Source: Asticcacaulis sp. SL142
GTDB lineage: Bacteria; Pseudomonadota; Alphaproteobacteria; Caulobacterales; Caulobacteraceae
Reading direction: 5' to 3'
DNA: 64,000 bases
NCBI RefSeq assembly: GCF_026625745.1
Contig: NZ_CP113061.1
Location: 186,001-250,000, forward strand
The position numbers and the translations under genes were made by a program. Positions 1 to 64,000 of this stretch are shown here, one piece after another (within the stretch, counting starts at the first letter, position 1; every line of letters starts with the position of its first letter). A model generated the notes under the pieces. That model was not told the DNA's origin and did no database searches. It worked only from the letters and a program-made list of their open reading frames with translations.

Positions 1-782
1 GCGAACAGGTCGCGGGCATGGAGGACGCCGACGATGTTTTCCTGGTTGTCGCGATAAAGCGGGATGCGGGTATGGCCGATTTTAAGCGCCTCATCGATGA
101 TGCGCTCAATGCCAAGGTCGGCGTCAATCATGAATATCTGCTTGCGGTGAACCATGATCTGGCTGACATCAAGCTCAGACAGATCCAGCACCCCGCGGAA
201 CATGTTGCGGTCGCGCTTTTCGACTGAGCCTTCGTCGTGGTGATATTCGATGGCCCCGCGGATTTCCTGATGGGCGGCCAGAACGTCGGTTTCCATCGAC
301 ATATTGACGCCGAACAATTTCAGGGTTTTTCGCACAAACCACTGCACGGCCTGCACGACGGGGCCGAAGATATAGACGGCCCACAAAACCATCCGCGACA
401 TACCGCGCGCCACATCATCGGGCTTGGTGATCGCCAGGGTCTTAGGCAGGACTTCCCCGAACACCAGAATAAGCACGGTCATGACGCCGGTGGAGATAGC
501 AATACCCATGGCGCCGGGGAACATGGCTGCCAGCACCGAGGTCGTCAGCGCCGACGCGCCGATATTGATTAGGTTGTTGCCCAGCAATATGGCCCCGATC
601 ATCTTTTCCTGATCGGTCAGAAGGCGGTTGACCCGCTTGGCGGCCTTATCGCCGTCGCGCTCAAGCTGATGCATCCGTCCGCGTGAGGCTGCCGTCATGG
701 AGGTTTCCCCCGCCGAAAACAGCGCCGACACAAACAGTAGCCCAATTAGGATTGGGGCGAGGACGAGCAGGGTGGCGATCAT
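1..782 (-). CDS. CorC/HlyC-type DUF21-CBS membrane protein, 3' end cut off by window edge
   Basis: The reading frame is open from an ATG at 782 to the window edge (about 260 residues). Seen: an N-terminal hydrophobic segment ([17 protein letters not shown]), the small-residue pattern FSAGETSM typical of DUF21, further membrane segments around [12 protein letters not shown] and [15 protein letters not shown], then the start of a CBS-pair region ([10 protein letters not shown], then [19 protein letters not shown]). This order is that of the CorC/HlyC/CNNM family, inner-membrane proteins linked to Mg2+/Co2+ homeostasis; older annotations call them hemolysins. The C-terminal part, including any CorC_HlyC domain, lies outside the window. 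Its ATG overlaps the aroB stop codon (ATGA), so it is the third gene of an aroK-aroB-corC transcription unit. Family assignment is secure; the transported ion is inference. Confidence 0.88.
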
Positions 783-1903
783 GCGTCTAGGCGGGCCAGC
801 GCGCCCTCAGTCAGCAGGAAGTCATAAATATCGGCGGTGGGAACGTCTTTAGCCACGAACGCCTCACCGATGGCGCGGGCCAGTACGAACACCAGTTTGC
901 CGCCTTCGGCTTTTTTGTCGTGGCCCATGTGTTCGATCAGTCGATCCGCATCAAATGGCGCGTTGCGAATTTCAGCAATCGTGGTCGGCAGGCCGGACTG
1001 CGCAATGGCGGCGACGGCGCGGTCGGCATCGGTTTTTGAACACAGCCCCGCACGCGCAGAATAACGGAAAGCCATGGCCATACCGATCGCCACCGCTTCA
1101 CCGTGCAGCAGGGTATCGCCAAAGCCAACCTCGGCCTCCAGCGCATGGCCAAAGGTGTGACCGAGGTTGAGCAAGGCGCGCTTGCCGCCTTCGCGCTCAT
1201 CGGCGGCGACGATTTCGGCTTTCATTTCGACCGAACGGGCGACGGCATATTTGATGGCGTCGATTTCGAGCGCCAACACCTTCTGATCATTGACCTCAAG
1301 CCATTCAAAGAAGGCCTTATCCCCCAGCAGACCGTATTTGATGACTTCGGCATAGCCGCACTTGATTTCCCGCGCGGGCAGGGTCGCCAGCACATCGAGG
1401 TCGCACAGGACTTTGCGCGGCTGATGGAACGCGCCGATCAGGTTTTTGCCGCGCGGGTGGTCGATGGCCGTCTTGCCGCCGACGCTGGAATCGACCTGCG
1501 CCAGAACGGTCGTAGGTATCTGGATGAAATCGATGCCGCGCATATAGATGCTGGCCGCAAAGCCGGTCAGGTCGCCGATCACCCCGCCGCCCAGGGCTAC
1601 CACCACGTCCTTGCGATCAAGGCCCGCATCGACAAACGCATCGGTGACGGTCTCAAGCCCTTCCCAGGACTTGGTCTGCTCACCGGCAGGCACGACGGTC
1701 TTATAGGTTTTAAAACCCACCGCCTCAAATTGCGCGACGACGCCATCGGCATGGAGCCCATCGACATTGGCGTCACAGACGATCAGCACGCGCTTATTTT
1801 TCAGGTAGGGGCCGACATGGCTGACCACATCACCGACCAGTCCGGTATCGACCAGAACGTCATAGGGGGTGAAAGCGCCGCCGGCGACAGGGATTGTGGT
1901 CAT
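779..1903 (-). CDS. aroB: 3-dehydroquinate synthase
   Basis: Second step of the shikimate pathway: converts DAHP to 3-dehydroquinate in the cytoplasm, using NAD+ and a divalent metal. At 374 residues it is the usual length. Seen: NAD-binding glycine run ([11 protein letters not shown], residues 101-111), [15 protein letters not shown] (130-144), and the expected metal ligands Glu186 ([10 protein letters not shown]), His249 (LNLGHTFGH) and His267 ([10 protein letters not shown]). The ATG overlaps the last base of the aroK stop (ATGA), and its own stop overlaps the start of the downstream CorC-type gene, so the three genes are probably translationally coupled. Confidence 0.97.
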
Positions 1904-2481
1904 TTATGGGTATCCAGATAGGTTTTGAGGGCCTCAAGCACCAGATCAACGCTTTTGGCATGGGACTGATCGCCGGTTTCGACCGTCAGATGAGCCTCGG
2001 CATAATAGGGGTAGCGGTTGGTTTCATGTTCGCGCAAGACGTCCATCGGGTCGCGATCCTTGAGCAGCGGGCGGTGGGGTTTATTGGCTACCCGCCGCGC
2101 CAGCACCTTAAGGTCGGTCTTGAGCCAGACCACAATCGCCTTGTCTTTTAAGGCCGCGCGGGTCTGGGCGTGCATGAACGCGCCTCCGCCGGTCGCCAGT
2201 ACCTGCGGGCCTTCGTCAATCAGGCGCAGGATGACGCGGTGTTCGCCGTCGCGGAAATTGGCCTCACCTAAACTTGCGAAAATATTGGCAATAGACTGGC
2301 CCGCCGCCTTTTCAATTTCTTCATCGGCATCGCGAAAGGGCAGGCTGAAATGGTCGGCCAGACGCCGCCCGACCGTGGTTTTGCCCACCCCCATTAAGCC
2401 GACCAGAACCAGGGGCTTGGGCAGGTCAAAACGCGGACGCACGTAATCGGTTATGTCGGACGGCCCGGTCATGGGCGGCAC
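1900..2481 (-). CDS. aroK: Shikimate kinase
   Basis: Phosphorylates shikimate at the 3-hydroxyl with ATP. Seen in 193 residues: Walker A GLMGVGKT (28-35), the shikimate-binding Asp region DADEEIE (51-57), Arg77 in NFRDGE, GGG (98-100) and the lid arginine in KPHRPLL (about 137). The first about 20 residues are an extension before the kinase core; an internal Met4 is also possible as start. It is the promoter-proximal gene of the aroK-aroB-corC unit and is divergent from xerD, with about 100 bp between them to hold both promoters. Confidence 0.96.
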
Positions 2482-2582
2482 GGTTGAAAAAAACAGCTCA
2501 TGTTGATAGGGTTTACAGTATATTCATGGGTATTTTCCAGTGTTTATGCTGAACCGCCCGCAAAGGGATGTGGGAGAGTGTG

Positions 2583-3500
2583 ATGGCGCGTGATCCGGTA
2601 AAGCAGTTTTTGCAAATGATGGCGGTGGAGCGCAATGCGTCCAAACGCACGCTGGAGGCCTACGGGCAGGACTTAAGCGACCTTGAGGCGTTTGCAGGCA
2701 ATGACTTGCTGGCCTTGGGCGAGGCCGCTCTGGCGCGGTTTTTCGAGCATCTGGATGCGCTGGGCCTAACCGGGGCAACCCTGCAAAGAAAGCGCTCGGC
2801 CATCCGGCAGTTTTACCGGTTCTGTGTCGGTGAGAGTTTTATTCTGGCCGACCCCAGCCGCAAAATACCGGCGGCGAAAAAGGCCCAAACCCTGCCCAAA
2901 ATCATCAGCCGGGACGAGGTCGAATCACTGATTTCGGCTGCCGAACTGAAAGGCCCGCATCATGCGTTGAGGCTGAAATGCCTGATTGAGATCGCCTATG
3001 CGTCGGGGATGCGGGTGTCTGAGATTGTCTCCCTGCCGCTGGATGCGGTCATGAAAGACCCGGCCTATCTGATCATTAAGGGCAAGGGCGGGGTGGAGCG
3101 GCTGGTGCCGCTTAATCCGTCAGCGCGGGTGGCGATCAAGGATTATCTGGGGGTGCGCGAGCTGTTTCTGGCCAAGGGTGATAGGGGAAACAGCTTTCTG
3201 TTTGCCTCACGGGGCGGCGATGGTTACCTGACGCGCCGCCGGGTCGGGCAATTGCTGGATGAAGCCGCCACAAATGCAGGTATTGATCCGGCGCGGGTGT
3301 CACCGCACGTTCTGCGCCATGCCTTTGCAACCCATCTGCTCGAAGGTGGCGCGGATTTGCGGGTGGTGCAGACCCTGCTTGGTCATGCGGATATTTCGAC
3401 AACCCAGATATACACCCATGTCGCCGGTGAGCGCCTGCGTGAGGTGGTGGAAACCCATCATCCGTTGGCCCTCAAAAAGCGCAGCGTTAGGGCGGAGTAA
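2583..3500 (+). CDS. xerD: Site-specific tyrosine recombinase XerD
   Basis: Chromosome dimer resolution recombinase acting with XerC at dif. An N-terminal SAM-like core-binding domain (about residues 5-90) is followed by the catalytic domain. Counted from the upstream in-frame ATG at 2568, the catalytic residues are Arg149 ([10 protein letters not shown]), Lys173 ([10 protein letters not shown]), His247 and Arg250 ([14 protein letters not shown]), His273 ([11 protein letters not shown]) and Tyr282 (IYTH). I take the ATG at 2583 as start because GGGAGAG lies 5-6 bases before it; the ATG at 2568 has no well-spaced ribosome site. Full-length housekeeping Xer protein, not a mobile-element integrase: no element boundaries or cargo surround it. 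Confidence 0.95.
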
Positions 3501-3523
3501 CAATGCGGAAAGCGCTAAAATTT

Positions 3524-3648
3524 CTCCTCCCTACGCAGTGGGGAGGTGCCGAGTTTACGAGGCGGAGGGGTATTTGCGTCGTACAACAAGCTACCCCTCC
3601 GTCGGTCTCGCTACGCTTGCCGCCACCTCCCCACTGCGTAGGGAGGAG
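3524..3648. repeat. Double palindromic repeat element (copy D)
   Basis: A perfect 25-bp inverted repeat has its left arm at 3524-3548 and right arm at 3624-3648. Inside it lies a second inverted repeat, 3561-3572 against 3592-3603 (11 of 12 matching). The outer arm reads CTCCTCCC...GGGGAGGTG, the same skeleton as the elements at 53.9, 54.4 and 63.1 kb. It sits between xerD and accA and contains no plausible gene. This is a short dispersed palindrome of REP or MITE type; I see no target-site duplication. Confidence 0.85.
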
Positions 3649-3745
3649 ATGGGCGTCATTTTTCGGCTTTTCCGAATGATCGCTTGCTGTATAAGGCCAG
3701 ACTTTATAATTTGCTCGCCTTAAGCGGTGTTGTGGGATTCCTTTG

Positions 3746-4702
3746 ATGCGTCATTATCTCGAATTCGAGCGTCCGATTGCTGATCTCGAAGCCAAGATCG
3801 AAGAACTGTCCAGCCTGTCCGAAAGCGGCGGCACGGACATGGTGCCGGAACTGGATGCCCTGCGTCTCCGCGCCCATGTGATGCGCAAAGAAGCCTATTC
3901 AAAGCTGGAGCCCTGGCAGAAGACGCAGGTCGCCCGCCATCCTGAGCGTCCGCACTTTGTTGATTATATTTCCGGGCTGATCGAGGATTTCGTCGAACTG
4001 CGCGGTGACCGTAAATTCGGCGATGATCAGGCGATTATCGGCGGTCTGGGCCGGTTCCGCGGTCAAAGCGTGGTCGTTATGGGCCATGAAAAAGGCCACG
4101 ACACCACCACGCGGCTCAAGCACAATTTCGGCATGGCCCGCCCCGAAGGCTACCGTAAGGCCGTGCGTCTGATGGATATGGCCGAACAGTTTGGCTTACC
4201 TGTCCTGACGTTTGTGGACACCGCAGGCGCCTATCCCGGTATCGGCGCCGAAGAGCGCGGTCAGGCCGAAGCCATTGCCCGCTCGACCGAGCGCAGCCTG
4301 ACCCTGAAAGTGCCGATGATCACGACAGTGACCGGCGAAGGCGGCTCCGGCGGGGCTATTGCCATCGCCGCCGGCAACCGCGTGCTGATTCTGGAGCACT
4401 CGATCTATTCGGTGATTTCACCCGAAGGGGCGGCCTCGATCCTGTGGAAAGACGGTGCGCGCGCTCAGGATGCTGCCGACCGCATGAAGATCACGGCACC
4501 TGACCTGCTGAAATTCGGGATTGTTGACCGCATTATCGAAGAACCGGCCGGTGGCGCCCATTCCGATCCGGAACTGATGATCCGCACGGTCGGTAATGTG
4601 CTGGAAGAGGAGCTGAAAGCCCTCAATTTCCTCAACGCCGAGGAACTGGTCGCCCAACGCGCCGAACGGTTTTATGCTATCGGCAAGATCGGGCTGGAAT
4701 AG
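3746..4702 (+). CDS. accA: Acetyl-CoA carboxylase carboxyltransferase subunit alpha
   Basis: Alpha half of the carboxyltransferase that moves CO2 from carboxybiotin to acetyl-CoA, the committed step of fatty-acid synthesis; it works with AccD. At 318 residues it has the usual length. Seen: the conserved start MRHYLEFERPIADLE, TAGAYPGIGAEERGQ, the oxyanion-hole glycine run GEGGSGGAIAIAAG, and SPEGAASILWKD. I chose the ATG at 3746; the adjoining TTG at 3743 would add only one residue. The repeat element separates it from xerD, and a small membrane-protein gene starts 6 bases after its stop. Confidence 0.97.
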   Translation: MRHYLEFERPIADLEAKIEELSSLSESGGTDMVPELDALRLRAHVMRKEAYSKLEPWQKTQVARHPERPHFVDYISGLIEDFVELRGDRKFGDDQAIIGGLGRFRGQSVVVMGHEKGHDTTTRLKHNFGMARPEGYRKAVRLMDMAEQFGLPVLTFVDTAGAYPGIGAEERGQAEAIARSTERSLTLKVPMITTVTGEGGSGGAIAIAAGNRVLILEHSIYSVISPEGAASILWKDGARAQDAADRMKITAPDLLKFGIVDRIIEEPAGGAHSDPELMIRTVGNVLEEELKALNFLNAEELVAQRAERFYAIGKIGLE

Positions 4703-4708
4703 ACGTAC

Positions 4709-5362
4709 ATGAAATCAGGCGGGGGGCTGAAACGATTTAAGAGGCTGACCACGACCGCCAGATTTGTAACGTGGATCAATATCTTATCGACCACGGTATT
4801 TTGCGCATTTCTTATCGTACTTATCGTCCGGCCATTCTCTGATAATTTGCAGATGTGGTATGAAGACAATATGGCTACAGTTGCCATGGGGGTCGGAATC
4901 GCGGCTGTAAACCAAGTCGTTTTCTTCGTAATCTCTGGGTTTATCAACCTTTTGTGGATGTCTCGCGCGCTGAAGAATGCTCGCGACATGTCCTCTGCTG
5001 TGCGCACACACAGCTTTGAGTTTGTAAGCAGTTTTTTCATCCCGATCCTGAGTCTTTACCGGCCTTTCTATATTATGCAGGCGATAAACCGTGCCAGCCA
5101 GGCGGGTGAGCTAGAATTGGGGGCTCCCCTGATCTTATGGTGGTGGATATGTAACCTTGGCGCTGGGGTTTTAGCCTTGGCGCTTGTTGGGCTGGTGACG
5201 TTGGGGGCAGACGGTATGTCCGCGACCTATAGTCTAATGACCGTGGCTTATATGGGGACTCTGTTGCCTATGCTGCTTGCCAGCATATTTTTCACAAAAG
5301 TTATGGGGCACATCTGTCGTTTACAGCTTGCCACTGACACAGAGATAGTCGAGCAGTTCTAG
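4709..5362 (+). CDS. DUF4328-like integral membrane protein
   Basis: 217 residues with about five hydrophobic segments (near residues 19-40, 55-82, 105-120, 140-166 and 175-197). The stretch SFFIPILSLYRPFYIMQAI, followed later by a tryptophan cluster (LWWWICN), matches my memory of the DUF4328 pattern, in which a membrane segment ends in a proline- and arginine-containing turn. Function unknown. It begins 6 bases after accA on the same strand, so it may be cotranscribed, yet its codons are visibly more AT-rich (AGT, TTA, ATA, TAT), suggesting a different history. It ends immediately next to the convergent mscS stop. Confidence 0.7.
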   Translation: MKSGGGLKRFKRLTTTARFVTWINILSTTVFCAFLIVLIVRPFSDNLQMWYEDNMATVAMGVGIAAVNQVVFFVISGFINLLWMSRALKNARDMSSAVRTHSFEFVSSFFIPILSLYRPFYIMQAINRASQAGELELGAPLILWWWICNLGAGVLALALVGLVTLGADGMSATYSLMTVAYMGTLLPMLLASIFFTKVMGHICRLQLATDTEIVEQF

Positions 5363-6259
5363 CTAGTCTGTCGCGGGCGTCATGGCGGCCTTCGGATACT
5401 TATCGAGTTGCACCTGATGCGGGTAGGGGAAGACGATCCCTTCGGCGTCAAAACCCTTCTTGATCATCAGATAAAGATCGGTTTCCGTCTGGAAATAATC
5501 CCCCGCCTGCACCCAGGTCTGAAGACTAATGGTCACGGATGAGTCCGCAAAACCGCGCACCCCCGTCCACGTCACCGGGGCTTCGAGGGTTTTGGGGTGG
5601 CTTTCCGCGATGGTTTTCAGAACCTTAAGCGCGTGATCAAGGTCGGTGTCGTAATCGACGCCGATCATCATCTCGATCCGGCGGGTGCCGTTGTGGGTGA
5701 AGTTGGTGATCTGGTCGCTGATGATTTTGGAATTGGGGATATTGATGCGCAGATTGTTGGCATCCACTAACTCCGTAGTGAACAGCCCCAGCCGGTACAC
5801 CGTACCCGATATATCATTGATGCGCACGACATCGCCGATGACATAGGGCTTGATGACCAGCAGCATGATGCCGGACGCGACATTGCTTAACGTGCCTTGC
5901 AGGGCCAGACCAATCGCCAGTGACGCCGCGCCCAGAACCGCGATGATCGAGGTCGTCTGCACCCCAAGCTGCGACAGGATCGCCACGATGCCGATGACCA
6001 TGATCAGCCAGTTGACGACCTGAGAGAAAAACTCAGGCAGGGTCCGGTCGGCCGGATTATGCGACAGTCGGCGCGCCATCTTGCGCACCATGCCTGACAG
6101 CCAGCCTGAGATAATCAGCGTGACCGTCAGGATCAGCACGACCGCAATGACTTTGCCAATGATCGTGTCGGCGTTGGCGGTCAGGCCCTGAATTTGCTTT
6201 TCGGCGTGCGCGGAATATTGCCCGACGAACGCTTCCATGGCCTTGAAATCAAATATCAT
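5363..6259 (-). CDS. MscS-family small-conductance mechanosensitive channel
   Basis: Inner-membrane channel that opens under membrane tension to release solutes on osmotic downshock. Seen: a TM1 region (KVIAVVLILTVTLIISGWL), TM2 near VVNWLIMVIGIVAILSQLG, the pore-lining Ala/Gly-rich TM3 (AVLGAASLAIGLALQGTLS) and the beta domain entry (GDVVRINDISGTV), then a cytoplasmic C-terminal domain. I start it at the ATG at 6259, where AGAGG lies about 6 bases upstream; a TTG 13 codons earlier has no ribosome site. 298 residues, the short YggB-type architecture. Convergent with and directly abutting the DUF4328-like gene. Confidence 0.93.
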   Translation of the reverse strand: MIFDFKAMEAFVGQYSAHAEKQIQGLTANADTIIGKVIAVVLILTVTLIISGWLSGMVRKMARRLSHNPADRTLPEFFSQVVNWLIMVIGIVAILSQLGVQTTSIIAVLGAASLAIGLALQGTLSNVASGIMLLVIKPYVIGDVVRINDISGTVYRLGLFTTELVDANNLRINIPNSKIISDQITNFTHNGTRRIEMMIGVDYDTDLDHALKVLKTIAESHPKTLEAPVTWTGVRGFADSSVTISLQTWVQAGDYFQTETDLYLMIKKGFDAEGIVFPYPHQVQLDKYPKAAMTPATD

Positions 6260-6318
6260 CTGAACCTCTGGTCTTTGGTTAGGGTAATTAAAGACCAAAT
6301 TTGTGACAGGGTGAACCC

Positions 6319-6795
6319 TTAAATGGCAGATTTGGGCTTACGCCGGTCTTTAAAGAACGCTTTCAGCAGGTCGCGGCTGTCATCCGACAGCACCCCTGCG
6401 CGCACATCTGGCCGCCAGTGGCAGGTCGGCTGTTCAAAGAACCGGCCACCGTATTCAACCCCGCCGCCCTTGGGATCGGGGGCACCGTATATCACCCGGC
6501 CTATGCGGGCATGGGAAATGGCACCTGCGCACATGGCGCATGGCTCCAGCGTCACATAGAGCCACAAATCGGTCAGGCGATAATTGCCGACAATCTGTCC
6601 TGCGGCTCTTAATGCCAGAATTTCAGCATGGGCGGTGGCATCATGGGTCGATATCGGTGCATTTGATACAGTTGTTAGCACCTTTTGACTTGACGGATCG
6701 TAGATTAAAGCGCCTATCGGCACCTCACCGGCAAGGCCCGCTTTGCGTGCTGCGTCCAATGCCAGTGCCATCAGGGTTTCGTCCGTATGATCCAT
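6319..6795 (-). CDS. tadA: tRNA-specific adenosine deaminase
   Basis: Converts A34 to inosine in the tRNA-Arg(ACG) anticodon; zinc hydrolase of the cytidine-deaminase fold. Seen in 158 residues: the zinc and catalytic motif TAHAEIL (His56, Glu58) and PCAMCAGA (Cys86, Cys89), with a TRNA-deaminase-type C-terminal helix ending in a basic tail (FKDRRKPKS). It is divergent from the downstream S4 pseudouridine synthase gene, so two RNA-modifying enzymes share one promoter region. Confidence 0.95.
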   Translation of the reverse strand: MDHTDETLMALALDAARKAGLAGEVPIGALIYDPSSQKVLTTVSNAPISTHDATAHAEILALRAAGQIVGNYRLTDLWLYVTLEPCAMCAGAISHARIGRVIYGAPDPKGGGVEYGGRFFEQPTCHWRPDVRAGVLSDDSRDLLKAFFKDRRKPKSAI

Positions 6796-6873
6796 AGGCT
6801 CTTACAGACGATCCGCTGACCAATTTCAAGGACCTAAGTGGTTTAGGCCCTCACTCTTAGAAAGATAGCGACC

Positions 6874-8814
6874 ATGGTCGATGACCAAAACACGCCCGAA
6901 AACTCAAATGAAGTACCTGCCGACGCTCCCGTTGAACTGAGTGATGACGCCCGTAACGCCGCGCGTGAGGAAAAGCGCGATAATTTCCGTAAAGCCGCCT
7001 TCCTCAAAAAACATGACGCTAAAAAAGCGGGTGACAAAAAGGGTGCTGCCGCCGCCCATTCGGGTGAGCGTATCGCCAAGGTTCTGGCCCGTGCCGGCAT
7101 TGCCTCGCGCCGCGAAGTTGAGCGCCTGATTGGTCTGGGCAAGATCAAGGTCAATGGCCGCATCCTCGATACACCGGCCACCCTGATTAAACCTGACGAT
7201 CAGGTCACCGTCGACGGTAAACCGGTCGGTAAGGCCGAGCCCACGCGCGTGTGGCGCTACCATAAGCCGGTCGGCCTGGTGACCACCCATTCTGACCCCC
7301 AAGACCGCCCGACTGTGTTTGCCAACCTGCCCGAAGGTTTGCCACGGGTGATTTCGGTTGGCCGCCTCGATCTGAATTCCGAAGGCCTTTTGCTGCTGAC
7401 TAATGATGGCGGTCTGGCGCGTGCGCTGGAATTGCCATCATCGGGTTGGATTCGCACCTACCGCGTCCGCGCTTTGGGGCGCACGACGCAGGAGCGTCTG
7501 GATCGCCTGAAGGACGGCCTGACCGTTGAGGGCGTGCACTATGGCTCGATGGATGCCAAGCTTGATAAGGCGCAGGAAAAGGCCGATGGCCGCGCCAATC
7601 TGTGGCTGACGGTATCGCTGACCGAAGGCAAGAACCGCGAAGTCCGTAAGGTGCTTGAAGCGATCGGGTTGAAGGTCAACCGCCTGATCCGCTTGGCCTA
7701 TGGCCCGTTCCAGTTGGGTGATCTACCGACCGGAGAGGCTGAGGAAATCGGCCCGCGCGTGATCCGCGAAATGCTGAGTGGCGTGGTGCCGCTCAATAAT
7801 CTGCCGCTGGAAGGCGCGTCCCAGACCGCCGATGCGCCGCGCCGTGGCCGCGATGACGCCCGCTCTGACGGACGTTCTGATGGTCGGCGCGGTGGCGGCG
7901 ATCGTTTCAGCGACAAACGCGGCTTTGGGGATAAGCCGGCTTTTGGCGACCGCAAATCCTTTGGTGACAAGAAGCCATTCGGAGATAAACCACGCGGCGA
8001 CAATGCTGGCTGGCGTCCGAAGTTCACGGATGACCGCGATTTCAAAGAACGCGATTTCGACCATCGCCCGCGCTTTGAAGGCGACGGCGATGCCAAAGAC
8101 CGCAATCCGCGCCCGGAATTTTCGGATCGCCCACGCCGCGATTTTGGCGATAAACCACGCTTTGATAAACCCAGATTCGACAAACCCAGAGGGGAGGGCG
8201 CGGGGACTGAACGTCCGCGCTTCGACAAACCGCGGGAAGGTTTCTCCGCGCGGGGTGATCGCCCTGACCGTAGCGGATTTGGCGACAAGCCGCGGTTTGA
8301 TAAACCCAGATTTGATAAACCCAGATTTGATAGACTCGCCGGTGATCGTCCGGAGCGTGGCGGTTTTGGTGACAAACCTCGTGGCGACTTCAAACCGCGT
8401 GGTGACCGTCCTGATCGTGGCGGTTTCGGGGACAAACCGCGTGGTGATTTCAAGCCTCGTGGCGACCGTCCTGCTGGTGGTGGGTTCGGTGACAAACCTC
8501 GTGGCGATTTCAAACCTCGCGGTGAACGTCCTGCTGGTGGTGGTTTTGGCGACAAGCCGCGTGGTGATTTCAAGCCCCGTGGCGACCGTCCTGCTGGTGG
8601 TGGTTTCGGCGACAAGCCCCGTGGTGATTTCAAGCCTCGCGGTGATCGCCCCGAAGGTAGCCGACCCTCCTTTGGCGGAAAGCCCTCATTTGGTGGTAAA
8701 CCTTCTGGTGGTCGTCCGTCTTTCTCCAAGCCAGGCGGTGCGGGCCCCAGATCTTCGGCCCCCCGTTCATCTGGCCCCCGTTTTGACGGGCCTCGTAAGC
8801 CCAGAGGCGAATAG
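6874..8814 (+). CDS. S4-domain rRNA pseudouridine synthase (RluB/RsuA family) with long repetitive basic tail
   Basis: An acidic-then-basic N-terminal leader (1-62) precedes an S4 RNA-binding domain (about 65-112, ERIAKVLARAGIASRREVER). The RsuA/RluB catalytic domain (125-300) has the catalytic Asp166 in VGRLDLNSEGLLLLTNDGG and the motif EGKNREVRKVLEAIG (251-265). Family members modify 23S or 16S rRNA uridines. The remaining about 340 residues are disordered, rich in Gly, Arg, Asp, Lys, Phe and Pro, with scattered FDKPR units and five tandem 20-residue repeats at 496-595. Catalytic core length is normal; the tail roughly doubles the protein and probably binds RNA. Which uridine it targets cannot be told from sequence. 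The rsmD gene starts 6 bases after its stop. Confidence 0.93.
   Translation: MVDDQNTPENSNEVPADAPVELSDDARNAAREEKRDNFRKAAFLKKHDAKKAGDKKGAAAAHSGERIAKVLARAGIASRREVERLIGLGKIKVNGRILDTPATLIKPDDQVTVDGKPVGKAEPTRVWRYHKPVGLVTTHSDPQDRPTVFANLPEGLPRVISVGRLDLNSEGLLLLTNDGGLARALELPSSGWIRTYRVRALGRTTQERLDRLKDGLTVEGVHYGSMDAKLDKAQEKADGRANLWLTVSLTEGKNREVRKVLEAIGLKVNRLIRLAYGPFQLGDLPTGEAEEIGPRVIREMLSGVVPLNNLPLEGASQTADAPRRGRDDARSDGRSDGRRGGGDRFSDKRGFGDKPAFGDRKSFGDKKPFGDKPRGDNAGWRPKFTDDRDFKERDFDHRPRFEGDGDAKDRNPRPEFSDRPRRDFGDKPRFDKPRFDKPRGEGAGTERPRFDKPREGFSARGDRPDRSGFGDKPRFDKPRFDKPRFDRLAGDRPERGGFGDKPRGDFKPRGDRPDRGGFGDKPRGDFKPRGDRPAGGGFGDKPRGDFKPRGERPAGGGFGDKPRGDFKPRGDRPAGGGFGDKPRGDFKPRGDRPEGSRPSFGGKPSFGGKPSGGRPSFSKPGGAGPRSSAPRSSGPRFDGPRKPRGE
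8359..8658 (+). repeat. Five in-frame 60-bp tandem repeats in the pseudouridine synthase tail
   Basis: Five consecutive 60-bp units each encode GGFGDKPRGDFKPRGDRPxx, where xx is DR, AG or EG. Nucleotide differences between units are mostly synonymous (CGT/CGC, GGT/GGC), so the peptide repeat appears selected while the array may vary in copy number. The array keeps frame throughout. Confidence 0.92.
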
Positions 8815-8819
8815 GCCTC

Positions 8820-9395
8820 ATGCGGATCGTCGGCGGAGACTTGAAGGGCCGCGCCATAGCGACACCCGAAGGTAAAACGACGCGCCCGACGTCTGATCGG
8901 GCGCGGCAGGCCGTGTTCAATATTCTTGAACATGCCGACTGGATGCCTGCCTTATCGGGCCTTCGGGTTATGGATGTGTTCGCAGGCTCCGGCGCGTTGG
9001 GGTTTGAGGCCTTGTCGCGCGGGGCGGCCTTTTGCCTGTTTGTTGAAACCGATGATGACGCGCGCGGGGCCATCCGCGAAAATATCGAAGCGTTTGGCAA
9101 ATTCGGCGTGACCCGCGTGCATAGGCGCGATGCGACCCAATTAGGGATTCGGCCCTCATCTGCGGGCGCGCCCTTTGATCTTGTGTTCCTGGACCCGCCC
9201 TACCACAAGGGGTTGGGGGAGGTCGCCCTTACCGAGCTCATCGAAGGTAAATGGGTAAGTGAAAATGCCATCGCTGTGCTCGAAAAAGGGGCCGATGAAG
9301 CGACGTTTTTGTCCGAACTGTGGGAAATAATCGACACCCGTAACTATGGTGCGGCGCAGGTTTTCTTCCTGAAACAAAAAATTCTTAATAAATAA
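8820..9395 (+). CDS. rsmD: 16S rRNA (guanine966-N2)-methyltransferase
   Basis: SAM-dependent methylation of G966 in helix 31 of 16S rRNA. Seen in 191 residues: the conserved start MRIVGGDLKGR, TRPTSDRARQAVFNIL, motif I VMDVFAGSGALGFEALSRG, and the amino-methyltransferase catalytic motif DPPY in VFLDPPYHKG. It begins 6 bases after the pseudouridine synthase, so the two rRNA-modification genes likely form one operon, a common alphaproteobacterial arrangement. Confidence 0.96.
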   Translation: MRIVGGDLKGRAIATPEGKTTRPTSDRARQAVFNILEHADWMPALSGLRVMDVFAGSGALGFEALSRGAAFCLFVETDDDARGAIRENIEAFGKFGVTRVHRRDATQLGIRPSSAGAPFDLVFLDPPYHKGLGEVALTELIEGKWVSENAIAVLEKGADEATFLSELWEIIDTRNYGAAQVFFLKQKILNK

Positions 9396-9728
9396 ATTAT
9401 TGATAAATATGGCCATTTCAGGCCTGCTTCGCGTCATTGTTGTATAATTGGCGCTAGTGGCAAAATAGCGGCTTGACGCCTTTCCAAATCTATCCCCAAT
9501 ATATGCTTAATGAGGGGTTAAATGCCCGTCATGACCCCCGTCGGGAGCCGGGGGCGGCGCTTTTTTAGGCGTCAAAAGCGAGGTAGGGGGCCATGGGGAG
9601 AGACAGGCCGTCCGGCACATACCTTGCAGTACTCGAATAGTACATGCGCATTTTCGCCGATTTTGAACTTAAGTTCTTTTCGGGCCGGAAAACTGCGTCC
9701 TAAGTTAAATCACTAAAGGGGTTATGTG
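9396..9728. other. 333-bp intergenic stretch with possible promoter, palindrome and GC hairpin
   Basis: No convincing gene. A GC-rich inverted repeat (CCCCCG at 9535-9540 against CGGGGG at 9549-9554) is followed after six bases by a run of six T at 9561-9566 and could be a weak rho-independent terminator for rsmD. TTGACG at 9473-9478 with CAATAT 18 bases later is a poor candidate promoter for the small gene at 9729. A perfect 12-bp palindrome, GAACTTAAGTTC, lies at 9665-9676. None of these is established. Confidence 0.4.
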
Positions 9729-9899
9729 ATGACTACGCAGACAATGAATATTAACTCGGCAAACATCAACTCGGCGGATACCAAGCCGGTAAAGGGTCGT
9801 TCGGACGCCCTTAAGCTGCTGCTGATCGCAGGTTTGAGCGTGCAGGCGTGGGGCGTGCTGATGGGCCTCAGCCTGATTGTGCTGAATATCGCCCGCTAA
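9729..9899 (+). CDS. Small single-pass membrane protein, 56 residues
   Basis: An ATG at 9729 preceded by AAGGGG about 8 bases upstream opens a 56-codon frame ending in TAA at 9897-9899. A polar Asn/Ser/Thr-rich N-terminus (INSANINSA), a short basic patch (KPVKGRSDALK) and one strong hydrophobic segment (about residues 29-53, with VQAWGVLMGLSLIVLN) are visible. The basic patch before the helix predicts the N-terminus is in the cytoplasm. No family recognised. It ends 9 bases before the convergent rimM stop. Good ribosome site plus a coherent transmembrane helix make a real gene likely. Confidence 0.65.
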   Translation: MTTQTMNINSANINSADTKPVKGRSDALKLLLIAGLSVQAWGVLMGLSLIVLNIAR

Positions 9900-9908
9900 A
9901 TTTAACGA

Positions 9909-10448
9909 TTAGTGCTGTTCCGCATCCGACGGTTCGGCTTGAGTTTCCGGCGGCAGTTCGATCACGACATAGCCGCCGGTGACCGAGACTTCGGGCACGT
10001 TTTCGCGCGTGAAGGCCAGATAGAAACTGGCGCCTGATTTCGGCTGGATGTCCAGCAAATCGCCCGCGCCGAAATTATCGACGTTCTTGATCCTGCCCAC
10101 GACGTCGCCGCTGCCATCCCTAGCCTCTAAGCCGATCAGGTCGGCGATGTAGAAATCATCTTCATCTTCGGGTTCGGCAAAGTCCGACCGCGGCACATAG
10201 AGCTTAAGCCCTTTAAGCTTATCGGCCTTATCCTTATCATCAATACCTTCGGCGCGCACAACCAGAGCGCCTTTGTGGGCGCGGGCCCCCGTCAGGCTTA
10301 GGGCCGGTTCACCCTTGTCATTGCAGAGCGGGTTATATTCCAGCACGCTTAAGGGATCAGCGGTGTAGCTCAACAGCTTGAACTCACCCTTAACGCCGAA
10401 TGATGCGGCCACCTGAGCGACAAAGATAAGGTCGGATTTTTCGGTCAT
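9909..10448 (-). CDS. rimM: 16S rRNA processing protein RimM
   Basis: Ribosome maturation factor that binds S19 and the 30S head. Seen: an N-terminal beta-barrel domain (IFVAQVAASFGVKGEFKL) and a C-terminal PRC-barrel domain (DDFYIADLIGLEARDGSG, later GAGDLLDI). I start at the ATG at 10448 (179 residues); an upstream TTG would add four residues. It follows rpsP on the same strand after about 160 bp of hairpin-rich sequence. Unusually no trmD or rplS follows; the next frame downstream is a convergent small gene 9 bases away. Confidence 0.94.
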   Translation of the reverse strand: MTEKSDLIFVAQVAASFGVKGEFKLLSYTADPLSVLEYNPLCNDKGEPALSLTGARAHKGALVVRAEGIDDKDKADKLKGLKLYVPRSDFAEPEDEDDFYIADLIGLEARDGSGDVVGRIKNVDNFGAGDLLDIQPKSGASFYLAFTRENVPEVSVTGGYVVIELPPETQAEPSDAEQH

Positions 10449-10462
10449 GAGGATACCCAAAG

Positions 10463-10585
10463 CGATAAGGCCGGAACATATATTTGCCCCGGCCTTATCG
10501 TTATTTAGAGCGGAATGATATAGCTTTGAATCATTCCCTTCAAGCCGCCATTGCGGCGGCGGCCAAGGCGGCGGATGCCGCCGCC
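10463..10585 (-). promoter_or_regulatory. Three consecutive hairpins between rpsP and rimM
   Basis: The rpsP-rimM spacer holds three inverted repeats. The first is a 12-bp perfect stem (10463-10474 with 10489-10500, CGATAAGGCCGG/CCGGCCTTATCG). The second is an 8-bp perfect stem (10512-10519 with 10530-10537, GGAATGAT/ATCATTCC). The third is a GGCGGC/GCCGCC stem (10567-10572 with 10577-10582) in a very GC-rich run. In the rimM mRNA they would fold just 5' of the start codon. A T-rich tract follows the first stem only on the plus strand, so a minus-strand terminator is not clear; attenuation or RNA processing between rpsP and rimM is inference. Confidence 0.5.
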
Positions 10586-10609
10586 CGGCGAGGGAATAAA
10601 ATAAAGCAA

Positions 10610-11068
10610 TTAAGCTTCGGTCGACTCTTCGGAAGCCGGGGCTTCTTCGGCGGGAGCTTCTTCAACAGCCGGGGCCGGAGCGGCCGCAGCGGCGGCAGCT
10701 TCTTCCTTGGCAGCGGCTTCGGCGTCGAGACGGTCCTGCTCACGTTGCGCACGTTCAGCGGCGCGTTCCTGAGCCTTCTTGCCAGGTGTGCCCTTTTGCG
10801 GGTTGTTGCCATGTTCCCACTTTACCAGACCTTCTTTGGCCAGGAAGCGTGCGACGCGGTCGGTCGGCTGTGCGCCTTTTTTCAGCCAGTCAGCGATGGC
10901 CTCAACCTTAAGCGTCACGCGGGCCTCATTGTCCTTACCCAGCATGGGGTTGTAGGCGCCAACCTTGGCAATGAACTTACCGTCGCGCGGGGCGGCGGCA
11001 TCAGCGATGACGATGTGGTAGTACGGGCGCTTCTTGGAGCCACCGCGCGACAGACGAATTTTCAACAT
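10610..11068 (-). CDS. rpsP: 30S ribosomal protein S16 with Ala/Glu-rich C-terminal extension
   Basis: Primary 16S rRNA-binding protein. The first about 80 residues are a normal S16 ([49 protein letters not shown]). The remainder is a basic coiled-coil-like helix ([19 protein letters not shown]) followed by an Ala/Glu/Pro-rich acidic tail. At 152 residues it is nearly twice the E. coli length; extended S16 tails are common in alphaproteobacteria. It is the middle gene of ffh-rpsP-rimM, 42 bp downstream of ffh. Confidence 0.96.
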
Positions 11069-11110
11069 ATGTAAGATCCTTTAGAGAGATAGAGATTTAA
11101 AGCGTTTCAG

Positions 11111-12686
11111 TTATTTCTTTTTCGGGTCGAAGGGGTTGCCCCCACCCAATCCGGGAAGTCCGCCCCCGCCGAGGCCGGGCAGGCCTCCGGTGGGAAGATT
11201 AGGAAGTTTGCCAGCGCCCAGTTGCTTAAGCCGCTCCATATCAACGGCGGCGTTTTCACCGATGGCGAGATTGGGGTCGCCTTTGAGGGCCTTACCCATT
11301 TGCTGCATCTGAGCCATGTTTGGACCGCCGCCCATGCCCAGCATCTTGGCCATAGCGCCCATGCCGCCACCGCGCCCGCCGGTATTGCGCGCCATCATCT
11401 TAAAGGCGTCGGCCATCTGGCGGTGTTGTTTCAAAAGGCGGTTGATTTCGGCGACATCGACACCGGCCCCGGCGGCGACGCGGCGCTTGCGTGAGGCATT
11501 GAGGATATCGGGTTTCTTGCGCTCCAGCTTGGTCATGGACGAGATGATCGCCACCTGACGGGCGAACATCTTATCGGACATGTCCAGATCGCTGATCTGC
11601 TTCTTAATCTTTTGCACGCCGGGCAGCAGGCCCATGATCCCCTGCATACCCCCCATTTTTTGCATCTGGCCAAGCTGATCGGCCAGATCGTTAAGATCAA
11701 ACTGGCCCTTGGACAGCTTTTTGGCCATCTGCTCAGCCTTGGCGGCATCGAGCTCCTGGGCGGCCTTTTCGACCAGAGCCACCACATCGCCTTGGCCCAG
11801 AATCCGGCCGGCGATACGCTTGGCATCAAAGACATCGAGCGCTTCGATCTTTTCACCGGCACCGAGGAACTTGATGGGCAGTCCGGTCGTCGCGCGCATC
11901 GACAGCATGGCCCCGCCGCGCGCATCACCATCGGCGCGGGTCAGGATCAGGCCGGTCAGCGGCAGACGGGCATGGAAGGCTTCCGCCGTGCGCACCGCAT
12001 CCTGACCGGTCAGGCTATCGGCGACCAGAAACGTCTCTGTCGGCGATGAGATTTTGGCAATCTCAGCCGCCTCGGCCATCAGGGTTTCATCGAGCGTCGT
12101 GCGGCCGGCGGTATCGAGGATCAGGACATCAAAGCCCTGAAGCTTGGCTGATTGCAAAGCGCGGCGGGTGATTTCAATCGCGGACTGACCGGCCACGATC
12201 GGCAGGACATCGACGCCGACCTGGTCGCCCAGCAATTTCAGTTGCTCCATAGCCGCGGGTCTGCGGGTATCGAGCGAGGCCATCATGACCTTTTTACGAT
12301 CAAATTTGGATAGGCGCAGCGCCAGCTTGGCGGAAGTCGTGGTCTTACCCGACCCCTGCAGACCGGCCATCAGGATGACCACTGGCGGCACGGCGGCCAG
12401 ATTGAGCGGTTCCGGCTCTTCGCCGCCCAGCATGTCGATCAGGCCATCATAGACGACCTTGACCACCTGATCGGCGGGTTTGACGGCCTTGATGATCGCT
12501 TCGCCGGGTCGCCAGTTCGCGGGCCTTGTCCATAAACTTGCGCACGACCGGCAGGGCGACATCGGCTTCGAGCAGGGCGACCCGCACTTCGCGCAGGGCT
12601 TCGTCAACGTCCTTTTCCGAAAGGACGCCACGGCCACTCAGTCGGTCAAACAGTCCCGATAGGCGCTCATTTAAGCTATCAAACAT
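11111..12686 (-). CDS. ffh: Signal recognition particle protein Ffh, interrupted by an apparent one-base frameshift
   Basis: GTPase that binds 4.5S RNA and signal sequences for cotranslational targeting. From the ATG at 12686 one frame encodes the NG-domain N-terminus (MFDSLNERLSGLFDRLSG through KARELAT). The rest (GEAIIKAVKPADQVVK, P-loop GLQGSGKTTTSAKLA, DTAGR, TRADGDARGG, and the M domain with Met/Gly-rich end and FDPKKK) is in another frame. The switch lies in a GGG run at 12506-12508 (CCC on the coding strand): removing one base restores ...ELATGEAIIK. The full length is then 524 residues, normal for the family. Because ffh is essential, a sequencing or assembly indel is the simplest explanation; a second intact copy or recoding is possible. 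First gene of the ffh-rpsP-rimM operon. Confidence 0.92.
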
Positions 12687-12740
12687 GGTAGAGAGTCAAA
12701 CCTCAAAATCCTCATATCTGGCACCCGTGATTTTGAACAA

Positions 12741-12775
12741 CAAAAAGACCCCGAGAACGCCACGCGTTGTCGGGG
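12741..12775 (-). terminator. Rho-independent terminator downstream of mutL
   Basis: On the minus strand a stem CCCCGA (12775-12770) pairs with TCGGGG (12754-12749), with an inner AACG/CGTT stem, followed by TCTTTTTG. It lies between mutL and ffh in the direction of transcription, so it should end the mutL transcript and leave ffh with its own promoter downstream. Confidence 0.75.
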
Positions 12776-12907
12776 AGCCTTCCCATCCCTGTCCGGTCGC
12801 AGTGCCGGGGTCATGATGACGAAGGTTTGTCGTCAAAAGCGCTGGAGGGCGCCAATGTGTCGGGCCTTTTGCGCGTTTTAGTCTTAAGAGTCAAGCCCCG
12901 ATAGGCT

Positions 12908-14794
12908 TTAACGCCGCCCGAACAGCTTTTCGATATCCTTGAGTTTTAACTCAACATAGGTCGGGCGGCCGTGATTGCACTGGCCGGAGTGGGGGGTGGC
13001 CTCCATCTGGCGCAGCAGGGCGTTCATCTCTTCGCCGGTCAGGCGTCTGCCGGCGCGAACCGAATTACGGCAGGCCATATTACCGCAGATTTCGGCCATG
13101 CGTTCTTTGAGCGCCAGCGCTTGGCCGTGTTCGGCGATATCATCGGCCAGATCGCGGATCAGAGCCCCGACATCGCAATCGCCCAACAGGGCAGGGATTT
13201 CGCGCACCAATATGGATGATGGCCCAAAGGCTTCGATCGCCAGTCCCATGACATCGAGATCGGCCTGCTTGGTCATCAGGCGCGATACATCGGCGGGTTC
13301 CAGATCGACAATTTCCGGGATCAGCAGGCTTTGGCGGGCGACATGGCCCTGCGCCATCGCCGTCTTCATCTGTTCATAGACCAGCCGTTCATGGGCGGCA
13401 TGCTGATCGACAATGACCAGGCCATCGCTGGTCTGGGCGAGGATATAGGTTTCATGGATCTGCGCGCGCGCCGCGCCCAGCGGATGCTGAGTAGCGGTGT
13501 CAGCGGGGGGCGCGGACAACTCAATATCGGCGATAGCTTCGGCCAGTTCGCCGTATTGCGGCACCACATCAGCCTCGACTCGCGCGGATGGCATAAAGGC
13601 AGGGGGGGGCATAAAGGCGGCGGGCGTTGGCATATAGTTGGGATGCGGCGCATCAACTGTATAGGCCTGGCGCTGCGGGGCCGGATACTGATATCCCAGG
13701 CTGGGCTGAAACGGCGCAATCTGCGGGCGCAAACCGGAAAGCGCCTGATCGGCCACGGTGGTCGCGGCGCGGTGACCGGCAGACGCCAGTGCATGTTTCA
13801 ACGCGCCAATAATCAAACCGCGCACCAGATTGGGGTCGCGGAAACGCACTTCGGTTTTGGCCGGATGGACGTTAACGTCCAAATCCTGCGGATCGATATC
13901 GAGATAAAGCACCGCCATCGGGTGGCGGTCTCTAGCCAGAAAATCGGCATAGGCCCCGCGCAACGCCCCTTGCAGCAGCTTATCGCGCACCGGACGGCCA
14001 TTGACGAACAGATACTGATGCTGGCCATTGCCGCGTGAAAAGGTCGGCAAACCGGCATAGCCGGTCAGGCGCACCCCTTCGCGGCCCTGATCGATCAGCA
14101 GGGAATTGCGTCCGAAATCCTCGCCCAATATGGCCGCCAATCGCTTCAGGCGGCCCTCGAAACCGGCGGTCTCTGGAAACAGGCGCAACTGGCGTTTACC
14201 GTCCAGCTCCAGCGTAAAGCCGACATCTTCGTGGGCCATGGCCTGGCGCTTGACCTCTTCGGTAATGGCCATGTTTTCAGCCCGGTCGGTCTTCATAAAC
14301 TTAAGGCGGGCCGGGGTGGCGTAGAACAGGTCTTTCAGCTCAACCCGCGTGCCATGCGGGCGCGAAAAGGCGGCAGGGCGCAAGGGCGAGATCCGACCGC
14401 CATCAACTTCAATGGCAAACGCTGCATCCTGATCGGCGGGTTTGGAAACGATGTTGAGCCGCGCCACCGACCCCATCGAGGGTAAAGCTTCGCCACGAAA
14501 GCCAAGGGTCTGGATATGCATCAGGTCCCAGGTGCCATCGGCCTGCGGTTTCAGCTTTGAGGTGGCGTGCCGTTCGACCGCCAGCGGCAGATCGATCTCG
14601 GACATGCCGCGTCCATTGTCTTCGATGATTATGCGCGACAAACCGCCCATTTCAGCCTGAATGTCGATGCTGCGGGCCCCGGCATCAATGGCGTTTTCGA
14701 CCAGTTCCTTGATGGCGGATGACGGGCGCTCGACCACCTCGCCAGCGGCGATGCGGTTGATGGTTTCAACAGGTAAGCGGGCGATGACGGACAT
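12908..14794 (-). CDS. mutL: DNA mismatch repair protein MutL, endonuclease-type
   Basis: Mismatch-repair ATPase coupling MutS recognition to strand incision. N-terminal GHKL ATPase motifs are seen: [24 protein letters not shown] and [11 protein letters not shown] proline-rich linker (about 330-420 from the start) leads to a C-terminal dimerisation domain carrying [12 protein letters not shown], which fits the metal-binding endonuclease motif DQHA(X)2E(X)4E, plus ACRNSVRAG and CNHGRPT. The protein is therefore predicted to nick DNA itself, as in bacteria without MutH. I start at the ATG at 14794 (628 residues), with AAGG about 8 bases upstream and the canonical [21 protein letters not shown]-terminus; an in-frame codon 18 residues earlier is unlikely. 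Confidence 0.96.
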
Positions 14795-14966
14795 GCGAAA
14801 GCCTTGATTTTGGCGATCTGCGGCGTTGTCATCGCTTGCAGGTACCATGTGTACCTGCGGCGCTTGACGCCTGGCATCTCATCCAAACTGAAGGCTTTCG
14901 GTACGGCGGATTAAAGCCTTGAGTAATCACGATACAGAAACTGGTGAGCATTTTGTAGTGATTCCT

Positions 14967-15710
14967 TTAAGGTTTCTGGAACACTAGCGCCATGCGGTCG
15001 GTCTTGCCGCGGATTTTGACATCAAAGACATTGAGGCTGCGGTCGTCTTCGGGGTGGCTGAGGGCGTCGGAATCAAGCACCAGCTTGAAACCGGCCGAGG
15101 TTACGCCCTCAATCACGGTTTGCTTGTCGATGCGGTGGGTGGTGTTAGTATCGCGTAAGCCTGTCCCATCCGGCGCCTTATGGTCGGTAATGATGAAATA
15201 GCCGCCGGATTTCATATCCTTGAATAAAGCCGTGTTCATTTTGGTGGCGTCAACCTTCGGATCATTGAAGGTGTCGTGATAAATCATACCCGCAAACACA
15301 ATATCATAGGGCTTAGCCGGGGCGGGGATGTCGTCAAACGGGGCGACGACCACGGTGATATTGGCCCGTTTTGAGGTCATATAATCAAGGGCGGGCTGAA
15401 TCTTATAGTTTTCGACCCAACTGGCCGGATTTTGCACAAATACTCTACCGGTCTCGCCGACGGCGGTTGACATCAGCATGGACGTATAGCCGCCACCGGC
15501 CCCCAAATCGAGCACAGTATCGCCCGTCTTGAGATAGGGCAGCAGAAACGCCATTTCGGGTTTACGGGCGGCATCGCGTTCTGTGTGCTGAGGCGGTCTG
15601 TCGGGGGCTGCCATGGCCGCTTCGGCGGTGACAGTCTGGGCTATCGCGGGGACGCCTGCGATAGGGGCGGTCAAAATAAGGGCTAAGGCAAGGCTTTTAT
15701 AAAGGCGCAT
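14967..15710 (-). CDS. Exported class I SAM-dependent methyltransferase
   Basis: Seen: a cleavable signal peptide (MRLYKSLALALILTAPIAGV, cleavage near PAIAQT), then a Rossmann methyltransferase with motif I VLDLGAGGGYTSML, an Asp-ending second strand and DIVFAGMIYHDTF. This matches the predicted-methyltransferase group often annotated COG4798, in which export is typical although SAM is cytoplasmic; the substrate is unknown. 247 residues. It stands alone between mutL and the DUF3035 terminator on the minus strand. Confidence 0.82.
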   Translation of the reverse strand: MRLYKSLALALILTAPIAGVPAIAQTVTAEAAMAAPDRPPQHTERDAARKPEMAFLLPYLKTGDTVLDLGAGGGYTSMLMSTAVGETGRVFVQNPASWVENYKIQPALDYMTSKRANITVVVAPFDDIPAPAKPYDIVFAGMIYHDTFNDPKVDATKMNTALFKDMKSGGYFIITDHKAPDGTGLRDTNTTHRIDKQTVIEGVTSAGFKLVLDSDALSHPEDDRSLNVFDVKIRGKTDRMALVFQKP

Positions 15711-15784
15711 GATTTTTCCTCCTGCGGTCAGGTGGCGGGAGGATAGGCGAGGGCGTCAGGGATGCAAGTTACAACCGCGTTAAC

Positions 15785-15815
15785 AAAAAAGGCGGCCCGT
15801 TAAGAGCCGCCTTTT
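15785..15815. terminator. Bidirectional rho-independent terminator
   Basis: Stem GGCGGC (15791-15796) against GCCGCC (15806-15811), with A6 before and T4 after on the plus strand. On the minus strand it is followed by a run of T and lies 20 bases after the DUF3035 gene, so it terminates the ileS-lspA-DUF3035 unit. Confidence 0.8.
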
Positions 15816-15835
15816 AAATCTTAAAATCCTTGGCC

Positions 15836-16396
15836 TTACAGGCCCGGTAGCTTGAACTTAGCGTCTTTTTTCTGCTCGATGATGATCGGCTGTTCACCGA
15901 CCAGCTTGGTCAGGCGTTCCTTTTCAGCGGCGGCATCCAGCGGGGCGACTTCGGCCCCCAGAGCCGCGTTAGAGCCAGCAACCACGTTTGTTTCCGGCTT
16001 TTTCCAGAACATGACCGAATCGGAAAACGACTTTTCCTTATAGGTCAGGTCGCCAAATTCATCGTCAACCACATATCGGGCCAGCGGATCGGCGCGGTCA
16101 GCGCCGGTTTTTGAGGCAAAAATCTTTTCACCCTCAGAGCGGGTAAAGCCCTGACGCTGGCCCAGCAAAGCTTCGCGGGCCGCACTTTCGGGCTGAAGCT
16201 CCTGCGGACGGGGCTCACCGGGCGCGGGCGGGCGCAGGGCGTAATCGGGCGGTACGATCAGCGGAGCCTTGGTGACCACGCGGAATTCATCGGGGGTAAC
16301 CTTGTTGAGGCCCAGCGCGGACTTGGTGGATTCGCACCCCGTAAGGGCCAGACCCGCCAGCACCGTTAAACCCAAAACGACCTTAACCGACTTCAT
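15836..16396 (-). CDS. DUF3035 lipoprotein, BamF-like
   Basis: Seen: a lipoprotein signal peptide ending in the lipobox LTGC (Cys20 acylated), then VTPDEFRVVTKAPLIVPPDY, the hallmark of the DUF3035 family, followed by Ala/Glu-rich helices. DUF3035 contains BamF, an outer-membrane BAM-complex accessory lipoprotein described in Caulobacter. At 186 residues it is a typical length. It follows lspA, whose product processes lipoproteins of this kind, 135 bp downstream on the same strand. Family call secure; BamF role is inference from family. Confidence 0.85.
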   Translation of the reverse strand: MKSVKVVLGLTVLAGLALTGCESTKSALGLNKVTPDEFRVVTKAPLIVPPDYALRPPAPGEPRPQELQPESAAREALLGQRQGFTRSEGEKIFASKTGADRADPLARYVVDDEFGDLTYKEKSFSDSVMFWKKPETNVVAGSNAALGAEVAPLDAAAEKERLTKLVGEQPIIIEQKKDAKFKLPGL

Positions 16397-16531
16397 ATTT
16401 CGCTCCAGACCTGCCTGTAATGGCGAGGCACCAAAATTATCAAATTTACCGTTACTGTGTTTAAGCGGCTATGCCAAGCCCCCAAAGATCAGGAAACCTA
16501 ACCGGCAATTAAGCCTTTTTTTCGCCCGTAC

Positions 16532-17056
16532 TTAAGCTTTCGCGTCACTTTCCTTGGTGGTGAACACTTCCCAGATCAGCATGACCACGCCGATCGAAAT
16601 GCAGGCGTCGGCAATATTGAACACCCACGGGAAATAAAGGCCGGAAAAGTCCAGAAAATCAACCACGGCCCCGAATCGAATACGATCAATCGCGTTACCG
16701 ATAGCGCCGCCGATAACGAGGCCAAGCGACCAGGCCAGCCACGGACGTTCGGCCTTACGCACCCAGTTGATCAGAAAGATCGAGACCACGATTGAGAACA
16801 GCACTAGAAGCCAGCGCCCCAGACCGTCCGCGCCTAACAATCCGAAGCTGACCCCGTCATTCCACACCATGCTGAGGTGAAAGAATGGCAAAACCTCGAT
16901 CTGCTGCTGCACCGGCAGGTTAATACCGAACAGAATCCAGTGCTTTGAGATCTGATCGAGAATCAGGGCGACGATGGCGACGATCAGACCCAACGCACCA
17001 TAACGGCTCACACGGCCCTTAAAGCGGGTTTCAATCCCGCTCAATATATCAACCAT
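16532..17056 (-). CDS. lspA: Lipoprotein signal peptidase (signal peptidase II)
   Basis: Aspartic protease of the inner membrane that removes lipoprotein signal peptides. I start at the ATG at 17056, overlapping the end of ileS by 8 bases (174 residues); a longer frame upstream lies inside ileS. Four membrane segments are visible. Catalytic aspartates are Asp124 (GNAIDRIRFGAVVDF) and Asp150 (FNIADACISIG), and the conserved LDQISKHW and MVWNDGVSFGLL motifs are present. The ileS-lspA overlap implies translational coupling, a widespread arrangement. Confidence 0.96.
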   Translation of the reverse strand: MVDILSGIETRFKGRVSRYGALGLIVAIVALILDQISKHWILFGINLPVQQQIEVLPFFHLSMVWNDGVSFGLLGADGLGRWLLVLFSIVVSIFLINWVRKAERPWLAWSLGLVIGGAIGNAIDRIRFGAVVDFLDFSGLYFPWVFNIADACISIGVVMLIWEVFTTKESDAKA

Positions 17057-20000
17057 GTACTTTATCCCAATAGGCAACGGCGTCGGCATCACGGTGCGAC
17101 AGGTCGGGGTAGCGCGGATCGGTGCCGACTTCGGGCAGGATGCGCCATGAGCGCTGGCACTTTTGACCATGGGCCAGCAGTACCACCACGCTGACGTCTT
17201 TCACGTCCTCAAGGCGGAAGGCGTGTTCCGGCCCCATTGAGTTGGACAAAACCGCCTGAGAGGTGCGGAACACCTCAGATGCGTCAATGCCGTCAAAGGC
17301 CGCCATCAGCACGTCGTTATCTATATAGACATGGGGCGCGGCTTCTAACGCGGCCCCGATGACCTTTTCACGGCGTTTTTCCTCAAGCGCCCCGGTGACA
17401 ACATCCAACACATGTTCGATCTTTTCCCAGCGCGTAGCCTCGGCCTCATTGTGCCATTCGGCCGGGACGGGATTGAGCGTGCGGAAGACGTTTTCAGCGG
17501 CGTCAGGGTAGCGATAGCTCCACGCTTCTTCGGTGGTGAAGCTCATGATCGGCCCCAGCCACGCCGTCAGGCGCTCAAACAGGATATTGAGTACCGTGCG
17601 GGTGGCGCGGCGCTTCACGCTGTCGGGGCGGTCGCAATAGAGGCAATCCTTGCGGATATCGAAATAGAGCGCCGACAGGGTTTGGGAGGCGAAATCCGCG
17701 ACCGGACGGATGACACCGGCGAAATCATAGGCACCGTAAGCGTCACGCACCTGCGCATCCAGCGCGTGAACGCGGTGCAGGATATAGCGTTCCAGTGACG
17801 GCATGTCCTTATAGGCAACCTGTTCGGCCTCGCTGTAGCCGTTGAGCGCGCCCAGCAGATAGCGGATCGAATTGCGCAGCTTACGATAGGCATCTATCGT
17901 GGTTTGCAGGATCTGCTTACCGATGCGCAGGTCTTCAGAATAGTCGCTGAGGGCGACCCACAGTCGCAGGATTTCAACACCGGATTCCTTGGCCACGTCC
18001 TGGGGGCTGACGACATTGCCCTTGGACTTTGACATCTTCTCGCCCTGTTCATCGAGGACGAAACCGTGGGTCAGGACGCCTTTGAACGGCGCATGACCGC
18101 GCGTGCCGCAACTTTCCAAAAGCGACGATTGGAACCAGCCGCGGTGCTGATCCGAGCCTTCGAGATAGAGGTCAGCAGGGCTACGCGTGTTTTCGCGGCC
18201 CTCCAGCGTAAAGGCGTGGGTCGAGCCGGAATCGAACCAGACATCGAGGATATCCGTGATCTTTTCATAGTCGTCCGGATTATAGCCGTTACCCAAAAAC
18301 TCGGCGTCGGGCAGGGTAAACCAGGCATCGGCTCCGCCGTCGCGGATGCGGTCGATAATGCGTTTATTGACGGCTTCGTCGCGCAGCGGTTCGCCAGTCT
18401 TTTTGTCCACATACATGGCCAGCGGCGTGCCCCAGTTGCGCTGACGGCTAATCAACCAGTCAGGGCGGGTCTCGACCATCGAGCGGATACGGTTTTTGCC
18501 CTGTGCGGGGTAGAAGGCGATTTGGTCGATGGCGGTGAGGGCGGTCTGGCGGAGTGTTTGCCCTTTCACGTCTTGGTCATTAGGCAGCACATTTGGGTTG
18601 TAAGACCGGATTGAACCGGCTTCAAAATTTTTACTTCCAATAGACACATCACCACGTCGATCCATTTTTATGAACCACTGCGGCGTATTGCGGAAGATAA
18701 CCGGAGCCTTAGAGCGCCACGAATGGGGATAGGAATGCTCGACTCGCCCGCGCGCCAAAAGGTTGCCCGTTTCGATCAGTTTCTCCATGACGATCTTATT
18801 GGCGTCACCGAACTTACCGGCTTTCTTGCCTTCGGTTTCTAGAACTTTAAGGCCTGCAAACAGCGGTACGTGGGAGTAATAAGCACCGTCAGGGTCAACG
18901 GTATTAGGAATTGTGATGTCAATATTTTTGCTGGAAAGATTCTGAGTGTTTCCTAACCAAACTTGATAGTCATCCGCACCGTGCCCGGGGGCTGTATGCA
19001 CAAAGCCTGTACCGGCATCGTCGGTGACGTGATCGCCTGCCAGCATCGGCACATTGAAGCCATATCCATCATCAAGTTCAGCTAGCGGGTGGGAGAGGAT
19101 GATGCTGCTTATAAAGCTAGCATCAAGTGTTTCAAGTTTGATGAAGCTTGTAGCATTTGCAGCTTTCAGTACATCTTCTGCCAGCTTTTCCGCTAACACT
19201 AATTGATCGCCAGTGCTGACCCAAGGTTTGAAGCCGAGTGTTTCTTCGGAAGCCACTTCGGTGATTTTGTAAAGACCGTAGGCGACTTTCGGGTTGAAGC
19301 TGACAGCGCGGTTGGCTGGAATTGTCCAAGGGGTAGTCGTCCAGATCACCACAGATGCATCTTTTATGCTGTCATGAAATTCCGTGAAGTTGCGGTTCTT
19401 ATTCCGAGATGCCTCAACGGTAGATTCCCAAAAAATTCCATCACTGAATATAGCCCCACGTACCGGGAATTTCACCCATACGGTCGGGCTGACATGGTCG
19501 GCATATTCGACCTCGGCATCGGCCAGGGCGGTGCGCTCGACCGGCGACCACATGACGGGTTTTGAGCCGCGATAAAGCTGCCCCGACATCATAAATTTGT
19601 GGAATTCTTCGGTCACCTTAGCTTCGGTATCGAAGTCCATGGTCGCATAGCGGTTGTCCCAGTCGCCTAAGCCGCCCAGACGCTTGAACTCTTCGCGCTG
19701 AATGTCGATCCATTTGGCGGCATATTCGCGGCAGGCCTTACGGAACTCAGCCGCCGGCACATCGCCTTTCTTGCGGCCCTTGGCGCGGAATTCCTCTTCG
19801 ATCTTCCATTCGATCGGCAGGCCATGACAGTCCCAGCCTGGAACGTAATCAACGTCATAGCCCATCAGGAACTTTGAGCGAACCACGAAATCCTTCAGCA
19901 GTTTATTGAGCGCATGACCGATATGGATATTGCCGTTGGCATAGGGCGGACCGTCGTGCATGACAAACAAAGGCGCGTTCTTGGCCTGACGGGCCTTGCG

Positions 20001-20159
20001 CACTTCGTTATAGAGGTCGGCCTCAGCCCATTTTTTGAGCATCTCCGGCTCGGCCTTGGGCAGGCCGCCACGCATCGGAAAGTCGGTTTCGGGCAGGAAC
20101 ACCGTTTCGCGATAATCGCGTGCGGTAGTTTCAGTCGTCGTGTCAGTTTCGGAAGCCAT
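17049..20159 (-). CDS. ileS: Isoleucyl-tRNA synthetase
   Basis: Class I aminoacyl-tRNA synthetase charging tRNA-Ile, with an editing domain. 1036 residues. Seen: HIGH motif at 79-82 (GNIHIGHALNK), editing-domain TTTPWTIPAN and the downstream HTAPGHGADDY, the WFDSGSTHAF catalytic-core motif, KMSKS at about 708-712 (GEKMSKSKGNVVSP), and an anticodon-binding C-terminus. Only one CxxC pair (DCLYC) is obvious, so a full C-terminal zinc knuckle is not evident. Parts of the editing domain and the segment before WFDSG use noticeably more AT-rich codons than the rest. First gene of ileS-lspA-DUF3035. Confidence 0.97.
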   Translation of the reverse strand: MASETDTTTETTARDYRETVFLPETDFPMRGGLPKAEPEMLKKWAEADLYNEVRKARQAKNAPLFVMHDGPPYANGNIHIGHALNKLLKDFVVRSKFLMGYDVDYVPGWDCHGLPIEWKIEEEFRAKGRKKGDVPAAEFRKACREYAAKWIDIQREEFKRLGGLGDWDNRYATMDFDTEAKVTEEFHKFMMSGQLYRGSKPVMWSPVERTALADAEVEYADHVSPTVWVKFPVRGAIFSDGIFWESTVEASRNKNRNFTEFHDSIKDASVVIWTTTPWTIPANRAVSFNPKVAYGLYKITEVASEETLGFKPWVSTGDQLVLAEKLAEDVLKAANATSFIKLETLDASFISSIILSHPLAELDDGYGFNVPMLAGDHVTDDAGTGFVHTAPGHGADDYQVWLGNTQNLSSKNIDITIPNTVDPDGAYYSHVPLFAGLKVLETEGKKAGKFGDANKIVMEKLIETGNLLARGRVEHSYPHSWRSKAPVIFRNTPQWFIKMDRRGDVSIGSKNFEAGSIRSYNPNVLPNDQDVKGQTLRQTALTAIDQIAFYPAQGKNRIRSMVETRPDWLISRQRNWGTPLAMYVDKKTGEPLRDEAVNKRIIDRIRDGGADAWFTLPDAEFLGNGYNPDDYEKITDILDVWFDSGSTHAFTLEGRENTRSPADLYLEGSDQHRGWFQSSLLESCGTRGHAPFKGVLTHGFVLDEQGEKMSKSKGNVVSPQDVAKESGVEILRLWVALSDYSEDLRIGKQILQTTIDAYRKLRNSIRYLLGALNGYSEAEQVAYKDMPSLERYILHRVHALDAQVRDAYGAYDFAGVIRPVADFASQTLSALYFDIRKDCLYCDRPDSVKRRATRTVLNILFERLTAWLGPIMSFTTEEAWSYRYPDAAENVFRTLNPVPAEWHNEAEATRWEKIEHVLDVVTGALEEKRREKVIGAALEAAPHVYIDNDVLMAAFDGIDASEVFRTSQAVLSNSMGPEHAFRLEDVKDVSVVVLLAHGQKCQRSWRILPEVGTDPRYPDLSHRDADAVAYWDKVHG

Positions 20160-20272
20160 TGGGGTAATCTCATCAGGCCGGGTTACGCGGGCGCACAGGG
20201 CATCGCACCGGCAAAAAACATGGCCTCAGCGTTTATCAGAGCGAACTTTGATTGCCTAGCGCTTTCGGGGAG

Positions 20273-20449
20273 TTATCTGACGCTCATGGCGTTATATTCG
20301 CACTCATATCCGGCCAAAGATGGAGACGCAGCTGGCGTGCCAAATGACGCGCAGTCTTGTCGCGGTGCAAAAATCGCACTGAACAAAAGCCACCACATAG
20401 CGGCACAAAACGCGATGATGCTCAAAAACCCATAGCCTCTGATCGACAT
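20273..20449 (-). CDS. Putative small membrane protein, 58 residues
   Basis: An ATG at 20449 preceded on the minus strand by AAAAAGGC (8-base spacing) opens a 58-codon frame ending in TAA at 20273-20275. The product has one hydrophobic segment (GFLSIIAFCAAMWWLLFSAI) followed by a short extracytoplasmic tail with two cysteines (CASFG and YECEY), which could form a disulfide. No family recognised. It occupies the otherwise empty space between ribF and ileS in the same orientation. Support is ribosome site plus a coherent membrane segment only. Confidence 0.45.
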   Translation of the reverse strand: MSIRGYGFLSIIAFCAAMWWLLFSAIFAPRQDCASFGTPAASPSLAGYECEYNAMSVR

Positions 20450-20713
20450 GGCTTTTGCCTTTTTATGTTCCGAACCCTGTACTTTATTGACCTACTCTCT
20501 CATGAGGCGACTAAACCGTCTATCGGGCATCGGCATATTCCTCTCATGTGAGGTACTTATTTAGGTACAAGGATGTGGATAAATAAGGGCGAAACCGTGT
20601 ACGTCTAACGAATGTGATAGCTAATCACCGCTATGTTATTAGGTCGTGTGTCTCGTGTCGACAATGCAACTCAAAATGAGTCTGCTAAGGCTGTGTTCGC
20701 AGTTGCGGTAGTG

Positions 20714-21766
20714 TTACTTAGACGGGGGCGCACTTAACCACGTCTTTGCCTGATCTGTGTCGGTCGCGATTTGCGCCTTAAGCTCATCCAGCGATGAGAA
20801 CTTCATGTCGGAACGCAGATAGTGCAGCAGTTCGACCTCGATCGTCTGGCCGTAAACCTCATGGTGCAGGTCAAATACATAGGTCTCAAACCGCTCGCTT
20901 AAACCCTCAGCGATCGTCGGACGGCGCCCCAGATTGGTGACCGAGCCCAACACCTGCCCATCCTCAAAACGGGTGCGGGTGACATAGACCCCGTATTTCG
21001 GTCGGACATAATCGCCTAAATCAACATTCAGGGTTGGAAAGCCAAGCGTCCGGCCGATCTGATCGCCCTTGATGACCGTGCCCATATAGGCCTGCGGGTG
21101 GCCCAATATGGTGGTGGCGCGCGCAAAATCCCCCGCCTGCAAAGCCTCACGCACGGCAGACGACGACAACTTATTACCGTCGGCGTCGTCCTGGCGATCC
21201 AGAATGGTGGTCGTAAAACCGAACTGCGTTCCAAACGCGACCAGATCATCGGCTTTACCTGCCGGCTGATTCGGGCCGCGCTTGCCGAAGCTGAAATCAA
21301 ACCCGGCACTGACGTGTGAGGCCCGGAGTTGCTCATGTAGGATAATGCGCGCAAAGTCCTCAGCGCTCAAAGCCTGCAGGTTCGTATCGAAGTCGCAGAT
21401 CAGCGCATAGTCCGCCCCCAAAGCCTCATAGGCGCGTAACTGCTGCGGGACATGCATCAGGCGAAACGGTTCGGCCTCAATGCCTCTGAGGTTTTGGAAA
21501 TACTGCTGCGGGTGGGGATCGAAGCTGATGACCGCACTTTTGTGGCCGCGGATATGGGCGGTGTCGGTGGCCGCGGCAATCACGCTGTGGTGGCCTTCGT
21601 GCACGCCGTCAAAGCTGCCGATCGCCACACACAGGTGCGGCGGAATGCCTTCGCCCAAGAAACCTATACCTCGTGCCGGTTCATTGATGGCATAGGCCTC
21701 AAGCTGGCCCTGCGCATTGAGCCGCAGATGAAAGGCTTTGATATGATGGGCGGTGAACGGGGACAC
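20714..21766 (-). CDS. ribF: Bifunctional riboflavin kinase / FAD synthetase
   Basis: Makes FMN and then FAD. N-terminal FMN adenylyltransferase domain with the nucleotide-binding motif IGSFDGVHEGHHSV and GFDFSFGKRG; C-terminal riboflavin kinase domain with GTVIKGDQIGRTLGFPTLNV, GVYVTRTRF and SVTNLGRRPTI. It uses a GTG start three bases after the stop of the upstream MaoC gene; no stronger start is visible. 350 residues, slightly longer than usual because of an N-terminal extension of about 40 residues. Confidence 0.95.
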   Translation of the reverse strand: MSPFTAHHIKAFHLRLNAQGQLEAYAINEPARGIGFLGEGIPPHLCVAIGSFDGVHEGHHSVIAAATDTAHIRGHKSAVISFDPHPQQYFQNLRGIEAEPFRLMHVPQQLRAYEALGADYALICDFDTNLQALSAEDFARIILHEQLRASHVSAGFDFSFGKRGPNQPAGKADDLVAFGTQFGFTTTILDRQDDADGNKLSSSAVREALQAGDFARATTILGHPQAYMGTVIKGDQIGRTLGFPTLNVDLGDYVRPKYGVYVTRTRFEDGQVLGSVTNLGRRPTIAEGLSERFETYVFDLHHEVYGQTIEVELLHYLRSDMKFSSLDELKAQIATDTDQAKTWLSAPPSK

Positions 21767-21769
21767 GTT

Positions 21770-22207
21770 TTACTGCGCTGGTTTCTTGGGGGCGATGACT
21801 TCGGCCACACCGTCGACAAAGACTTTACCGCGCACCCTGACCGTGGTCTGAAGCTGGACGTGGGCGGTTTTCAGGTTGATGTCCTTGACGCGGATATGGA
21901 CGGTGGCCTCATCACCCGGACGGATGGCGCGCTTAAAACTCAGGGTCTGGCCGACATATATAGTACCCCAGCCCGGCAAGCCGCCCGCAACCGTCGCGGA
22001 AATATAGGCCCCGGCCAGCATACCGTGGGCGACCTTACCCTTGAAAGGTGAGGCCGCCGCATAGGCTTCATCGACATGGATCGGGTTATGATCGTTTGAT
22101 ACCTCGGCAAACGCGGCGATCACCGCGTCGGTGACGTGAAAGACACGGCTGACTTCCTGATCGATCATCAGGTCTTCGAGGTACACAGTGTGGGCGGAAT
22201 CGGACAT
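21770..22207 (-). CDS. MaoC-family (R)-specific enoyl-CoA hydratase-like protein
   Basis: Hot-dog fold hydratase or dehydratase. The catalytic motif AEVSNDHNPIHVDEAYA (Asp and His) and the substrate-pocket segment GKVAHGMLAGAYISA are present. Similar to PhaJ/MaoC enzymes that hydrate trans-enoyl-CoA for fatty-acid oxidation or polyhydroxyalkanoate supply. I start at the ATG at 22207 (MSDSAHTVYLEDL), giving 145 residues; an upstream in-frame start is less likely. Cotranscribed with ribF, 3 bases apart. Confidence 0.88.
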   Translation of the reverse strand: MSDSAHTVYLEDLMIDQEVSRVFHVTDAVIAAFAEVSNDHNPIHVDEAYAAASPFKGKVAHGMLAGAYISATVAGGLPGWGTIYVGQTLSFKRAIRPGDEATVHIRVKDINLKTAHVQLQTTVRVRGKVFVDGVAEVIAPKKPAQ

Positions 22208-22499
22208 ATGGGCTACAGGCTTAAGAGAATGAGCGTCACCGTTATTATGTGACGGGGCCAAATGCCAAATCTTTTTGCGATTTCATCCTTGAAATTATGT
22301 CCCAAACTGACAAAAAAATTTTGCATCTGTCCCAAAATTTCACCATAATCGTGGTTAATTTAAGGTATATCATTGTTTTTAAACGATAAAATTAAAATTG
22401 GTTCTTAACTGAATTTTTGTCTGTCTTTGTCATGATGGCCCTGTCTTCAAATGAAGGGCGTCGCGTGTTGCGGGCCCAAATAATAGGTGGGGCGTTTAC

Positions 22500-22886
22500 A
22501 TGGCCATCGATATGTCCATGCCGGTTCTGGTCGTAGATGATTACAAAACCATGCTACGGATCATTTCCAACCTGCTCAAGCAATTGGGCTTTGAAAATGT
22601 CGAAGAAGCTTCGGACGGCACCGAAGCCCTCGATAAAATGAAAAAAGGCTCCTATGGTTTGGTCATTTCCGACTGGAACATGGAACCGATGACCGGCTAC
22701 GAACTGTTGCTGAAGGTCCGCGCGGACGATTCGCTTAAGCGCACGCCCTTCATCATGGTTACGGCTGAGTCCAAGACGGAAAACGTGATTGCGGCGAAAA
22801 AAGCTGGTGTGAACAACTATATTGTTAAGCCGTTTAACGCTGCCACTCTGAAGCAAAAGATAACCGCCGTTCTCGGTGATTTTTGA
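22500..22886 (+). CDS. CheY-family single-domain response regulator
   Basis: 128 residues, a receiver domain only. Acidic pocket Asp13/Asp14, phosphorylation site Asp58 (VISDWNMEPMTGYELL), Thr88 (FIMVTAES), Tyr107 and Lys110 (NNYIVKPFNAATLKQK) are all present, so it should be phosphorylatable and switch by the Tyr/Thr coupling of CheY. It is followed 62 bp later by a CheZ-type phosphatase gene, which suggests that this is the phosphatase's substrate. No kinase or receptor genes are adjacent. The ATG follows AGGTGGGG. Confidence 0.95.
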   Translation: MAIDMSMPVLVVDDYKTMLRIISNLLKQLGFENVEEASDGTEALDKMKKGSYGLVISDWNMEPMTGYELLLKVRADDSLKRTPFIMVTAESKTENVIAAKKAGVNNYIVKPFNAATLKQKITAVLGDF

Positions 22887-22948
22887 TTGGGCGATAATGC
22901 CTTAGATTTCTTCAGTAGCCTTAAACTATTAAAATAACAGGTTTACAA

Positions 22949-23962
22949 ATGGCCCAGGCATCACAAAAGGCAGAGACTGACATGGACGGGTTCGATCCCG
23001 CTCTGGTTCAGGAACTTGAGCCTAAGCTTATCAATCTGATGCAGCAATCCGAAGCGCTGGTCGCTTTGATGCGCGGCTTTTTCCAAAAGCTTGATAAACG
23101 TCGCTCTGATGAATTCAAAATCATCGCCGGCTATATCGGCAAGGCTAAGGAAGAGATTCGTGAGCTGCGGCCTTACGACCTGTCGCAGGAACGTATCCCC
23201 ACCGCCGGGGCCGAGCTTGAGGCTATCACCCGAGATACAGAAAACGCTACCCACACGATCATGAACTGCGCCGAAGCCATGATGGGCTATTCGATCAAGG
23301 ACTTTGATGGTGATGCCGCGGCCTATAAGGCGGCGGTCGATGATCAGGTCATGATGATTTTTGAGGCCTGCAGCTTTCAGGATATCACCGGTCAGCGCGT
23401 CTCTAAGGTCGTCAATGTCTTAAAGCAAATCGAAGACCGCGTCACGCGTCTGGCCGATAAGCTGGGCATTGAAGACAAGAGCGTTGAACTGACTGAGCGT
23501 GAAAAGCGCGACCGTGATCTTCTGCTCAATGGTCCGGCGATTGGCGGCCCCGAAACCGGACAGGACTCAATCGATGCCCTGTTTGACGGTGGTTTTGACA
23601 GCTTTGATCAGGTTGAGGCGGCCCCTGCACCTGTGGTCGAGGCGCCAACTCCAGCACCCGTCGAGGTGCCTGTGCCTGAAGTTAAGGCCCCTGAAATTAA
23701 AGCGCCAGAGCCAACACCGGCACCTCAGCCCGCACCCAAACCTGCGCCAGTAACGCCTCAACCCGCTCCGGCTCCGGTGGCCAAAGCGCCAGAGCCTAAG
23801 CCCGCGCCCCAACCGGCTCCGAAGCCTGCACCGCCTGCACCAGCCCCCGCGGCGGCCGCGGAAACCAATTCTCAGGACGATATCGACTCATTGTTCGACA
23901 TGAGCCCCGAAGACCTGAATAAGACCAACTCACAGGACGATATCGACGCCCTGTTTGACTAA
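22949..23962 (+). CDS. cheZ: CheZ-family CheY-P phosphatase with three C-terminal CheY-docking peptides
   Basis: Long helical core (about residues 15-190) with the active-site motif EACSFQDITGQRVSKVV; Asp145 and Gln149 align with the E. coli CheZ catalytic Asp143 and Gln147. After the core comes GQDSIDALFD (204-213), an 80-residue Pro/Ala/Lys linker (222-303), then NSQDDIDSLFD (307-317) and NSQDDIDALFD (327-337, the extreme C-terminus). E. coli CheZ ends in a single CheY-binding helix of this kind, and the motif also resembles the FliM N-terminal CheY-P-binding peptide (SQxEIDALL). Core family assignment is strong. The adjacent CheY-like protein is the likely substrate. Confidence 0.92.
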   Translation: MAQASQKAETDMDGFDPALVQELEPKLINLMQQSEALVALMRGFFQKLDKRRSDEFKIIAGYIGKAKEEIRELRPYDLSQERIPTAGAELEAITRDTENATHTIMNCAEAMMGYSIKDFDGDAAAYKAAVDDQVMMIFEACSFQDITGQRVSKVVNVLKQIEDRVTRLADKLGIEDKSVELTEREKRDRDLLLNGPAIGGPETGQDSIDALFDGGFDSFDQVEAAPAPVVEAPTPAPVEVPVPEVKAPEIKAPEPTPAPQPAPKPAPVTPQPAPAPVAKAPEPKPAPQPAPKPAPPAPAPAAAAETNSQDDIDSLFDMSPEDLNKTNSQDDIDALFD

Positions 23963-23975
23963 AGACAAGCGCATT

Positions 23976-24034
23976 GGCTTCGCCGAACTTCGTTTCCAAA
24001 AAGTGTAACGCGGTTTTTGGACTCAGATGCGCGT
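23976..24034 (+). repeat. Dispersed 3'-flanking repeat, copy 1
   Basis: A 20-bp module at 23976-23995 is followed by a 39-base block (23996-24034, starting CCAAAAAGTGT and ending CAGATGCGCGT). The block matches 62300-62338 at 33 of 39 positions, but the 20-bp module is there in reverse complement. Both copies begin about 10 bases after a stop codon and precede a rho-independent terminator by about 40 bases. Confidence 0.75.
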
Positions 24035-24076
24035 AAAAAATAAGCAGAATAATCAGACGAAGATCTGGTGATGGTG

Positions 24077-24113
24077 AAAAACCGGCCGCGAAATCCCCTC
24101 GCGGCCGGTTTTT
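24077..24113. terminator. Bidirectional terminator between cheZ and the HAD hydrolase
   Basis: Perfect stem AAAAACCGGCCGCG (24077-24090) against CGCGGCCGGTTTTT (24100-24113) with a 9-base loop; A-run on one side and T-run on the other. It serves the convergent cheZ (plus) and HAD (minus) transcripts. Confidence 0.92.
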
Positions 24114-24119
24114 ATTGAT

Positions 24120-24989
24120 TTAGGCCAGTTCTGCCGCCACATACTTCGCCTGGGCGTTCTGCGATTGCAGCACGGCGGTCAGAAGATGCGGATCAAGCTT
24201 ACCGTCAGCGCCGGTGGCCTCAACCGCGTGGATACCGGCGGCGATAAACAGCAGATCAAGCCCTTGCGCATTGGCCCCCAGCACATCGGTCGGAAGACCG
24301 TCGCCAATGGCCAGAATGCGTGATTTATCAATCGCTTTGCCGGTCAGGTTTTCGAGCGCGGCATAACACAGGTCATAGATCGGCGGGTAGGGCTTACCGG
24401 CCATGATGACCTCACCGCCCAGTGCCGTATAAAGATCGGCCAGCGATCCGGCGCACAGGATGATCTTATCGCCGCGCTGAACGATGCGGTCAGGATTGGC
24501 GCAGATCAGCGGAATACCGCGTTTGGCGGCGATCTCGAAATCGGGGCGGTACTGCTCCAGAGTGTCGTTTTCATCGTCATAAAGGCCGGTGCAACTGATA
24601 AAGGCTGCGGTTTGCGGTGTGCCTCTGTCATCAAGGTCAAGGCCGTCATAGAGGTTGGCGTCACGGGCGGGGCCTACGATCCAGGCTGAACCGAGCGGCG
24701 CATATTGGCTTAGGAAAGCGCGGGTGGCATCGCCGGAGGAGACGATGGCGCTGTAGGCATCCTCAAACACGCCGAGTTCAGCCAGTTGTGCGGCCAGCCC
24801 GTCATTAGGACGCGGCGAATTGGAAATCAGCACCACCGGCCCGACCGTGGCCTTGAAGGTTTTTAGTGCCGCATAGGCTGCCGGGAAATGCCACTTGCCG
24901 TTATGGATCACCCCCCAGATATCGCAAAATAAAGCGTCATAACGACCGGAGATCGAGGCAAGGGATGTCATCAATTCAGGGGAGGGCAT
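24120..24989 (-). CDS. HAD superfamily class IIA phosphatase (NagD-like)
   Basis: 289 residues. HAD motif I is FCDIWGVIHNG, in which the usual second Asp of DxD is Trp as in several NagD-like subfamilies; motif II VVLISNSPRPND; motif III Lys in MAGKPYPPIYDL; motif IV ILAIGDGLPTDVLGAN. The class IIA cap lies between II and III. It fits the HAD-IIA group often labelled TIGR01459, whose substrate is unknown (sugar-phosphate or nucleotide phosphatase is inference). It starts at ATG 24989; Met7 is an alternative. Confidence 0.88.
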   Translation of the reverse strand: MPSPELMTSLASISGRYDALFCDIWGVIHNGKWHFPAAYAALKTFKATVGPVVLISNSPRPNDGLAAQLAELGVFEDAYSAIVSSGDATRAFLSQYAPLGSAWIVGPARDANLYDGLDLDDRGTPQTAAFISCTGLYDDENDTLEQYRPDFEIAAKRGIPLICANPDRIVQRGDKIILCAGSLADLYTALGGEVIMAGKPYPPIYDLCYAALENLTGKAIDKSRILAIGDGLPTDVLGANAQGLDLLFIAAGIHAVEATGADGKLDPHLLTAVLQSQNAQAKYVAAELA

Positions 24990-25140
24990 TTATCGGTACC
25001 TTTTTACACATGTGGCTGTATTGCGCGTGTTCGAGAGCGCAATGGTCGGTTTGAAAAATGATCCTAAGATCGTGAATGATCCTATCAAATACAGGGAGAA
25101 TATGAAAAATGTAACCGGTAAAGAGCGGTGGAGGGGGGCT

Positions 25141-25995
25141 ATGCGCAGCTATAAAATACGAGCAAATAATCTGGACTTTACCGTTGATGAAACCGGTGAA
25201 GGGGAAGATGTCATGTTGTTGTTACATGGGTTTCCACAAAGCCGTTTGGCGTGGACGCCCCTTATGTCGTCATTAGCTACGACTGGCTGGAGAATCGTCG
25301 CGCCGGATATGCGAGGTTATGGAGATACAGAACGCCCATCACGTCTTAAGGATTATCGCATTGAGGCCTTGACCAGGGATGTTGTAGGGCTATTTGATGC
25401 CCTGAAGGCAAGGCGCCGTATTGTGATTGGCCATGACTGGGGCGGTGTTATTGCATGGCGTACAGCCATAGATCATGCAGATAAAATTAACGGTCTGGTG
25501 GTCATTAATGCGCCGCATCCCATTGTGTTTGATACCTTGCTAAAATCGGGCCTGAAACAGAGGTTGAGATCACTCTACGTTTTGTTCTTCCTTTTACCTT
25601 TGCTGCCGGAATGGCATGTGACGCGCCGGAAAGGAAAGGGGTTGATGGAAACCTTGGGGCGTCAGTCATCTGCATTTAGTGGTGAGGCTCTGGCGGTATA
25701 TGCGCGTAATATATGCCAGCCCGGTGCCGCGACGGCGATGATCAACTATTACCGGGCGAATATGACGCGATTGGTAGCGCCTTATATGCATAAACCTTTA
25801 CAGGTGCCGGTACAGATGGTTTGGGGGATGAATGATCCATTCCTTGACCGCGCCCTAACGGATGGGAATGAAGCCTTGGTGGCGGACTTCACTTTGGCAT
25901 CGTTGGAGGGCATTTCCCATTGGGTGCTGGAAGAAGCGCCCGACAGAGTTGTGGATGCTATTCACCAGTGGGCGCGCGAAAAGGGTCTGCTGTGA
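25141..25995 (+). CDS. Alpha/beta hydrolase, epoxide hydrolase/haloalkane dehalogenase-like
   Basis: Seen: HGFPQSRLAW (oxyanion region), APDMRGYGDTERP, nucleophile Asp99 in VIGHDWGGVIAW, MVWGMNDPFLD for the acid side, and the catalytic His in EGISHWVLEEAP. An Asp nucleophile in GHDWGG points to the epoxide-hydrolase or dehalogenase branch rather than Ser esterases; the substrate is unknown. I start at the ATG at 25141 because GGAGG lies 6 bases upstream; in-frame starts at 25102 (AGGGAGA upstream) and 25012 are alternatives. Codon use is more AT-rich than the flanking genes, hinting at later acquisition. Convergent with tipF, 6 bases apart. Confidence 0.85.
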   Translation: MRSYKIRANNLDFTVDETGEGEDVMLLLHGFPQSRLAWTPLMSSLATTGWRIVAPDMRGYGDTERPSRLKDYRIEALTRDVVGLFDALKARRRIVIGHDWGGVIAWRTAIDHADKINGLVVINAPHPIVFDTLLKSGLKQRLRSLYVLFFLLPLLPEWHVTRRKGKGLMETLGRQSSAFSGEALAVYARNICQPGAATAMINYYRANMTRLVAPYMHKPLQVPVQMVWGMNDPFLDRALTDGNEALVADFTLASLEGISHWVLEEAPDRVVDAIHQWAREKGLL

Positions 25996-26001
25996 ACGGC
26001 T

Positions 26002-27315
26002 CTAAGCCCGGCGGCGCAACGGCGGCAGGGTTGAGCGGGCATAACCGGCGGGTGGTGCGGTTTCAAGCAGCACCTGCTCCTTGATGGCGCGTGGCTCACC
26101 AAACAAATGACCCTGACCATAGCCGATATCGGCTTCGAGCACGTCAACGACCTGCCGCTCAGACTCGATCTTTTCGGCAATAACTTCGATGCCGTAACGC
26201 GCCAGCAGCGACGCATAATCACCGGCGTGAATATCTTTGAGGAACTTCATGGCCGGGCGGCCGTCGATGTCGAGCAGTTGCTCCATCAACAGCTTGGCCG
26301 AAATCTTGACGAAGCGTACGTCTGAGCGTTGCAGGTCATGAACGTCGAAATCAATCGTCGTGACCTTATCGATCGAGAAGCGGAAACCGAGATCAGCCAG
26401 CTTGGCCATATTGCGGGCTTCGGCTGACCCGCGGGCAATAAAGGCGTCCTGACCCAGTTCAAAAATCAGCGCGCCGGACAGGTCTCTGTTTTCCTTAAGG
26501 AACTCCAGAAACTGCGGGAAAAAGCTGTCGTCACGCAGGGTCGAGAGCGAGATATTGCAGAAAATGCCAATACGTCGGTCGTTCTTGGCCAGCTTTCGCA
26601 CAATCTGCACGCACCGGAACAGCAACAGATTGTCGATCGACGGCAGTAAGCCTTCGGGTTCAGCCACGGTCAGATATTCCGCCGGCATCATCACGCGGCC
26701 GGTCTCATCGCGCAGACGGGAAAAGCTTTCGTAAAACACCGTCTTGCGCTGTGGCAGGGACACGACCGGTTGCAGATAGAGATCAACACGGTTCTCAATC
26801 AGGGCTTCGCGCACGGTCTCAATAAGAGCAATGGCTTGCTGTTCCTGACGCGACATCTGGCGCACGGCCTCGGCGGCGTTCGGACCGCGCGCATAGCTTG
26901 GCTGCGCGGGTGCCGGTGTGCGGCTTTGCCATTCGTTCAGGCGATCTTCGATGCTTTCGCCGAGCTTAAGCACCAGCCCTTCCAGCATCTTAACCTCAGA
27001 TGTCAATTCTTCGGTGCGGGTGGTGCGCTGATGCTGCACGCTGTCGGCCAGATCGATCATGTCTTTTTGGGTGGCGTCAATGGCTTCGATCATCAGGCGG
27101 TGCGCTTCGCGTACCCGGTCGATATCTTTGTCGATGCGCGCGGCCATCAGCTTTTGGCCGACAAACACATGGAACCCGGTACACAGGCCCATAGTGCCCA
27201 GAAACGCCGCCACGCACGCACCGCCGTCTGAGCCGCCGCGCCACAACAGGGCGGCTACCGTCAGCGACAGAAAGATGTAGGTGCCCATCAATAGGGCAGG
27301 GGTGGCTCTGGCCAT
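26002..27315 (-). CDS. tipF: TipF-like flagellar regulator with degenerate EAL domain
   Basis: Architecture: two N-terminal membrane segments (ALLMGTYIFLSLTVAALLW and VAAFLGTMGLCTGFHVFVG), a long coiled coil (about residues 55-125), a linker, then a C-terminal EAL domain. The signature position reads FYESFSRL instead of EAL, while the barrel (LYLQPVVSL, IFELGQDAF, FSIDKVTTIDFDV, GYGQGHLFGEP) remains. This order matches Caulobacter TipF, a c-di-GMP-binding factor needed for flagellum placement and assembly at the new pole. I start at ATG 27315; an upstream GTG adds eight residues. It follows a CheY-like regulator gene by 98 bp on the same strand. Confidence 0.85.
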   Translation of the reverse strand: MARATPALLMGTYIFLSLTVAALLWRGGSDGGACVAAFLGTMGLCTGFHVFVGQKLMAARIDKDIDRVREAHRLMIEAIDATQKDMIDLADSVQHQRTTRTEELTSEVKMLEGLVLKLGESIEDRLNEWQSRTPAPAQPSYARGPNAAEAVRQMSRQEQQAIALIETVREALIENRVDLYLQPVVSLPQRKTVFYESFSRLRDETGRVMMPAEYLTVAEPEGLLPSIDNLLLFRCVQIVRKLAKNDRRIGIFCNISLSTLRDDSFFPQFLEFLKENRDLSGALIFELGQDAFIARGSAEARNMAKLADLGFRFSIDKVTTIDFDVHDLQRSDVRFVKISAKLLMEQLLDIDGRPAMKFLKDIHAGDYASLLARYGIEVIAEKIESERQVVDVLEADIGYGQGHLFGEPRAIKEQVLLETAPPAGYARSTLPPLRRRA

Positions 27316-27413
27316 GAATGCGTGGTCCTGAAGAATCACTAATACGCGTAGAGCGCACTATGGGGTGATTTTCCTCTGACGCAAAGCGCGGCGTTAACTT
27401 TTGGATTTTAAGC

Positions 27414-27908
27414 CTAAAACATGCCGTCGGTATTGCGCCGATACGGGCCTTTATAGCCCTCATCGGTCTTTCGGCGGCGATCCGGCCCGAAATAGGTCGA
27501 GCAGCGGATAAACGGGCGCGGGCGCATGATGATGGTGTCGATACGGCCCAACAGCGCGCGCGCCGTCAGCGGCTTGACCACAAATTCATTGACCCCGGCG
27601 TCACGGGCTTCCATCACGCGGCTCTTCTCAGAATGACCGGTGATCATCACGACCGGCAGGTAAGGGTTGGGGCTGTCGCTGGAATTACGCAGCATGCGGG
27701 TAAATTCAACCCCGTCGATAGGCTGCATGTTGAAATCGACAACGGCGATATCAGCGTCATACTGGCGCAGTATCTCCAGGGCCTCGGCGCCGTCGCGCGC
27801 TTCGCGAATGTTACGCAGACCGGTGCCTTTGAGGATGGCCATGACGATTGAGCGCATGTGCTGATTGTCTTCGACCAGCAGAATTTTAAGGGCACTATAA
27901 TCAGTCAT
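27414..27908 (-). CDS. CheY-like response regulator with arginine-rich C-terminal tail
   Basis: Receiver domain with Glu13/Asp14, phosphorylation site Asp58 (IAVVDFNMQPIDG), Thr90 (VVMITGHSE) and Lys112 (NEFVVKPLTARALL). After the receiver comes a tail STYFGPDRRRKTDEGYKG, then PYRR (138-158), a form found on a set of alphaproteobacterial CheY-like proteins. Caulobacter has CheY-like c-di-GMP effectors (Cle proteins) that bind the nucleotide through an arginine-rich stretch and act on the flagellar motor; placement next to tipF makes such a role plausible but unproven. The ATG at 27908 is the only good start. Confidence 0.9.
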   Translation of the reverse strand: MTDYSALKILLVEDNQHMRSIVMAILKGTGLRNIREARDGAEALEILRQYDADIAVVDFNMQPIDGVEFTRMLRNSSDSPNPYLPVVMITGHSEKSRVMEARDAGVNEFVVKPLTARALLGRIDTIIMRPRPFIRCSTYFGPDRRRKTDEGYKGPYRRNTDGMF

Positions 27909-28175
27909 GACACATAAGTCCGTTCTGCCTCAACACGGCAGATGATTTAACTTGAAATCTAAAAGGAGGTACGCGGTACTGATGGGATCGGCACCGTTCA
28001 TTTTGAAAACTGAAGGATTGGCCCCTGCCTGCGGTTAAGCAAACCTACCTTAAAGATCAAGTGTGGCACACAAATATTGTCGCTGATTGAACAGGGTGGA
28101 CGCAATATTTCCATGAAATGTGACGCATTTTGCAATAGTATGCGCTCTTGATGGCGAATTTGACGCCAATTGGTC

Positions 28176-29036
28176 TCAGTCGGTGACCATCAGGCTGGGG
28201 TCAAGCGACCGGTCGCGCCATTTGAGTCGCCAGCACAGATGCGGGCCGGTGGAGCGGCCCTTGGCCCCGACGTGGCCGATCAACTGACCTTTCGGGACAA
28301 GCTGACCTTTGGCGACAAACAGTTGTGACAGGTGCAGATACATGGAAATCACCCCCTGACCGTGGTCGATCAGTATCAGCCCGCCCTCAAAATGCAGATC
28401 GGGTTCGGCCAGCACCACCCGCCCGGTCTGAGGCGCATGCACCGGCGTGCCGACGGGGGCGGCCATGTCATAGCCATAGTGCGGCCGCGACGGGACACCA
28501 TTTAAGATGCGCTGATTGCCGAAGGTGCCGGACACGCGGTAGATATCAAGCGGCCATGAAAACCCATCCCGGAACCAGTCGGCATCTTCGCGGTGGGCGA
28601 AAGCCTCGTTTTTGAGCGCGACCTCCGCCGCGATCCTCTCCAGCAAAGCCGGGTCGCTGGGGGTGACGGTATTTTGCGGCAGGCCATCGACGCGCTGCAC
28701 GTCATAGGTGGCGGGATAAACGTCGCAGGTCGTCTTTTGGTACTGGCCTGAGACCGGGCCTTTCAGTTCAATCAGGCACTGGGGCGGGCTGTCGCGATCA
28801 AAGCCGATGAAAAAGCTGCCGATATCGGAGGCTTTGGTGCGCCATTCGCCGTCAACCCAGACGTCAGCGTGGGGATCGGCCTGGCCTATGGCATAGCCGC
28901 CCTGCTTAAAACAACCGCGAAGGTTTAGGGTGCGCGGGATCAGGGGGACCGCATAGGCGGGCCTGGCCGCAAGGCCCATCAGGCCTGCGGCTTTTAACAC
29001 ATGTCTGCGGTTCAGCGCTGGTTCTGGGCTTTCCAT
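28176..29036 (-). CDS. Tat-exported M23 (LytM-type) metallopeptidase
   Basis: Seen: a twin-arginine signal (NRRHVLKAAGLMGLAA, Arg10-Arg11) with cleavage near AYA, a central region of about 120 residues, then an M23 domain with zinc-site motif RPHYGYDMAAP, the hairpin ISMYLHLS and the second motif TGPHLCWRLKW. Expected to cut peptidoglycan cross-links in the periplasm or act as a LytM activator; the zinc residues His/Asp and HxxW-region His appear present. The start overlaps DUF2093 by 25 bases; xseA-DUF2093-M23 on one strand is a recurrent alphaproteobacterial order. Confidence 0.92.
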   Translation of the reverse strand: MESPEPALNRRHVLKAAGLMGLAARPAYAVPLIPRTLNLRGCFKQGGYAIGQADPHADVWVDGEWRTKASDIGSFFIGFDRDSPPQCLIELKGPVSGQYQKTTCDVYPATYDVQRVDGLPQNTVTPSDPALLERIAAEVALKNEAFAHREDADWFRDGFSWPLDIYRVSGTFGNQRILNGVPSRPHYGYDMAAPVGTPVHAPQTGRVVLAEPDLHFEGGLILIDHGQGVISMYLHLSQLFVAKGQLVPKGQLIGHVGAKGRSTGPHLCWRLKWRDRSLDPSLMVTD

Positions 29037-29230
29037 CGGGCCGTGGCTTCTTCAGGGCCTGCATAGGCTTCCTGAGCGGTGGGGTTCCAGTAGCGCAGGG
29101 CCTCCAGCGGGATGTGCTTGCCCGATACAGCGCAGATGACGAACTTACCGGGCTTCATGACGACATATTCGCCGTCGCCATAGTGCAGAACGGCCTGATC
29201 GGGCAGGGGGGAAGGGGTGTGCATATTCAT
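29012..29230 (-). CDS. DUF2093 protein
   Basis: 72 residues; VLHYGDGEYVVMKPGKFVIC followed by SGKHIPLEALRYWNP is the DUF2093 signature. Function unknown. It lies between xseA (27 bp upstream) and the M23 peptidase, which it overlaps by 25 bases, so translation is probably coupled. The start could also be Met3. Confidence 0.9.
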   Translation of the reverse strand: MNMHTPSPLPDQAVLHYGDGEYVVMKPGKFVICAVSGKHIPLEALRYWNPTAQEAYAGPEEATARWKAQNQR

Positions 29231-29257
29231 TATCGTAATATAGGCGCAGATGGCGGC

Positions 29258-30775
29258 TTAAAACAAGCTCCCCTGATCCGAAGATGAAGGTGGTGTGACT
29301 TTTTTGGGCGCGGGCTTGGGCAAAGACGTTTGCGGTGGTGCTTCGGTAGTGGCGACCACATCGACAATGCCGTCCTTGAAATGCAGTTCCAGCGCATCAT
29401 TGGCGTTCACGGCGGCGGCTGACGCGATCAGAGCCCCGTCCTTACGGTGGACGCGGGCAAAACCGAGGTTGAGGGGCCGGTCGGGGTTCAGGCTTTGGCG
29501 TAATTGCTCAAGGGATGACAGCCGGTCGCTGCGTTGTTTGAATTGGCGCTGCACGGCGTCATCCATGCGCTGCGCCCATGCGGGCAGACGCGCATGTGAC
29601 TCAGCAAGCGCCACGCGGCGGGTCAAGGCGGCCAGGGCGCGGGTTGATAATTGCGACACCTGATCGCGTTTTAGCGCCTGCGGACGGGCCAGCAAAGCCG
29701 GATTAAACCGACCCGCCACCCGTACAAAGCCGGTTTCATGCAGGTTGAGGTTTTTCAACAGCCCCCCATCCAGGCGATGGGCGATATAATCGAGCCTCTG
29801 CTGGGCGGAGTTGATCAGGTCCTGCGGCTTGGGCAGGGCGCGGCTCAACAGCGCCACCCGTTCGCGGCGGGATTCCATATAGCGCCCAAACGTGCCGACG
29901 CGGCGGCGCTCCAGATCAAGCAAGAAACCTTTGAGTTCGCTCAACACCGGTGTCGCCATTTCAGCCGCCCCTGTGGGGGTGGGCGCGCGCCGGTCAGACA
30001 CAAAATCGATCAGGGTGGTGTCGGTTTCATGGCCGACGGCGGAAATGATCGGGATGGGGCAGGCGGCAACGGCCCGCGCCAGAGCTTCGTCATTGAACGG
30101 CCACAGATCCTCGACCGAGCCGCCGCCGCGGGCGATGATGATCACGTCAGGTTTGGGGGCTTCGCCGTTCTCGAACCCTTTGAGGGCGCGGATCACCTGA
30201 CCCGGTGCGGCATCGCCCTGAACCACCACCGGCCAGACGATGACCCGACACGGCCAACGGTCACGGATGCGATGCAGGATATCGCGGATAACCGCACCGG
30301 TGGGCGAAGTAATAACGCCGATGGTTTTGGGCGCAAATGGCAACGGTTTTTTCCGCGACGGATCGAACAGGCCTTCCGCGCTGAGTTTGCCTTTAAGCCT
30401 TTCAAGCTGGGCCAGCAGCGCGCCCATGCCGGCGGCTTCCAGCGACTCGATGACGATCTGGTACTTGGAAGACGCCGGAAAGGTCGTGATCTTACCGGTC
30501 ACAATGACCTCAAGCCCCATTTCCGGCTGGGCTTTCAGGCGGCTGACATTGCCTTTCCAGATCACGCCATCAATAGCGGCGCGGTCGTCCTTGAGGGTCA
30601 GATAGACATGGCCGGACGAATGGCGCGTGACTTTGGAAATCTCCGCCCGTACCCGCACATGGTCATAGGTGGTCTCTAAGGTGCGTTTCAGCGCGCCGGC
30701 CAGTTCGGATACCGAATAGGGGGCAGCGTTCGTGGATTCTGGGGTCGATTCGGTCGGGGGAAGGAGGTCGGTCAT
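29258..30775 (-). CDS. xseA: Exodeoxyribonuclease VII large subunit
   Basis: Degrades single-stranded DNA with XseB. 505 residues. N-terminal OB-fold ([33 protein letters not shown]), catalytic core with [18 protein letters not shown], the conserved [16 protein letters not shown] and [17 protein letters not shown], then a helical C-terminus and a Pro/Lys/Ser-rich tail. Ribosome site AGAGGTGAG directly precedes the ATG. A small hairpin (30787-30811) lies just upstream. Confidence 0.95.
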
Positions 30776-30786
30776 GACTCACCTCT

Positions 30787-30811
30787 TTAGCCGAAGCGAC
30801 GCTCCGGCTAA
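30787..30811. repeat. Hairpin at the xseA-proximal border of the AT-rich gene
   Basis: An 11-bp inverted repeat with one mismatch (TTAGCCGAAGC against GCTCCGGCTAA) and a 3-base loop lies between the stop of the AT-rich gene and the xseA ribosome site. It has no T-tract toward xseA, so it is not a clear terminator; it may be an RNA hairpin or insertion boundary. Confidence 0.5.
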
Positions 30812-30819
30812 AGTGAAGT

Positions 30820-31665
30820 TTATTGGCCCCAACCCTCATGAAATTTGGTCAGCCCGTACGCAGATGGTGGGAAAATAGTGCCGAAGTACTTTTGTATGTC
30901 TATCGATTTATTGTTGAAAGGTCTTAAAATTTCCAAATTAATAATAGCATTTTTCAATTCAAAATTTCCCTCATATATTGATGTAACGGCTAATATGAAT
31001 GCTTGCGTTGGTGAAATGTAAGAGCGGAAGTATTTTTTGTATGTCTGTGTATCATCATTGGTTTTTTCATTGTAGCTTGAAATTAGCTCTGATGTTGCTG
31101 TAATCGTTAAAAAATAATTGTGCAAATCGTCATTAACACTTCCGTAGTTTGTATTGAAAAAATTAGACGTATGAATTATGTCGTTTTGCTCTACGAAATG
31201 CTCCACTGGTAAGCCTGCCGCCATTAAAAATGTGAATGCATTCTTACCGTTAATAATGTTGGCTTTAATTCCAGCGGAGCCAAATCTATGATTGGTCGTG
31301 TCGCATGAAATTGATTTTTCACAATCATTGAGGTGGGTGATAGCTTGGAAAAAGATCGCCTCAAATTTTTCTCGTTGTAATGCGCTTTTGGTTTCCTTCA
31401 ATTCATTCCACTGAAGGTAAATCGCAACTAAAATGCCGATCAAACTTAAGCCTGAAAAAAGGGCATTCACGGCCCCAAATTTATCTCCAAACGTGCCACG
31501 CAGTATTAGTTTTTCCTCTATGGAGTTAGTCTCGCCTAATGGAACAAGCATCCACTGCGACACACCATACATAGTAGATAACATGATCGAGCATAGGCAT
31601 CCTATAATCAACCAGAACCAATTTTTACTAAACCACTGGTGGGTTAGTTTTAGGAAATTTGCCAT
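30820..31665 (-). CDS. Putative phage abortive-infection membrane protein (putAbiC-like), AT-rich
   Basis: Two N-terminal membrane helices (NWFWLIIGCLCSIMLSTMYG and NALFSGLSLIGILVAIYLQW), a basic coiled-coil linker (NELKETKSALQREKFEAIFF), then a cytoplasmic domain of about 180 residues. The block GDKFGAVNALFSGLSLIGI plus QWNELKETKSALQREKFEAI closely recalls the putAbiC family of putative phage-defence proteins; I cannot run a profile search. I start at ATG 31665 (GAGG about 6 bases upstream) rather than 31683. Its composition is strikingly AT-rich (AAT, ATA, TTA codons throughout) against GC-rich neighbours xseA and copB, indicating recent horizontal acquisition. It sits alone between two hairpins. 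Confidence 0.65.
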   Translation of the reverse strand: MANFLKLTHQWFSKNWFWLIIGCLCSIMLSTMYGVSQWMLVPLGETNSIEEKLILRGTFGDKFGAVNALFSGLSLIGILVAIYLQWNELKETKSALQREKFEAIFFQAITHLNDCEKSISCDTTNHRFGSAGIKANIINGKNAFTFLMAAGLPVEHFVEQNDIIHTSNFFNTNYGSVNDDLHNYFLTITATSELISSYNEKTNDDTQTYKKYFRSYISPTQAFILAVTSIYEGNFELKNAIINLEILRPFNNKSIDIQKYFGTIFPPSAYGLTKFHEGWGQ

Positions 31666-31732
31666 CACATCCTCTAAAGCCATTATGGCGGAGAGTAAGT
31701 TGATTCATTTCGCGTCCAAAGGAATCCTTTAA

Positions 31733-31760
31733 TCACCGGAAAACCTGCGTTTTCCGGTGA
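31733..31760. terminator. Perfect 11-bp hairpin downstream of copB
   Basis: TCACCGGAAAA (31733-31743) pairs perfectly with TTTTCCGGTGA (31750-31760) across a 6-base loop, 5 bases after the copB stop on the minus strand. There is no long T-tract beyond it, but the A/T part of the stem supplies one; likely terminator of copLAB. Confidence 0.65.
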
Positions 31761-31765
31761 GTTAG

Positions 31766-32461
31766 TTAAAACATTGCCCGCACACCCGCCATGATGACGG
31801 TTTCCGACTGGTCTTCGCCCAAGCGGCGGGCGATGGCGGCGGTTTCGCCCAGTTTGGTTTCATGCTTCACCTCGATAAAGGGGGCGAAGCGGCGGGTGAT
31901 CTCATAGCGAGTCTGCAGGCCGATTTCGGCTGAGCTGAAGCCCGCGCCGATATGGGTTTTCAGATCGTCCTGAGCGTGGGCTTCGATTTCGATGAACGGC
32001 TGTACGATCCATTTCTGGGTCAGCAGCAGGTCATTTTCCTGCCGCAGACGCGCACTTACCTTGCCGTCATCACGCACAAACAGATGGGCTTCGGTTTCAA
32101 AGAAATAGGGCGCAAGACCAGAGGCCCCCGCAGTCAAATAAGCATGAGATTTGGGCTCCATATCCTGCCGGATGCCGACCTGCGCGTCCCAGAAGGTTGA
32201 GACATTACGGCTATACAGCGCCCAGACCTCAGCCGTTTCCCATTCGCTTTCATGACGCTCGCCTTCAATCTTATAGGTAAACTTATGGGTATCGCCGCCA
32301 ACCCGGCCATCGATATCAACATGCTGCCGATCGTCACAGGCGGCAACTTCAGCCACCACCGTGTGAAAGATCATGCCGCCGTGGTGATGCTTATGATCGG
32401 TTTCGGCAGCAGCGTCCGACGCCGCCAATATCCCGCAGATTATCAACCATTGACTATTCAT
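31766..32461 (-). CDS. copB: Copper resistance protein B
   Basis: Outer-membrane beta-barrel partner of CopA in copper tolerance. From ATG 32461: signal peptide (MNSQWLIICGILAASDAAAE), a His-rich segment DHKHHHGGM that could bind Cu, then repeated alternating strands such as EVWALYSRNVSTFWDAQVG and ending in the aromatic-terminated barrel signature VRAMF. 231 residues. The start overlaps copA by 8 bases with GGAGG inside the copA HGGHHE codons, so copA and copB are translationally coupled. Confidence 0.92.
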   Translation of the reverse strand: MNSQWLIICGILAASDAAAETDHKHHHGGMIFHTVVAEVAACDDRQHVDIDGRVGGDTHKFTYKIEGERHESEWETAEVWALYSRNVSTFWDAQVGIRQDMEPKSHAYLTAGASGLAPYFFETEAHLFVRDDGKVSARLRQENDLLLTQKWIVQPFIEIEAHAQDDLKTHIGAGFSSAEIGLQTRYEITRRFAPFIEVKHETKLGETAAIARRLGEDQSETVIMAGVRAMF

Positions 32462-34088
32462 GGTGGCCTCCGTGATCGTGGTGGCTGTGATCCATCTCAG
32501 GCGCGGCTTTTGCGTTAGGCACATCACGATCGGCCACCAGAACTGTCGTCATCATGCCTGACATCATGTGGTAGAGCAGGTGGCAATGGAACGCCCATTC
32601 TCCTTCCTCATCAGCCGTTAGCAGCACCGAATAGGTAGCCCCCGGCGGCACCACGACCGTGTGCTTATTGGGCACTTTGGCGGCCTCCTGACCGTTCTCA
32701 AGCTGCATGAACATGCCGTGCAGGTGCATGGGGTGGGTCATCATGGTTTCATTGACGAACCGCAATCGCAGGCGTTCGCCCGCTTTCAGTAGCAACGGAC
32801 CGTCGCTGTCGGCATAGGTTTTACCATTCAGCGTCCAGATATAGCGCTCCATATTGCCGCCCAGACGCAACTCCAGGGTACGTTCCGGCGCTCTTAAATC
32901 AGTCTGTGAGGTTAAGCTTCGTAAATCCTTATAATCCAAAATCTTGGTGCCTTCCGATGCACCGGTTTGAGCCCAGCCGCTGTCGGGCATATCTGACATA
33001 TCCATATCCGGATCGTCGTGCATCATCATAGCCATGTTCATATCGGTCATGGTCAGGCGGGCACGGGGTCGTTGCGTGGGTATCTCACCCCTCATCCCCT
33101 CACGCGGGGCCAGTGCGCCCAGTGCAAAGCCTGTCCGATCAATGGATTCCGCCGCAATCGTATAGGCTTTGTCCTCGGTTGGGGTGACGATGACATCATA
33201 GGTTTCGGCCGGGCCCATGCGCATTTCGTCAATATTGACGGGCTCGACATTCTGACCGTCGGCAGCGACCAGTTCCATCTTAAGGCCGGATATGCGCACA
33301 TCAAACACGGTCATGGCCGAAGCGTTAATCAGGCGCAGGCGTACCCGCTCATTCGGCGTGAACAGACCGGTCCAGTTCTGATCAGGACGCTTGCCATTGA
33401 CTAAAAACGTATAGCCGGTGACATCGCTCAGATCCGACGGTAACATACGCATTTTGCCCCATTCGGAAGTCGCCTTCCATGCGGCACCTAAACCCTTGTC
33501 GCGGGCGCTTTTGACAAACTCACCCACCGTCGGGCGCGCGGTCTGGTAGTAGTCAGCGCTGCTTTTAAGGTTTTTCATGATCTGGCCGGAGGTTTCCGGT
33601 GTGAAATCAGATAGTAACACCACATAGTCACGATCGGATGTGACCGGATCAGCGCCTGTGGGCCGGATGACCATAGAGCCATAATGGCCGTCCTGTTCCT
33701 GGGTCATGGAATGGGCGTGATACCAGTAGGTGCCGCTCTGACGGATATTAAAGCGATAGGTGAAGGTCTCACCTGGCTTGATGCCGGTAAAACCACCCAA
33801 TCCTGGCACGCCGTCCATATTGGGTGGCAGCAATAGGCCATGCCAGTGGACGGAGGTATCCTCATCCATGCGATTGGTGACGTGGACGACGGCCTCATCG
33901 CCTTCGTCAAAAATAAGCGTCGGGCCGGGAATGGTGCCGTTGACGGTGATTTTTTGGGTCGGCTGACCGGTCACGATGACCGTCTCACGCGCGATGGTGA
34001 GATTATATTCGGTGGTCTTGGCCGTGGCGGGCGTCGTCATCAACAGCGCGCACAGGGCCAAAATCCACCGCAGAGATTTGCGGATCAT
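32454..34088 (-). CDS. copA: Copper resistance multicopper oxidase CopA
   Basis: Periplasmic multicopper oxidase. Signal peptide (MIRKSLRWILALCALLMT), three cupredoxin domains, and the copper-site motifs HWHGL, WYHAHSMTQEQDGHYG, HPMHLHGMFMQL and AFHCHLLYHMMSGM (T1 His-Cys-His with Met ligand). A Met/Asp/His-rich insert (MNMAMMMHDDPDMDMSDM) and a His-rich C-terminus (DHSHHDHGGHHE) resemble Cu-binding segments of the CopA/PcoA family. The signal peptide seen is Sec-like without an obvious twin-arginine; many relatives use Tat. Follows the copL-like gene by 41 bp. Confidence 0.95.
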   Translation of the reverse strand: MIRKSLRWILALCALLMTTPATAKTTEYNLTIARETVIVTGQPTQKITVNGTIPGPTLIFDEGDEAVVHVTNRMDEDTSVHWHGLLLPPNMDGVPGLGGFTGIKPGETFTYRFNIRQSGTYWYHAHSMTQEQDGHYGSMVIRPTGADPVTSDRDYVVLLSDFTPETSGQIMKNLKSSADYYQTARPTVGEFVKSARDKGLGAAWKATSEWGKMRMLPSDLSDVTGYTFLVNGKRPDQNWTGLFTPNERVRLRLINASAMTVFDVRISGLKMELVAADGQNVEPVNIDEMRMGPAETYDVIVTPTEDKAYTIAAESIDRTGFALGALAPREGMRGEIPTQRPRARLTMTDMNMAMMMHDDPDMDMSDMPDSGWAQTGASEGTKILDYKDLRSLTSQTDLRAPERTLELRLGGNMERYIWTLNGKTYADSDGPLLLKAGERLRLRFVNETMMTHPMHLHGMFMQLENGQEAAKVPNKHTVVVPPGATYSVLLTADEEGEWAFHCHLLYHMMSGMMTTVLVADRDVPNAKAAPEMDHSHHDHGGHHE

Positions 34089-34129
34089 GGTAAAATTCCT
34101 GAGGATTTTAATAGAGAACTGGAATGGAC

Positions 34130-34507
34130 TCAGGATTTGGGCGGGGGCTTGATCTGCTCGCGGATGGCTGACAGCAGCCGCTTTGAAAAAGCCTCGTAAC
34201 GGGTGTTGACGGACGGCGCGGGCATTTTAGTGTCGCTTGATGGGGCCGCTTGGGCAGGCGTTTGGCAATGACTGAGGGCGCACGCGCAGGCTTTGTCGCA
34301 GCAGCTATCGTCTGACTCGCTTTTAGGTGCCTTGTGCGATTTTGCGGCCTCTTTTTGTGTCCGATCATGGCAGTCGCTCATGGTCTCAATTTGCGCGGCG
34401 GGCGCGGCATGGGCCGAGGGCAGGGTGGTGGCCGCAACCGACACCTGCGCACTGAACAAGAAGATCAGCGGCATGATCAGGCGTAAAAAGGTCTTAAAAG
34501 CGGCCAT
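34130..34507 (-). CDS. CopL-like periplasmic Cys/His-rich copper protein
   Basis: 125 residues with a signal peptide (LRLIMPLIFLFSAQVSVAA) and a mature part rich in His and Cys: SDCHD, then DDSCCDKACACALSHC, then a Pro/Ser linker and a basic helix. This cysteine pattern and the location directly upstream of copA match the CopL family of metal-binding regulatory proteins, known from the copLAB operons of Xanthomonas. The order here is copL-copA-copB. No strong ribosome site is seen upstream of the ATG. The function as copper sensor or buffer is inferred from the family. Confidence 0.72.
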   Translation of the reverse strand: MAAFKTFLRLIMPLIFLFSAQVSVAATTLPSAHAAPAAQIETMSDCHDRTQKEAAKSHKAPKSESDDSCCDKACACALSHCQTPAQAAPSSDTKMPAPSVNTRYEAFSKRLLSAIREQIKPPPKS

Positions 34508-34709
34508 AGCGTCAACATAGTCGCCACTCCCCTAAAAACCAAGCCCAAATCAGCCGACAAACGCCGCGCCCGAACGGCGAGGGTGACATCATAAAAAAAT
34601 ATTTCGGTTGGTCGTGAAATTACAGACTGCCCCCCATATTTCAGGGTGACCTTAGCCCGGAATAATCATAGGTTCCGTCCGTAATAGCCCCAGCATTTAA
34701 GAGGTAATC

Positions 34710-35603
34710 ATGTCTGCCGAAGATTCAGGTGCGACCGACAGCGTTATTGATCTGATCGTGCCGCCGCGCGCCAAGGATCTGGGCGGGTTTCAGGTGCGCC
34801 GGCTGCTGCCGTTTGCCAGGCGGCGCATGGTCGGGCCGTGGATATTTTTTGATCACATGGGGACGGTTGATTTCGCGCCGGGTGCCGGATCGAACGTCCG
34901 GCCGCATCCGCATATCAATCTGGCGACCGTGACCTATCTGTTTGAAGGGGCCATTCTGCACCGCGATTCGGTGGGGTCGGTCGCGACGATCGTGCCAGGC
35001 GATATCAATCTTATGGTGGCCGGACGCGGGATCGTCCACTCGGAGCGCGAAGTGCCGGAAACCCTGGATCAGCCGCGCCGGATGCATGGTTTGCAATTGT
35101 GGCTGGCCTTACCCGAAGCCGATGAGGAAATTGATCCGGTCTTTTTTCATTATGATAGCGCTGTGCTGCCGAAAACCGAGGTTACCAGCGTGCCGGTGCG
35201 CGTCATGATGGGGCAGGCGTTTGGGGTGACTTCGCCCGTCAAGACCTATTCCCCGACCCTGTATGCCGAGGCGGCACTTACCGCCGGTCAAACCCTTGAT
35301 CTGCCGGAAGGGGTGGACGAGATGGCGGTTTATGTCGCGGCAGGAGTCGTGTCAGTTGACGGCGTTCCGGTCGATGAGTTCCATATGGCCATCCTTAAGC
35401 GCGGAACGACGGCAACCCTGACCGCGACGACCGATGCCCGTATCGCCATTATTGGCGGCGAGGGCATGGCGGAGCGCCATATCTACTGGAACTTTATCTC
35501 CTCACGGCCGGAGCGGATCGAGCAGGCCAAGGCCGACTGGAAAGCGGGCCGGTTCCCCAAGGTGCCCGGTGACGACATCGAATTTATCCCTCTACCAGAA
35601 TAG
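34710..35603 (+). CDS. Pirin family protein
   Basis: Bicupin. N-terminal cupin with metal-site residues in RPHPHINLATVTYLFEG and GRGIVHSERE; the C-terminal cupin follows after about residue 165. 297 residues. Some bacterial pirins have quercetin dioxygenase activity or bind pyruvate dehydrogenase; here the function is unknown. An AAGAGG ribosome site precedes the ATG. An OsmC-family gene follows 8 bases later, suggesting a small stress or redox unit. Confidence 0.93.
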   Translation: MSAEDSGATDSVIDLIVPPRAKDLGGFQVRRLLPFARRRMVGPWIFFDHMGTVDFAPGAGSNVRPHPHINLATVTYLFEGAILHRDSVGSVATIVPGDINLMVAGRGIVHSEREVPETLDQPRRMHGLQLWLALPEADEEIDPVFFHYDSAVLPKTEVTSVPVRVMMGQAFGVTSPVKTYSPTLYAEAALTAGQTLDLPEGVDEMAVYVAAGVVSVDGVPVDEFHMAILKRGTTATLTATTDARIAIIGGEGMAERHIYWNFISSRPERIEQAKADWKAGRFPKVPGDDIEFIPLPE

Positions 35604-35611
35604 AAAACCAT

Positions 35612-36034
35612 ATGACCAAAGTCCGCATATATGAGACCCATGCCAGTACCTACAGTGTCGCCATTGAGGTCGGTGCCCATAGCCTGATCGGTGATGAACC
35701 GGCCGATAAGGGCGGGCTGGATCTGGGGCCGTCGCCTTATGATCTTTTGACCTCTGCTTTAGGCGAATGTACGGCCATGACCGTGCGTTGGTATGCCCGC
35801 AGTCAGGGCTGGCCGGTCGATCAGATTGAGGTACGTGTCACCCACGAAAAGCGCGGATGGCAGGATGTGTTCACCAAATCCGTGCACATCACCGGCGACC
35901 TGTTGAGTGATGATCAGCGGGCCAAGCTGATTGAGGTTGCGTCCAAATGCCCGGTTCAGCGCACCTTGCTGGCGTCGGATACGGCGATCGAGACGGTGTC
36001 CGATATCGATGTATCGGCGCAAAATCGGGCCTGA
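35612..36034 (+). CDS. OsmC/Ohr family peroxidase-like protein
   Basis: 140 residues. Seen: GPSPYDLLTSALGECTAMTVRWYA with the first conserved Cys, and ASKCPVQRTLL with the second. The two cysteines act as peroxidatic and resolving residues in OsmC/Ohr peroxiredoxins that reduce organic hydroperoxides. This shape (YhfA-like, KCPVHRTL) is the OsmC branch. Follows pirin by 8 bases. Confidence 0.93.
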   Translation: MTKVRIYETHASTYSVAIEVGAHSLIGDEPADKGGLDLGPSPYDLLTSALGECTAMTVRWYARSQGWPVDQIEVRVTHEKRGWQDVFTKSVHITGDLLSDDQRAKLIEVASKCPVQRTLLASDTAIETVSDIDVSAQNRA

Positions 36035-36406
36035 TAGCGGGCCAAAATCCCCTATTCAAGTATATACGTAAGCATAGTGGTGGGGGGCCATCTCTATGCC
36101 CTAAGTGGCGCGTTTAGACTTCAAATACGTATTTTTACTAAAAATTTACAAATTTTAACTCGTTTTATTTCTAATTTTTAACAGATTCGTCAAAAAATTA
36201 ACTATCTGAAATTAAACCATAAAATGGCAAAATTAATCATTAATTTACCTTTTGGTGGTGGGTTTAAGTAAAAATTTTGACCGCTATGTTTATTTTTTGC
36301 TTTTCATTAGGGTTAATATGCGCTTTATTGCCTCACAGGCGAAAAACGCGCCGGATTCCTCCCTCGGTAGGTGCCGAGACCGGTAACAAGTATAAGAGTT
36401 AAACCC
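36035..36406. other. AT-rich 370-bp intergenic region
   Basis: Strongly AT-rich core (about 36120-36300) with many ATTAA/TTAAT words; no gene with a supported ribosome site. A 38-codon frame (ATG at 36286, TAA at 36400-36402) ends four bases before the next start but lacks a ribosome site. The region probably carries the promoter of the small membrane-protein gene; no exact CtrA (TTAA-N7-TTAA) site was found. Confidence 0.4.
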
Positions 36407-36643
36407 ATGTATGAGAAAAAAGTCCTGAATGGTTATGTAGTTGGCGGCTATGCTTGCGCCTTTGCATTTAGCCTCGTGGTCTGGGGTCTGCTTTTGTTTC
36501 AGGTCACCAAGTTTGACCTGCCGTTTAACGGCGCGTTCAATGCGTCCATGGCTGATGCCAGCGTGAACCTTAGCCATCAGCAGGTTCGCAGCGATATCAT
36601 TACGCGCGATACGCGTCTGCGCGCCGTACCGTCGGCGGGTTAA
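36407..36643 (+). CDS. Small single-pass membrane protein, 78 residues
   Basis: Start chosen at ATG 36407 (MYEKKVLNGYVVGG), with AAGAG about 9 bases upstream. One long hydrophobic helix (YACAFAFSLVVWGLLLFQV, about residues 17-35) is followed by a polar tail with Ser/Asp/Arg-rich sequence. No family recognised. It lies upstream of the M61 peptidase gene on the same strand with an 89-bp gap. Confidence 0.6.
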   Translation: MYEKKVLNGYVVGGYACAFAFSLVVWGLLLFQVTKFDLPFNGAFNASMADASVNLSHQQVRSDIITRDTRLRAVPSAG

Positions 36644-36732
36644 GCCGTTTCATTTGTAATTTTTAGGGCTTTACAAACCCGAACCGCTTTTCAATAGTGT
36701 CGTCTTTGCGTTGGTTAAGCAGGGGCGTTTCT

Positions 36733-38694
36733 ATGAAAAAACGGGTGTCGGCGGCGAGCTTTAGCTCGTCAGTGAGTTTGGTTCTGGCGGCCTTAGTGGC
36801 GCAAACGGCGTCCGCGCAAATCACGTCGCCGCCGCCCTATCAGGCCCCGCCAACTCCCGCCATTCCCGCCGCGCGTGATATTGCCTATCCCGGCACGCTT
36901 AAGATCTCCGTCGATGCCACCGATCTGGATCATCGCCGCTGGGTGGTGCGTCAGGTCGTACCGGTCGATAAGGCCGGTGAGATGGTGCTGATGACGCCAC
37001 TGTGGCTGCCGGGTAAACATTCGGCGCAAAAGTTTTCCGATAAGATCGCCAATGTCCGCTTTAGCGCGGGCGGGCAACCCCTGACCTGGCTGCGTGATCC
37101 GGTGGCCGTCAATGCGTTTCGCTTTACAGTGCCGGATGGGGTGACCGAAGTGGTGGCTGACTTTGAATATCTGGCCCCCATGACCCCAACCGCGGGGCGG
37201 ATCGTTCAGACCGACCTGATGGCCAATTTCCAGTGGGAACTGGCGTCCATGTATCCGGCGGGCTATTTCACCAGCCGCATCCCTGTTCAGTTGAGCCTGA
37301 AACTGCCGCAAGGCTGGTCGCACGCCAGCGCTTTGGAGGTCGAGTCCACGGCCGCAGATAATACCGTCACCTTCAAGCCGATATCCTACGACAACTTCAT
37401 CGATTCGCCGATGTTCGCGGGCAAATATTATAAGCAGTGGGATCTGACGCCGGCGGGCAAAAAGCCGGTGCGCCTCAATGTCTTTGCCGATAAGCCGGAC
37501 TACCTGGAGGCCAAACCCGAAGCCATCGACCTGCACCGTAAGATGGTGGCCCAGTCGGTTAAGCTGTTTAAATCCGAACACTATGACCACTATGACTTTT
37601 TGGTGCATCTGTCGGAAGAGCTGGGCGATATCGGTTTAGAGCATCATCGCTCTTCCGAAAACGGCCACGATATCAAATATTTCACCGACTGGACCAATGG
37701 CTATATCGGCCGTGACCTGCTGGCCCATGAGTTTACCCATTCCTGGGATGGCAAGTTCCGGCGTGGGGCCGATCTCTATACCCCCGATTTTCAGGAGCCG
37801 ATGCGTGGCAGCCTGTTGTGGGTCTACGAAGGCCAAACCCAGTATTGGGGCTATATGCTGACGGCGCGATCGGGCATGTTCACTAAGGAACAAACGCGTG
37901 AGGCGATCGCCCTGATCGCCGCTATCTATGATAATTTCAAGGGCACGGAATGGCGCCCGACGGTCGACACCACCAATGATCCGGTGATCTCCAGCCGCGC
38001 GCCTAAGAACTGGCTGTCGATGCAGCGCTCTGAGGATTACTATAATGTCGGCCTGCTGATCTGGCTCGATGCCGATACCCTGATCCGCGAAAAGACCGGC
38101 AATAAGAAATCGCTCGATGACTTTGCGGGGGCATTTTTTGGCGTTGAAGACGGCTCATGGGTGCCAGAAACCTACGAGTTCAAGGATGTGGTGGCGACCC
38201 TCAACAGCGTCTATGCCTATGACTGGGAGACCTTCCTGAAGGACCGGCTCTATAAGCCGATGACGGGCGCGCCGCTAGATGGGCTGGAGCGCGGCGGTTA
38301 TAAGCTGGTCTATACCTCAACCCCGACCGACTGGATCAAGTCGCGCGAAAAGGTTCAGAAAAACACCGACCTGAGCTATTCGTTAGGGCTTACGCTCAAT
38401 GCCACAGGCGATATTACCGGGACCCTCTGGGACGGTCCGGCGTTCAAGGCCAGGCTTGGGCAGGGCATGTCGGTGGTGGCGGTGAACGGCGTGGCCTATG
38501 AGGCCGATGGCATCAAGGCGGCAATCACAGAGGCCGCCAAACCTGACGCCAAGCCGATCAAACTGCTGATTAAAAAGGGCAAAGTCTATAAAACGGTCAC
38601 CATTGACTATAAGGGCGGCCTGCGCTATCCGCGCCTTGAGCGCATTGCGGGCAAACCGGCCTATCTCGATGATATTCTGACCGAAAAGAAGTAG
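36733..38694 (+). CDS. Exported M61-family (glycyl aminopeptidase-like) metallopeptidase with PDZ domain
   Basis: Start at ATG 36733 with AGGGGCG upstream. Signal peptide (MKKRVSAASFSSSVSLVLAA, cleavage near ASAQ), a beta-rich N-terminal domain, catalytic thermolysin-like domain with the zinc motif HEFTH at residues 332-336 (LLAHEFTHSWDGKFRR), and the downstream Glu in VYEGQTQYWG. The C-terminus resembles a PDZ domain (LGLTLNATGDITGTL, MSVVAVNGVAYEADG). 653 residues. It likely degrades peptides in the periplasm or outside the cell. Convergent with and directly abutting the exchanger gene. Confidence 0.92.
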   Translation: MKKRVSAASFSSSVSLVLAALVAQTASAQITSPPPYQAPPTPAIPAARDIAYPGTLKISVDATDLDHRRWVVRQVVPVDKAGEMVLMTPLWLPGKHSAQKFSDKIANVRFSAGGQPLTWLRDPVAVNAFRFTVPDGVTEVVADFEYLAPMTPTAGRIVQTDLMANFQWELASMYPAGYFTSRIPVQLSLKLPQGWSHASALEVESTAADNTVTFKPISYDNFIDSPMFAGKYYKQWDLTPAGKKPVRLNVFADKPDYLEAKPEAIDLHRKMVAQSVKLFKSEHYDHYDFLVHLSEELGDIGLEHHRSSENGHDIKYFTDWTNGYIGRDLLAHEFTHSWDGKFRRGADLYTPDFQEPMRGSLLWVYEGQTQYWGYMLTARSGMFTKEQTREAIALIAAIYDNFKGTEWRPTVDTTNDPVISSRAPKNWLSMQRSEDYYNVGLLIWLDADTLIREKTGNKKSLDDFAGAFFGVEDGSWVPETYEFKDVVATLNSVYAYDWETFLKDRLYKPMTGAPLDGLERGGYKLVYTSTPTDWIKSREKVQKNTDLSYSLGLTLNATGDITGTLWDGPAFKARLGQGMSVVAVNGVAYEADGIKAAITEAAKPDAKPIKLLIKKGKVYKTVTIDYKGGLRYPRLERIAGKPAYLDDILTEKK

Positions 38695-39663
38695 TCAGAC
38701 TACAAACAAAAACGCCATGTAACCGGCATAGGCCGCCAAGAAGCCCAGCGCGATCAGGCGGCCTATCTTGCCAAAGATATAGACACAAAGACCGGCCACT
38801 ACAGCCACACCCAATGCAATTGGGATATCGACCTGCGTAAAGCGGGCGTCGATAGGGACGGGCGTAATCAGGGCTGTGATTCCTAAGATGCCCAATATAT
38901 TGAAAATATTGGAGCCGATCAGATTGCCCAGCGCGATATCGCTCTGGCGCTTGAAGGCGGCAATCAGGGTCACGGCCAGTTCGGGCAATGATGTGCCAAC
39001 CGCCACCAGGGTCAGGCCGATCACCGCTTCGCTGATGCCAAAGTCGCGGGCGATGTTAGTTGCGCCCTTGACCAGGCTGTCGGCGCCCACCACCAGCGCC
39101 AGAAGACCCATAGATACCCAGGCCATGGCCATGAATATGCCCATCTCAGGCACGGTGGAATGGATGGCATGCTCCGGTTCAGGGCTACCGCGCTCCAGCA
39201 CGTAAACCACCACCAGATAGGTGATCAGGCAGCCCAGCATGATCTGGGCATCCAGCCGGTCAATGCCACCGCGATAAGCCAACACCAACAGCCCAATAGT
39301 GGCGACGATCATGACCGCCACGTCGCGTTGAATACCGGCACTTTTGCTGCTCATCGGGTAAATCAGGGCACCCAGACCCATAGTCAGCAGGATATTGGCG
39401 ATGTTGGAGCCGACGACATTGCCGACGACGATATCAGGCGTATCTTTTAGCGCCGCCTGTAGGCTGACCATCAGTTCCGGCATGGAAGTGCCAAAGCCCA
39501 CCACCGTCAGGCCGATAATCAGATTTGACAGCTTAAGCTTGCGCGCCAAGGCCGTTGCCCCGCGCACCAGTCCTTCGCCGCCGATAAACAGGAAAGTTAA
39601 GCCCGCCGCCACCCACAGATAGTCGGTATGCGCGCTAACCCAGCCCAGACCCTGATCGATCAC
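38695..39663 (-). CDS. Ca2+/Na+ exchanger, CaCA family (YrbG-like)
   Basis: Inner-membrane cation/Ca2+ antiporter of 322 residues with about ten hydrophobic segments. The two alpha repeats carry the hallmark motifs VGFGTSMPELMVSL...VGNVVGSNIANIL and VAVGTSLPELAVTL...LGNLIGSNIFNIL, with the Glu and Ser/Asn residues that bind Ca2+. It follows tamB on the same strand by 57 bp. Confidence 0.95.
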   Translation of the reverse strand: MIDQGLGWVSAHTDYLWVAAGLTFLFIGGEGLVRGATALARKLKLSNLIIGLTVVGFGTSMPELMVSLQAALKDTPDIVVGNVVGSNIANILLTMGLGALIYPMSSKSAGIQRDVAVMIVATIGLLVLAYRGGIDRLDAQIMLGCLITYLVVVYVLERGSPEPEHAIHSTVPEMGIFMAMAWVSMGLLALVVGADSLVKGATNIARDFGISEAVIGLTLVAVGTSLPELAVTLIAAFKRQSDIALGNLIGSNIFNILGILGITALITPVPIDARFTQVDIPIALGVAVVAGLCVYIFGKIGRLIALGFLAAYAGYMAFLFVV

Positions 39664-39720
39664 CTTAAGCCCCCATAGTCATTGCAATGGTAATTAAGGT
39701 TAATCCGGTTAGCTTGGCAA

Positions 39721-42700
39721 TCAGTAATCGCGCGAATATCTCACGTTGACGGCGGTGCCGCCCGCCGTGCCGGTCTGCGACAGTATGCTCAAACTGCGCG
39801 ACAGGGCGATTTCCAACTGGGTGGCCATAAAGCCCTTGGTGTCGGTGACAATTTCCACATAGACATTGTTGGTCAGGTATTTGCCCGCCGCCACCGCCGT
39901 GCCACGCCCGGCAGTATTGTCTTCACCTACCACGCGCAGACGGTCTATGCCGGTCGCAGCCCGCAGGGTGCCGAGCGGATTGACACCGCCGCCACCGGAG
40001 CTGAGTTGATTGAGCGACGCCGCCAGTTGCAGGGCCTGGGTCGCCGAAAGGTTAGTGACACTCTCGCCAAACAGAATCCGCGACAACACCTCATCCTGTG
40101 GCAGGGACGGGTCGGATGAGAACGCAATGGACGGTCGCTGGGCTGTGCCGGTGACATTTATCTGCCCGGTGATGTCCTCAACCACCGTAGAGGCGGCGAT
40201 CTCAATCTCCGGATTGGTCAGTTGCCCGCCTTCAAAGCTGATCACGCCGGTATCGAGCCTGAACTCACGACCGGCGAAATTATAGGTGCCGCGAATAGCA
40301 TTGAGGTTGCCGAGGATGCGCGGCGCGCGGGTTGTGCCGCCGACAGTGATATTGGCCCGCCATTCCGACTCCAGTCCTAGGCCTGACACAAAAATCTGAT
40401 TGTCGGCGCGTACCCGCACATCTAATCGCCAGTCTTTGGGTGGTGCTTTTTGACGCGGCGGAGGCCCTGCGGTTGTGATGGCCGGGCGGCGCACACCCTC
40501 TAACTCCGTGATTTCCGCAGCCCCTTGGGTGACGATCTTATAGCGCGTTTGCGGCAGGCGCAGATCACCCTTGATCAGGCCGCCGTCAGTGCCATCGGTG
40601 ATATCGAGCGTACCCGATACAGTTGAAGATATCTGATCCGACGCCGCCAGACGGGCATTGTTAAGCTTGGCGTTCAGTTGCAGCGGGAAGGCATTGTCCG
40701 CCGCCAGCGATACCCAGCCGGTAGCCGACACCGTGCCGTCACCAGCGCGTCCATCGAATTTACGGATCTCCAGCCGGTCATTGCTGAATTCACCCTCAAG
40801 ATTAATGCGGGTGATGCGGGTGCCAAACCCTGAGTGCTCATACGCCAGCCCATTGCCGCGCATGACGCCGCTGAGGCGCGGATCGCGGACTTGACCCGAA
40901 ATATCGGCGGCTACGGCAATAGTGCCGGACATGCTCTGATCGCCCTGAGCCGCCAGTGAAAACAGCACACTGGCCGGGCCGTTATAGCGGATGCCGCCGG
41001 TAATGCCGCCCTGACGCAAGCGTTCGACCCAGGTGCCGCCAGAGGCGGGATCAAGCTGAACCTGCATCCGGCCAATGACGCCGCCCAGCAGGTTCGCGCC
41101 GTTCTGGCGGAACACCGCGCGCAGGTCGCCACGCTCAGCGTCAAGCGTGCTGTCAATATTGATATCGACCGGCGTAGATACCGCGGCAATCGAGGAGCGG
41201 GTGAAATCATCGATCGTCAAACGGGCGCGCACATCGGGGATGTCATCGCCGTTCTGGGTGTAATCAAGGCTACCCGTCGCGGTGCCGCCAATGCCCGCAT
41301 CGGGGGCGATCGCATTGATGATGGCCAGATCGAAGCTGTCAAAGCGGGCCTGAGCCTTGATCGTGTCGCCAAACTGTCCGGCCAGTTGCACCTTACCCTG
41401 ATTGGTCGAAAGGGTAGACGGCAAGAGTTGATAACCAGTGCCGCGTTTGACGATCCGGGCGGGGGCTTCGGTTCTGACATTGATACCGTTAACGACGCCG
41501 TTGGCGGCAACCCGGTAAAGTTGCGGCGACAGATCGGCATTGACGGCCAGCCTAAACGGCACGCCGGATGAGCCGTTAAGTACCGCCTGCGCCGTGCCTT
41601 GATTATTGCGATAGTTGATTTTAACGCGGCCTTTTTCCACAAAAGTGGCGTTATAGTTGAGGTTCTGCGCCTGAACATCGGCAACGATTTCCGGCTGTTC
41701 ATAAAGCGCAATGGTCGCGTCAATCAAAGCGCGTCCGACCTGAATATTGTAATCGCCGGGCAGGGCGGCACCATTTGCGCGAGCGCTGATTTTCGCACTC
41801 TGTACATCATTGATTTCCATCAGGGACGCTACGCCGGTAATGCCTGAGCCGGTAAGGTTGAGATCGCCGGCGAACTTGCCACCGGGTGTTTGCTGTATAG
41901 TCCCTTTGGCGTCGATACCCGCCACACGCGCCTGATTGATGTCGAGGGTCAGCGGGCCTTCGCCTGAGCGGATATCGACATCGGCCAGCAGCGGACCATA
42001 GGCGGAGGCGCCTTCGGCCTTGACCTCATAGCCCACTTTGGAGGTGGTAAGGGTCGCGACCACATCGCGCAACTCAAGCCCAAGGCCGGGGCTTGCGGCG
42101 GTCAGCACCACTTTCGGGTTGTTGGCCGTGCCCGACACATTGGCGGTGAGGGGGCCATACTGCTTGGATGTGGCCTGCGCCTTGAGGGTAATCCCGCCGC
42201 CTTTGAGGGCATATCGGCCCTGAGCCGTTATATTAAAAGACGGCGATGTACCTTTGAAACTATTGAGGATCATGTCGCCATTGGCGGCGGTCGAAAACGC
42301 GCCGGATATTTTGGCATTGCCGCCCAGAAAACTTTGCAGACCGTCATTGAACAGCCGCTTTGACTGGATCTGAAATGAGCCCTTAATGCCGAATCCGCCA
42401 CCTTGACCATTCACGACCGGGCGCTGCACCAGTTCGGCGTCGGTGACGACGCTGACGATCCCTAAGCCTTCAACCCGGTAATCTTTGATGCGGCCCTTGA
42501 GCGCGCCCTGATAGATGCCGGTGCCGAAATCCGCCACCAGAAGCGCCGTGCCGTTCAGCTTATCCGAACGGATTTTCATATTGTCGCTTAACAGGCGGTT
42601 GTCGCTATAGGCCAGGTCGCCGTCCAGTCGCACATTGGTCAGCAGGCCATCGGCAGCGGCATTGACACCCCAGACGCGCTTAGCACCGCCCTTGACCGGA

Positions 42701-43932
42701 ATGATGATGTGGTCGCCGTCAATGCGCGACCGGCCTTCGATGCGGGCCGCTTCGACGGTGATTTTATTGAATTTCACCCAATCAGCGGACAGGTCGTAAT
42801 CGATCAGCGGACGTTTGAAATCACCGTCGATCAGGGCTTTCAGGTGGACATTTTTGCCCGACAGGTTTTTGTCAATGGCGGCGGCCTTAGTCAGTTCGGC
42901 ATCAATATTCAGCTTACCGAAGCGGGCATTTTTCAGGTCGATAATGCCGGCGGCCTTGATATCGAGCGCGTCGGATTTCAGGGCGAGCCTTCCATCGGCC
43001 ACACGATCTTTGACTTTAGTGGTCAGATCAATATTGACAGCGGGCGTCACCAGCGCTTGCGTCACGCCGCTCAGCAGCAAATCGGGCCGTAGATTGCCCT
43101 TCGCGGTAAAGGTGCCGTTGCGACCGTTCAGGGCCACATCGGCCAGACCGTTATCGCCCAGATGCCCCTCAATCCGGCCATCCCACACGTCCCAATTACC
43201 GCGACCATTTGCTGTGACGGTCAGGGCCTCATCCAGCCCTATGAGTGCCATGACTGCGCCGCCTTTGGGCGCGATCAGCAGGCCGTCGATAATCAGCCGG
43301 TTTTCTTTAGGCGTGGCATCAATCTTCAGCGCCAGCCGATCGGCGCGCGTCGAATTGGCCGCCGTATTGATCCGGATCTGGCCTTTTTTCAGATGGGCAT
43401 CACCCGATAAGGTCAGGGTTTGCGCACTCCCGGCTACACCCTGCGCCAGGTTAAGGCGCTCCACTGATAACTTACCGATATCCACCTTAAGGTCAGGCAG
43501 TTTGAACGGCTCGCTGGTCTTCTTCGGTGTCGGTTTAAACTCAGGGCGGCGGAGGACATCAATCCGCGCCGACGACAATTCTCGGACATCGACATGCTTA
43601 TTGAGGTAGGCAAACGGCCGCCAGTCGAGCGTCACCGCCGGGCTTTGGGCAAACACGCCCTTAGGGTCGGAGAGTTTGATATCGCGGATAACGGCACGCT
43701 TATACAGCGAACCCTCAATGCGCCCGACGCTGATTTTCAGGCCATTATCGAATTTGAGATTATTGACCCGGTCAAGCAGAAAGCCTTTGCCTGCGCCGCT
43801 ATCCAGCCCCCACACCGCCAGCAACAGCAGGGCGGCCATGAACGCGACGGTGAGCCCCGCGATTTTGGCGATGGTGGCCGTGCGCTTGGGCTTGGCTTTG
43901 GGCTCTGGTGAGGTTTCGGGTGTGTTGGTCAT
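39721..43932 (-). CDS. tamB: Translocation and assembly module subunit TamB
   Basis: Large AsmA-like/DUF490 protein of 1403 residues anchored by one N-terminal helix (IAGLTVAFMAALLLLAVWGL) and spanning the periplasm as a beta-taco. The C-terminal DUF490 domain is recognised by PEIEIAASTVVEDITGQINV, PSIAFSSDPSLPQDEVLSRI and LFGESVTNLSATQALQLAASL, ending in VNVRYSRDY. Works with TamA in outer-membrane protein insertion or phospholipid transport. The ATG overlaps the tamA stop by one base (TGATG). Confidence 0.96.
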   Translation of the reverse strand: MTNTPETSPEPKAKPKRTATIAKIAGLTVAFMAALLLLAVWGLDSGAGKGFLLDRVNNLKFDNGLKISVGRIEGSLYKRAVIRDIKLSDPKGVFAQSPAVTLDWRPFAYLNKHVDVRELSSARIDVLRRPEFKPTPKKTSEPFKLPDLKVDIGKLSVERLNLAQGVAGSAQTLTLSGDAHLKKGQIRINTAANSTRADRLALKIDATPKENRLIIDGLLIAPKGGAVMALIGLDEALTVTANGRGNWDVWDGRIEGHLGDNGLADVALNGRNGTFTAKGNLRPDLLLSGVTQALVTPAVNIDLTTKVKDRVADGRLALKSDALDIKAAGIIDLKNARFGKLNIDAELTKAAAIDKNLSGKNVHLKALIDGDFKRPLIDYDLSADWVKFNKITVEAARIEGRSRIDGDHIIIPVKGGAKRVWGVNAAADGLLTNVRLDGDLAYSDNRLLSDNMKIRSDKLNGTALLVADFGTGIYQGALKGRIKDYRVEGLGIVSVVTDAELVQRPVVNGQGGGFGIKGSFQIQSKRLFNDGLQSFLGGNAKISGAFSTAANGDMILNSFKGTSPSFNITAQGRYALKGGGITLKAQATSKQYGPLTANVSGTANNPKVVLTAASPGLGLELRDVVATLTTSKVGYEVKAEGASAYGPLLADVDIRSGEGPLTLDINQARVAGIDAKGTIQQTPGGKFAGDLNLTGSGITGVASLMEINDVQSAKISARANGAALPGDYNIQVGRALIDATIALYEQPEIVADVQAQNLNYNATFVEKGRVKINYRNNQGTAQAVLNGSSGVPFRLAVNADLSPQLYRVAANGVVNGINVRTEAPARIVKRGTGYQLLPSTLSTNQGKVQLAGQFGDTIKAQARFDSFDLAIINAIAPDAGIGGTATGSLDYTQNGDDIPDVRARLTIDDFTRSSIAAVSTPVDINIDSTLDAERGDLRAVFRQNGANLLGGVIGRMQVQLDPASGGTWVERLRQGGITGGIRYNGPASVLFSLAAQGDQSMSGTIAVAADISGQVRDPRLSGVMRGNGLAYEHSGFGTRITRINLEGEFSNDRLEIRKFDGRAGDGTVSATGWVSLAADNAFPLQLNAKLNNARLAASDQISSTVSGTLDITDGTDGGLIKGDLRLPQTRYKIVTQGAAEITELEGVRRPAITTAGPPPRQKAPPKDWRLDVRVRADNQIFVSGLGLESEWRANITVGGTTRAPRILGNLNAIRGTYNFAGREFRLDTGVISFEGGQLTNPEIEIAASTVVEDITGQINVTGTAQRPSIAFSSDPSLPQDEVLSRILFGESVTNLSATQALQLAASLNQLSSGGGGVNPLGTLRAATGIDRLRVVGEDNTAGRGTAVAAGKYLTNNVYVEIVTDTKGFMATQLEIALSRSLSILSQTGTAGGTAVNVRYSRDY

Positions 43933-46043
43933 CAGAAGGCCTGCCCAATCCCGACATAGAGCGATACGGGTGACTCGCCGTCGCGCCGGCTGATAGGGGT
44001 CGCGATATCAATGCGGATCGGCCCGAAATTGGTGTAATAGCGTGCCCCAATACCGATCCCAAAGCGGATATCGTCAAAACCCGGTACCTTGTCCTGATAG
44101 ACCTGACCGGCGTCGATGAACGGCACGATCCCCAGATTACCGTCGAGGATGTTCTTGAAACGATATCGCGCCTCAAAGGCCATTTCAATCAGGCTTAAGC
44201 CTCCGGTCGGCGTGTTGCTGACGTCACGCGGCCCCAGTTCCTGATAGCCAAAACCGCGCACACTACCGCCGCCGCCAGCATAAAAGCGCGTGGTCAGGGG
44301 CACATCGACATAGTCACTGCCGACGATGCTGCCGACCCTGAAACGGGCGGCCAGGATCGTCTGATCATTGACTTGGCGGTAGGTTGAGACATCGAACTGG
44401 TTTTTGATATTGTTGCCGAACAGGCCGGACAACGAAACCTGCGGTGTTGTCTCAATAGAGGCCCGGAAGCCTTTGGTAGGGTTTAGTAAATCATCAGTCA
44501 CATCGCGCGCCAGCTTAAGCGGCATATCGGCGGTGTAATAGTTGATCCAGCTATCGCCAAGCATCTTATCCAGCTTTGAGTTCAGCCGAATGGCACTCAA
44601 TTCAACCCCCGCTGACCAGGTCCAGCGCTTTTGCCAGATGGGGGTCGAGGACCGCGATAGGCTGTAGCCCAGCCGTAAGCCCTGCGCCTCATAGGTATCA
44701 TAGTCGGAACGCGCCAGTTCGGTTGAAATCAGGCGGGTCAGATCTCGCTTACGGTAATTGGAATGGCGCAGACTTACGCCCAGCGTCTGTTCATTGCTGC
44801 CCAGCGTCGTCTCTACAATCAGCGCCCCTTCGGGCGGGCGCCAGTTGCGGTTAATCCAGCTCCCTTTCAACAGCACGCCCTGACCGGTCGAAAAGCCGAC
44901 ATCGGCGGCCAGTTTGCGCGGGCGTCCGGTTTGCTGGCGCACCAGAATATCAACATATTCCGTACCATCAGGGGCCGGGGCATTAGTGCGCACCGGCTCA
45001 ACTGACACGGCGCGGAACAGGTTGGTGGCCACCAGCGCCTGACGCAGATCATCGACCATGCGGCTGTCGTACAGGTCATCCTCACCAAAGCGAGCAATGG
45101 TTTCGATGTGATCAACGCCAAACGCCTGACGACCTTCGGTGGTAAACTTACGTATGCGGGCACGTGGACCAGTCTCGACCGGCAGGGTGTAATCCGCCGT
45201 ATAGGTGGTGTTATCGAGCAGAATATCGCGTGCGCCCACCTCAGCGAACGGATAGCCGTTTTCCGGCAGTTTCAGGCTGACACTGGCCTCAGCCGCTACT
45301 ACCCGGTCAGCGATCAGGGTATCGCCGGTTTTCAGCGGCAGGGCGTCGCGGATCAGGTTGGGCGGCGTGGTCGGCCCGGCGGTAATCACAATCTCATCCA
45401 GCCGGTACGGGGTGCCGGGAGCTACGGTCAGGGTCGCCCGCACTCGGCCGGGCTGGTTCGGTTCATTTTCCATTGAGGTGACGACGGTGGCGTCATAATA
45501 GCCCTCGGCCTTCAGCACCCGCAGGGCCAGCACCTCATCCTGCTTAAGCCGCGCGCGCAGCATGACGGCATTGGCGGCCTTACCCTTGCCTTCTTTTAAG
45601 GCGCTGAGATCCCAGAAGGTTTTCTCTAAGTTCAGGTCTTTCAGGCCATTCAGCGTCGTGTCGTAAGCGATTTCAGGCGCTTGCTCATCGGCGGTAGCGA
45701 CCACTGCGGGCGGCGGGGCCTTGTCAAAATCGGCCAGCGACGGCAGGGGCTCGGTCAAGGCGTCATCGGTCGCGGGCGGAATGTCTGGCAAGGTTTCCGC
45801 CACAGTCTCGGTGACTAGATCATCAGTCTCAGCGGTCTGCGGCGGCAGTCCGGGCACCAGCGTGTCCTCATTTGGGGCGTCATCAAGGTCTGGCAGGGCG
45901 GATTCGAAATCCTGGTCCGTGATAATCGGGGCATCTGCGGGCGCTATTTCGACCGGCGGCGCACTTTGCGCATAGGTCAGCGGCGCCCAAACCGTGAGGG
46001 CGGCAGCCAAGGCAATCGCGCTGGCGCTGACGGTTTTGAGCAA
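43932..46043 (-). CDS. tamA: Translocation and assembly module subunit TamA (Omp85 family)
   Basis: Omp85-type outer-membrane barrel of 703 residues. Signal peptide (MLKTVSASAIALAAALTV) followed by an unusual acidic Pro/Ala/Asp/Glu-rich stretch (about 25-125), then POTRA domains (AEGYYDATVVTS, LPLKTGDTLIADRV, ENGYPFAEVGARD) and a 16-strand barrel with RFYAGGGGSVRGFGYQELGP (the Omp85 VRGF motif of loop 6) and terminal VSLYVGIGQAF. The promoter-proximal gene of tamA-tamB. The long N-terminal acidic linker is longer than in E. coli TamA. Confidence 0.95.
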   Translation of the reverse strand: MLKTVSASAIALAAALTVWAPLTYAQSAPPVEIAPADAPIITDQDFESALPDLDDAPNEDTLVPGLPPQTAETDDLVTETVAETLPDIPPATDDALTEPLPSLADFDKAPPPAVVATADEQAPEIAYDTTLNGLKDLNLEKTFWDLSALKEGKGKAANAVMLRARLKQDEVLALRVLKAEGYYDATVVTSMENEPNQPGRVRATLTVAPGTPYRLDEIVITAGPTTPPNLIRDALPLKTGDTLIADRVVAAEASVSLKLPENGYPFAEVGARDILLDNTTYTADYTLPVETGPRARIRKFTTEGRQAFGVDHIETIARFGEDDLYDSRMVDDLRQALVATNLFRAVSVEPVRTNAPAPDGTEYVDILVRQQTGRPRKLAADVGFSTGQGVLLKGSWINRNWRPPEGALIVETTLGSNEQTLGVSLRHSNYRKRDLTRLISTELARSDYDTYEAQGLRLGYSLSRSSTPIWQKRWTWSAGVELSAIRLNSKLDKMLGDSWINYYTADMPLKLARDVTDDLLNPTKGFRASIETTPQVSLSGLFGNNIKNQFDVSTYRQVNDQTILAARFRVGSIVGSDYVDVPLTTRFYAGGGGSVRGFGYQELGPRDVSNTPTGGLSLIEMAFEARYRFKNILDGNLGIVPFIDAGQVYQDKVPGFDDIRFGIGIGARYYTNFGPIRIDIATPISRRDGESPVSLYVGIGQAF

Positions 46044-46335
46044 GAGGGCTTCCTGAAAATAAGGCTTAAATGAATCAAGGGGTTCACATGTGATCTCAGG
46101 GTATGGGCATGGCGGCTGGGAGGCAAATAAAAATCACATAAACTCAGCTTCATCTCGTCCTGTCGCAGTGCGGGGTAACGCAATTGTTATGTGATTGTGT
46201 AAAAACCCAAGCAAAATCATAGGCATAATCCTTATTGTTTTCTTACGTGTAAGTGCGGCAAATAGTTAATCTGTGCGCTGCACTTAAAACTCATATCAAT
46301 TTGTGGCGTCCCTATAGGGCGCCAAAGAGGATGAG
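46044..46335. promoter_or_regulatory. Divergent tamA/otsB promoter region with several palindromes
   Basis: Contains TCACATGTGA (46084-46093), a 10-bp inverted repeat AATCACATAA (46132-46141) with TTATGTGATT (46187-46196), and a near-perfect 19-bp palindrome around CCCTATAGGG (46305-46323) just before the otsB ribosome site. The TGTGA/TCACA half-sites recall CRP/FNR-type operators, but spacing does not fit the canonical 22-bp site. Operators for trehalose genes or tamA are possible; unproven. Confidence 0.4.
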
Positions 46336-47070
46336 ATGAAGCCTAAACCTGAGCCTTTAGATCTGTTCAAGGTCGCCCTGTTCCTTGATCTGGATGGTAC
46401 GATTGCGCCTATTATGCCGCGCCCGGATGATGTCGAACCCGAAGCCGCCCGCAATGGCCTGCTGAAAGCGTTGAATGATAAGCTTGAGGGCCGTTTGGCG
46501 GTCGTATCCGGCCGTTCGGTCAGTGCGGTTGATCGCATTACCGAGGGAACTGTGGCGTCGGTGGCCGGGGCTCACGGCTTAGAGCGGCGCACGGCATCGG
46601 GCCAGCGTGAGGATACTGAGGCTCATGCCGCGCTGGATAGCGTCGTCAGTGAATTTCGCGCCCTTAACCGCGTGCTGGAAGGGCTGATTGTTGAGGATAA
46701 AGGCGTAAGTGTCGCGGTCCATTACCGTCACGAACCCGATCATAAGGCCAATATTATAGCACTCGCTACCCGTATGGCGGAAACCCACGGCCTGCGGCTT
46801 CAGGCCGGTCATGAGGTGATCGAACTGCGCACCCCCGGCCCAAATAAGGGCGACGCCATCCGCGCCTTCATGTGCGAAGCGCCGTTTATTGGCCATGTGC
46901 CGGTATTTGTTGGGGATGATCTGACCGATGAAGTCGGTTTCGAGGCGGTCAACAGTCTCGGCGGCTTCGGCGTGAGGGTCGGGGCGGGGGCATCCGTAGC
47001 GCATTATGGCCTGAAAGATGTAGCGGCGGTCACGGCGTGGCTGGAGGAGAGCCTGTTATGCCTGACATGA
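46336..47070 (+). CDS. otsB: Trehalose-6-phosphate phosphatase
   Basis: HAD-type phosphatase that makes trehalose from trehalose-6-phosphate. Motif I FLDLDGTIAPI (DxDGT), motif II VVSGRSV, cap residues with HGLERR, Lys in PGPNKGDAIRAF and motif IV FVGDDLTDEVGFEAV. 244 residues, usual length. AGAGGATGAG ribosome site. Overlaps the start of the GH15 gene by 13 bases, so otsB-GH15-otsA is one operon. Confidence 0.95.
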   Translation: MKPKPEPLDLFKVALFLDLDGTIAPIMPRPDDVEPEAARNGLLKALNDKLEGRLAVVSGRSVSAVDRITEGTVASVAGAHGLERRTASGQREDTEAHAALDSVVSEFRALNRVLEGLIVEDKGVSVAVHYRHEPDHKANIIALATRMAETHGLRLQAGHEVIELRTPGPNKGDAIRAFMCEAPFIGHVPVFVGDDLTDEVGFEAVNSLGGFGVRVGAGASVAHYGLKDVAAVTAWLEESLLCLT

Positions 47071-48947
47071 CCGCATCCGCCGCTGAGGTGGCCCCTGTGA
47101 CGGCTGATGCGACCCAGACCGTTCTGGCTCAGCATTGGCAAACCCACAGCCTCAATCTGTCGCCCATCGGCAACTGCATGGTGTCGGCCCTGATCGATTC
47201 TAACGGGACATGGGTGTGGGGGTGCGTGCCACGCTTTGATTCCGATCCGGCGTTTTGCAATCTGGTGTCCGGTGTGGGCACGAGCGATCCGCAGGCGCTG
47301 GGGCTGTGGGCCATCGATGTGCTGGATCTGGCCCATGTGCGCCAAAGTTATGGTCGCAACAGCGCGGTCTTGCATACCTGGCTGACCGATACCCACGGGG
47401 CCGAGGTTGAAGTCATTGATTTCTGCCCGCGCTTTAAGCGCAATGACCGGCTCTATAGCCCGGTGTCATTCTGCCGGATTGTGCGGCCCGTCAAAGGTGC
47501 GGCGCGTATTCGCATCCGCTTGCGGCCGGCCTGTAACTACGGCGAAAGCGAAGCCCAGACAACCTCTGGCTCCAACCATATCCGCTACTATTGTTCAGAA
47601 GCTATTCTGCGACTGTCAACCAATTGCGCGGTCAGTCATGTGCTGGAAGAGCGTGAGTTCCGGCTGGAAGAAGAACTGGCGTTTTTCTTAGGCCCGGATG
47701 AGAGTTTTTCCGTCGATATCCGCACCGGTGTGCGCGATATGTATGAAAAAACCGATCTGCATTGGCGTGAATGGGTGCGGGGTCTGGCCCTGCCGATGGA
47801 GTATCAGGAAGCGGTGATCCGTGCCGCGATTGGCTTAAAGCTCTGCGTCTATGAGGAAACCGGTGCGATTGTCGCCGCCATGACCACCTCGATCCCCGAA
47901 GCGCCGGGGTCACAGCGCAACTGGGATTATCGCTATTGCTGGATCCGGGACGCCTATTATGTCGTTGAGGCCCTGACGCGGTTGGGGGCCATGCAGACCT
48001 TGGAGAACTATCTCAAATATCTGCGCAATATTGTTGACCGGGCTGTAAATGGCAAGATGCAGCCCGTCTATGGTATTGGCTATGAATCAATATTGACAGA
48101 ATCTATTGCCGAACACCTGAAAGGCTATCGCGGCATGGGGCCGGTGCGGGTCGGCAATCTGGCCTATGTTCAGCATCAGCATGATGTTTACGGCCAGATC
48201 ATCCTGTCATCGGTGCAGGCGTTTTTCGATCATCGCCTGTTGCGGCCGGGCACGGTAGCCGATTTCGAGCAGCTTGAAAAAATCGGTGAAAAAGCGTTCG
48301 AAGTCTTTGATCAGCCCGATGCCGGTTTGTGGGAATTTCGCACCTTTGCCAAGGTGCATACCTATTCGGCGGTGATGTGCTGGGCCGCCTGCGACCGGCT
48401 GGAAAACGCCGCGTTGATCCTGGGGCTGACGGATCGGGCCGAGGTGTGGAAAGCGCGGGCGGCGACCATAAAATCAACGATTGACTCGCGTGCGCTGTTC
48501 GTCAGGGACGGGGCGGAGGATAATCTGTACTCGTCGGCCTTTGATGTCGATGAGGTCGACGCCAGTCTGCTGCAGATGATTGACCTGCGCTATATCTCAA
48601 AGGACGATCCGCGTTTTCTGAGCACGCTGAATGCGGTCGAAAAAATGCTTCGGCGCGGGCCGCACATGCTGCGCTACGCACTGCCCGATGACTTCGGTGA
48701 GCCGGAAACCGCCTTTAATTTCTGCACCTTCTGGCTGATTGAGGCCCTGCACTATGCCGGGCGTACCGATGAGGCGCGGGAGTTGTTTGAGGGGATGCTT
48801 AATCAGCGCACGCCGTCGGGCCTGTTGTCCGAAGATACCTCGTTTCACGATGGCACCCTGTGGGGCAATTTCCCGCAAACCTATTCGCTGGTCGGCATTA
48901 TCAACTGTGCGGTGCTGTTGAGCCGGCCTTGGAAAGACATAAGGTAA
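47058..48947 (+). CDS. Glycoside hydrolase family 15 protein (glucoamylase/trehalase-like)
   Basis: 629 residues from ATG 47058 (GGAGGAGA about 8 bases upstream), starting inside otsB. N-terminal beta-sandwich domain (LSPIGNCMVSALIDSNG, WGCVPRFDSDPAF) and an (alpha/alpha)6 barrel with SQRNWDYRYCWIRDAYYV, MGPVRVGNLAY and a late EDTSFHDGTLWGNFPQTYSL. GH15 includes glucoamylases, glucodextranases and trehalases. Its position between otsB and otsA is widespread and suggests action on trehalose or on an alpha-glucan linked to trehalose turnover; substrate not settled by sequence. Confidence 0.9.
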   Translation: MPDMTASAAEVAPVTADATQTVLAQHWQTHSLNLSPIGNCMVSALIDSNGTWVWGCVPRFDSDPAFCNLVSGVGTSDPQALGLWAIDVLDLAHVRQSYGRNSAVLHTWLTDTHGAEVEVIDFCPRFKRNDRLYSPVSFCRIVRPVKGAARIRIRLRPACNYGESEAQTTSGSNHIRYYCSEAILRLSTNCAVSHVLEEREFRLEEELAFFLGPDESFSVDIRTGVRDMYEKTDLHWREWVRGLALPMEYQEAVIRAAIGLKLCVYEETGAIVAAMTTSIPEAPGSQRNWDYRYCWIRDAYYVVEALTRLGAMQTLENYLKYLRNIVDRAVNGKMQPVYGIGYESILTESIAEHLKGYRGMGPVRVGNLAYVQHQHDVYGQIILSSVQAFFDHRLLRPGTVADFEQLEKIGEKAFEVFDQPDAGLWEFRTFAKVHTYSAVMCWAACDRLENAALILGLTDRAEVWKARAATIKSTIDSRALFVRDGAEDNLYSSAFDVDEVDASLLQMIDLRYISKDDPRFLSTLNAVEKMLRRGPHMLRYALPDDFGEPETAFNFCTFWLIEALHYAGRTDEARELFEGMLNQRTPSGLLSEDTSFHDGTLWGNFPQTYSLVGIINCAVLLSRPWKDIR

Positions 48948-48981
48948 TCACAGTCTGCATTGGCTGTGGGAAGGACTAAAA

Positions 48982-50394
48982 ATGAGCAGACTAATTGTTA
49001 TTTCAAATCGGGTCAGTCCGCCCGCCGAAATCGGCAACGCTTCGGTCGGCGGATTGGCTATGGCCCTGTCAGCGGCCCTGCGCGAAGAGAACGGCATGTG
49101 GTTTGGCTGGAGCGGAGAGGTGGCCGAAAGCTCCGGCCAGATATCGATCCAGAAGATCGGCGGCGTGACCGTGGCCCTGACCCACCTCGAAGAACAGGAC
49201 GTTCAGGAATATTATAACGGCTACGCCAATAAGACCCTGTGGCCGCTGTTTCACTACCGCCCCGATCTGGTGGCGTTTGAGCGCTCGTTTGATGAGGGCT
49301 ATTCGCGCGTCAATCAACGCTTTGCCGATACGGTATCACCTCTGATCGTTGAGGATGATCTGATCTGGGTGCAGGACTATCACCTGATCCCGCTGGCCTC
49401 GAAACTGCGTGAACAGGGCGTCAAGAACCGGATCGGCTTCTTTTTGCATATCCCCTGGCCGGCCATGCGGGTACTGATGACCCTGCCCAAGCACGGCGAA
49501 CTGGTCGAGACGATGTTCGACTATGATCTGGTCGGGTTTCAGACCGAAGACAGCATGAATGCCTTTATTGATTATGTTATCAATCAGGCGGGCGGCGAAG
49601 ACTTAGGCGATGGTCAGATCCGGGCCTACGGCAAGAGTATACAGGTCGGCACCTATCCGATAGGCATTGATGCCCAGGAGTTTGTCGAGGCCAGCCGCTC
49701 GCAAACCGCCAAGGATTATTGGGATCTGATGCGCGATTCCCAAGGCGGGCGCAAGATGGTCTTAGGTGTCGAAAGGCTAGACTATTCAAAGGGTTTGGAG
49801 GAACGCTTCGTCGCCTATGATCAGTTCCTGCGCGACTATCCGCAGTACGAGCGCAACGTCTTTATGCTTCAGATCGCCACGCCGTCACGCGGCGAAGTCG
49901 ATGCCTATCAGGACATCCGTGGCAAGCTCGATACCCTGTCGGGGCACATCAATGGCGAGCACTCAACGATTGATTGGGTGCCGCTGCGCTACGTCAACCG
50001 TGCCTACAGGCGTGATGAACTGGCGGGTATTTACCGCGCCGCCCATGTGGGCTTAGTCACGCCGCTGCGCGACGGTATGAATCTGGTGGCCAAGGAATAT
50101 ATCGCGGCTCAAAACCCGGCCGATCCGGGTGTGCTGGTGCTGTCGGAATTTGCCGGGGCCGCCGCACAAATGAGCGATGCCCTGATCGTCAATCCGTTCG
50201 ACCGTGAGGCGGTGTCCGAGGCCATCCATGAGGCCCTGTCCATGCCGCTGAAACAACGCGTGGCGCGTTATGAAGGCCTGATCCACGGCATAATGACTGA
50301 CGATGTCGTAAGCTGGCGCATCAAATTCACGGACGATCTGAAAGGCAAAAAGCCTGCAAAAAAGCCTGAGCCTCTGGTGGTGGTTAGCGGCTAA
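48982..50394 (+). CDS. otsA: Alpha,alpha-trehalose-phosphate synthase (UDP-forming)
   Basis: GT20 glycosyltransferase joining UDP-glucose and glucose-6-phosphate. Seen: LIVISNRVSPP, VGGLAMALSAAL, WVQDYHLIPL, FFLHIPWPAMRV, YPIGIDAQEF, VERLDYSKGLEERF, and the donor-site LRDGMNLVAKEYIAAQ. 470 residues. It starts 34 bp after the GH15 gene and completes the trehalose operon, used as compatible solute synthesis under osmotic or desiccation stress. Confidence 0.96.
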   Translation: MSRLIVISNRVSPPAEIGNASVGGLAMALSAALREENGMWFGWSGEVAESSGQISIQKIGGVTVALTHLEEQDVQEYYNGYANKTLWPLFHYRPDLVAFERSFDEGYSRVNQRFADTVSPLIVEDDLIWVQDYHLIPLASKLREQGVKNRIGFFLHIPWPAMRVLMTLPKHGELVETMFDYDLVGFQTEDSMNAFIDYVINQAGGEDLGDGQIRAYGKSIQVGTYPIGIDAQEFVEASRSQTAKDYWDLMRDSQGGRKMVLGVERLDYSKGLEERFVAYDQFLRDYPQYERNVFMLQIATPSRGEVDAYQDIRGKLDTLSGHINGEHSTIDWVPLRYVNRAYRRDELAGIYRAAHVGLVTPLRDGMNLVAKEYIAAQNPADPGVLVLSEFAGAAAQMSDALIVNPFDREAVSEAIHEALSMPLKQRVARYEGLIHGIMTDDVVSWRIKFTDDLKGKKPAKKPEPLVVVSG

Positions 50395-50621
50395 TGCCGG
50401 ATTGTGGGTTTGTCCTTAAGGCCGGCTATAAAGGCTATACCCGCAGCGGCCACGGTGAAAATTGCAGCCAGTGTAAGGGCGAAACCGGGTAAAGCCTCCG
50501 GCGTCAGGAACTGCTTCCATTCATCGTGACGGTATTTCGTTATGCCCATCAGAAAGACAACGACGGTTATAGCGGCGAAAGCGAACCACCAGGATACAAA
50601 GCGAATAAAAAAGGCGCTCAT
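50391..50621 (-). CDS. Small two-helix membrane protein
   Basis: 76 residues with two hydrophobic helices (VSWWFAFAAITVVVFLMGI and ALPGFALTLAAIFTVAAAGIAF) and a cytoplasmic basic end (GLKDKPTIRH). AGAGGAAA lies about 8 bases before the ATG on the minus strand, supporting a real gene. Overlaps the end of otsA by four bases, convergently. No family recognised. Confidence 0.6.
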   Translation of the reverse strand: MSAFFIRFVSWWFAFAAITVVVFLMGITKYRHDEWKQFLTPEALPGFALTLAAIFTVAAAGIAFIAGLKDKPTIRH

Positions 50622-50788
50622 ATATATTTCCTCTTTTTAGCGATCTTCTCATGGCTCTACCCGGTTGTCTATGGCGCCGTCGCGCGGTTAAGGCGTATGG
50701 CTCACGGCGCAGGATTTATACCTCTTGATCGTGTCCGCAAAACGGTCTTAAGTGCGGCTCGTTTCAAACGTGACGGGTTTTGCAGATT

Positions 50789-52912
50789 ATGATCAGATCG
50801 CTGAAAATGGCCGCTTTTGCGGCTACGGTATCGGTAATGGCTTTGGCAGGGGGCATGGCTTATGCCGAAACCAAACCCTTCACTTACAATGATCTGATCG
50901 AGCTAAACCGGGTTAGTTCCCTGAAAGTTGACCCGACCGGCCGGTTCGCGGTCATGGCGGTGCGGGTCACAGATTTAGAGAAAAACAAGGGCGTGACATC
51001 CCTGTGGGTCAAGGATCTCAGCAATCCCACCCTGAAAGAATGGCGTCTGCCGATCTCGGATCAGGGCACGTCTAGTCCCGCCTGGAGTGCCGACGGCAAG
51101 TCGATTTTCTACCTGTCCGGCGGGCAGATTTACATGACCGATGCCAAGGGCACTGAGCGCACGCAAATCACCAAACTGCCGATCAGCATCGACAGTTTCA
51201 AGGTCAGCCCCGACGGCAAGGGTTTTGTGGTGTCGATGGCCATTACTGAGGGCTGCGCGGGCGAGGAAATTGCCTGCACGCTCAAAACCGATGAGGCCCA
51301 GAAGGCTAAAAAATCAAGCGGCGTGATCTATGATAAGCTGTTCGTGCGCCACTGGGACACATGGTTCGATTTCAAGCGCAATCACCTGTTTTATGTCGGC
51401 CTGACTGCGGGCACAGCGGCGACCTTTGCCACGCCGCTGACGGACGGTTTTGATGGCGATGTGCCGTCCAAACCCTTTGGCGACGAAGGCGAATATGAGA
51501 TCGCGCCGAATGGCCGCACGGTTTATTTCTCGGCGCGGGTGGCGGGTAAGACTGAGCCGTGGAGCACCAATTTCGACGTCTGGCAGGTCGATATGCAGTA
51601 CCCGCAGGACGTGGCCCAAAAACCGGAACTGCTGCGGGCCACGGCACCGCATAATCTGACGCCCGACAACGAAGCGCGGGATGCCGAGCCGCGTGTCTCT
51701 CCCGATGGCAAGACGCTGGCCTATAAGGCCATGAAGCGCCCAAAGTTTGAGGCCGATCGCTACTGGATTTACCTGAAAGACATCGCCACCGGTAAGGTCA
51801 CGCCGCTGGCCCACGACTGGGACCGCTCGCCCGACAGCCTGACCTGGTCCGATGACGGTAAGGCGCTTTATGCCGTCGCCGCCGATGTCGGCAAAACCCG
51901 CCTGTTCAGGATTGATGTGGCGACGGGCAAGGTATCGCCGCTGACCAAGGACGGTCATATTGGTGGCTTTGATTTTACGCCGCAGGGCGCAGTCTTCCTT
52001 AAGGATTCGCTGGCGGCTCCGGCACAGCTTTATCTGCAAGGGCGCGACCGTTCAGCCCTGATCGACACCACCGCCAAACCGGTGACCGAGTTCAATAAGG
52101 CCCGCCTCGATTTACGCCTACGCGGCCAGTATGAGCAGTTTTCATTCAAAGGCTGGAACGACGATACGGTCTATGGCTACATCGTAAAGCCTGCCGATTT
52201 CGATCCGAACAAAAAATATCCGCTGGCCTTCCTGATCCACGGTGGGCCGCAAGGCTCGTTCTCGGACGCATGGTCGTATCGGTGGAACCCGCAAACCTAT
52301 ACGGGGGCAGGCTTTGTGGCGGTGATGATCGATTTCCACGCCTCAACCGGCTATGGGCAGGCGTTCACGGACGCGGTATCCGAACACTGGGGCGATCGCC
52401 CGCTCGAAGACCTGCAAAAGGGCTATGCGGCGGTCTTAGACAAATATCCGTTCATCGACAAGGACCGCGCCTGTGCGCTGGGGGCGTCTTACGGCGGCTA
52501 TATGGTCAACTGGATCGCCTCGCAATGGAAGCAACCGTGGAAGTGTCTGGTCAATCATGACGGCCTGTTTGATACCCGCTCGATGGGTTACGGCACCGAA
52601 GAACTCTGGTTCACGGAGTATGAGAACGGCGGCGATGTCTATAACCACACGGCCAATTACGATAAGTTCAATCCGGCCCTGCACGCCAAGGACTGGTCGG
52701 TGCCGATGCTGGTCATCCATTCCGATCTGGATTTCCGCGTGATGCCTGAGCAGGGCATCAGCACCTTCACCGCCTTGCAGCGTCAGGGCATTAAGTCGAA
52801 ATTCCTGCGCTTCCCCGATGAAAACCACTGGGTGTTAAAGCCGCAAAATTCCCTGATGTGGCACCAGACCGTGACTGACTGGCTGAAAGAAAACACCGCG
52901 GAGACGAAGTAA
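50789..52912 (+). CDS. Exported S9-family prolyl oligopeptidase/dipeptidyl aminopeptidase
   Basis: Start at ATG 50789, giving a signal peptide (LKMAAFAATVSVMALAGGMA, cleavage near AYA). A beta-propeller domain (repeated WSADGKSIFYLSGGQ, VSPDGKTLAYKAMKRP units) precedes the alpha/beta hydrolase domain with catalytic Ser in LGASYGGYMVNW, Asp in VIHSDLDFRVMP and His in PDENHWVLKPQN. 707 residues. Probably a periplasmic or secreted peptidase feeding on peptides, consistent with other degradative enzymes in the region. Confidence 0.94.
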   Translation: MIRSLKMAAFAATVSVMALAGGMAYAETKPFTYNDLIELNRVSSLKVDPTGRFAVMAVRVTDLEKNKGVTSLWVKDLSNPTLKEWRLPISDQGTSSPAWSADGKSIFYLSGGQIYMTDAKGTERTQITKLPISIDSFKVSPDGKGFVVSMAITEGCAGEEIACTLKTDEAQKAKKSSGVIYDKLFVRHWDTWFDFKRNHLFYVGLTAGTAATFATPLTDGFDGDVPSKPFGDEGEYEIAPNGRTVYFSARVAGKTEPWSTNFDVWQVDMQYPQDVAQKPELLRATAPHNLTPDNEARDAEPRVSPDGKTLAYKAMKRPKFEADRYWIYLKDIATGKVTPLAHDWDRSPDSLTWSDDGKALYAVAADVGKTRLFRIDVATGKVSPLTKDGHIGGFDFTPQGAVFLKDSLAAPAQLYLQGRDRSALIDTTAKPVTEFNKARLDLRLRGQYEQFSFKGWNDDTVYGYIVKPADFDPNKKYPLAFLIHGGPQGSFSDAWSYRWNPQTYTGAGFVAVMIDFHASTGYGQAFTDAVSEHWGDRPLEDLQKGYAAVLDKYPFIDKDRACALGASYGGYMVNWIASQWKQPWKCLVNHDGLFDTRSMGYGTEELWFTEYENGGDVYNHTANYDKFNPALHAKDWSVPMLVIHSDLDFRVMPEQGISTFTALQRQGIKSKFLRFPDENHWVLKPQNSLMWHQTVTDWLKENTAETK

Positions 52913-52956
52913 GCGCTACACTTAAGGCGAATTCCTGATTCGCCCAAAGGCTCCCC

Positions 52957-53898
52957 ATGCGCCGACCGCCGCCCCCGAAGGAAGTGACCTCGTTAGACGA
53001 TGTACTGCATGAGGTGTCGGTGCTGGTGAAGCCGCACTTCGGCAAGGGGCGGCCCGCCGACTACATCCCCGAACTGGCGGCTGTCGATCCGATGAAATTT
53101 GGCATGGCGGTCGCCACCGTCGAGGGGGATGATTACGGTGTCGGCGATGCCGATGAGCCGTTTTCGGCCCAGTCGATCACCAAGCTGTTTGCGCTCGGGC
53201 TGGCGCTCAACCGGTTGGGCGATGAAGTGTGGACGCGGGTGGGTAAGGAGCCTTCGGGAACGCCGTTCAACTACCTGTCGCAGTTGGAACAAGAGGCCGG
53301 TGTGCCGCGCAATCCGTTCATCAATGCCGGGGCTTTGGCGATTACCGATATCCTGCTGGATGTGGTCAGGGAGCCCGCCAATCTGGTGCGTGATTTTATG
53401 GGGGTGTTGGCGGGGGAGTCGCTTAGCATTGACGATGCGGTGGCACGGTCTGAGATGGACACCGCCTATAAGAACCGCGCCATTGCCAATCTGATGCGCG
53501 CTCAGGGCACGATCAGCCATGACCCTTCGGCGGTGATTGAGGCCTATTGCCGTCAATGCGCGGTGTCGATCACCTGTCGGCAATTGGCCAAGGCAGCTTT
53601 ACCTTTGGCGGCGGCGGGCTATTCGCCGGTGATGGAGGAAAGCATCTTCCCGGAGCGGCTGACACGAAGGCTAAATGCCTTGTTGCTGACCTGCGGGATT
53701 TATGACTCGGTCGGATCATTTGCGTACCGGGTGGGTTTGCCGGCCAAAAGCGGGGTCGGCGGGGGGATTGTCGCGGTCATCCCCGGCCGGGCGGCGGTTG
53801 CCGTCTGGTCGCCGGAGCTGGATCGTTACGGCACGTCGGTGGTCGGGGTGTCGGCGCTGGAACACTTCAGCCGTCTGACCAATTGTTCGGTGCTGTGA
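52957..53898 (+). CDS. glsA: Glutaminase
   Basis: Converts glutamine to glutamate plus ammonia; serine-dependent beta-lactamase-like fold. Seen: the SxxK motif in FSAQSITKLFALG, the NAGA motif in NPFINAGALAITDILL, SCRQ-like ITCRQLAKAALPLAAAG, and the Gly-rich C-terminal KSGVGGGIVAVIPGR with VWSPELD. 313 residues, normal. Followed by the first palindromic element. Confidence 0.95.
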   Translation: MRRPPPPKEVTSLDDVLHEVSVLVKPHFGKGRPADYIPELAAVDPMKFGMAVATVEGDDYGVGDADEPFSAQSITKLFALGLALNRLGDEVWTRVGKEPSGTPFNYLSQLEQEAGVPRNPFINAGALAITDILLDVVREPANLVRDFMGVLAGESLSIDDAVARSEMDTAYKNRAIANLMRAQGTISHDPSAVIEAYCRQCAVSITCRQLAKAALPLAAAGYSPVMEESIFPERLTRRLNALLLTCGIYDSVGSFAYRVGLPAKSGVGGGIVAVIPGRAAVAVWSPELDRYGTSVVGVSALEHFSRLTNCSVL

Positions 53899-53910
53899 TT
53901 TGGGCGTGTA

Positions 53911-54079
53911 GCCCCCCTCCGGCGCTTTGCGCCACCTCCCCCAAGTGAAACATTTATATAGAATTGAAACAAAGTGCGTTGGGGGAGTAATAGTATTTTT
54001 TACTCCCCCAACGCACAATCTTAACGGTTATACTCCTCGTGTCACTTGGGGGAGGTGGCGCGCAGCGCCGGAGGGGGGC
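53911..54079. repeat. Long double palindrome (copy A), upstream of the DUF559 gene
   Basis: Outer arms of 38 bp (53911-53948 and 54042-54079) match at 36 of 38 positions in inverted orientation. An inner perfect 17-bp palindrome (GTGCGTTGGGGGAGTAA at 53974-53990 with its complement at 54000-54016) has a 9-base loop. Each outer arm itself contains a mini-hairpin (GGCGC...GCGCC). The right arm ends in a GGAGG that serves as ribosome site for the GTG start at 54082. Confidence 0.95.
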
Positions 54080-54081
54080 TT

Positions 54082-54480
54082 GTGAAACCGAAATACCAAC
54101 TGGCCCGAACCTTTCGCAAGGCCCTGACACCGCCTGAATTGATGCTGTGGGACCGGATAAAGCGCAGGCAACCGGACGGCCCGACCTTTCGCAGGCAATA
54201 TGCTATCGGCGCCTATGTCCTTGATTTTTATTGTATCAAGGCGCGGTTAGCCGTCGAGGTCGATGGTGAGGTTCATAATCTGCCCGATAAGGCGCAAAAT
54301 GATGAGGTGCGTATCGCTTGGTTGCAAACTAAGGGCATTGGGACCTTGCGCATTCCGGCCAGGGACATATTTGAGCGACCGGATGACGTGGCCGACGGGG
54401 TGTGGTTGATGGCGGTTGAGCGGCTCAGGGCTGGTGTTAGCCCCCCTCTGTCACTGCGTGACATCTCCCCCAAAGGATAA
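54082..54480 (+). CDS. DUF559 endonuclease-like protein embedded between palindromic elements
   Basis: 132 residues. A basic N-terminus (ARTFRKALTPPELMLW) is followed by FRRQYAIGAYVLDFYCIKA and LAVEVDGEVH, the PD-(D/E)xK/Vsr-like core of DUF559 (Asp of VLDF, Glu of EVDG), then RIAWLQTKGIGTLRIPARDIF. I start at GTG 54082 because GGAGG lies 7-8 bases upstream; that site belongs to palindrome A. The last residues (GVSPPLSLRDISPKG) and the stop are written by palindrome B. An in-frame start at 54046 lies inside palindrome A and would add only element-encoded residues. No methyltransferase neighbours; biological role unknown. Confidence 0.85.
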   Translation: MKPKYQLARTFRKALTPPELMLWDRIKRRQPDGPTFRRQYAIGAYVLDFYCIKARLAVEVDGEVHNLPDKAQNDEVRIAWLQTKGIGTLRIPARDIFERPDDVADGVWLMAVERLRAGVSPPLSLRDISPKG

Positions 54481-54609
54481 ATCTACTTAGACTGGCAACT
54501 CAATGCGTTGGGGGAGTAAAAGAAATTATTACTCCCCCAACGCACAGTCTTAACGACTATGCGCAACGTGTCATTTGGGGGAGGTGGCGCGTAGCGCCGG
54601 AGGGGGGCT
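54439..54609. repeat. Long double palindrome (copy B), downstream of the DUF559 gene
   Basis: Same architecture as copy A: outer arms (about 54439-54477 and 54571-54609) and an inner 17-base palindrome with two 16-17 base arms (TGCGTTGGGGGAGTAA at 54504-54519 and its complement near 54529-54544). The right arm is nearly identical to the A right arm; the left arm differs but keeps its mini-hairpin by paired changes (GTCAC...GTGAC instead of GGCGC...GCGCC). The right edge is adjacent to the selO stop codon (TTA at 54609-54611 on plus). Confidence 0.93.
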
Positions 54610-56030
54610 TAATTCGCCGCCAACCCCAACGCCTGCCGGTAGGTTTCGATCTCATCCAGTTTGGCATGGAAACCTGACCAGTCGTCATCGCGGTCAATGG
54701 CCGCCCACAGGGCTTCGATATCGTCAATCAGCAGGCTGACGGGCTCAGGCGCGGCAAACAGCGGATGTTTCAGGCGGTCCGCATCTTTCGGTTCAAAATC
54801 ACTCAGCAAGTTTTTGAAAGTGTCAAAGATTTCACCAGTATAGAACTGACCGCGCGGGCCAGACAGGGCGCGGGCCTCACTGATCAGGCCACCGAACCAG
54901 TCGAAATATACGCCCTCAAATGAACCCGGATTCGGATGCAGAGCGGCTTGCAATTTAAACGTCGCCTCGACCAGTGCCTGGTCTTTGTCAGCCTTTAACG
55001 GTTTGAGGTTCAACCGGTTGAGCACAGCCTCACGGGCGGCGGCCTCATAACGCGGGCCGAAGTCATTGAGGCTGTCGATCAGCCGCGCGCCGTCGCAAAT
55101 CTGGGCCAGACAGCGCGCCAGTTGCGTCAGGTTCCAGAACACCGCATCGACCTGACGGCCATAGGCATAGAGCCCGCCTTCGTCAAAATAGGCGGCGGTG
55201 AAATAGGCGTCGTAATAGGGCAAAAACCGGTAGGGGCCGTAGTCAAAGCTCTCACCCGTGATATTCATATTGTCGGTATTGAGCACACCGTGGACAAAGC
55301 CCGCCATCATCCAGCGCGCCACCAGGTTCGCCGTCCGCGTCACACACAGGTCAAACACACGCGCGACCTGATCTTCGCCCTCAAGACCGGCGGCATCAGG
55401 GTAGTAATTGTCCGCCACAAACCCGATCAGGCCGCGCATGGTCTCAAGCTCGTTGAGATAGGTCAGCCGCTCAAACGTGCCAAAGCGGATATGGCTGTGC
55501 AACAGCCGCACCAGCACCGATGACCGCGTGGGCGACGGTTCGTCACCGCGATGAAGCGCTTCACCGGTCTCGATCAGTGAAAATGACCGCGATGTCGGCA
55601 CCCCCAGCGCCTCCAGATAGGCGGTCGCCAGCACCTCACGCACACCGCCTTTGAGCGTCAGCCGTCCGTCACCACCCCGCGACCAGGGCGTTCGGCCTGA
55701 GCCCTTGGTGCCGAGGTCGAGGAGACGGCCCTGATCATCGCGAAGTTGCGCAAACAAAAAGCCGCGCCCGTCACCGAGGTCAGGGTTGTAATGGCGAAAC
55801 TGATGGCCGTGATAGCGCAGGGCCAGAGGTTCAGGCTGGTTGTCGGGCAAAGGCGTAAACCGGCCAAAATGGCTGATCCACGCGTCATCGTTAAGCCCCT
55901 CAAGGCCAACAGTAATCGCTGCCCGATCATTGCGGTAGCGTAAGGTGGTTTGCGGAAAGTCAGCGGCCTTGACCCGATCAAACAGGTCAAGGCCGCTATG
56001 GAGCAGGCGCGGATCAGGGGTATAGGTCAT
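54609..56030 (-). CDS. selO: Protein adenylyltransferase SelO (YdiU/UPF0061 family)
   Basis: Pseudokinase-fold enzyme that transfers AMP to protein Ser/Thr/Tyr. Seen: LALRYHGHQFRHYNPDLGDGR, LGTKGSGRTPWSRGGDGRLT (ATP region), KGGVREVLATAYLEALGVPT, and VHGVLNTDNMNITGESFDYG. 473 residues. The C-terminus (IETYRQALGLAAN) lacks the usual NPKYVLRNYL-type segment and terminal Cys/Sec of E. coli-like SelO, so it belongs to a shorter alphaproteobacterial branch. Follows the TonB receptor gene by 37 bp. Confidence 0.93.
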   Translation of the reverse strand: MTYTPDPRLLHSGLDLFDRVKAADFPQTTLRYRNDRAAITVGLEGLNDDAWISHFGRFTPLPDNQPEPLALRYHGHQFRHYNPDLGDGRGFLFAQLRDDQGRLLDLGTKGSGRTPWSRGGDGRLTLKGGVREVLATAYLEALGVPTSRSFSLIETGEALHRGDEPSPTRSSVLVRLLHSHIRFGTFERLTYLNELETMRGLIGFVADNYYPDAAGLEGEDQVARVFDLCVTRTANLVARWMMAGFVHGVLNTDNMNITGESFDYGPYRFLPYYDAYFTAAYFDEGGLYAYGRQVDAVFWNLTQLARCLAQICDGARLIDSLNDFGPRYEAAAREAVLNRLNLKPLKADKDQALVEATFKLQAALHPNPGSFEGVYFDWFGGLISEARALSGPRGQFYTGEIFDTFKNLLSDFEPKDADRLKHPLFAAPEPVSLLIDDIEALWAAIDRDDDWSGFHAKLDEIETYRQALGLAAN

Positions 56031-56067
56031 ACCCCTGACATGGCGCGCCGTATCTTAAATTACAAGT

Positions 56068-58638
56068 CTAATACTTGACGCGTAAAGTTACGCCATAGGT
56101 CCTGGGCTGGCCCATGAAGGCGTCATAGGTGTTGGAGTCCAGACCGCGGTTGTAATAGGTGCCGTTGGATTGCACCGTCGACTGGAAGCCGGTCCCTTGC
56201 AGGGGGGCGTTGATTACCACCTGCTTATAGCTTTCGTCGGTCAGGTTCTGGCCCCAGATTTCGACCATCCAGCGCGAATCCTCAGACCCGATACCGATGC
56301 GGCCATTGAGCAGGGTGAAGGATTCCTGCATCTTGAACGGGATCAGATCGGAGCCGGTATTGTAGCTGGAGGTATGCTTGGCCGACAGGTTGGCCAGCCA
56401 GCGCAGGCCGGCAATCGAGCGGGTATAGGTTACGGCCCCGGACGAGGTCCACTTGGGCGCGAACGACATCTGAGCGCCCGGCAGCAGGGACAACTGAGCA
56501 AAGCTTCCCGGATTATTCAGATCAGAGGCCGTAAACTCGGCATACTTTGTGTCGGCATAGGCGATGCCGCCCTGGAAGCTTAGGCCCCGGATCGGTGTCG
56601 ACCAGTAAAGATCGGCGTCCCAGCCCTTTGAGGTCAGCTCCGGGATGGATTCGACCACAAACGCCGTGCCCAGGAATGTGTTGAGCTGGAAGTCGTTAAA
56701 GGTCTGATCAAAGGCGGTCAGGTTGAACAGCACCTTTTTGTCGAACAGGGACGTCTTTATGCCCAGTTCGTAGCTGTCGACCGTTTCGGCGGGGAAATAG
56801 AGTGATGAGTTGGGCGTCAGGCCCGTCAGCGCCCGGTCAAGGTTATAGCCGCCGCCTTTGTACCCGCGCGCATAGGACGCGTAGGTCATGATGTTGTTAT
56901 TCCAGCGGTAAGCGCCCTTAAAGGTGCCGGACCATTCTTTTTCTTCCTGCTCATCGGCGACTTGGCGGTTATTGAAGGCCGGGTTAGACCAGAAGGCGCA
57001 GATACCGCCCAGAACCGTGGGCGCACGGCCCGCCGCGATCAGGCCCGCCCACAATGGGTTAGAGGCCGGATTAACCAACGCGCCGCCGTAGCGTTGCTGG
57101 GCAGCCAGACACGCCGCGCCATTGTCGCTGTTGGTATAGACGCCGGTCATCTTCTTGGTCTCTGCCGTATAGCGCAGCCCCAGAGTCAGTTCGAGCGAAT
57201 CGGTCACCTGATAGTTATTGTTGGTGAACAGGGCGAAGGATTTGGCGTTTTGAGTATAGTGATCAAGTGCGCCCTGACCCGCGACGAAATTGGTGCCGGT
57301 CGGGCGGCCTGTCAGGTTTTGCAGGAAGGTCGGCGACGGCGTGCCGGTGATCTGCTGGGATAAGAGCATACTAACGTAAGACTCGTACTTGGTGCCGTAG
57401 ACGTAGGAATCGTTACGGTCCAGATCTTCGTCGGCATAGAAGACGCCGACCAGCCAGTTCAGCCGCTCCGTGGCGCCCGCCAGTCGCAACTCCTGCGAGA
57501 AGGTCTTGAACTCAGCCGAGAAGTCACCGTTGTCGCGGCGGTAGAGAATGTCCGCGCCGGTGTAGTCAATGTCCTGACCGTTGACGTTTTTCCAGTTACG
57601 GATGCCGGTGACCGACGTCAGGGTCGAATCCAGAAAGGCCAGTTTCAGATTGGTCTCGATGGATATGCCCTTATCGTCAATAAACTGACGGGTATCACGG
57701 TTGGCATAGGCGGTCATGTCTTCGGGGCTGGCGGTCAGGTCAATACCCTCGCCACCGGCGGTCAGGGCGTTGATCAGCGCGCCGGTCGGGCCAGTGCGGG
57801 TCTGAACGGTGACGCAGCAGCGCTCCTCACGTCTGGACCAGTCACCGATAACGCGGATGCTCAGGTCTTCGTTGGGCAGGAACAGCAACTGCCCGCGCAC
57901 GGTCGTGAAATCCTGGGTGGCATCTTCGGTTGTGGTGCGCTGACCGTCGCCGGTTTTGACATCGTAATAGCCACCGCGTTCGCGCTTGGCGACATAGAGG
58001 CGGCCCAGCACTTCATCCCCGGCGATCGGGCCGGTGACGGCGGCGGAAATACCGCGCGCGTCGTAATTGCCGGCCGTAACTTCGGCTTCGGCACCAAAGA
58101 CGTTGGAAGGTTTCTTGGAGATGATATTGATAACACCCGCCGAGGTGTTTTTGCCAAACAGGGTGCCTTGCGGGCCTTTCAGAACTTCGATGCGTTCCAG
58201 TTCGCCGAGGTCACCAAAGCCCACGCCGTTGCGCGGGCGGTAAACGCCGTCAATGACCACGCCGACCGACGATTCCATGCCGGGGTTATCACCGACCGTA
58301 CCGACGCCGCGGATACGGGCGGTGGTCAGGCTCTCGTTCTGGGTTGAGGTCACGGTCAGGCCGGGGGTTAAGACCTGCATGTCCTTGATGTCGCGCACAC
58401 CGGCATCCTGCAGCAGCTTGGCCGACAGGGTGGTGACCACAATCGGCACGTCCTGCAGCGATTGCTCACGCTTTTGGGCGGTGACGACGATCTCTAAGAT
58501 TTCCTCTGGTTCTTCAGCGGGCGGCGCGTCGGTCTGTGCCAGAGCCGGCAGGGCCGTTCCCAGCAGGGCCAGCGAGGTGCCCGTCAGTAAAATTTTGCTG
58601 AAAAATTTGCCGCCGCGATGAGATGTCATGGTGCGCAT
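56068..58638 (-). CDS. TonB-dependent outer-membrane receptor
   Basis: 856 residues: signal peptide (LLTGTSLALLGTALPALAQ), a TonB-box-like EILEIVVTAQKR, plug domain (QSLQDVPIVVTTLSAK, ARIRGVGTVGDNPG, LKGPQGTLFGKNTSAG), and a 22-strand barrel ending in the aromatic-terminated VTLRVKY. Resembles the many Caulobacterales receptors used for sugars, polymers or siderophores; substrate cannot be inferred. Start at ATG 58638 with AAGGGA upstream. selO lies downstream on the same strand. Confidence 0.95.
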   Translation of the reverse strand: MRTMTSHRGGKFFSKILLTGTSLALLGTALPALAQTDAPPAEEPEEILEIVVTAQKREQSLQDVPIVVTTLSAKLLQDAGVRDIKDMQVLTPGLTVTSTQNESLTTARIRGVGTVGDNPGMESSVGVVIDGVYRPRNGVGFGDLGELERIEVLKGPQGTLFGKNTSAGVINIISKKPSNVFGAEAEVTAGNYDARGISAAVTGPIAGDEVLGRLYVAKRERGGYYDVKTGDGQRTTTEDATQDFTTVRGQLLFLPNEDLSIRVIGDWSRREERCCVTVQTRTGPTGALINALTAGGEGIDLTASPEDMTAYANRDTRQFIDDKGISIETNLKLAFLDSTLTSVTGIRNWKNVNGQDIDYTGADILYRRDNGDFSAEFKTFSQELRLAGATERLNWLVGVFYADEDLDRNDSYVYGTKYESYVSMLLSQQITGTPSPTFLQNLTGRPTGTNFVAGQGALDHYTQNAKSFALFTNNNYQVTDSLELTLGLRYTAETKKMTGVYTNSDNGAACLAAQQRYGGALVNPASNPLWAGLIAAGRAPTVLGGICAFWSNPAFNNRQVADEQEEKEWSGTFKGAYRWNNNIMTYASYARGYKGGGYNLDRALTGLTPNSSLYFPAETVDSYELGIKTSLFDKKVLFNLTAFDQTFNDFQLNTFLGTAFVVESIPELTSKGWDADLYWSTPIRGLSFQGGIAYADTKYAEFTASDLNNPGSFAQLSLLPGAQMSFAPKWTSSGAVTYTRSIAGLRWLANLSAKHTSSYNTGSDLIPFKMQESFTLLNGRIGIGSEDSRWMVEIWGQNLTDESYKQVVINAPLQGTGFQSTVQSNGTYYNRGLDSNTYDAFMGQPRTYGVTLRVKY

Positions 58639-59069
58639 GTCGTTTCCCTTGGGTAAATCAGGGTTTGAGAGTCAAATATTCGCGATGCGAGCATTTGAAA
58701 GTCATTCGCTGTGTTTCCTGTAACCTGTAAGACTTTTGTTATTCGATGTGCGGGCACTTAGAAAATTAAGTAACCCGCTACAATTATCAAAAATGTATGA
58801 CACAAGGCTTAAGAAACACAACGGGCAATTCATGCGGCGATGCACAATGAAACATCGCCTAACCTAAAGGAAACAGGGGGTTGATATAACTGTGTTTTGT
58901 ATGGGGATTCGTAAAAATTCCAGACAAATCAAAGTTTACGATGACGTAAGCTTTTTGGGGCTTGTGAGGCCGATTATGTGAGCAGTTGCACAGCTCACGA
59001 ATACTTGAAAACCTTGAGTGTCTCGATTTTGTGAAATATGTGATGTTTATGTCGGTTTATGACACCGGA
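58639..59069. other. 431-bp intergenic region upstream of the TonB receptor
   Basis: AT-rich, no gene found. It must hold the TonB-receptor promoter. A small inverted repeat GTGAGC/GCTCAC (58979-58984, 58993-58998) lies near the histidine-kinase 3' side without a T-tract. No recognisable Fur or LacI-type operator was identified. Confidence 0.4.
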
Positions 59070-60869
59070 TCAGCCCAATAGAGCGCGATTAAGGTCGGCT
59101 TCGCTTTGCGGCAGGATCAGCGGTTTTACGCCCATCTCACGCAAAGTATCGGCGTGATCGCCTTGTGGCAGCAGGGCCAGAATCTGAATGGCGGCCTCTG
59201 ACTGACTGGTGCGCAGGCGATATAAAAACGTCTCCAGCGTTTCCCGGCCATCGGCGTCGGCCACTTCGTTGAGGGCACCCGTCGCAATCAGGCAGGCGTC
59301 AAGCTCGGCCTTACCCGCCAGGCTGAGCGCGCGTTCGCGGGTGGTGGAGGTCAGGCACTTATGACCCAGCCGCTCAAGGCTGTCGCGCAACTGAGCCGAT
59401 CTTAAGCTGTCATTGGACAAAAGCAGGACGCGCAGGCTGGCGCCGGAACCGTGACGGCTGTCGAGTGGGGCGGTTGCCTCAACAGGTTTTAGGGGGCGGC
59501 GGGCCTCACGATCAAATACCAGTTCCACCCAGAACTTTGAGCCTAGCCCCACCGTACTGTCGGCGCCAATGCGGCCGCCCATCATGGCAATCAGCCGCTT
59601 TGACAAACTTAAGCCCAGTCCGGCACCGGAATGACCGGCAGCGGTGCGGGCAATGCGGGTGTGGGCTTTGAAAGCCTGATCCAGTTCGTCGGCATCAAGA
59701 CCGGGGCCGGTATCAAGCACATCGACCCGCAACACATCTTGCGCCGACATGGATACTTTTAGCTCTACCCGCCCGCGGGCGGTATAGGCCAGGGCGTTGG
59801 AGACGAGGTGGGACAGGATCTGGGTAACCCGCGCCCCATCGGCCATGACCGCGCCCTTATGCGGTACGGCCTCAAGATTGAGCGCCAGTTCCAGGCCTTT
59901 GGCGGTGGCCTGAGCGCTGAAATCCTCAATGACCCGCACGCAGATGGCCTCGATATCAAGCGCTTCGGGCGTGATCTGCATCAACCCTTGTTCCGCCGTG
60001 TCATTATCAAGGGTGGTCACCAGCATGTTTTCCAGATGCTGGGCCTCGTTTAGCGCCGAATAGATGTGCTGGCGGATCGCCGGGGCGCGGCTGGCCTGTG
60101 TAAGGCTGGTGTGCAGGCTGGCGCTTAACCCTTTTAGACCGGCGCGCAACTCGTCCGACAAGGTGTGCATCAGGGCGATCTTGCTGGCGCTTAAGCTCTC
60201 AGAGGTATCGACGGCGGCGTTACGTTCTTTGGCCAGTTGCAACTGATCGTGGGCCAGTTGGTAATGCTCACGCAGATGGCGATTGAGAATGAACCCTAGC
60301 GCCAGGGCCAGGGCCATGCCACCTATGGCCAGATTACTCAGGTCCTGGCCCCCCGGTACGGACTTAAGCCCAATCACGGGCCCGGCCGCGGCCAGTGGCC
60401 CCAGGGTCAGCAGGAACCGCAGCACCGGCGTGCAAAAGAAGATGATGCCGACGGCAGCCCCCGCGCAAATTAGCAAAAATATGTGGGCATTATGACCTGA
60501 CCGGGCCGCCACATAGCTGAGCACCATCAGGCCCATGACCCATAAGGCGCCGCTGACACCCTGATAGACCATGCGGCGGGTCAGCAGGGACGGGGGCGGC
60601 ACCTGATCTTCGGGCGTTAGCAGGGCGCGGGACTTGGCACGCAGATAATGAAAAAAGCCCCAGTTGACCGCAAACAGGGTCAGGCTCAGCACGATAAAGG
60701 CCGGGGGCATGAAATAGGACGCTGCCCACAGATACGGCGGCAGGCCCACCCCAAAGAACCCCAGCGCATAGGGCAGCATACGCGCCTGTGCCCGCAGGCC
60801 GTAATCGAGGATAACGGCCTCATCGACGGCGGGGGTATCGATCGTCAATGGCTGATGCTGGGGGGACAT
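59070..60869 (-). CDS. Membrane histidine-kinase-like protein lacking phosphoacceptor His, with degenerate receiver
   Basis: Six hydrophobic helices (about residues 33-200), a coiled linker, then a HisKA-like dimerisation region where the H-box reads LMHTLSDELRAGL: Asp239 stands where the phosphorylated His should be. The HATPase domain looks intact (N-box LSHLVSNALAYT with Asn358, G1 DTGPGLD, G2 GAGLGLSLSKRL). The C-terminal about 120 residues resemble a receiver (LRVLLLSNDSLRSAQL) in which the usual phospho-Asp strand reads LDACLIATGAL, without Asp. It may be a sensory pseudokinase or scaffold. GGAG precedes the ATG. Divergent from the DUF2336 gene; an Hpt protein gene is nearby. Confidence 0.85.
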   Translation of the reverse strand: MSPQHQPLTIDTPAVDEAVILDYGLRAQARMLPYALGFFGVGLPPYLWAASYFMPPAFIVLSLTLFAVNWGFFHYLRAKSRALLTPEDQVPPPSLLTRRMVYQGVSGALWVMGLMVLSYVAARSGHNAHIFLLICAGAAVGIIFFCTPVLRFLLTLGPLAAAGPVIGLKSVPGGQDLSNLAIGGMALALALGFILNRHLREHYQLAHDQLQLAKERNAAVDTSESLSASKIALMHTLSDELRAGLKGLSASLHTSLTQASRAPAIRQHIYSALNEAQHLENMLVTTLDNDTAEQGLMQITPEALDIEAICVRVIEDFSAQATAKGLELALNLEAVPHKGAVMADGARVTQILSHLVSNALAYTARGRVELKVSMSAQDVLRVDVLDTGPGLDADELDQAFKAHTRIARTAAGHSGAGLGLSLSKRLIAMMGGRIGADSTVGLGSKFWVELVFDREARRPLKPVEATAPLDSRHGSGASLRVLLLSNDSLRSAQLRDSLERLGHKCLTSTTRERALSLAGKAELDACLIATGALNEVADADGRETLETFLYRLRTSQSEAAIQILALLPQGDHADTLREMGVKPLILPQSEADLNRALLG

Positions 60870-61096
60870 AACGGCTCCGTACTGAGCGCAAATCGTAATC
60901 CAAACATCTTGCCGTCAGGTTACTATGGGCGAAAATTGTACACTCTGTAGCCTCATGGTTGTGTTTTAGGGGCATTCTCAAGACATTGTGAACGCTTTTT
61001 AGCGCTTTAAGCGAACTTATGACCAAAAAGTAAAGCTTCGTTAGGGATAAGACGCGACACTGAGGGCTCATATCCGTGCTCTCAGGATTTCGACCC

Positions 61097-62272
61097 ATGA
61101 TGACCTCAAAACTGGTTTTGTCCGACGAAGACCTTAAGCGTCTGGTGAAAAGTGATAATGCCGACGATCGCGCCGTGGCCGCGCACAAGATTTGCCGTGT
61201 CATGGAGCGTCAGGTGGTCAGTGAGGCTGAGCGCGAAGCCGCCCATGAAATCATTCGCCTGATGGCGCACGATGCGGCGGAACTGGTCCGGCGGGCCCTG
61301 TCGGTGACCATGCGCACGTCAGAACTATTGCCGCACGATGTGGCCATGAAACTGGCTCAGGACGTGGTGTCGGTCGCCGTGCCGGTTCTGCACTATTCAC
61401 CGGTGTTCAGCGACGACGATCTGCGTGCGGTGATCGAAGCCGGTAATCCGGCGCGTCAGATCGCGATTGCCAAACGTGACACCTTATCCGAAGTCGTGAC
61501 GGGTGCTCTGGCTGAGCACGGCGTCGAAGAGGCGGTGGTAATTGCCTGCGCCAACGACAATGCCCGTTTTGATGACGGTGCGTTCGGGCGGGTGATGGAC
61601 CGCTTTGGTGAGTCTGAGGTCATGCAGTCGGTGCTGGTTCACCGTCAGGCCTTGCCGGTGACGGTGACGGAAAAGCTGGTGCATCTGGTCAGCGGGGCCT
61701 TGCGCGAGCAACTGGTCGCCCGCCATGCGGTGACGCCGGAGACGGCGGCGCGGATCTCCGAGGCGGTGCAGGAGCGCGCGACCCTCGACATGGCCGGACG
61801 CAGCCCGCAGGCCCATGATCCCAAGACCCTGGCCCGCCACCTGGTCGATTTCGGCCGCATGACGCCGTCACTTATGCTCAGGGCGCTGGTACGCGGGCAG
61901 ATGACCTTCTTTGAATATGCTCTGGCGGAGCTATCCGGCGTGCCCCATGAACGCACCTGGCTGATGATCCATGATGCCGGGGCGCTGGGACTGCGGGCCA
62001 TATATGACCGGGCGGGCCTGCCGGCGGGCATGTTCGCAACCTTCAAGGCAGCGGTTGAGACCTATCATGAGCTTAAGGCTGAGCAGGGGCACCTCGACCC
62101 CATCCGCTTGCAGGAACGCCTGATCGAGCGCTTCCTGACCCAGACCCCAACGGCGTCACGCGAAGATATCGCCTATCTGATGGAGCGTCTGGACTTTGAC
62201 CACAAAGGCCATTCATGGGCCAATCTGCCCAAGGGCGAGACTGAGTCTAAAACAGAATTTGAGGCGGCCTAA
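61097..62272 (+). CDS. DUF2336 protein
   Basis: 391 residues from ATG 61097 (an upstream GTG at 61076 is possible). Almost entirely helical, with HEAT-like repeats: VLSDEDLKRLVKSDNADDRA, HYSPVFSDDDLRAVIEAGNP, and repeats such as GALREQLVARHAVTPETA. This pattern is DUF2336, a family of unknown function that often sits near two-component or motility genes in alphaproteobacteria. Followed by a dispersed repeat and a strong terminator. Confidence 0.85.
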   Translation: MMTSKLVLSDEDLKRLVKSDNADDRAVAAHKICRVMERQVVSEAEREAAHEIIRLMAHDAAELVRRALSVTMRTSELLPHDVAMKLAQDVVSVAVPVLHYSPVFSDDDLRAVIEAGNPARQIAIAKRDTLSEVVTGALAEHGVEEAVVIACANDNARFDDGAFGRVMDRFGESEVMQSVLVHRQALPVTVTEKLVHLVSGALREQLVARHAVTPETAARISEAVQERATLDMAGRSPQAHDPKTLARHLVDFGRMTPSLMLRALVRGQMTFFEYALAELSGVPHERTWLMIHDAGALGLRAIYDRAGLPAGMFATFKAAVETYHELKAEQGHLDPIRLQERLIERFLTQTPTASREDIAYLMERLDFDHKGHSWANLPKGETESKTEFEAA

Positions 62273-62281
62273 GCTCATCCC

Positions 62282-62338
62282 AAACGAAGTTCGGCGAAGC
62301 CAAAAAGTGTGCAGCGGTTTTTGGATCAAGATGCGCGT
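62282..62338 (+). repeat. Dispersed 3'-flanking repeat, copy 2
   Basis: Partner of the element at 23976-24034. The 39-base block 62300-62338 matches at 33 of 39 positions in the same orientation, but the 20-base module (62282-62301) is the exact reverse complement of 23976-23995. Begins 10 bases after the DUF2336 stop and precedes a terminator. Confidence 0.75.
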
Positions 62339-62370
62339 TACACAACAAAAAGAGCTCCCCATTTCATAAT

Positions 62371-62407
62371 AAAAAAAGCCGCCGGAAATCACTCCGGCGG
62401 CTTTTTT
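62371..62407. terminator. Bidirectional terminator between the DUF2336 and Hpt genes
   Basis: A-run, stem GCCGCCGG (62378-62385) with CCGGCGGC (62394-62401), then T6. Serves the convergent DUF2336 (plus) and Hpt (minus) genes. Confidence 0.92.
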
Positions 62408-62429
62408 ATTGTTGGTTGGGGACTTTGCC

Positions 62430-62924
62430 CTATTCTTTATGACCAATGGAGTTGAGGTGTTCCTTGACGCGGGCCTCCAGCGTATCGGCCAGAATCTTGC
62501 CGACCGGGTGGGTGTCTTCCTTGATGCTGTCACGCACAGCGGCGCGGATGGCGTCAAGGTGGGCGTCGATCAGGACGCGCGGCGCTTGCAGGCGGATGGC
62601 TTCGTCATCCATCATTTTACACAGCGAACCGGCAATACGGGTCACCAGCGGATAGCCGTAGGTCGTGCCAAGCCCTTTCAGGTCGTGGCAGTGGAAATAG
62701 AGTTTATCGGCATTGGCAGGCGTGAAGCCGCTGCGCTTAATTTCAGCCTGAGCGTTTTCGATTTTCTTGACTTCGTCCAGCAGCCATTCCCCGAAATTGG
62801 ACGACAGGTCAGCAATAGCGGCTTCGGCCTTGGCGATAGCGGCCTGATCAAGGGCGCCCATCTTGCCGCCGACCTTGGCGCGTAAGGTGTTGGGAACCTG
62901 AATGATTTGAGCTTTTTCCGACAT
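62430..62924 (-). CDS. Hpt (histidine phosphotransfer) domain protein
   Basis: 164 residues, helical. The Hpt motif HDLKGLGTTYGYPLVTRIAG has the phosphorylatable His at position 80, in the middle of a four-helix bundle (VKKIENAQAEIKR, LCKMMDDEAIRLQA). A conserved N-terminal stretch (QVPNTLRAKVGGKMG) precedes it. It is expected to relay phosphate between a hybrid kinase and a response regulator. No cognate kinase lies in the window, but the degenerate kinase-like protein and DUF2336 protein are neighbours. Confidence 0.88.
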   Translation of the reverse strand: MSEKAQIIQVPNTLRAKVGGKMGALDQAAIAKAEAAIADLSSNFGEWLLDEVKKIENAQAEIKRSGFTPANADKLYFHCHDLKGLGTTYGYPLVTRIAGSLCKMMDDEAIRLQAPRVLIDAHLDAIRAAVRDSIKEDTHPVGKILADTLEARVKEHLNSIGHKE

Positions 62925-63344
62925 GGGGGAGAGGTCCTCAGAGGGTGGGTTTGGTGATAATTTACCGTCACTATAACCTGCACAGATTTAAGAACCCCTA
63001 AAACAGCACCATAATTTATCATTTTTGCAGACAGGGGCTCGCCCCTGCACCCGGAACTTGGAGCCAGCGGACAGGGCGGTGCCTTTTTCTCCTCCCTATC
63101 GAGCCTTTGGCGAAGATGGGGAGGTGGATCGGCGCGTGAGCGACGAGACGGAGGGGGATTGCGCCGCTGTGATTTCCACCCACCGTCCTTAGTTTTGCGT
63201 GATGCCCTAAAGCCGGTGCAGACCACCTCGTCTCAGCCATCCCCCTCCGTCGCGGACTACGCCGCGCCACCTCCCCATGCCTATGGCACGGGGAGGAGAA
63301 AGACAACTTATCCCCGTCGTGCGAGTTTCCCCCATGCTTAGGGG
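62925..63344. other. 420-bp intergenic region dominated by palindromic sequence
   Basis: No gene found. It contains a small perfect hairpin CAGGGGC/GCCCCTG (63032-63038, 63041-63047) and, from 63089 to 63298, palindromic element C. The promoters of the Hpt gene (minus) and the 63345 gene (plus) must share the remaining sequence. Confidence 0.6.
63089..63298. repeat. Double palindromic repeat element (copy C)
   Basis: Outer arms 63089-63127 (CTCCTCCC...GGGGAGGTGG) and 63267-63298 (CCACCTCCCC...GGGGAGGAG) are inverted at their ends but diverged in the centre; inner arms CGGAGGGGGAT (63149-63159) and ATCCCCCTCCG (63239-63249) are inverted. Same skeleton as copies A, B and D but with a longer, diverged middle. 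Confidence 0.8.
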
Positions 63345-63995
63345 ATGACTGCCGATGCGCCGACATCTTTTGACCAGCAGGAACGCTTCACGCCCGAAGA
63401 ACGCAGGGCGCGGTTGCGGGCCTTTGCCGACCGGATGCTGGAGCGGCTGGGTGATCTGCCGTCGCCCTATGATGCCCCGGAACTGGAGCAAATGACACGG
63501 GCCGGGTTACTGATCGAGCGGATCTACGCCCGCGTCGATGCGTCAGAGCGCACGGCCTCTAAACAACTCACCCCCGAAGAGGCCGCCCGCAGCCGCGAAG
63601 AGTTCGGCCTGAAACTGGCCGCCTTGCGCGCCACCCATGAGGCGGTGAGCGCGAAGCTGGCCCCGAAACTGAGTCCTATTTCAGAGGCAGAAACGCTCAC
63701 GCCGGATGAGTTGATCAAGCACATCAAGGGCCTTGATCTGTCGGAACCCGATTTCGGACTTGAGGACGATTTCGATGACGATCTTGAGGATGAGGCAGAG
63801 GATGCGCCAAAAAGCCCGCCGCGCCTCGATCCGAAAACCGGCCTGTTGTGGCTGGATGAGCGGACGATTCTGGCGACCCAGCATCCGCCGTGGTTTGAAG
63901 CCGAAGGCGGCGAGATGTACTGGCGTGTCGCGCGCGGTGAGGTGAAGCTGGTCCTGCCGGAAAGTGTTCCGAGTGTCATCACCGACAGCAGTTAA
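63345..63995 (+). CDS. Conserved hypothetical protein, acidic
   Basis: 216 residues. N-terminal helical part (FTPEERRARLRAFADRMLER, GLLIERIYARVDASERTA, LTPEEAARSREEFGLKLAAL) looks like a coiled-coil dimerisation region; a central acidic patch (EDDFDDDLEDEAEDA) separates it from a C-terminal segment (GLLWLDERTILATQHPPWF). No signal peptide or membrane helix. Family not recognised. GGGG directly precedes the ATG; the palindromic element C lies upstream. Confidence 0.75.
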   Translation: MTADAPTSFDQQERFTPEERRARLRAFADRMLERLGDLPSPYDAPELEQMTRAGLLIERIYARVDASERTASKQLTPEEAARSREEFGLKLAALRATHEAVSAKLAPKLSPISEAETLTPDELIKHIKGLDLSEPDFGLEDDFDDDLEDEAEDAPKSPPRLDPKTGLLWLDERTILATQHPPWFEAEGGEMYWRVARGEVKLVLPESVPSVITDSS

Positions 63996-64000
63996 GTCCC

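Follow-up and report, generated by a model that had tools for sequence, protein, structure and literature searches.

REP sequences are thought to be spread by RAYTs, which are HUH (Y1) transposases, with a short conserved guide sequence at the hairpin base, and homing endonucleases copy introns. The BoxC/PIT/TM motif, present in >260 genomes and 23 times in Escherichia coli MG1655 (five as inverted pairs), has been described as an orphan repeat with no mobility function nearby and no function of the flanking genes, and the available sections of that account report that the E. coli motif forms a triplex in vitro, that DNA near TM motifs is genetically unstable in E. coli with no known enzyme, and that PIT elements have neither promoter nor terminator activity (PMC4666352). 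The same sections make no mention of DUF559 or of ycjD, the DUF559 gene of E. coli. In Enterobacter sp. 638, 100 such hairpins have been recorded and a role in termination presumed (PMC2869309, available part). A DUF559 domain is held by Caulobacter VsrA (CCNA_02930), for which an SOS response is reported when the methylase ScmA is absent (PMC12907096, available part), and the ycjD site holds eefRABCD in other E. coli lineages (PMC12817139, available part).

In the window, the 64-kb stretch of the Asticcacaulis sp. SL142 genome analysed here, a DUF559 gene stands between two palindromic elements, A and B (Table 1), a pairing in which the original prediction saw a possible nuclease-plus-palindrome unit. 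The preferred reading, held at a probability of about 0.6, is that a DUF559 gene and its flanking pyrimidine/purine palindromes make up one compact mobile unit, in which the nuclease would act on its own folded palindrome and repair would copy the cassette or doublet. The two elements form a direct repeat (173 nt each, 80% identical, 529 bp start to start) and, as predicted for elements of ~170 bp, each consists of an outer inverted repeat around an inner palindrome. Folded as single-stranded DNA, both were far more stable than dinucleotide shuffles (0/200 equally stable), and a test for hairpins with polypyrimidine arms returned three sites in the window, both inner palindromes and 63270-63296, against a mean of 0.6 in base-shuffled versions of the window. 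The gene borrows signals from both elements, as had been proposed: element A, whose end reads GGAGGGGGGCTT, is followed directly by the GTG at 54082 and carries the probable ribosome-binding site (an alternative TTG start is possible at 54046, inside the element), and element B encodes the last ~14 codons, including the stop at 54478-54480, and extends onto the stop codon of a neighbouring minus-strand gene (54609-54611). The further claim that almost none of the gene lies outside the elements needs qualifying, as ~119 of its codons fall between them. The window has full doublets, not halves, on both sides of DUF559, and the related solitary palindromes noted at 3.5 and 63.1 kb proved to be real inverted doublets of the same design. 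From a reading of the frames, the neighbours of the unit are a glutaminase and a SelO-type protein. Both elements lie directly at the ends of neighbouring genes, with the glutaminase stop 11 bp before element A (53896-53910).

Table 1. Features of the DUF559 locus and of the solitary doublets, in window coordinates.
Feature	Position	Strand	Description and basis
Element A, complete inverted doublet	53909..54081	n/a	DUF559 GTG start follows directly on its right end; repeat finder, sequence, fold z -14.3
Outer arms of element A	53910-53951 / 54039-54080		42 nt, 93% complementary
Inner palindrome of element A	53974..54016 (arms 53974-53990 / 54000-54016)		17-nt arms, 9-nt loop, 100%; repeat finder
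Triplex-type signature in element A, facing the gene	54048..54078	+	Purine tract GGGGGAG (54048-54054), spacer hairpin, mirror block GAGGGGGG (54071-54078)
Probable Shine-Dalgarno GGAGG inside element A	54070..54074	+	By eye from sequence
DUF559 nuclease gene	54082..54480	+	GTG start, 132 aa; frames, Pfam
Element B, complete inverted doublet	54438..54610	n/a	Repeat finder, sequence, frames, fold z -10.7
Outer arms of element B	54439-54477 / 54571-54609		39 nt, 79% complementary
Inner palindrome of element B	54504..54544 (arms 54504-54519 / 54529-54544)		16-nt arms, 9-nt loop, 100%; repeat finder
Solitary inverted doublet without DUF559	3523..3649	n/a	Sequence; ends set by eye
Solitary inverted doublet without DUF559	63088..63299	n/a	Sequence; hairpin at 63270; ends set by eye

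The assignment of the gene to DUF559 was upheld by Pfam, which returned PF04480 (1.6e-22) and a sub-cutoff MTES_1575 match and nothing else, with no match to the Vsr family PF03852. The NCBIfam DUF559 model PRK09767 was matched below its cut-off (57.4 vs 218), and a defence system was considered on the strength of PADLOC, in which 52 residues matched part of a 1,078-position DpdF model (E 7.6e-4) and mREase_II was matched more weakly. The DUF559 fold is that of I-Bth0305I, in its catalytic domain, and of Vsr. In an alignment of 48 proteins, less five with stops, E19, D48 and D74 were invariant and H65 near-invariant, residues that may correspond to the E-D-x-H-D active site of the EDxHD homing endonucleases; in the alignment from the fold comparison, D48 lies opposite a non-acidic residue. 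The nuclease is under purifying selection, with a median dN/dS of 0.15 across 17 same-site pairs, and the protein has therefore been kept functional.

The Asticcacaulis sp. SL142 genome (3.7 Mb, one contig) contains four DUF559 matches, all with palindromic sequence on both sides when inspected by eye, though the palindrome types differ. Two of the loci (L003 and L004) have in common CTCCCCCTGTTGCAGGGGGAG, a second hairpin and AGGGGGTAA, a third (L001) has CCCCTCC.../CCTCCCC arms with only a partial half on its 3' side, and the window locus carries a type of its own. In L004 (G000:C1:1609145-1609288) the DUF559 frame is shortened internally and both flanking palindromes are kept. Ten relatives (L012-L018, L021, L027, L028) have a DUF559 cassette just upstream of a RibD-like frame, and the 3' palindrome of these cassettes is mostly read through in frame to give a DUF559-linker-RibD open frame. 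Long DUF559 frames were accordingly rejected as unflanked controls, being cassettes of this RibD-linked kind that have palindromes 5' of the gene. Cassettes also occur in tandem, two or three together (L023, L024 and L032, with one in L023 incomplete), and a solitary palindrome of related kind was seen downstream of the G010 glutaminase gene (L078), which has other neighbours.

One check attached to the original prediction was whether DUF559 genes are linked to palindromes beyond other genes, and they are. A perfect hairpin with 7-nt all-pyrimidine arms was found on at least one side of 112/122 Pseudomonadota DUF559 units and on both sides of 68/122 by a test that is blind to imperfect arms and so misses E. 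coli ycjD, both L003 sides and the L001 3' side. By search, the counts were 58/64 and 40/64 (own genome, genus and family), 26/30 and 13/30 (class), and 28/28 and 15/28 (phylum). Within the SL142 genome the window scored on both sides, and single mismatches left L001 with one scoring side and L003 with neither. Background 260-nt tiles of the DUF559 loci gave 9/369 and 0/177 in the first sets, including the class, and 5/166 in the phylum set. Among control genes (from 20 genomes, each sampled as a 20-kb stretch at the same fixed coordinate), a hairpin occurred on either side of 24/288 and on both sides of 0/288, and Vsr genes, which have the same fold as DUF559, had a hairpin in 0/27 (27 of 30 loci usable). 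The glutaminase control gene had one in 7/23 genomes, at least four of the seven because a DUF559 cassette or doublet adjoins. The tested DUF559 loci were the best-scoring of each search and not a random draw. Because the hairpin was defined on the first loci, the test is fairer in the samples from the class, from the phylum and across phyla. DUF559 and control flanks were poorly separated when folding energy was the sole criterion.

In an independent test, the 5' and 3' flanks were seen to resemble each other, with 47 of 62 units scoring ≥37 and distal windows ≤33 save for one tandem-cluster value; 62 of the 64 units were scored, flanks being too short in two, from a set that left out L005-L008, the duplicate L037 and domain matches <230 bases (L004, L055, fragments). 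Ten of the 15 low scores came from RibD-fused long frames, in which the 3' flank had been sampled at the distal end of the fusion. A score ≥40 was reached by 17/30 DUF559 units in the class sample vs 0/87 controls. The association extends well beyond the Pseudomonadota: in the best 80 of at least 581 relatives (13 groups of about phylum rank, labels assigned by hand), a hairpin was present at 62/80 loci and on both sides of 33/80, compared to 12/856 background tiles, and flank similarity ≥40 was reached by 46/80 vs 2/194 controls. The loci of A. machinosus and A. endophyticus are counted twice, in the named cross-phylum set and as G008 and G005. Among these best 80, hairpins were found in Planctomycetota (4/4), Ignavibacteriota (3/3), Chloroflexota (3/3) and at one archaeal (Methanophagales) locus; the Bacteroidota were weakest (hairpin 5/10, flank similarity none) and the one Omnitrophota locus had no hairpin.

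Proteins similar to the window DUF559 were found in 39/72,556 plasmid records and 2/50,697 phage records, so similar proteins are mainly chromosomal, and an identity as plasmid or phage cargo was rejected on these counts. Nine plasmid copies (Deinococcus, Sphingomonas, Sphingobium, Azospirillum and cyanobacteria) have comparable flanks, judged by eye only for L262, and some have genes of a single pathway on either side (paaD and paaZ, for example). On the cyanobacterial plasmids L262 and L263, DUF559 lies between repeats of other sequence (CCCCTAAATCCCC...GGGGACTT) with a similar design. Two phage records, both unverified scaffolds (L271, MT835756; L272, MT835749), contain DUF559-like frames with short pyrimidine-arm hairpins nearby.

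A second check asked whether the palindromes occur in genomes that lack DUF559. The common hairpin (CCCTCTCCC-loop-GGGAGAGGG) was counted in 289 class genomes, and at least three copies were present in 42/71 genomes with DUF559 vs 9/218 without (E ≤ 1e-10; 22 genomes with weaker matches counted as lacking DUF559). In total, 958 of the 1,060 copies fall in the 71 DUF559 genomes; the reversed pattern had 18 occurrences. In 26 taxonomic families, genomes with and without DUF559 were compared, and the hairpin count was higher with DUF559 in 19, lower in three and tied in four (p = 0.0009), two further qualifying families (f85 and f91) giving only ties of zero vs zero. Outside the class, the corresponding figures for 213 Pseudomonadota were 18/31 with DUF559 vs 10/182 without. 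Copies are thus concentrated in DUF559 genomes, an outcome that, like that of the first check, favours the prediction, though with exceptions both ways. Many copies were present without a DUF559 match in G558 (107), G481 (57) and G380 (18), and with only a weak match in G578 (105); G006 and G024, without DUF559, had 2 and 7 short palindrome matches; and 23 of the 71 DUF559-positive class genomes had none of the common hairpin pattern, some of which may use other arms, as the window does. The highest copy numbers were 498, 326 and 208 (G668, G485 and G690).

The units are of consistent size, with a median of 491 bp from outer edge to outer edge (quartiles 462 and 526; 67 units with hairpins on both sides), and they are polar. 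For the 177 nearest hairpins, a mirror tract of the hairpin arm (≤1 mismatch) occurred on the gene side only in 109 and on the far side only in 18 (p = 5e-17); another 32 had one on each side, and 18 lacked it. An intrastrand triplex needs such a mirror block. Exact mirror copies stood beside 151/367 asymmetric hairpins, compared to 77 with direct copies and an expectation of 70.8 from permuted arms, an excess that shrinks when one mismatch is allowed (336 mirror vs 295 direct of 367). In the control stretches, 20/26 hairpins occur in pairs 71-139 bp apart, and the cassette therefore resembles a doublet with the nuclease gene at its centre. Together with its third block, the common hairpin is the BoxC/PIT/TM motif, and the full signature of pyrimidine tract, loop, purine tract and mirroring third block was seen in DUF559 flanks generally, including the window tracts in Table 1. 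In E. coli MG1655 the stop codon of ycjD lies within the loop of a second, imperfect BoxC copy, after which the full copy follows (L202 2541-3261). The latter, BoxC copy no. 9 (1,351,239-1,351,204 in the available part of PMC4666352), is ~170 bp past the end of ycjD; the chance that a given gene lies ≤250 bp from one of the 18 BoxC loci is ~0.3%. The ycjD-plus-BoxC stretch was present over ≥80% of its length in 3,364/5,426 E. coli genomes.

The DUF559 unit behaves as mobile. Cassettes L003 and L205 occupy different sites with differing flanks, their similarity running between sharp palindromic ends, from AAGAACTCC to GTTCT, and at L220 a 503-bp cassette is inverted in place with both flanks collinear with L003 and L214. 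The proposed comparison of empty and occupied sites, made in five close genomes (G000, G005, G008, G014 and G020) of a five-species clade, gave clean presence/absence at one site, S2, but no clear target duplication in this clade. At S2, a 500-bp cassette lies at a gene's stop codon in G020, G005 and G008, and the site is contiguous and without palindrome in G000 and G014; only TAA could be a target duplication, and the difference may stem from gain or from loss. At the window site, DUF559 is also present in G020, G014 and G008, and in G005 there is just a single doublet, with an interior oriented opposite to that of element B, for which loss of the gene by recombination between repeats could equally account. 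Genomes without the cassette at sites S4, S6 and S7 carry other sequence, so these sites do not prove direction. Gene-bearing and gene-free copies have terminal inverted repeats in common, a feature of insertion sequences and MITEs. Nuclease and palindrome sequences are linked: the palindrome was shared by 13/13 non-orthologous pairs with DUF559 identity ≥70%, by 4% of the 26 pairs at intermediate identity and, at identity below 60%, by ≤2% of pairs (Mantel-like p = 0.0005 over 466 pairs), the 13 high-identity pairs representing few lineages. DUF559 matches reach 13 per genome.

Taken together, the nuclease-palindrome unit is real and widespread, and the original prediction of such a unit is strongly supported by the association, the copy concentration, the mobile behaviour and the solitary copies. 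The compact mobile unit would be laid out as half-palindrome, nuclease and inverted half-palindrome over ~490 bp, with the solitary doublets as its probable gene-free relatives. The Vsr-fold nuclease would recognise its own palindrome once folded, as a hairpin or an intrastrand triplex on exposed single strand, and would nick or cut there; repair or recombination might then copy the cassette or doublet to another site or, alternatively, turn a doublet into a nuclease-carrying one. By analogy, the best reading is of a selfish nuclease-palindrome cassette that would work like REP-RAYT or a homing endonuclease, and what was observed here in its support comprises the association, the conserved layout and polarity, the coupled descent of the nuclease and its palindrome, the differing positions, the presence/absence and the purifying selection. 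A wider claim, which is put forward tentatively at somewhat below even odds, is that DUF559 and its palindromes constitute a novel transposable-element class, present across many phyla of bacteria and in at least one archaeal genome, and that a solitary Vsr-fold nuclease recognising a pyrimidine-purine hairpin or intrastrand triplex generated the BoxC/PIT/TM repeats, with hundreds of copies in some genomes.

Three other explanations were weighed. It is unlikely that DUF559 acts by homing only, as a free-standing endonuclease that cuts doublets and copies its own gene in, with the half-palindromes as homology arms and the doublets spreading otherwise. Copying into an empty site bears on the presence/absence at S2 and on the gene-free doublet in G005, at both of which the change may have run either way. 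S2 without the cassette has no doublet, so a prior doublet would not be needed for insertion there, and hairpin copies track DUF559 strongly. Less probable again is that host repair or another enzyme moves the palindromes as hot spots of recombination, with DUF559 carried or tolerated there by chance; the instability at E. coli TM motifs without a known enzyme (PMC4666352, available part) would fit, and ordinary recombination between repeats can yield both the in-place inversion and the solo doublet of G005, yet none of the 288 control genes is framed on both sides, the specificity for DUF559 holds across many phyla among the best 80 of at least 581 relatives, and the nuclease is kept functional and linked in sequence to its palindromes. 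A role for DUF559 in cellular repair, as a nuclease that is Vsr-like or structure-specific and has the palindromes as its terminators or regulators, can draw on Caulobacter VsrA (PMC12907096, available part), the fold shared with Vsr, the purifying selection and the terminators presumed in Enterobacter sp. 638 (PMC2869309, available part), but is improbable given that true Vsr genes lack the palindromes, that the number of DUF559 matches per genome, the presence/absence at S2 and the solitary doublets ill suit a plain repair gene, and that PIT elements are reported without promoter or terminator activity (PMC4666352, available part).

The compact mobile unit preferred here points to an undescribed kind of mobile element; no published description of a DUF559-palindrome unit was found in the literature searched, which mostly excludes subscription journals. 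It offers DUF559 as a concrete candidate partner enzyme for the BoxC/PIT/TM repeats, whose origin is unexplained, and as the candidate is present in E. coli K-12 itself as ycjD, the question is testable in a laboratory strain. A cellular role is thereby proposed for a widespread domain of unknown function, with a bearing on single DUF559 genes treated as Vsr-like repair enzymes (PMC12907096, available part) and on the DUF559 frame left without explanation at a variable site (PMC12817139, available part). Palindrome-plus-enzyme systems are already known, but mobility that a solitary Vsr-fold nuclease directs through hairpins or triplexes would, if proved, be categorically new.

Among known repeats, the Caulobacter CIR repeats are likewise two-armed intergenic repeats of related bacteria, but were rejected as the identity of elements A and B, since CIR carry GANTC (PMC2229807, available part) and neither element does. 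Two Rfam matches far below their gathering scores (35.1 vs 149; 19.8 vs 83) were taken as chance. The BoxC/PIT/TM repeats share the pyrimidine tract, short loop, purine tract and mirroring third block, often as inverted pairs (PMC4666352, available part), whereas in the window elements the arms differ and a spacer hairpin is present. Unlike I-Bth0305I and the EDxHD homing endonucleases, the window DUF559 lies outside any intron or intein and is framed by palindromes, and its protein is a single domain without the extended DNA-binding region of I-Bth0305I (PMC3943268, available part). There is no cytosine methylase gene among the neighbours of the window DUF559, a weak criterion as unlinked pairs are reported (PMC12907096, available part), and true vsr genes differ in having no palindrome frame. 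By membership the window unit is neither Vsr, having no PF03852 match, nor RAYT, having no HUH enzyme. The likeness to REP-RAYT that was originally drawn therefore fails for the enzyme, a Vsr-fold PD-(D/E)xK-type nuclease with neither match to nor fold of the HUH Y1 transposases, and holds for the architecture: as with REP/REPIN/RAYT, palindromes surround a single small gene, gene-free inverted pairs occur elsewhere, and the palindromes are lineage-specific.
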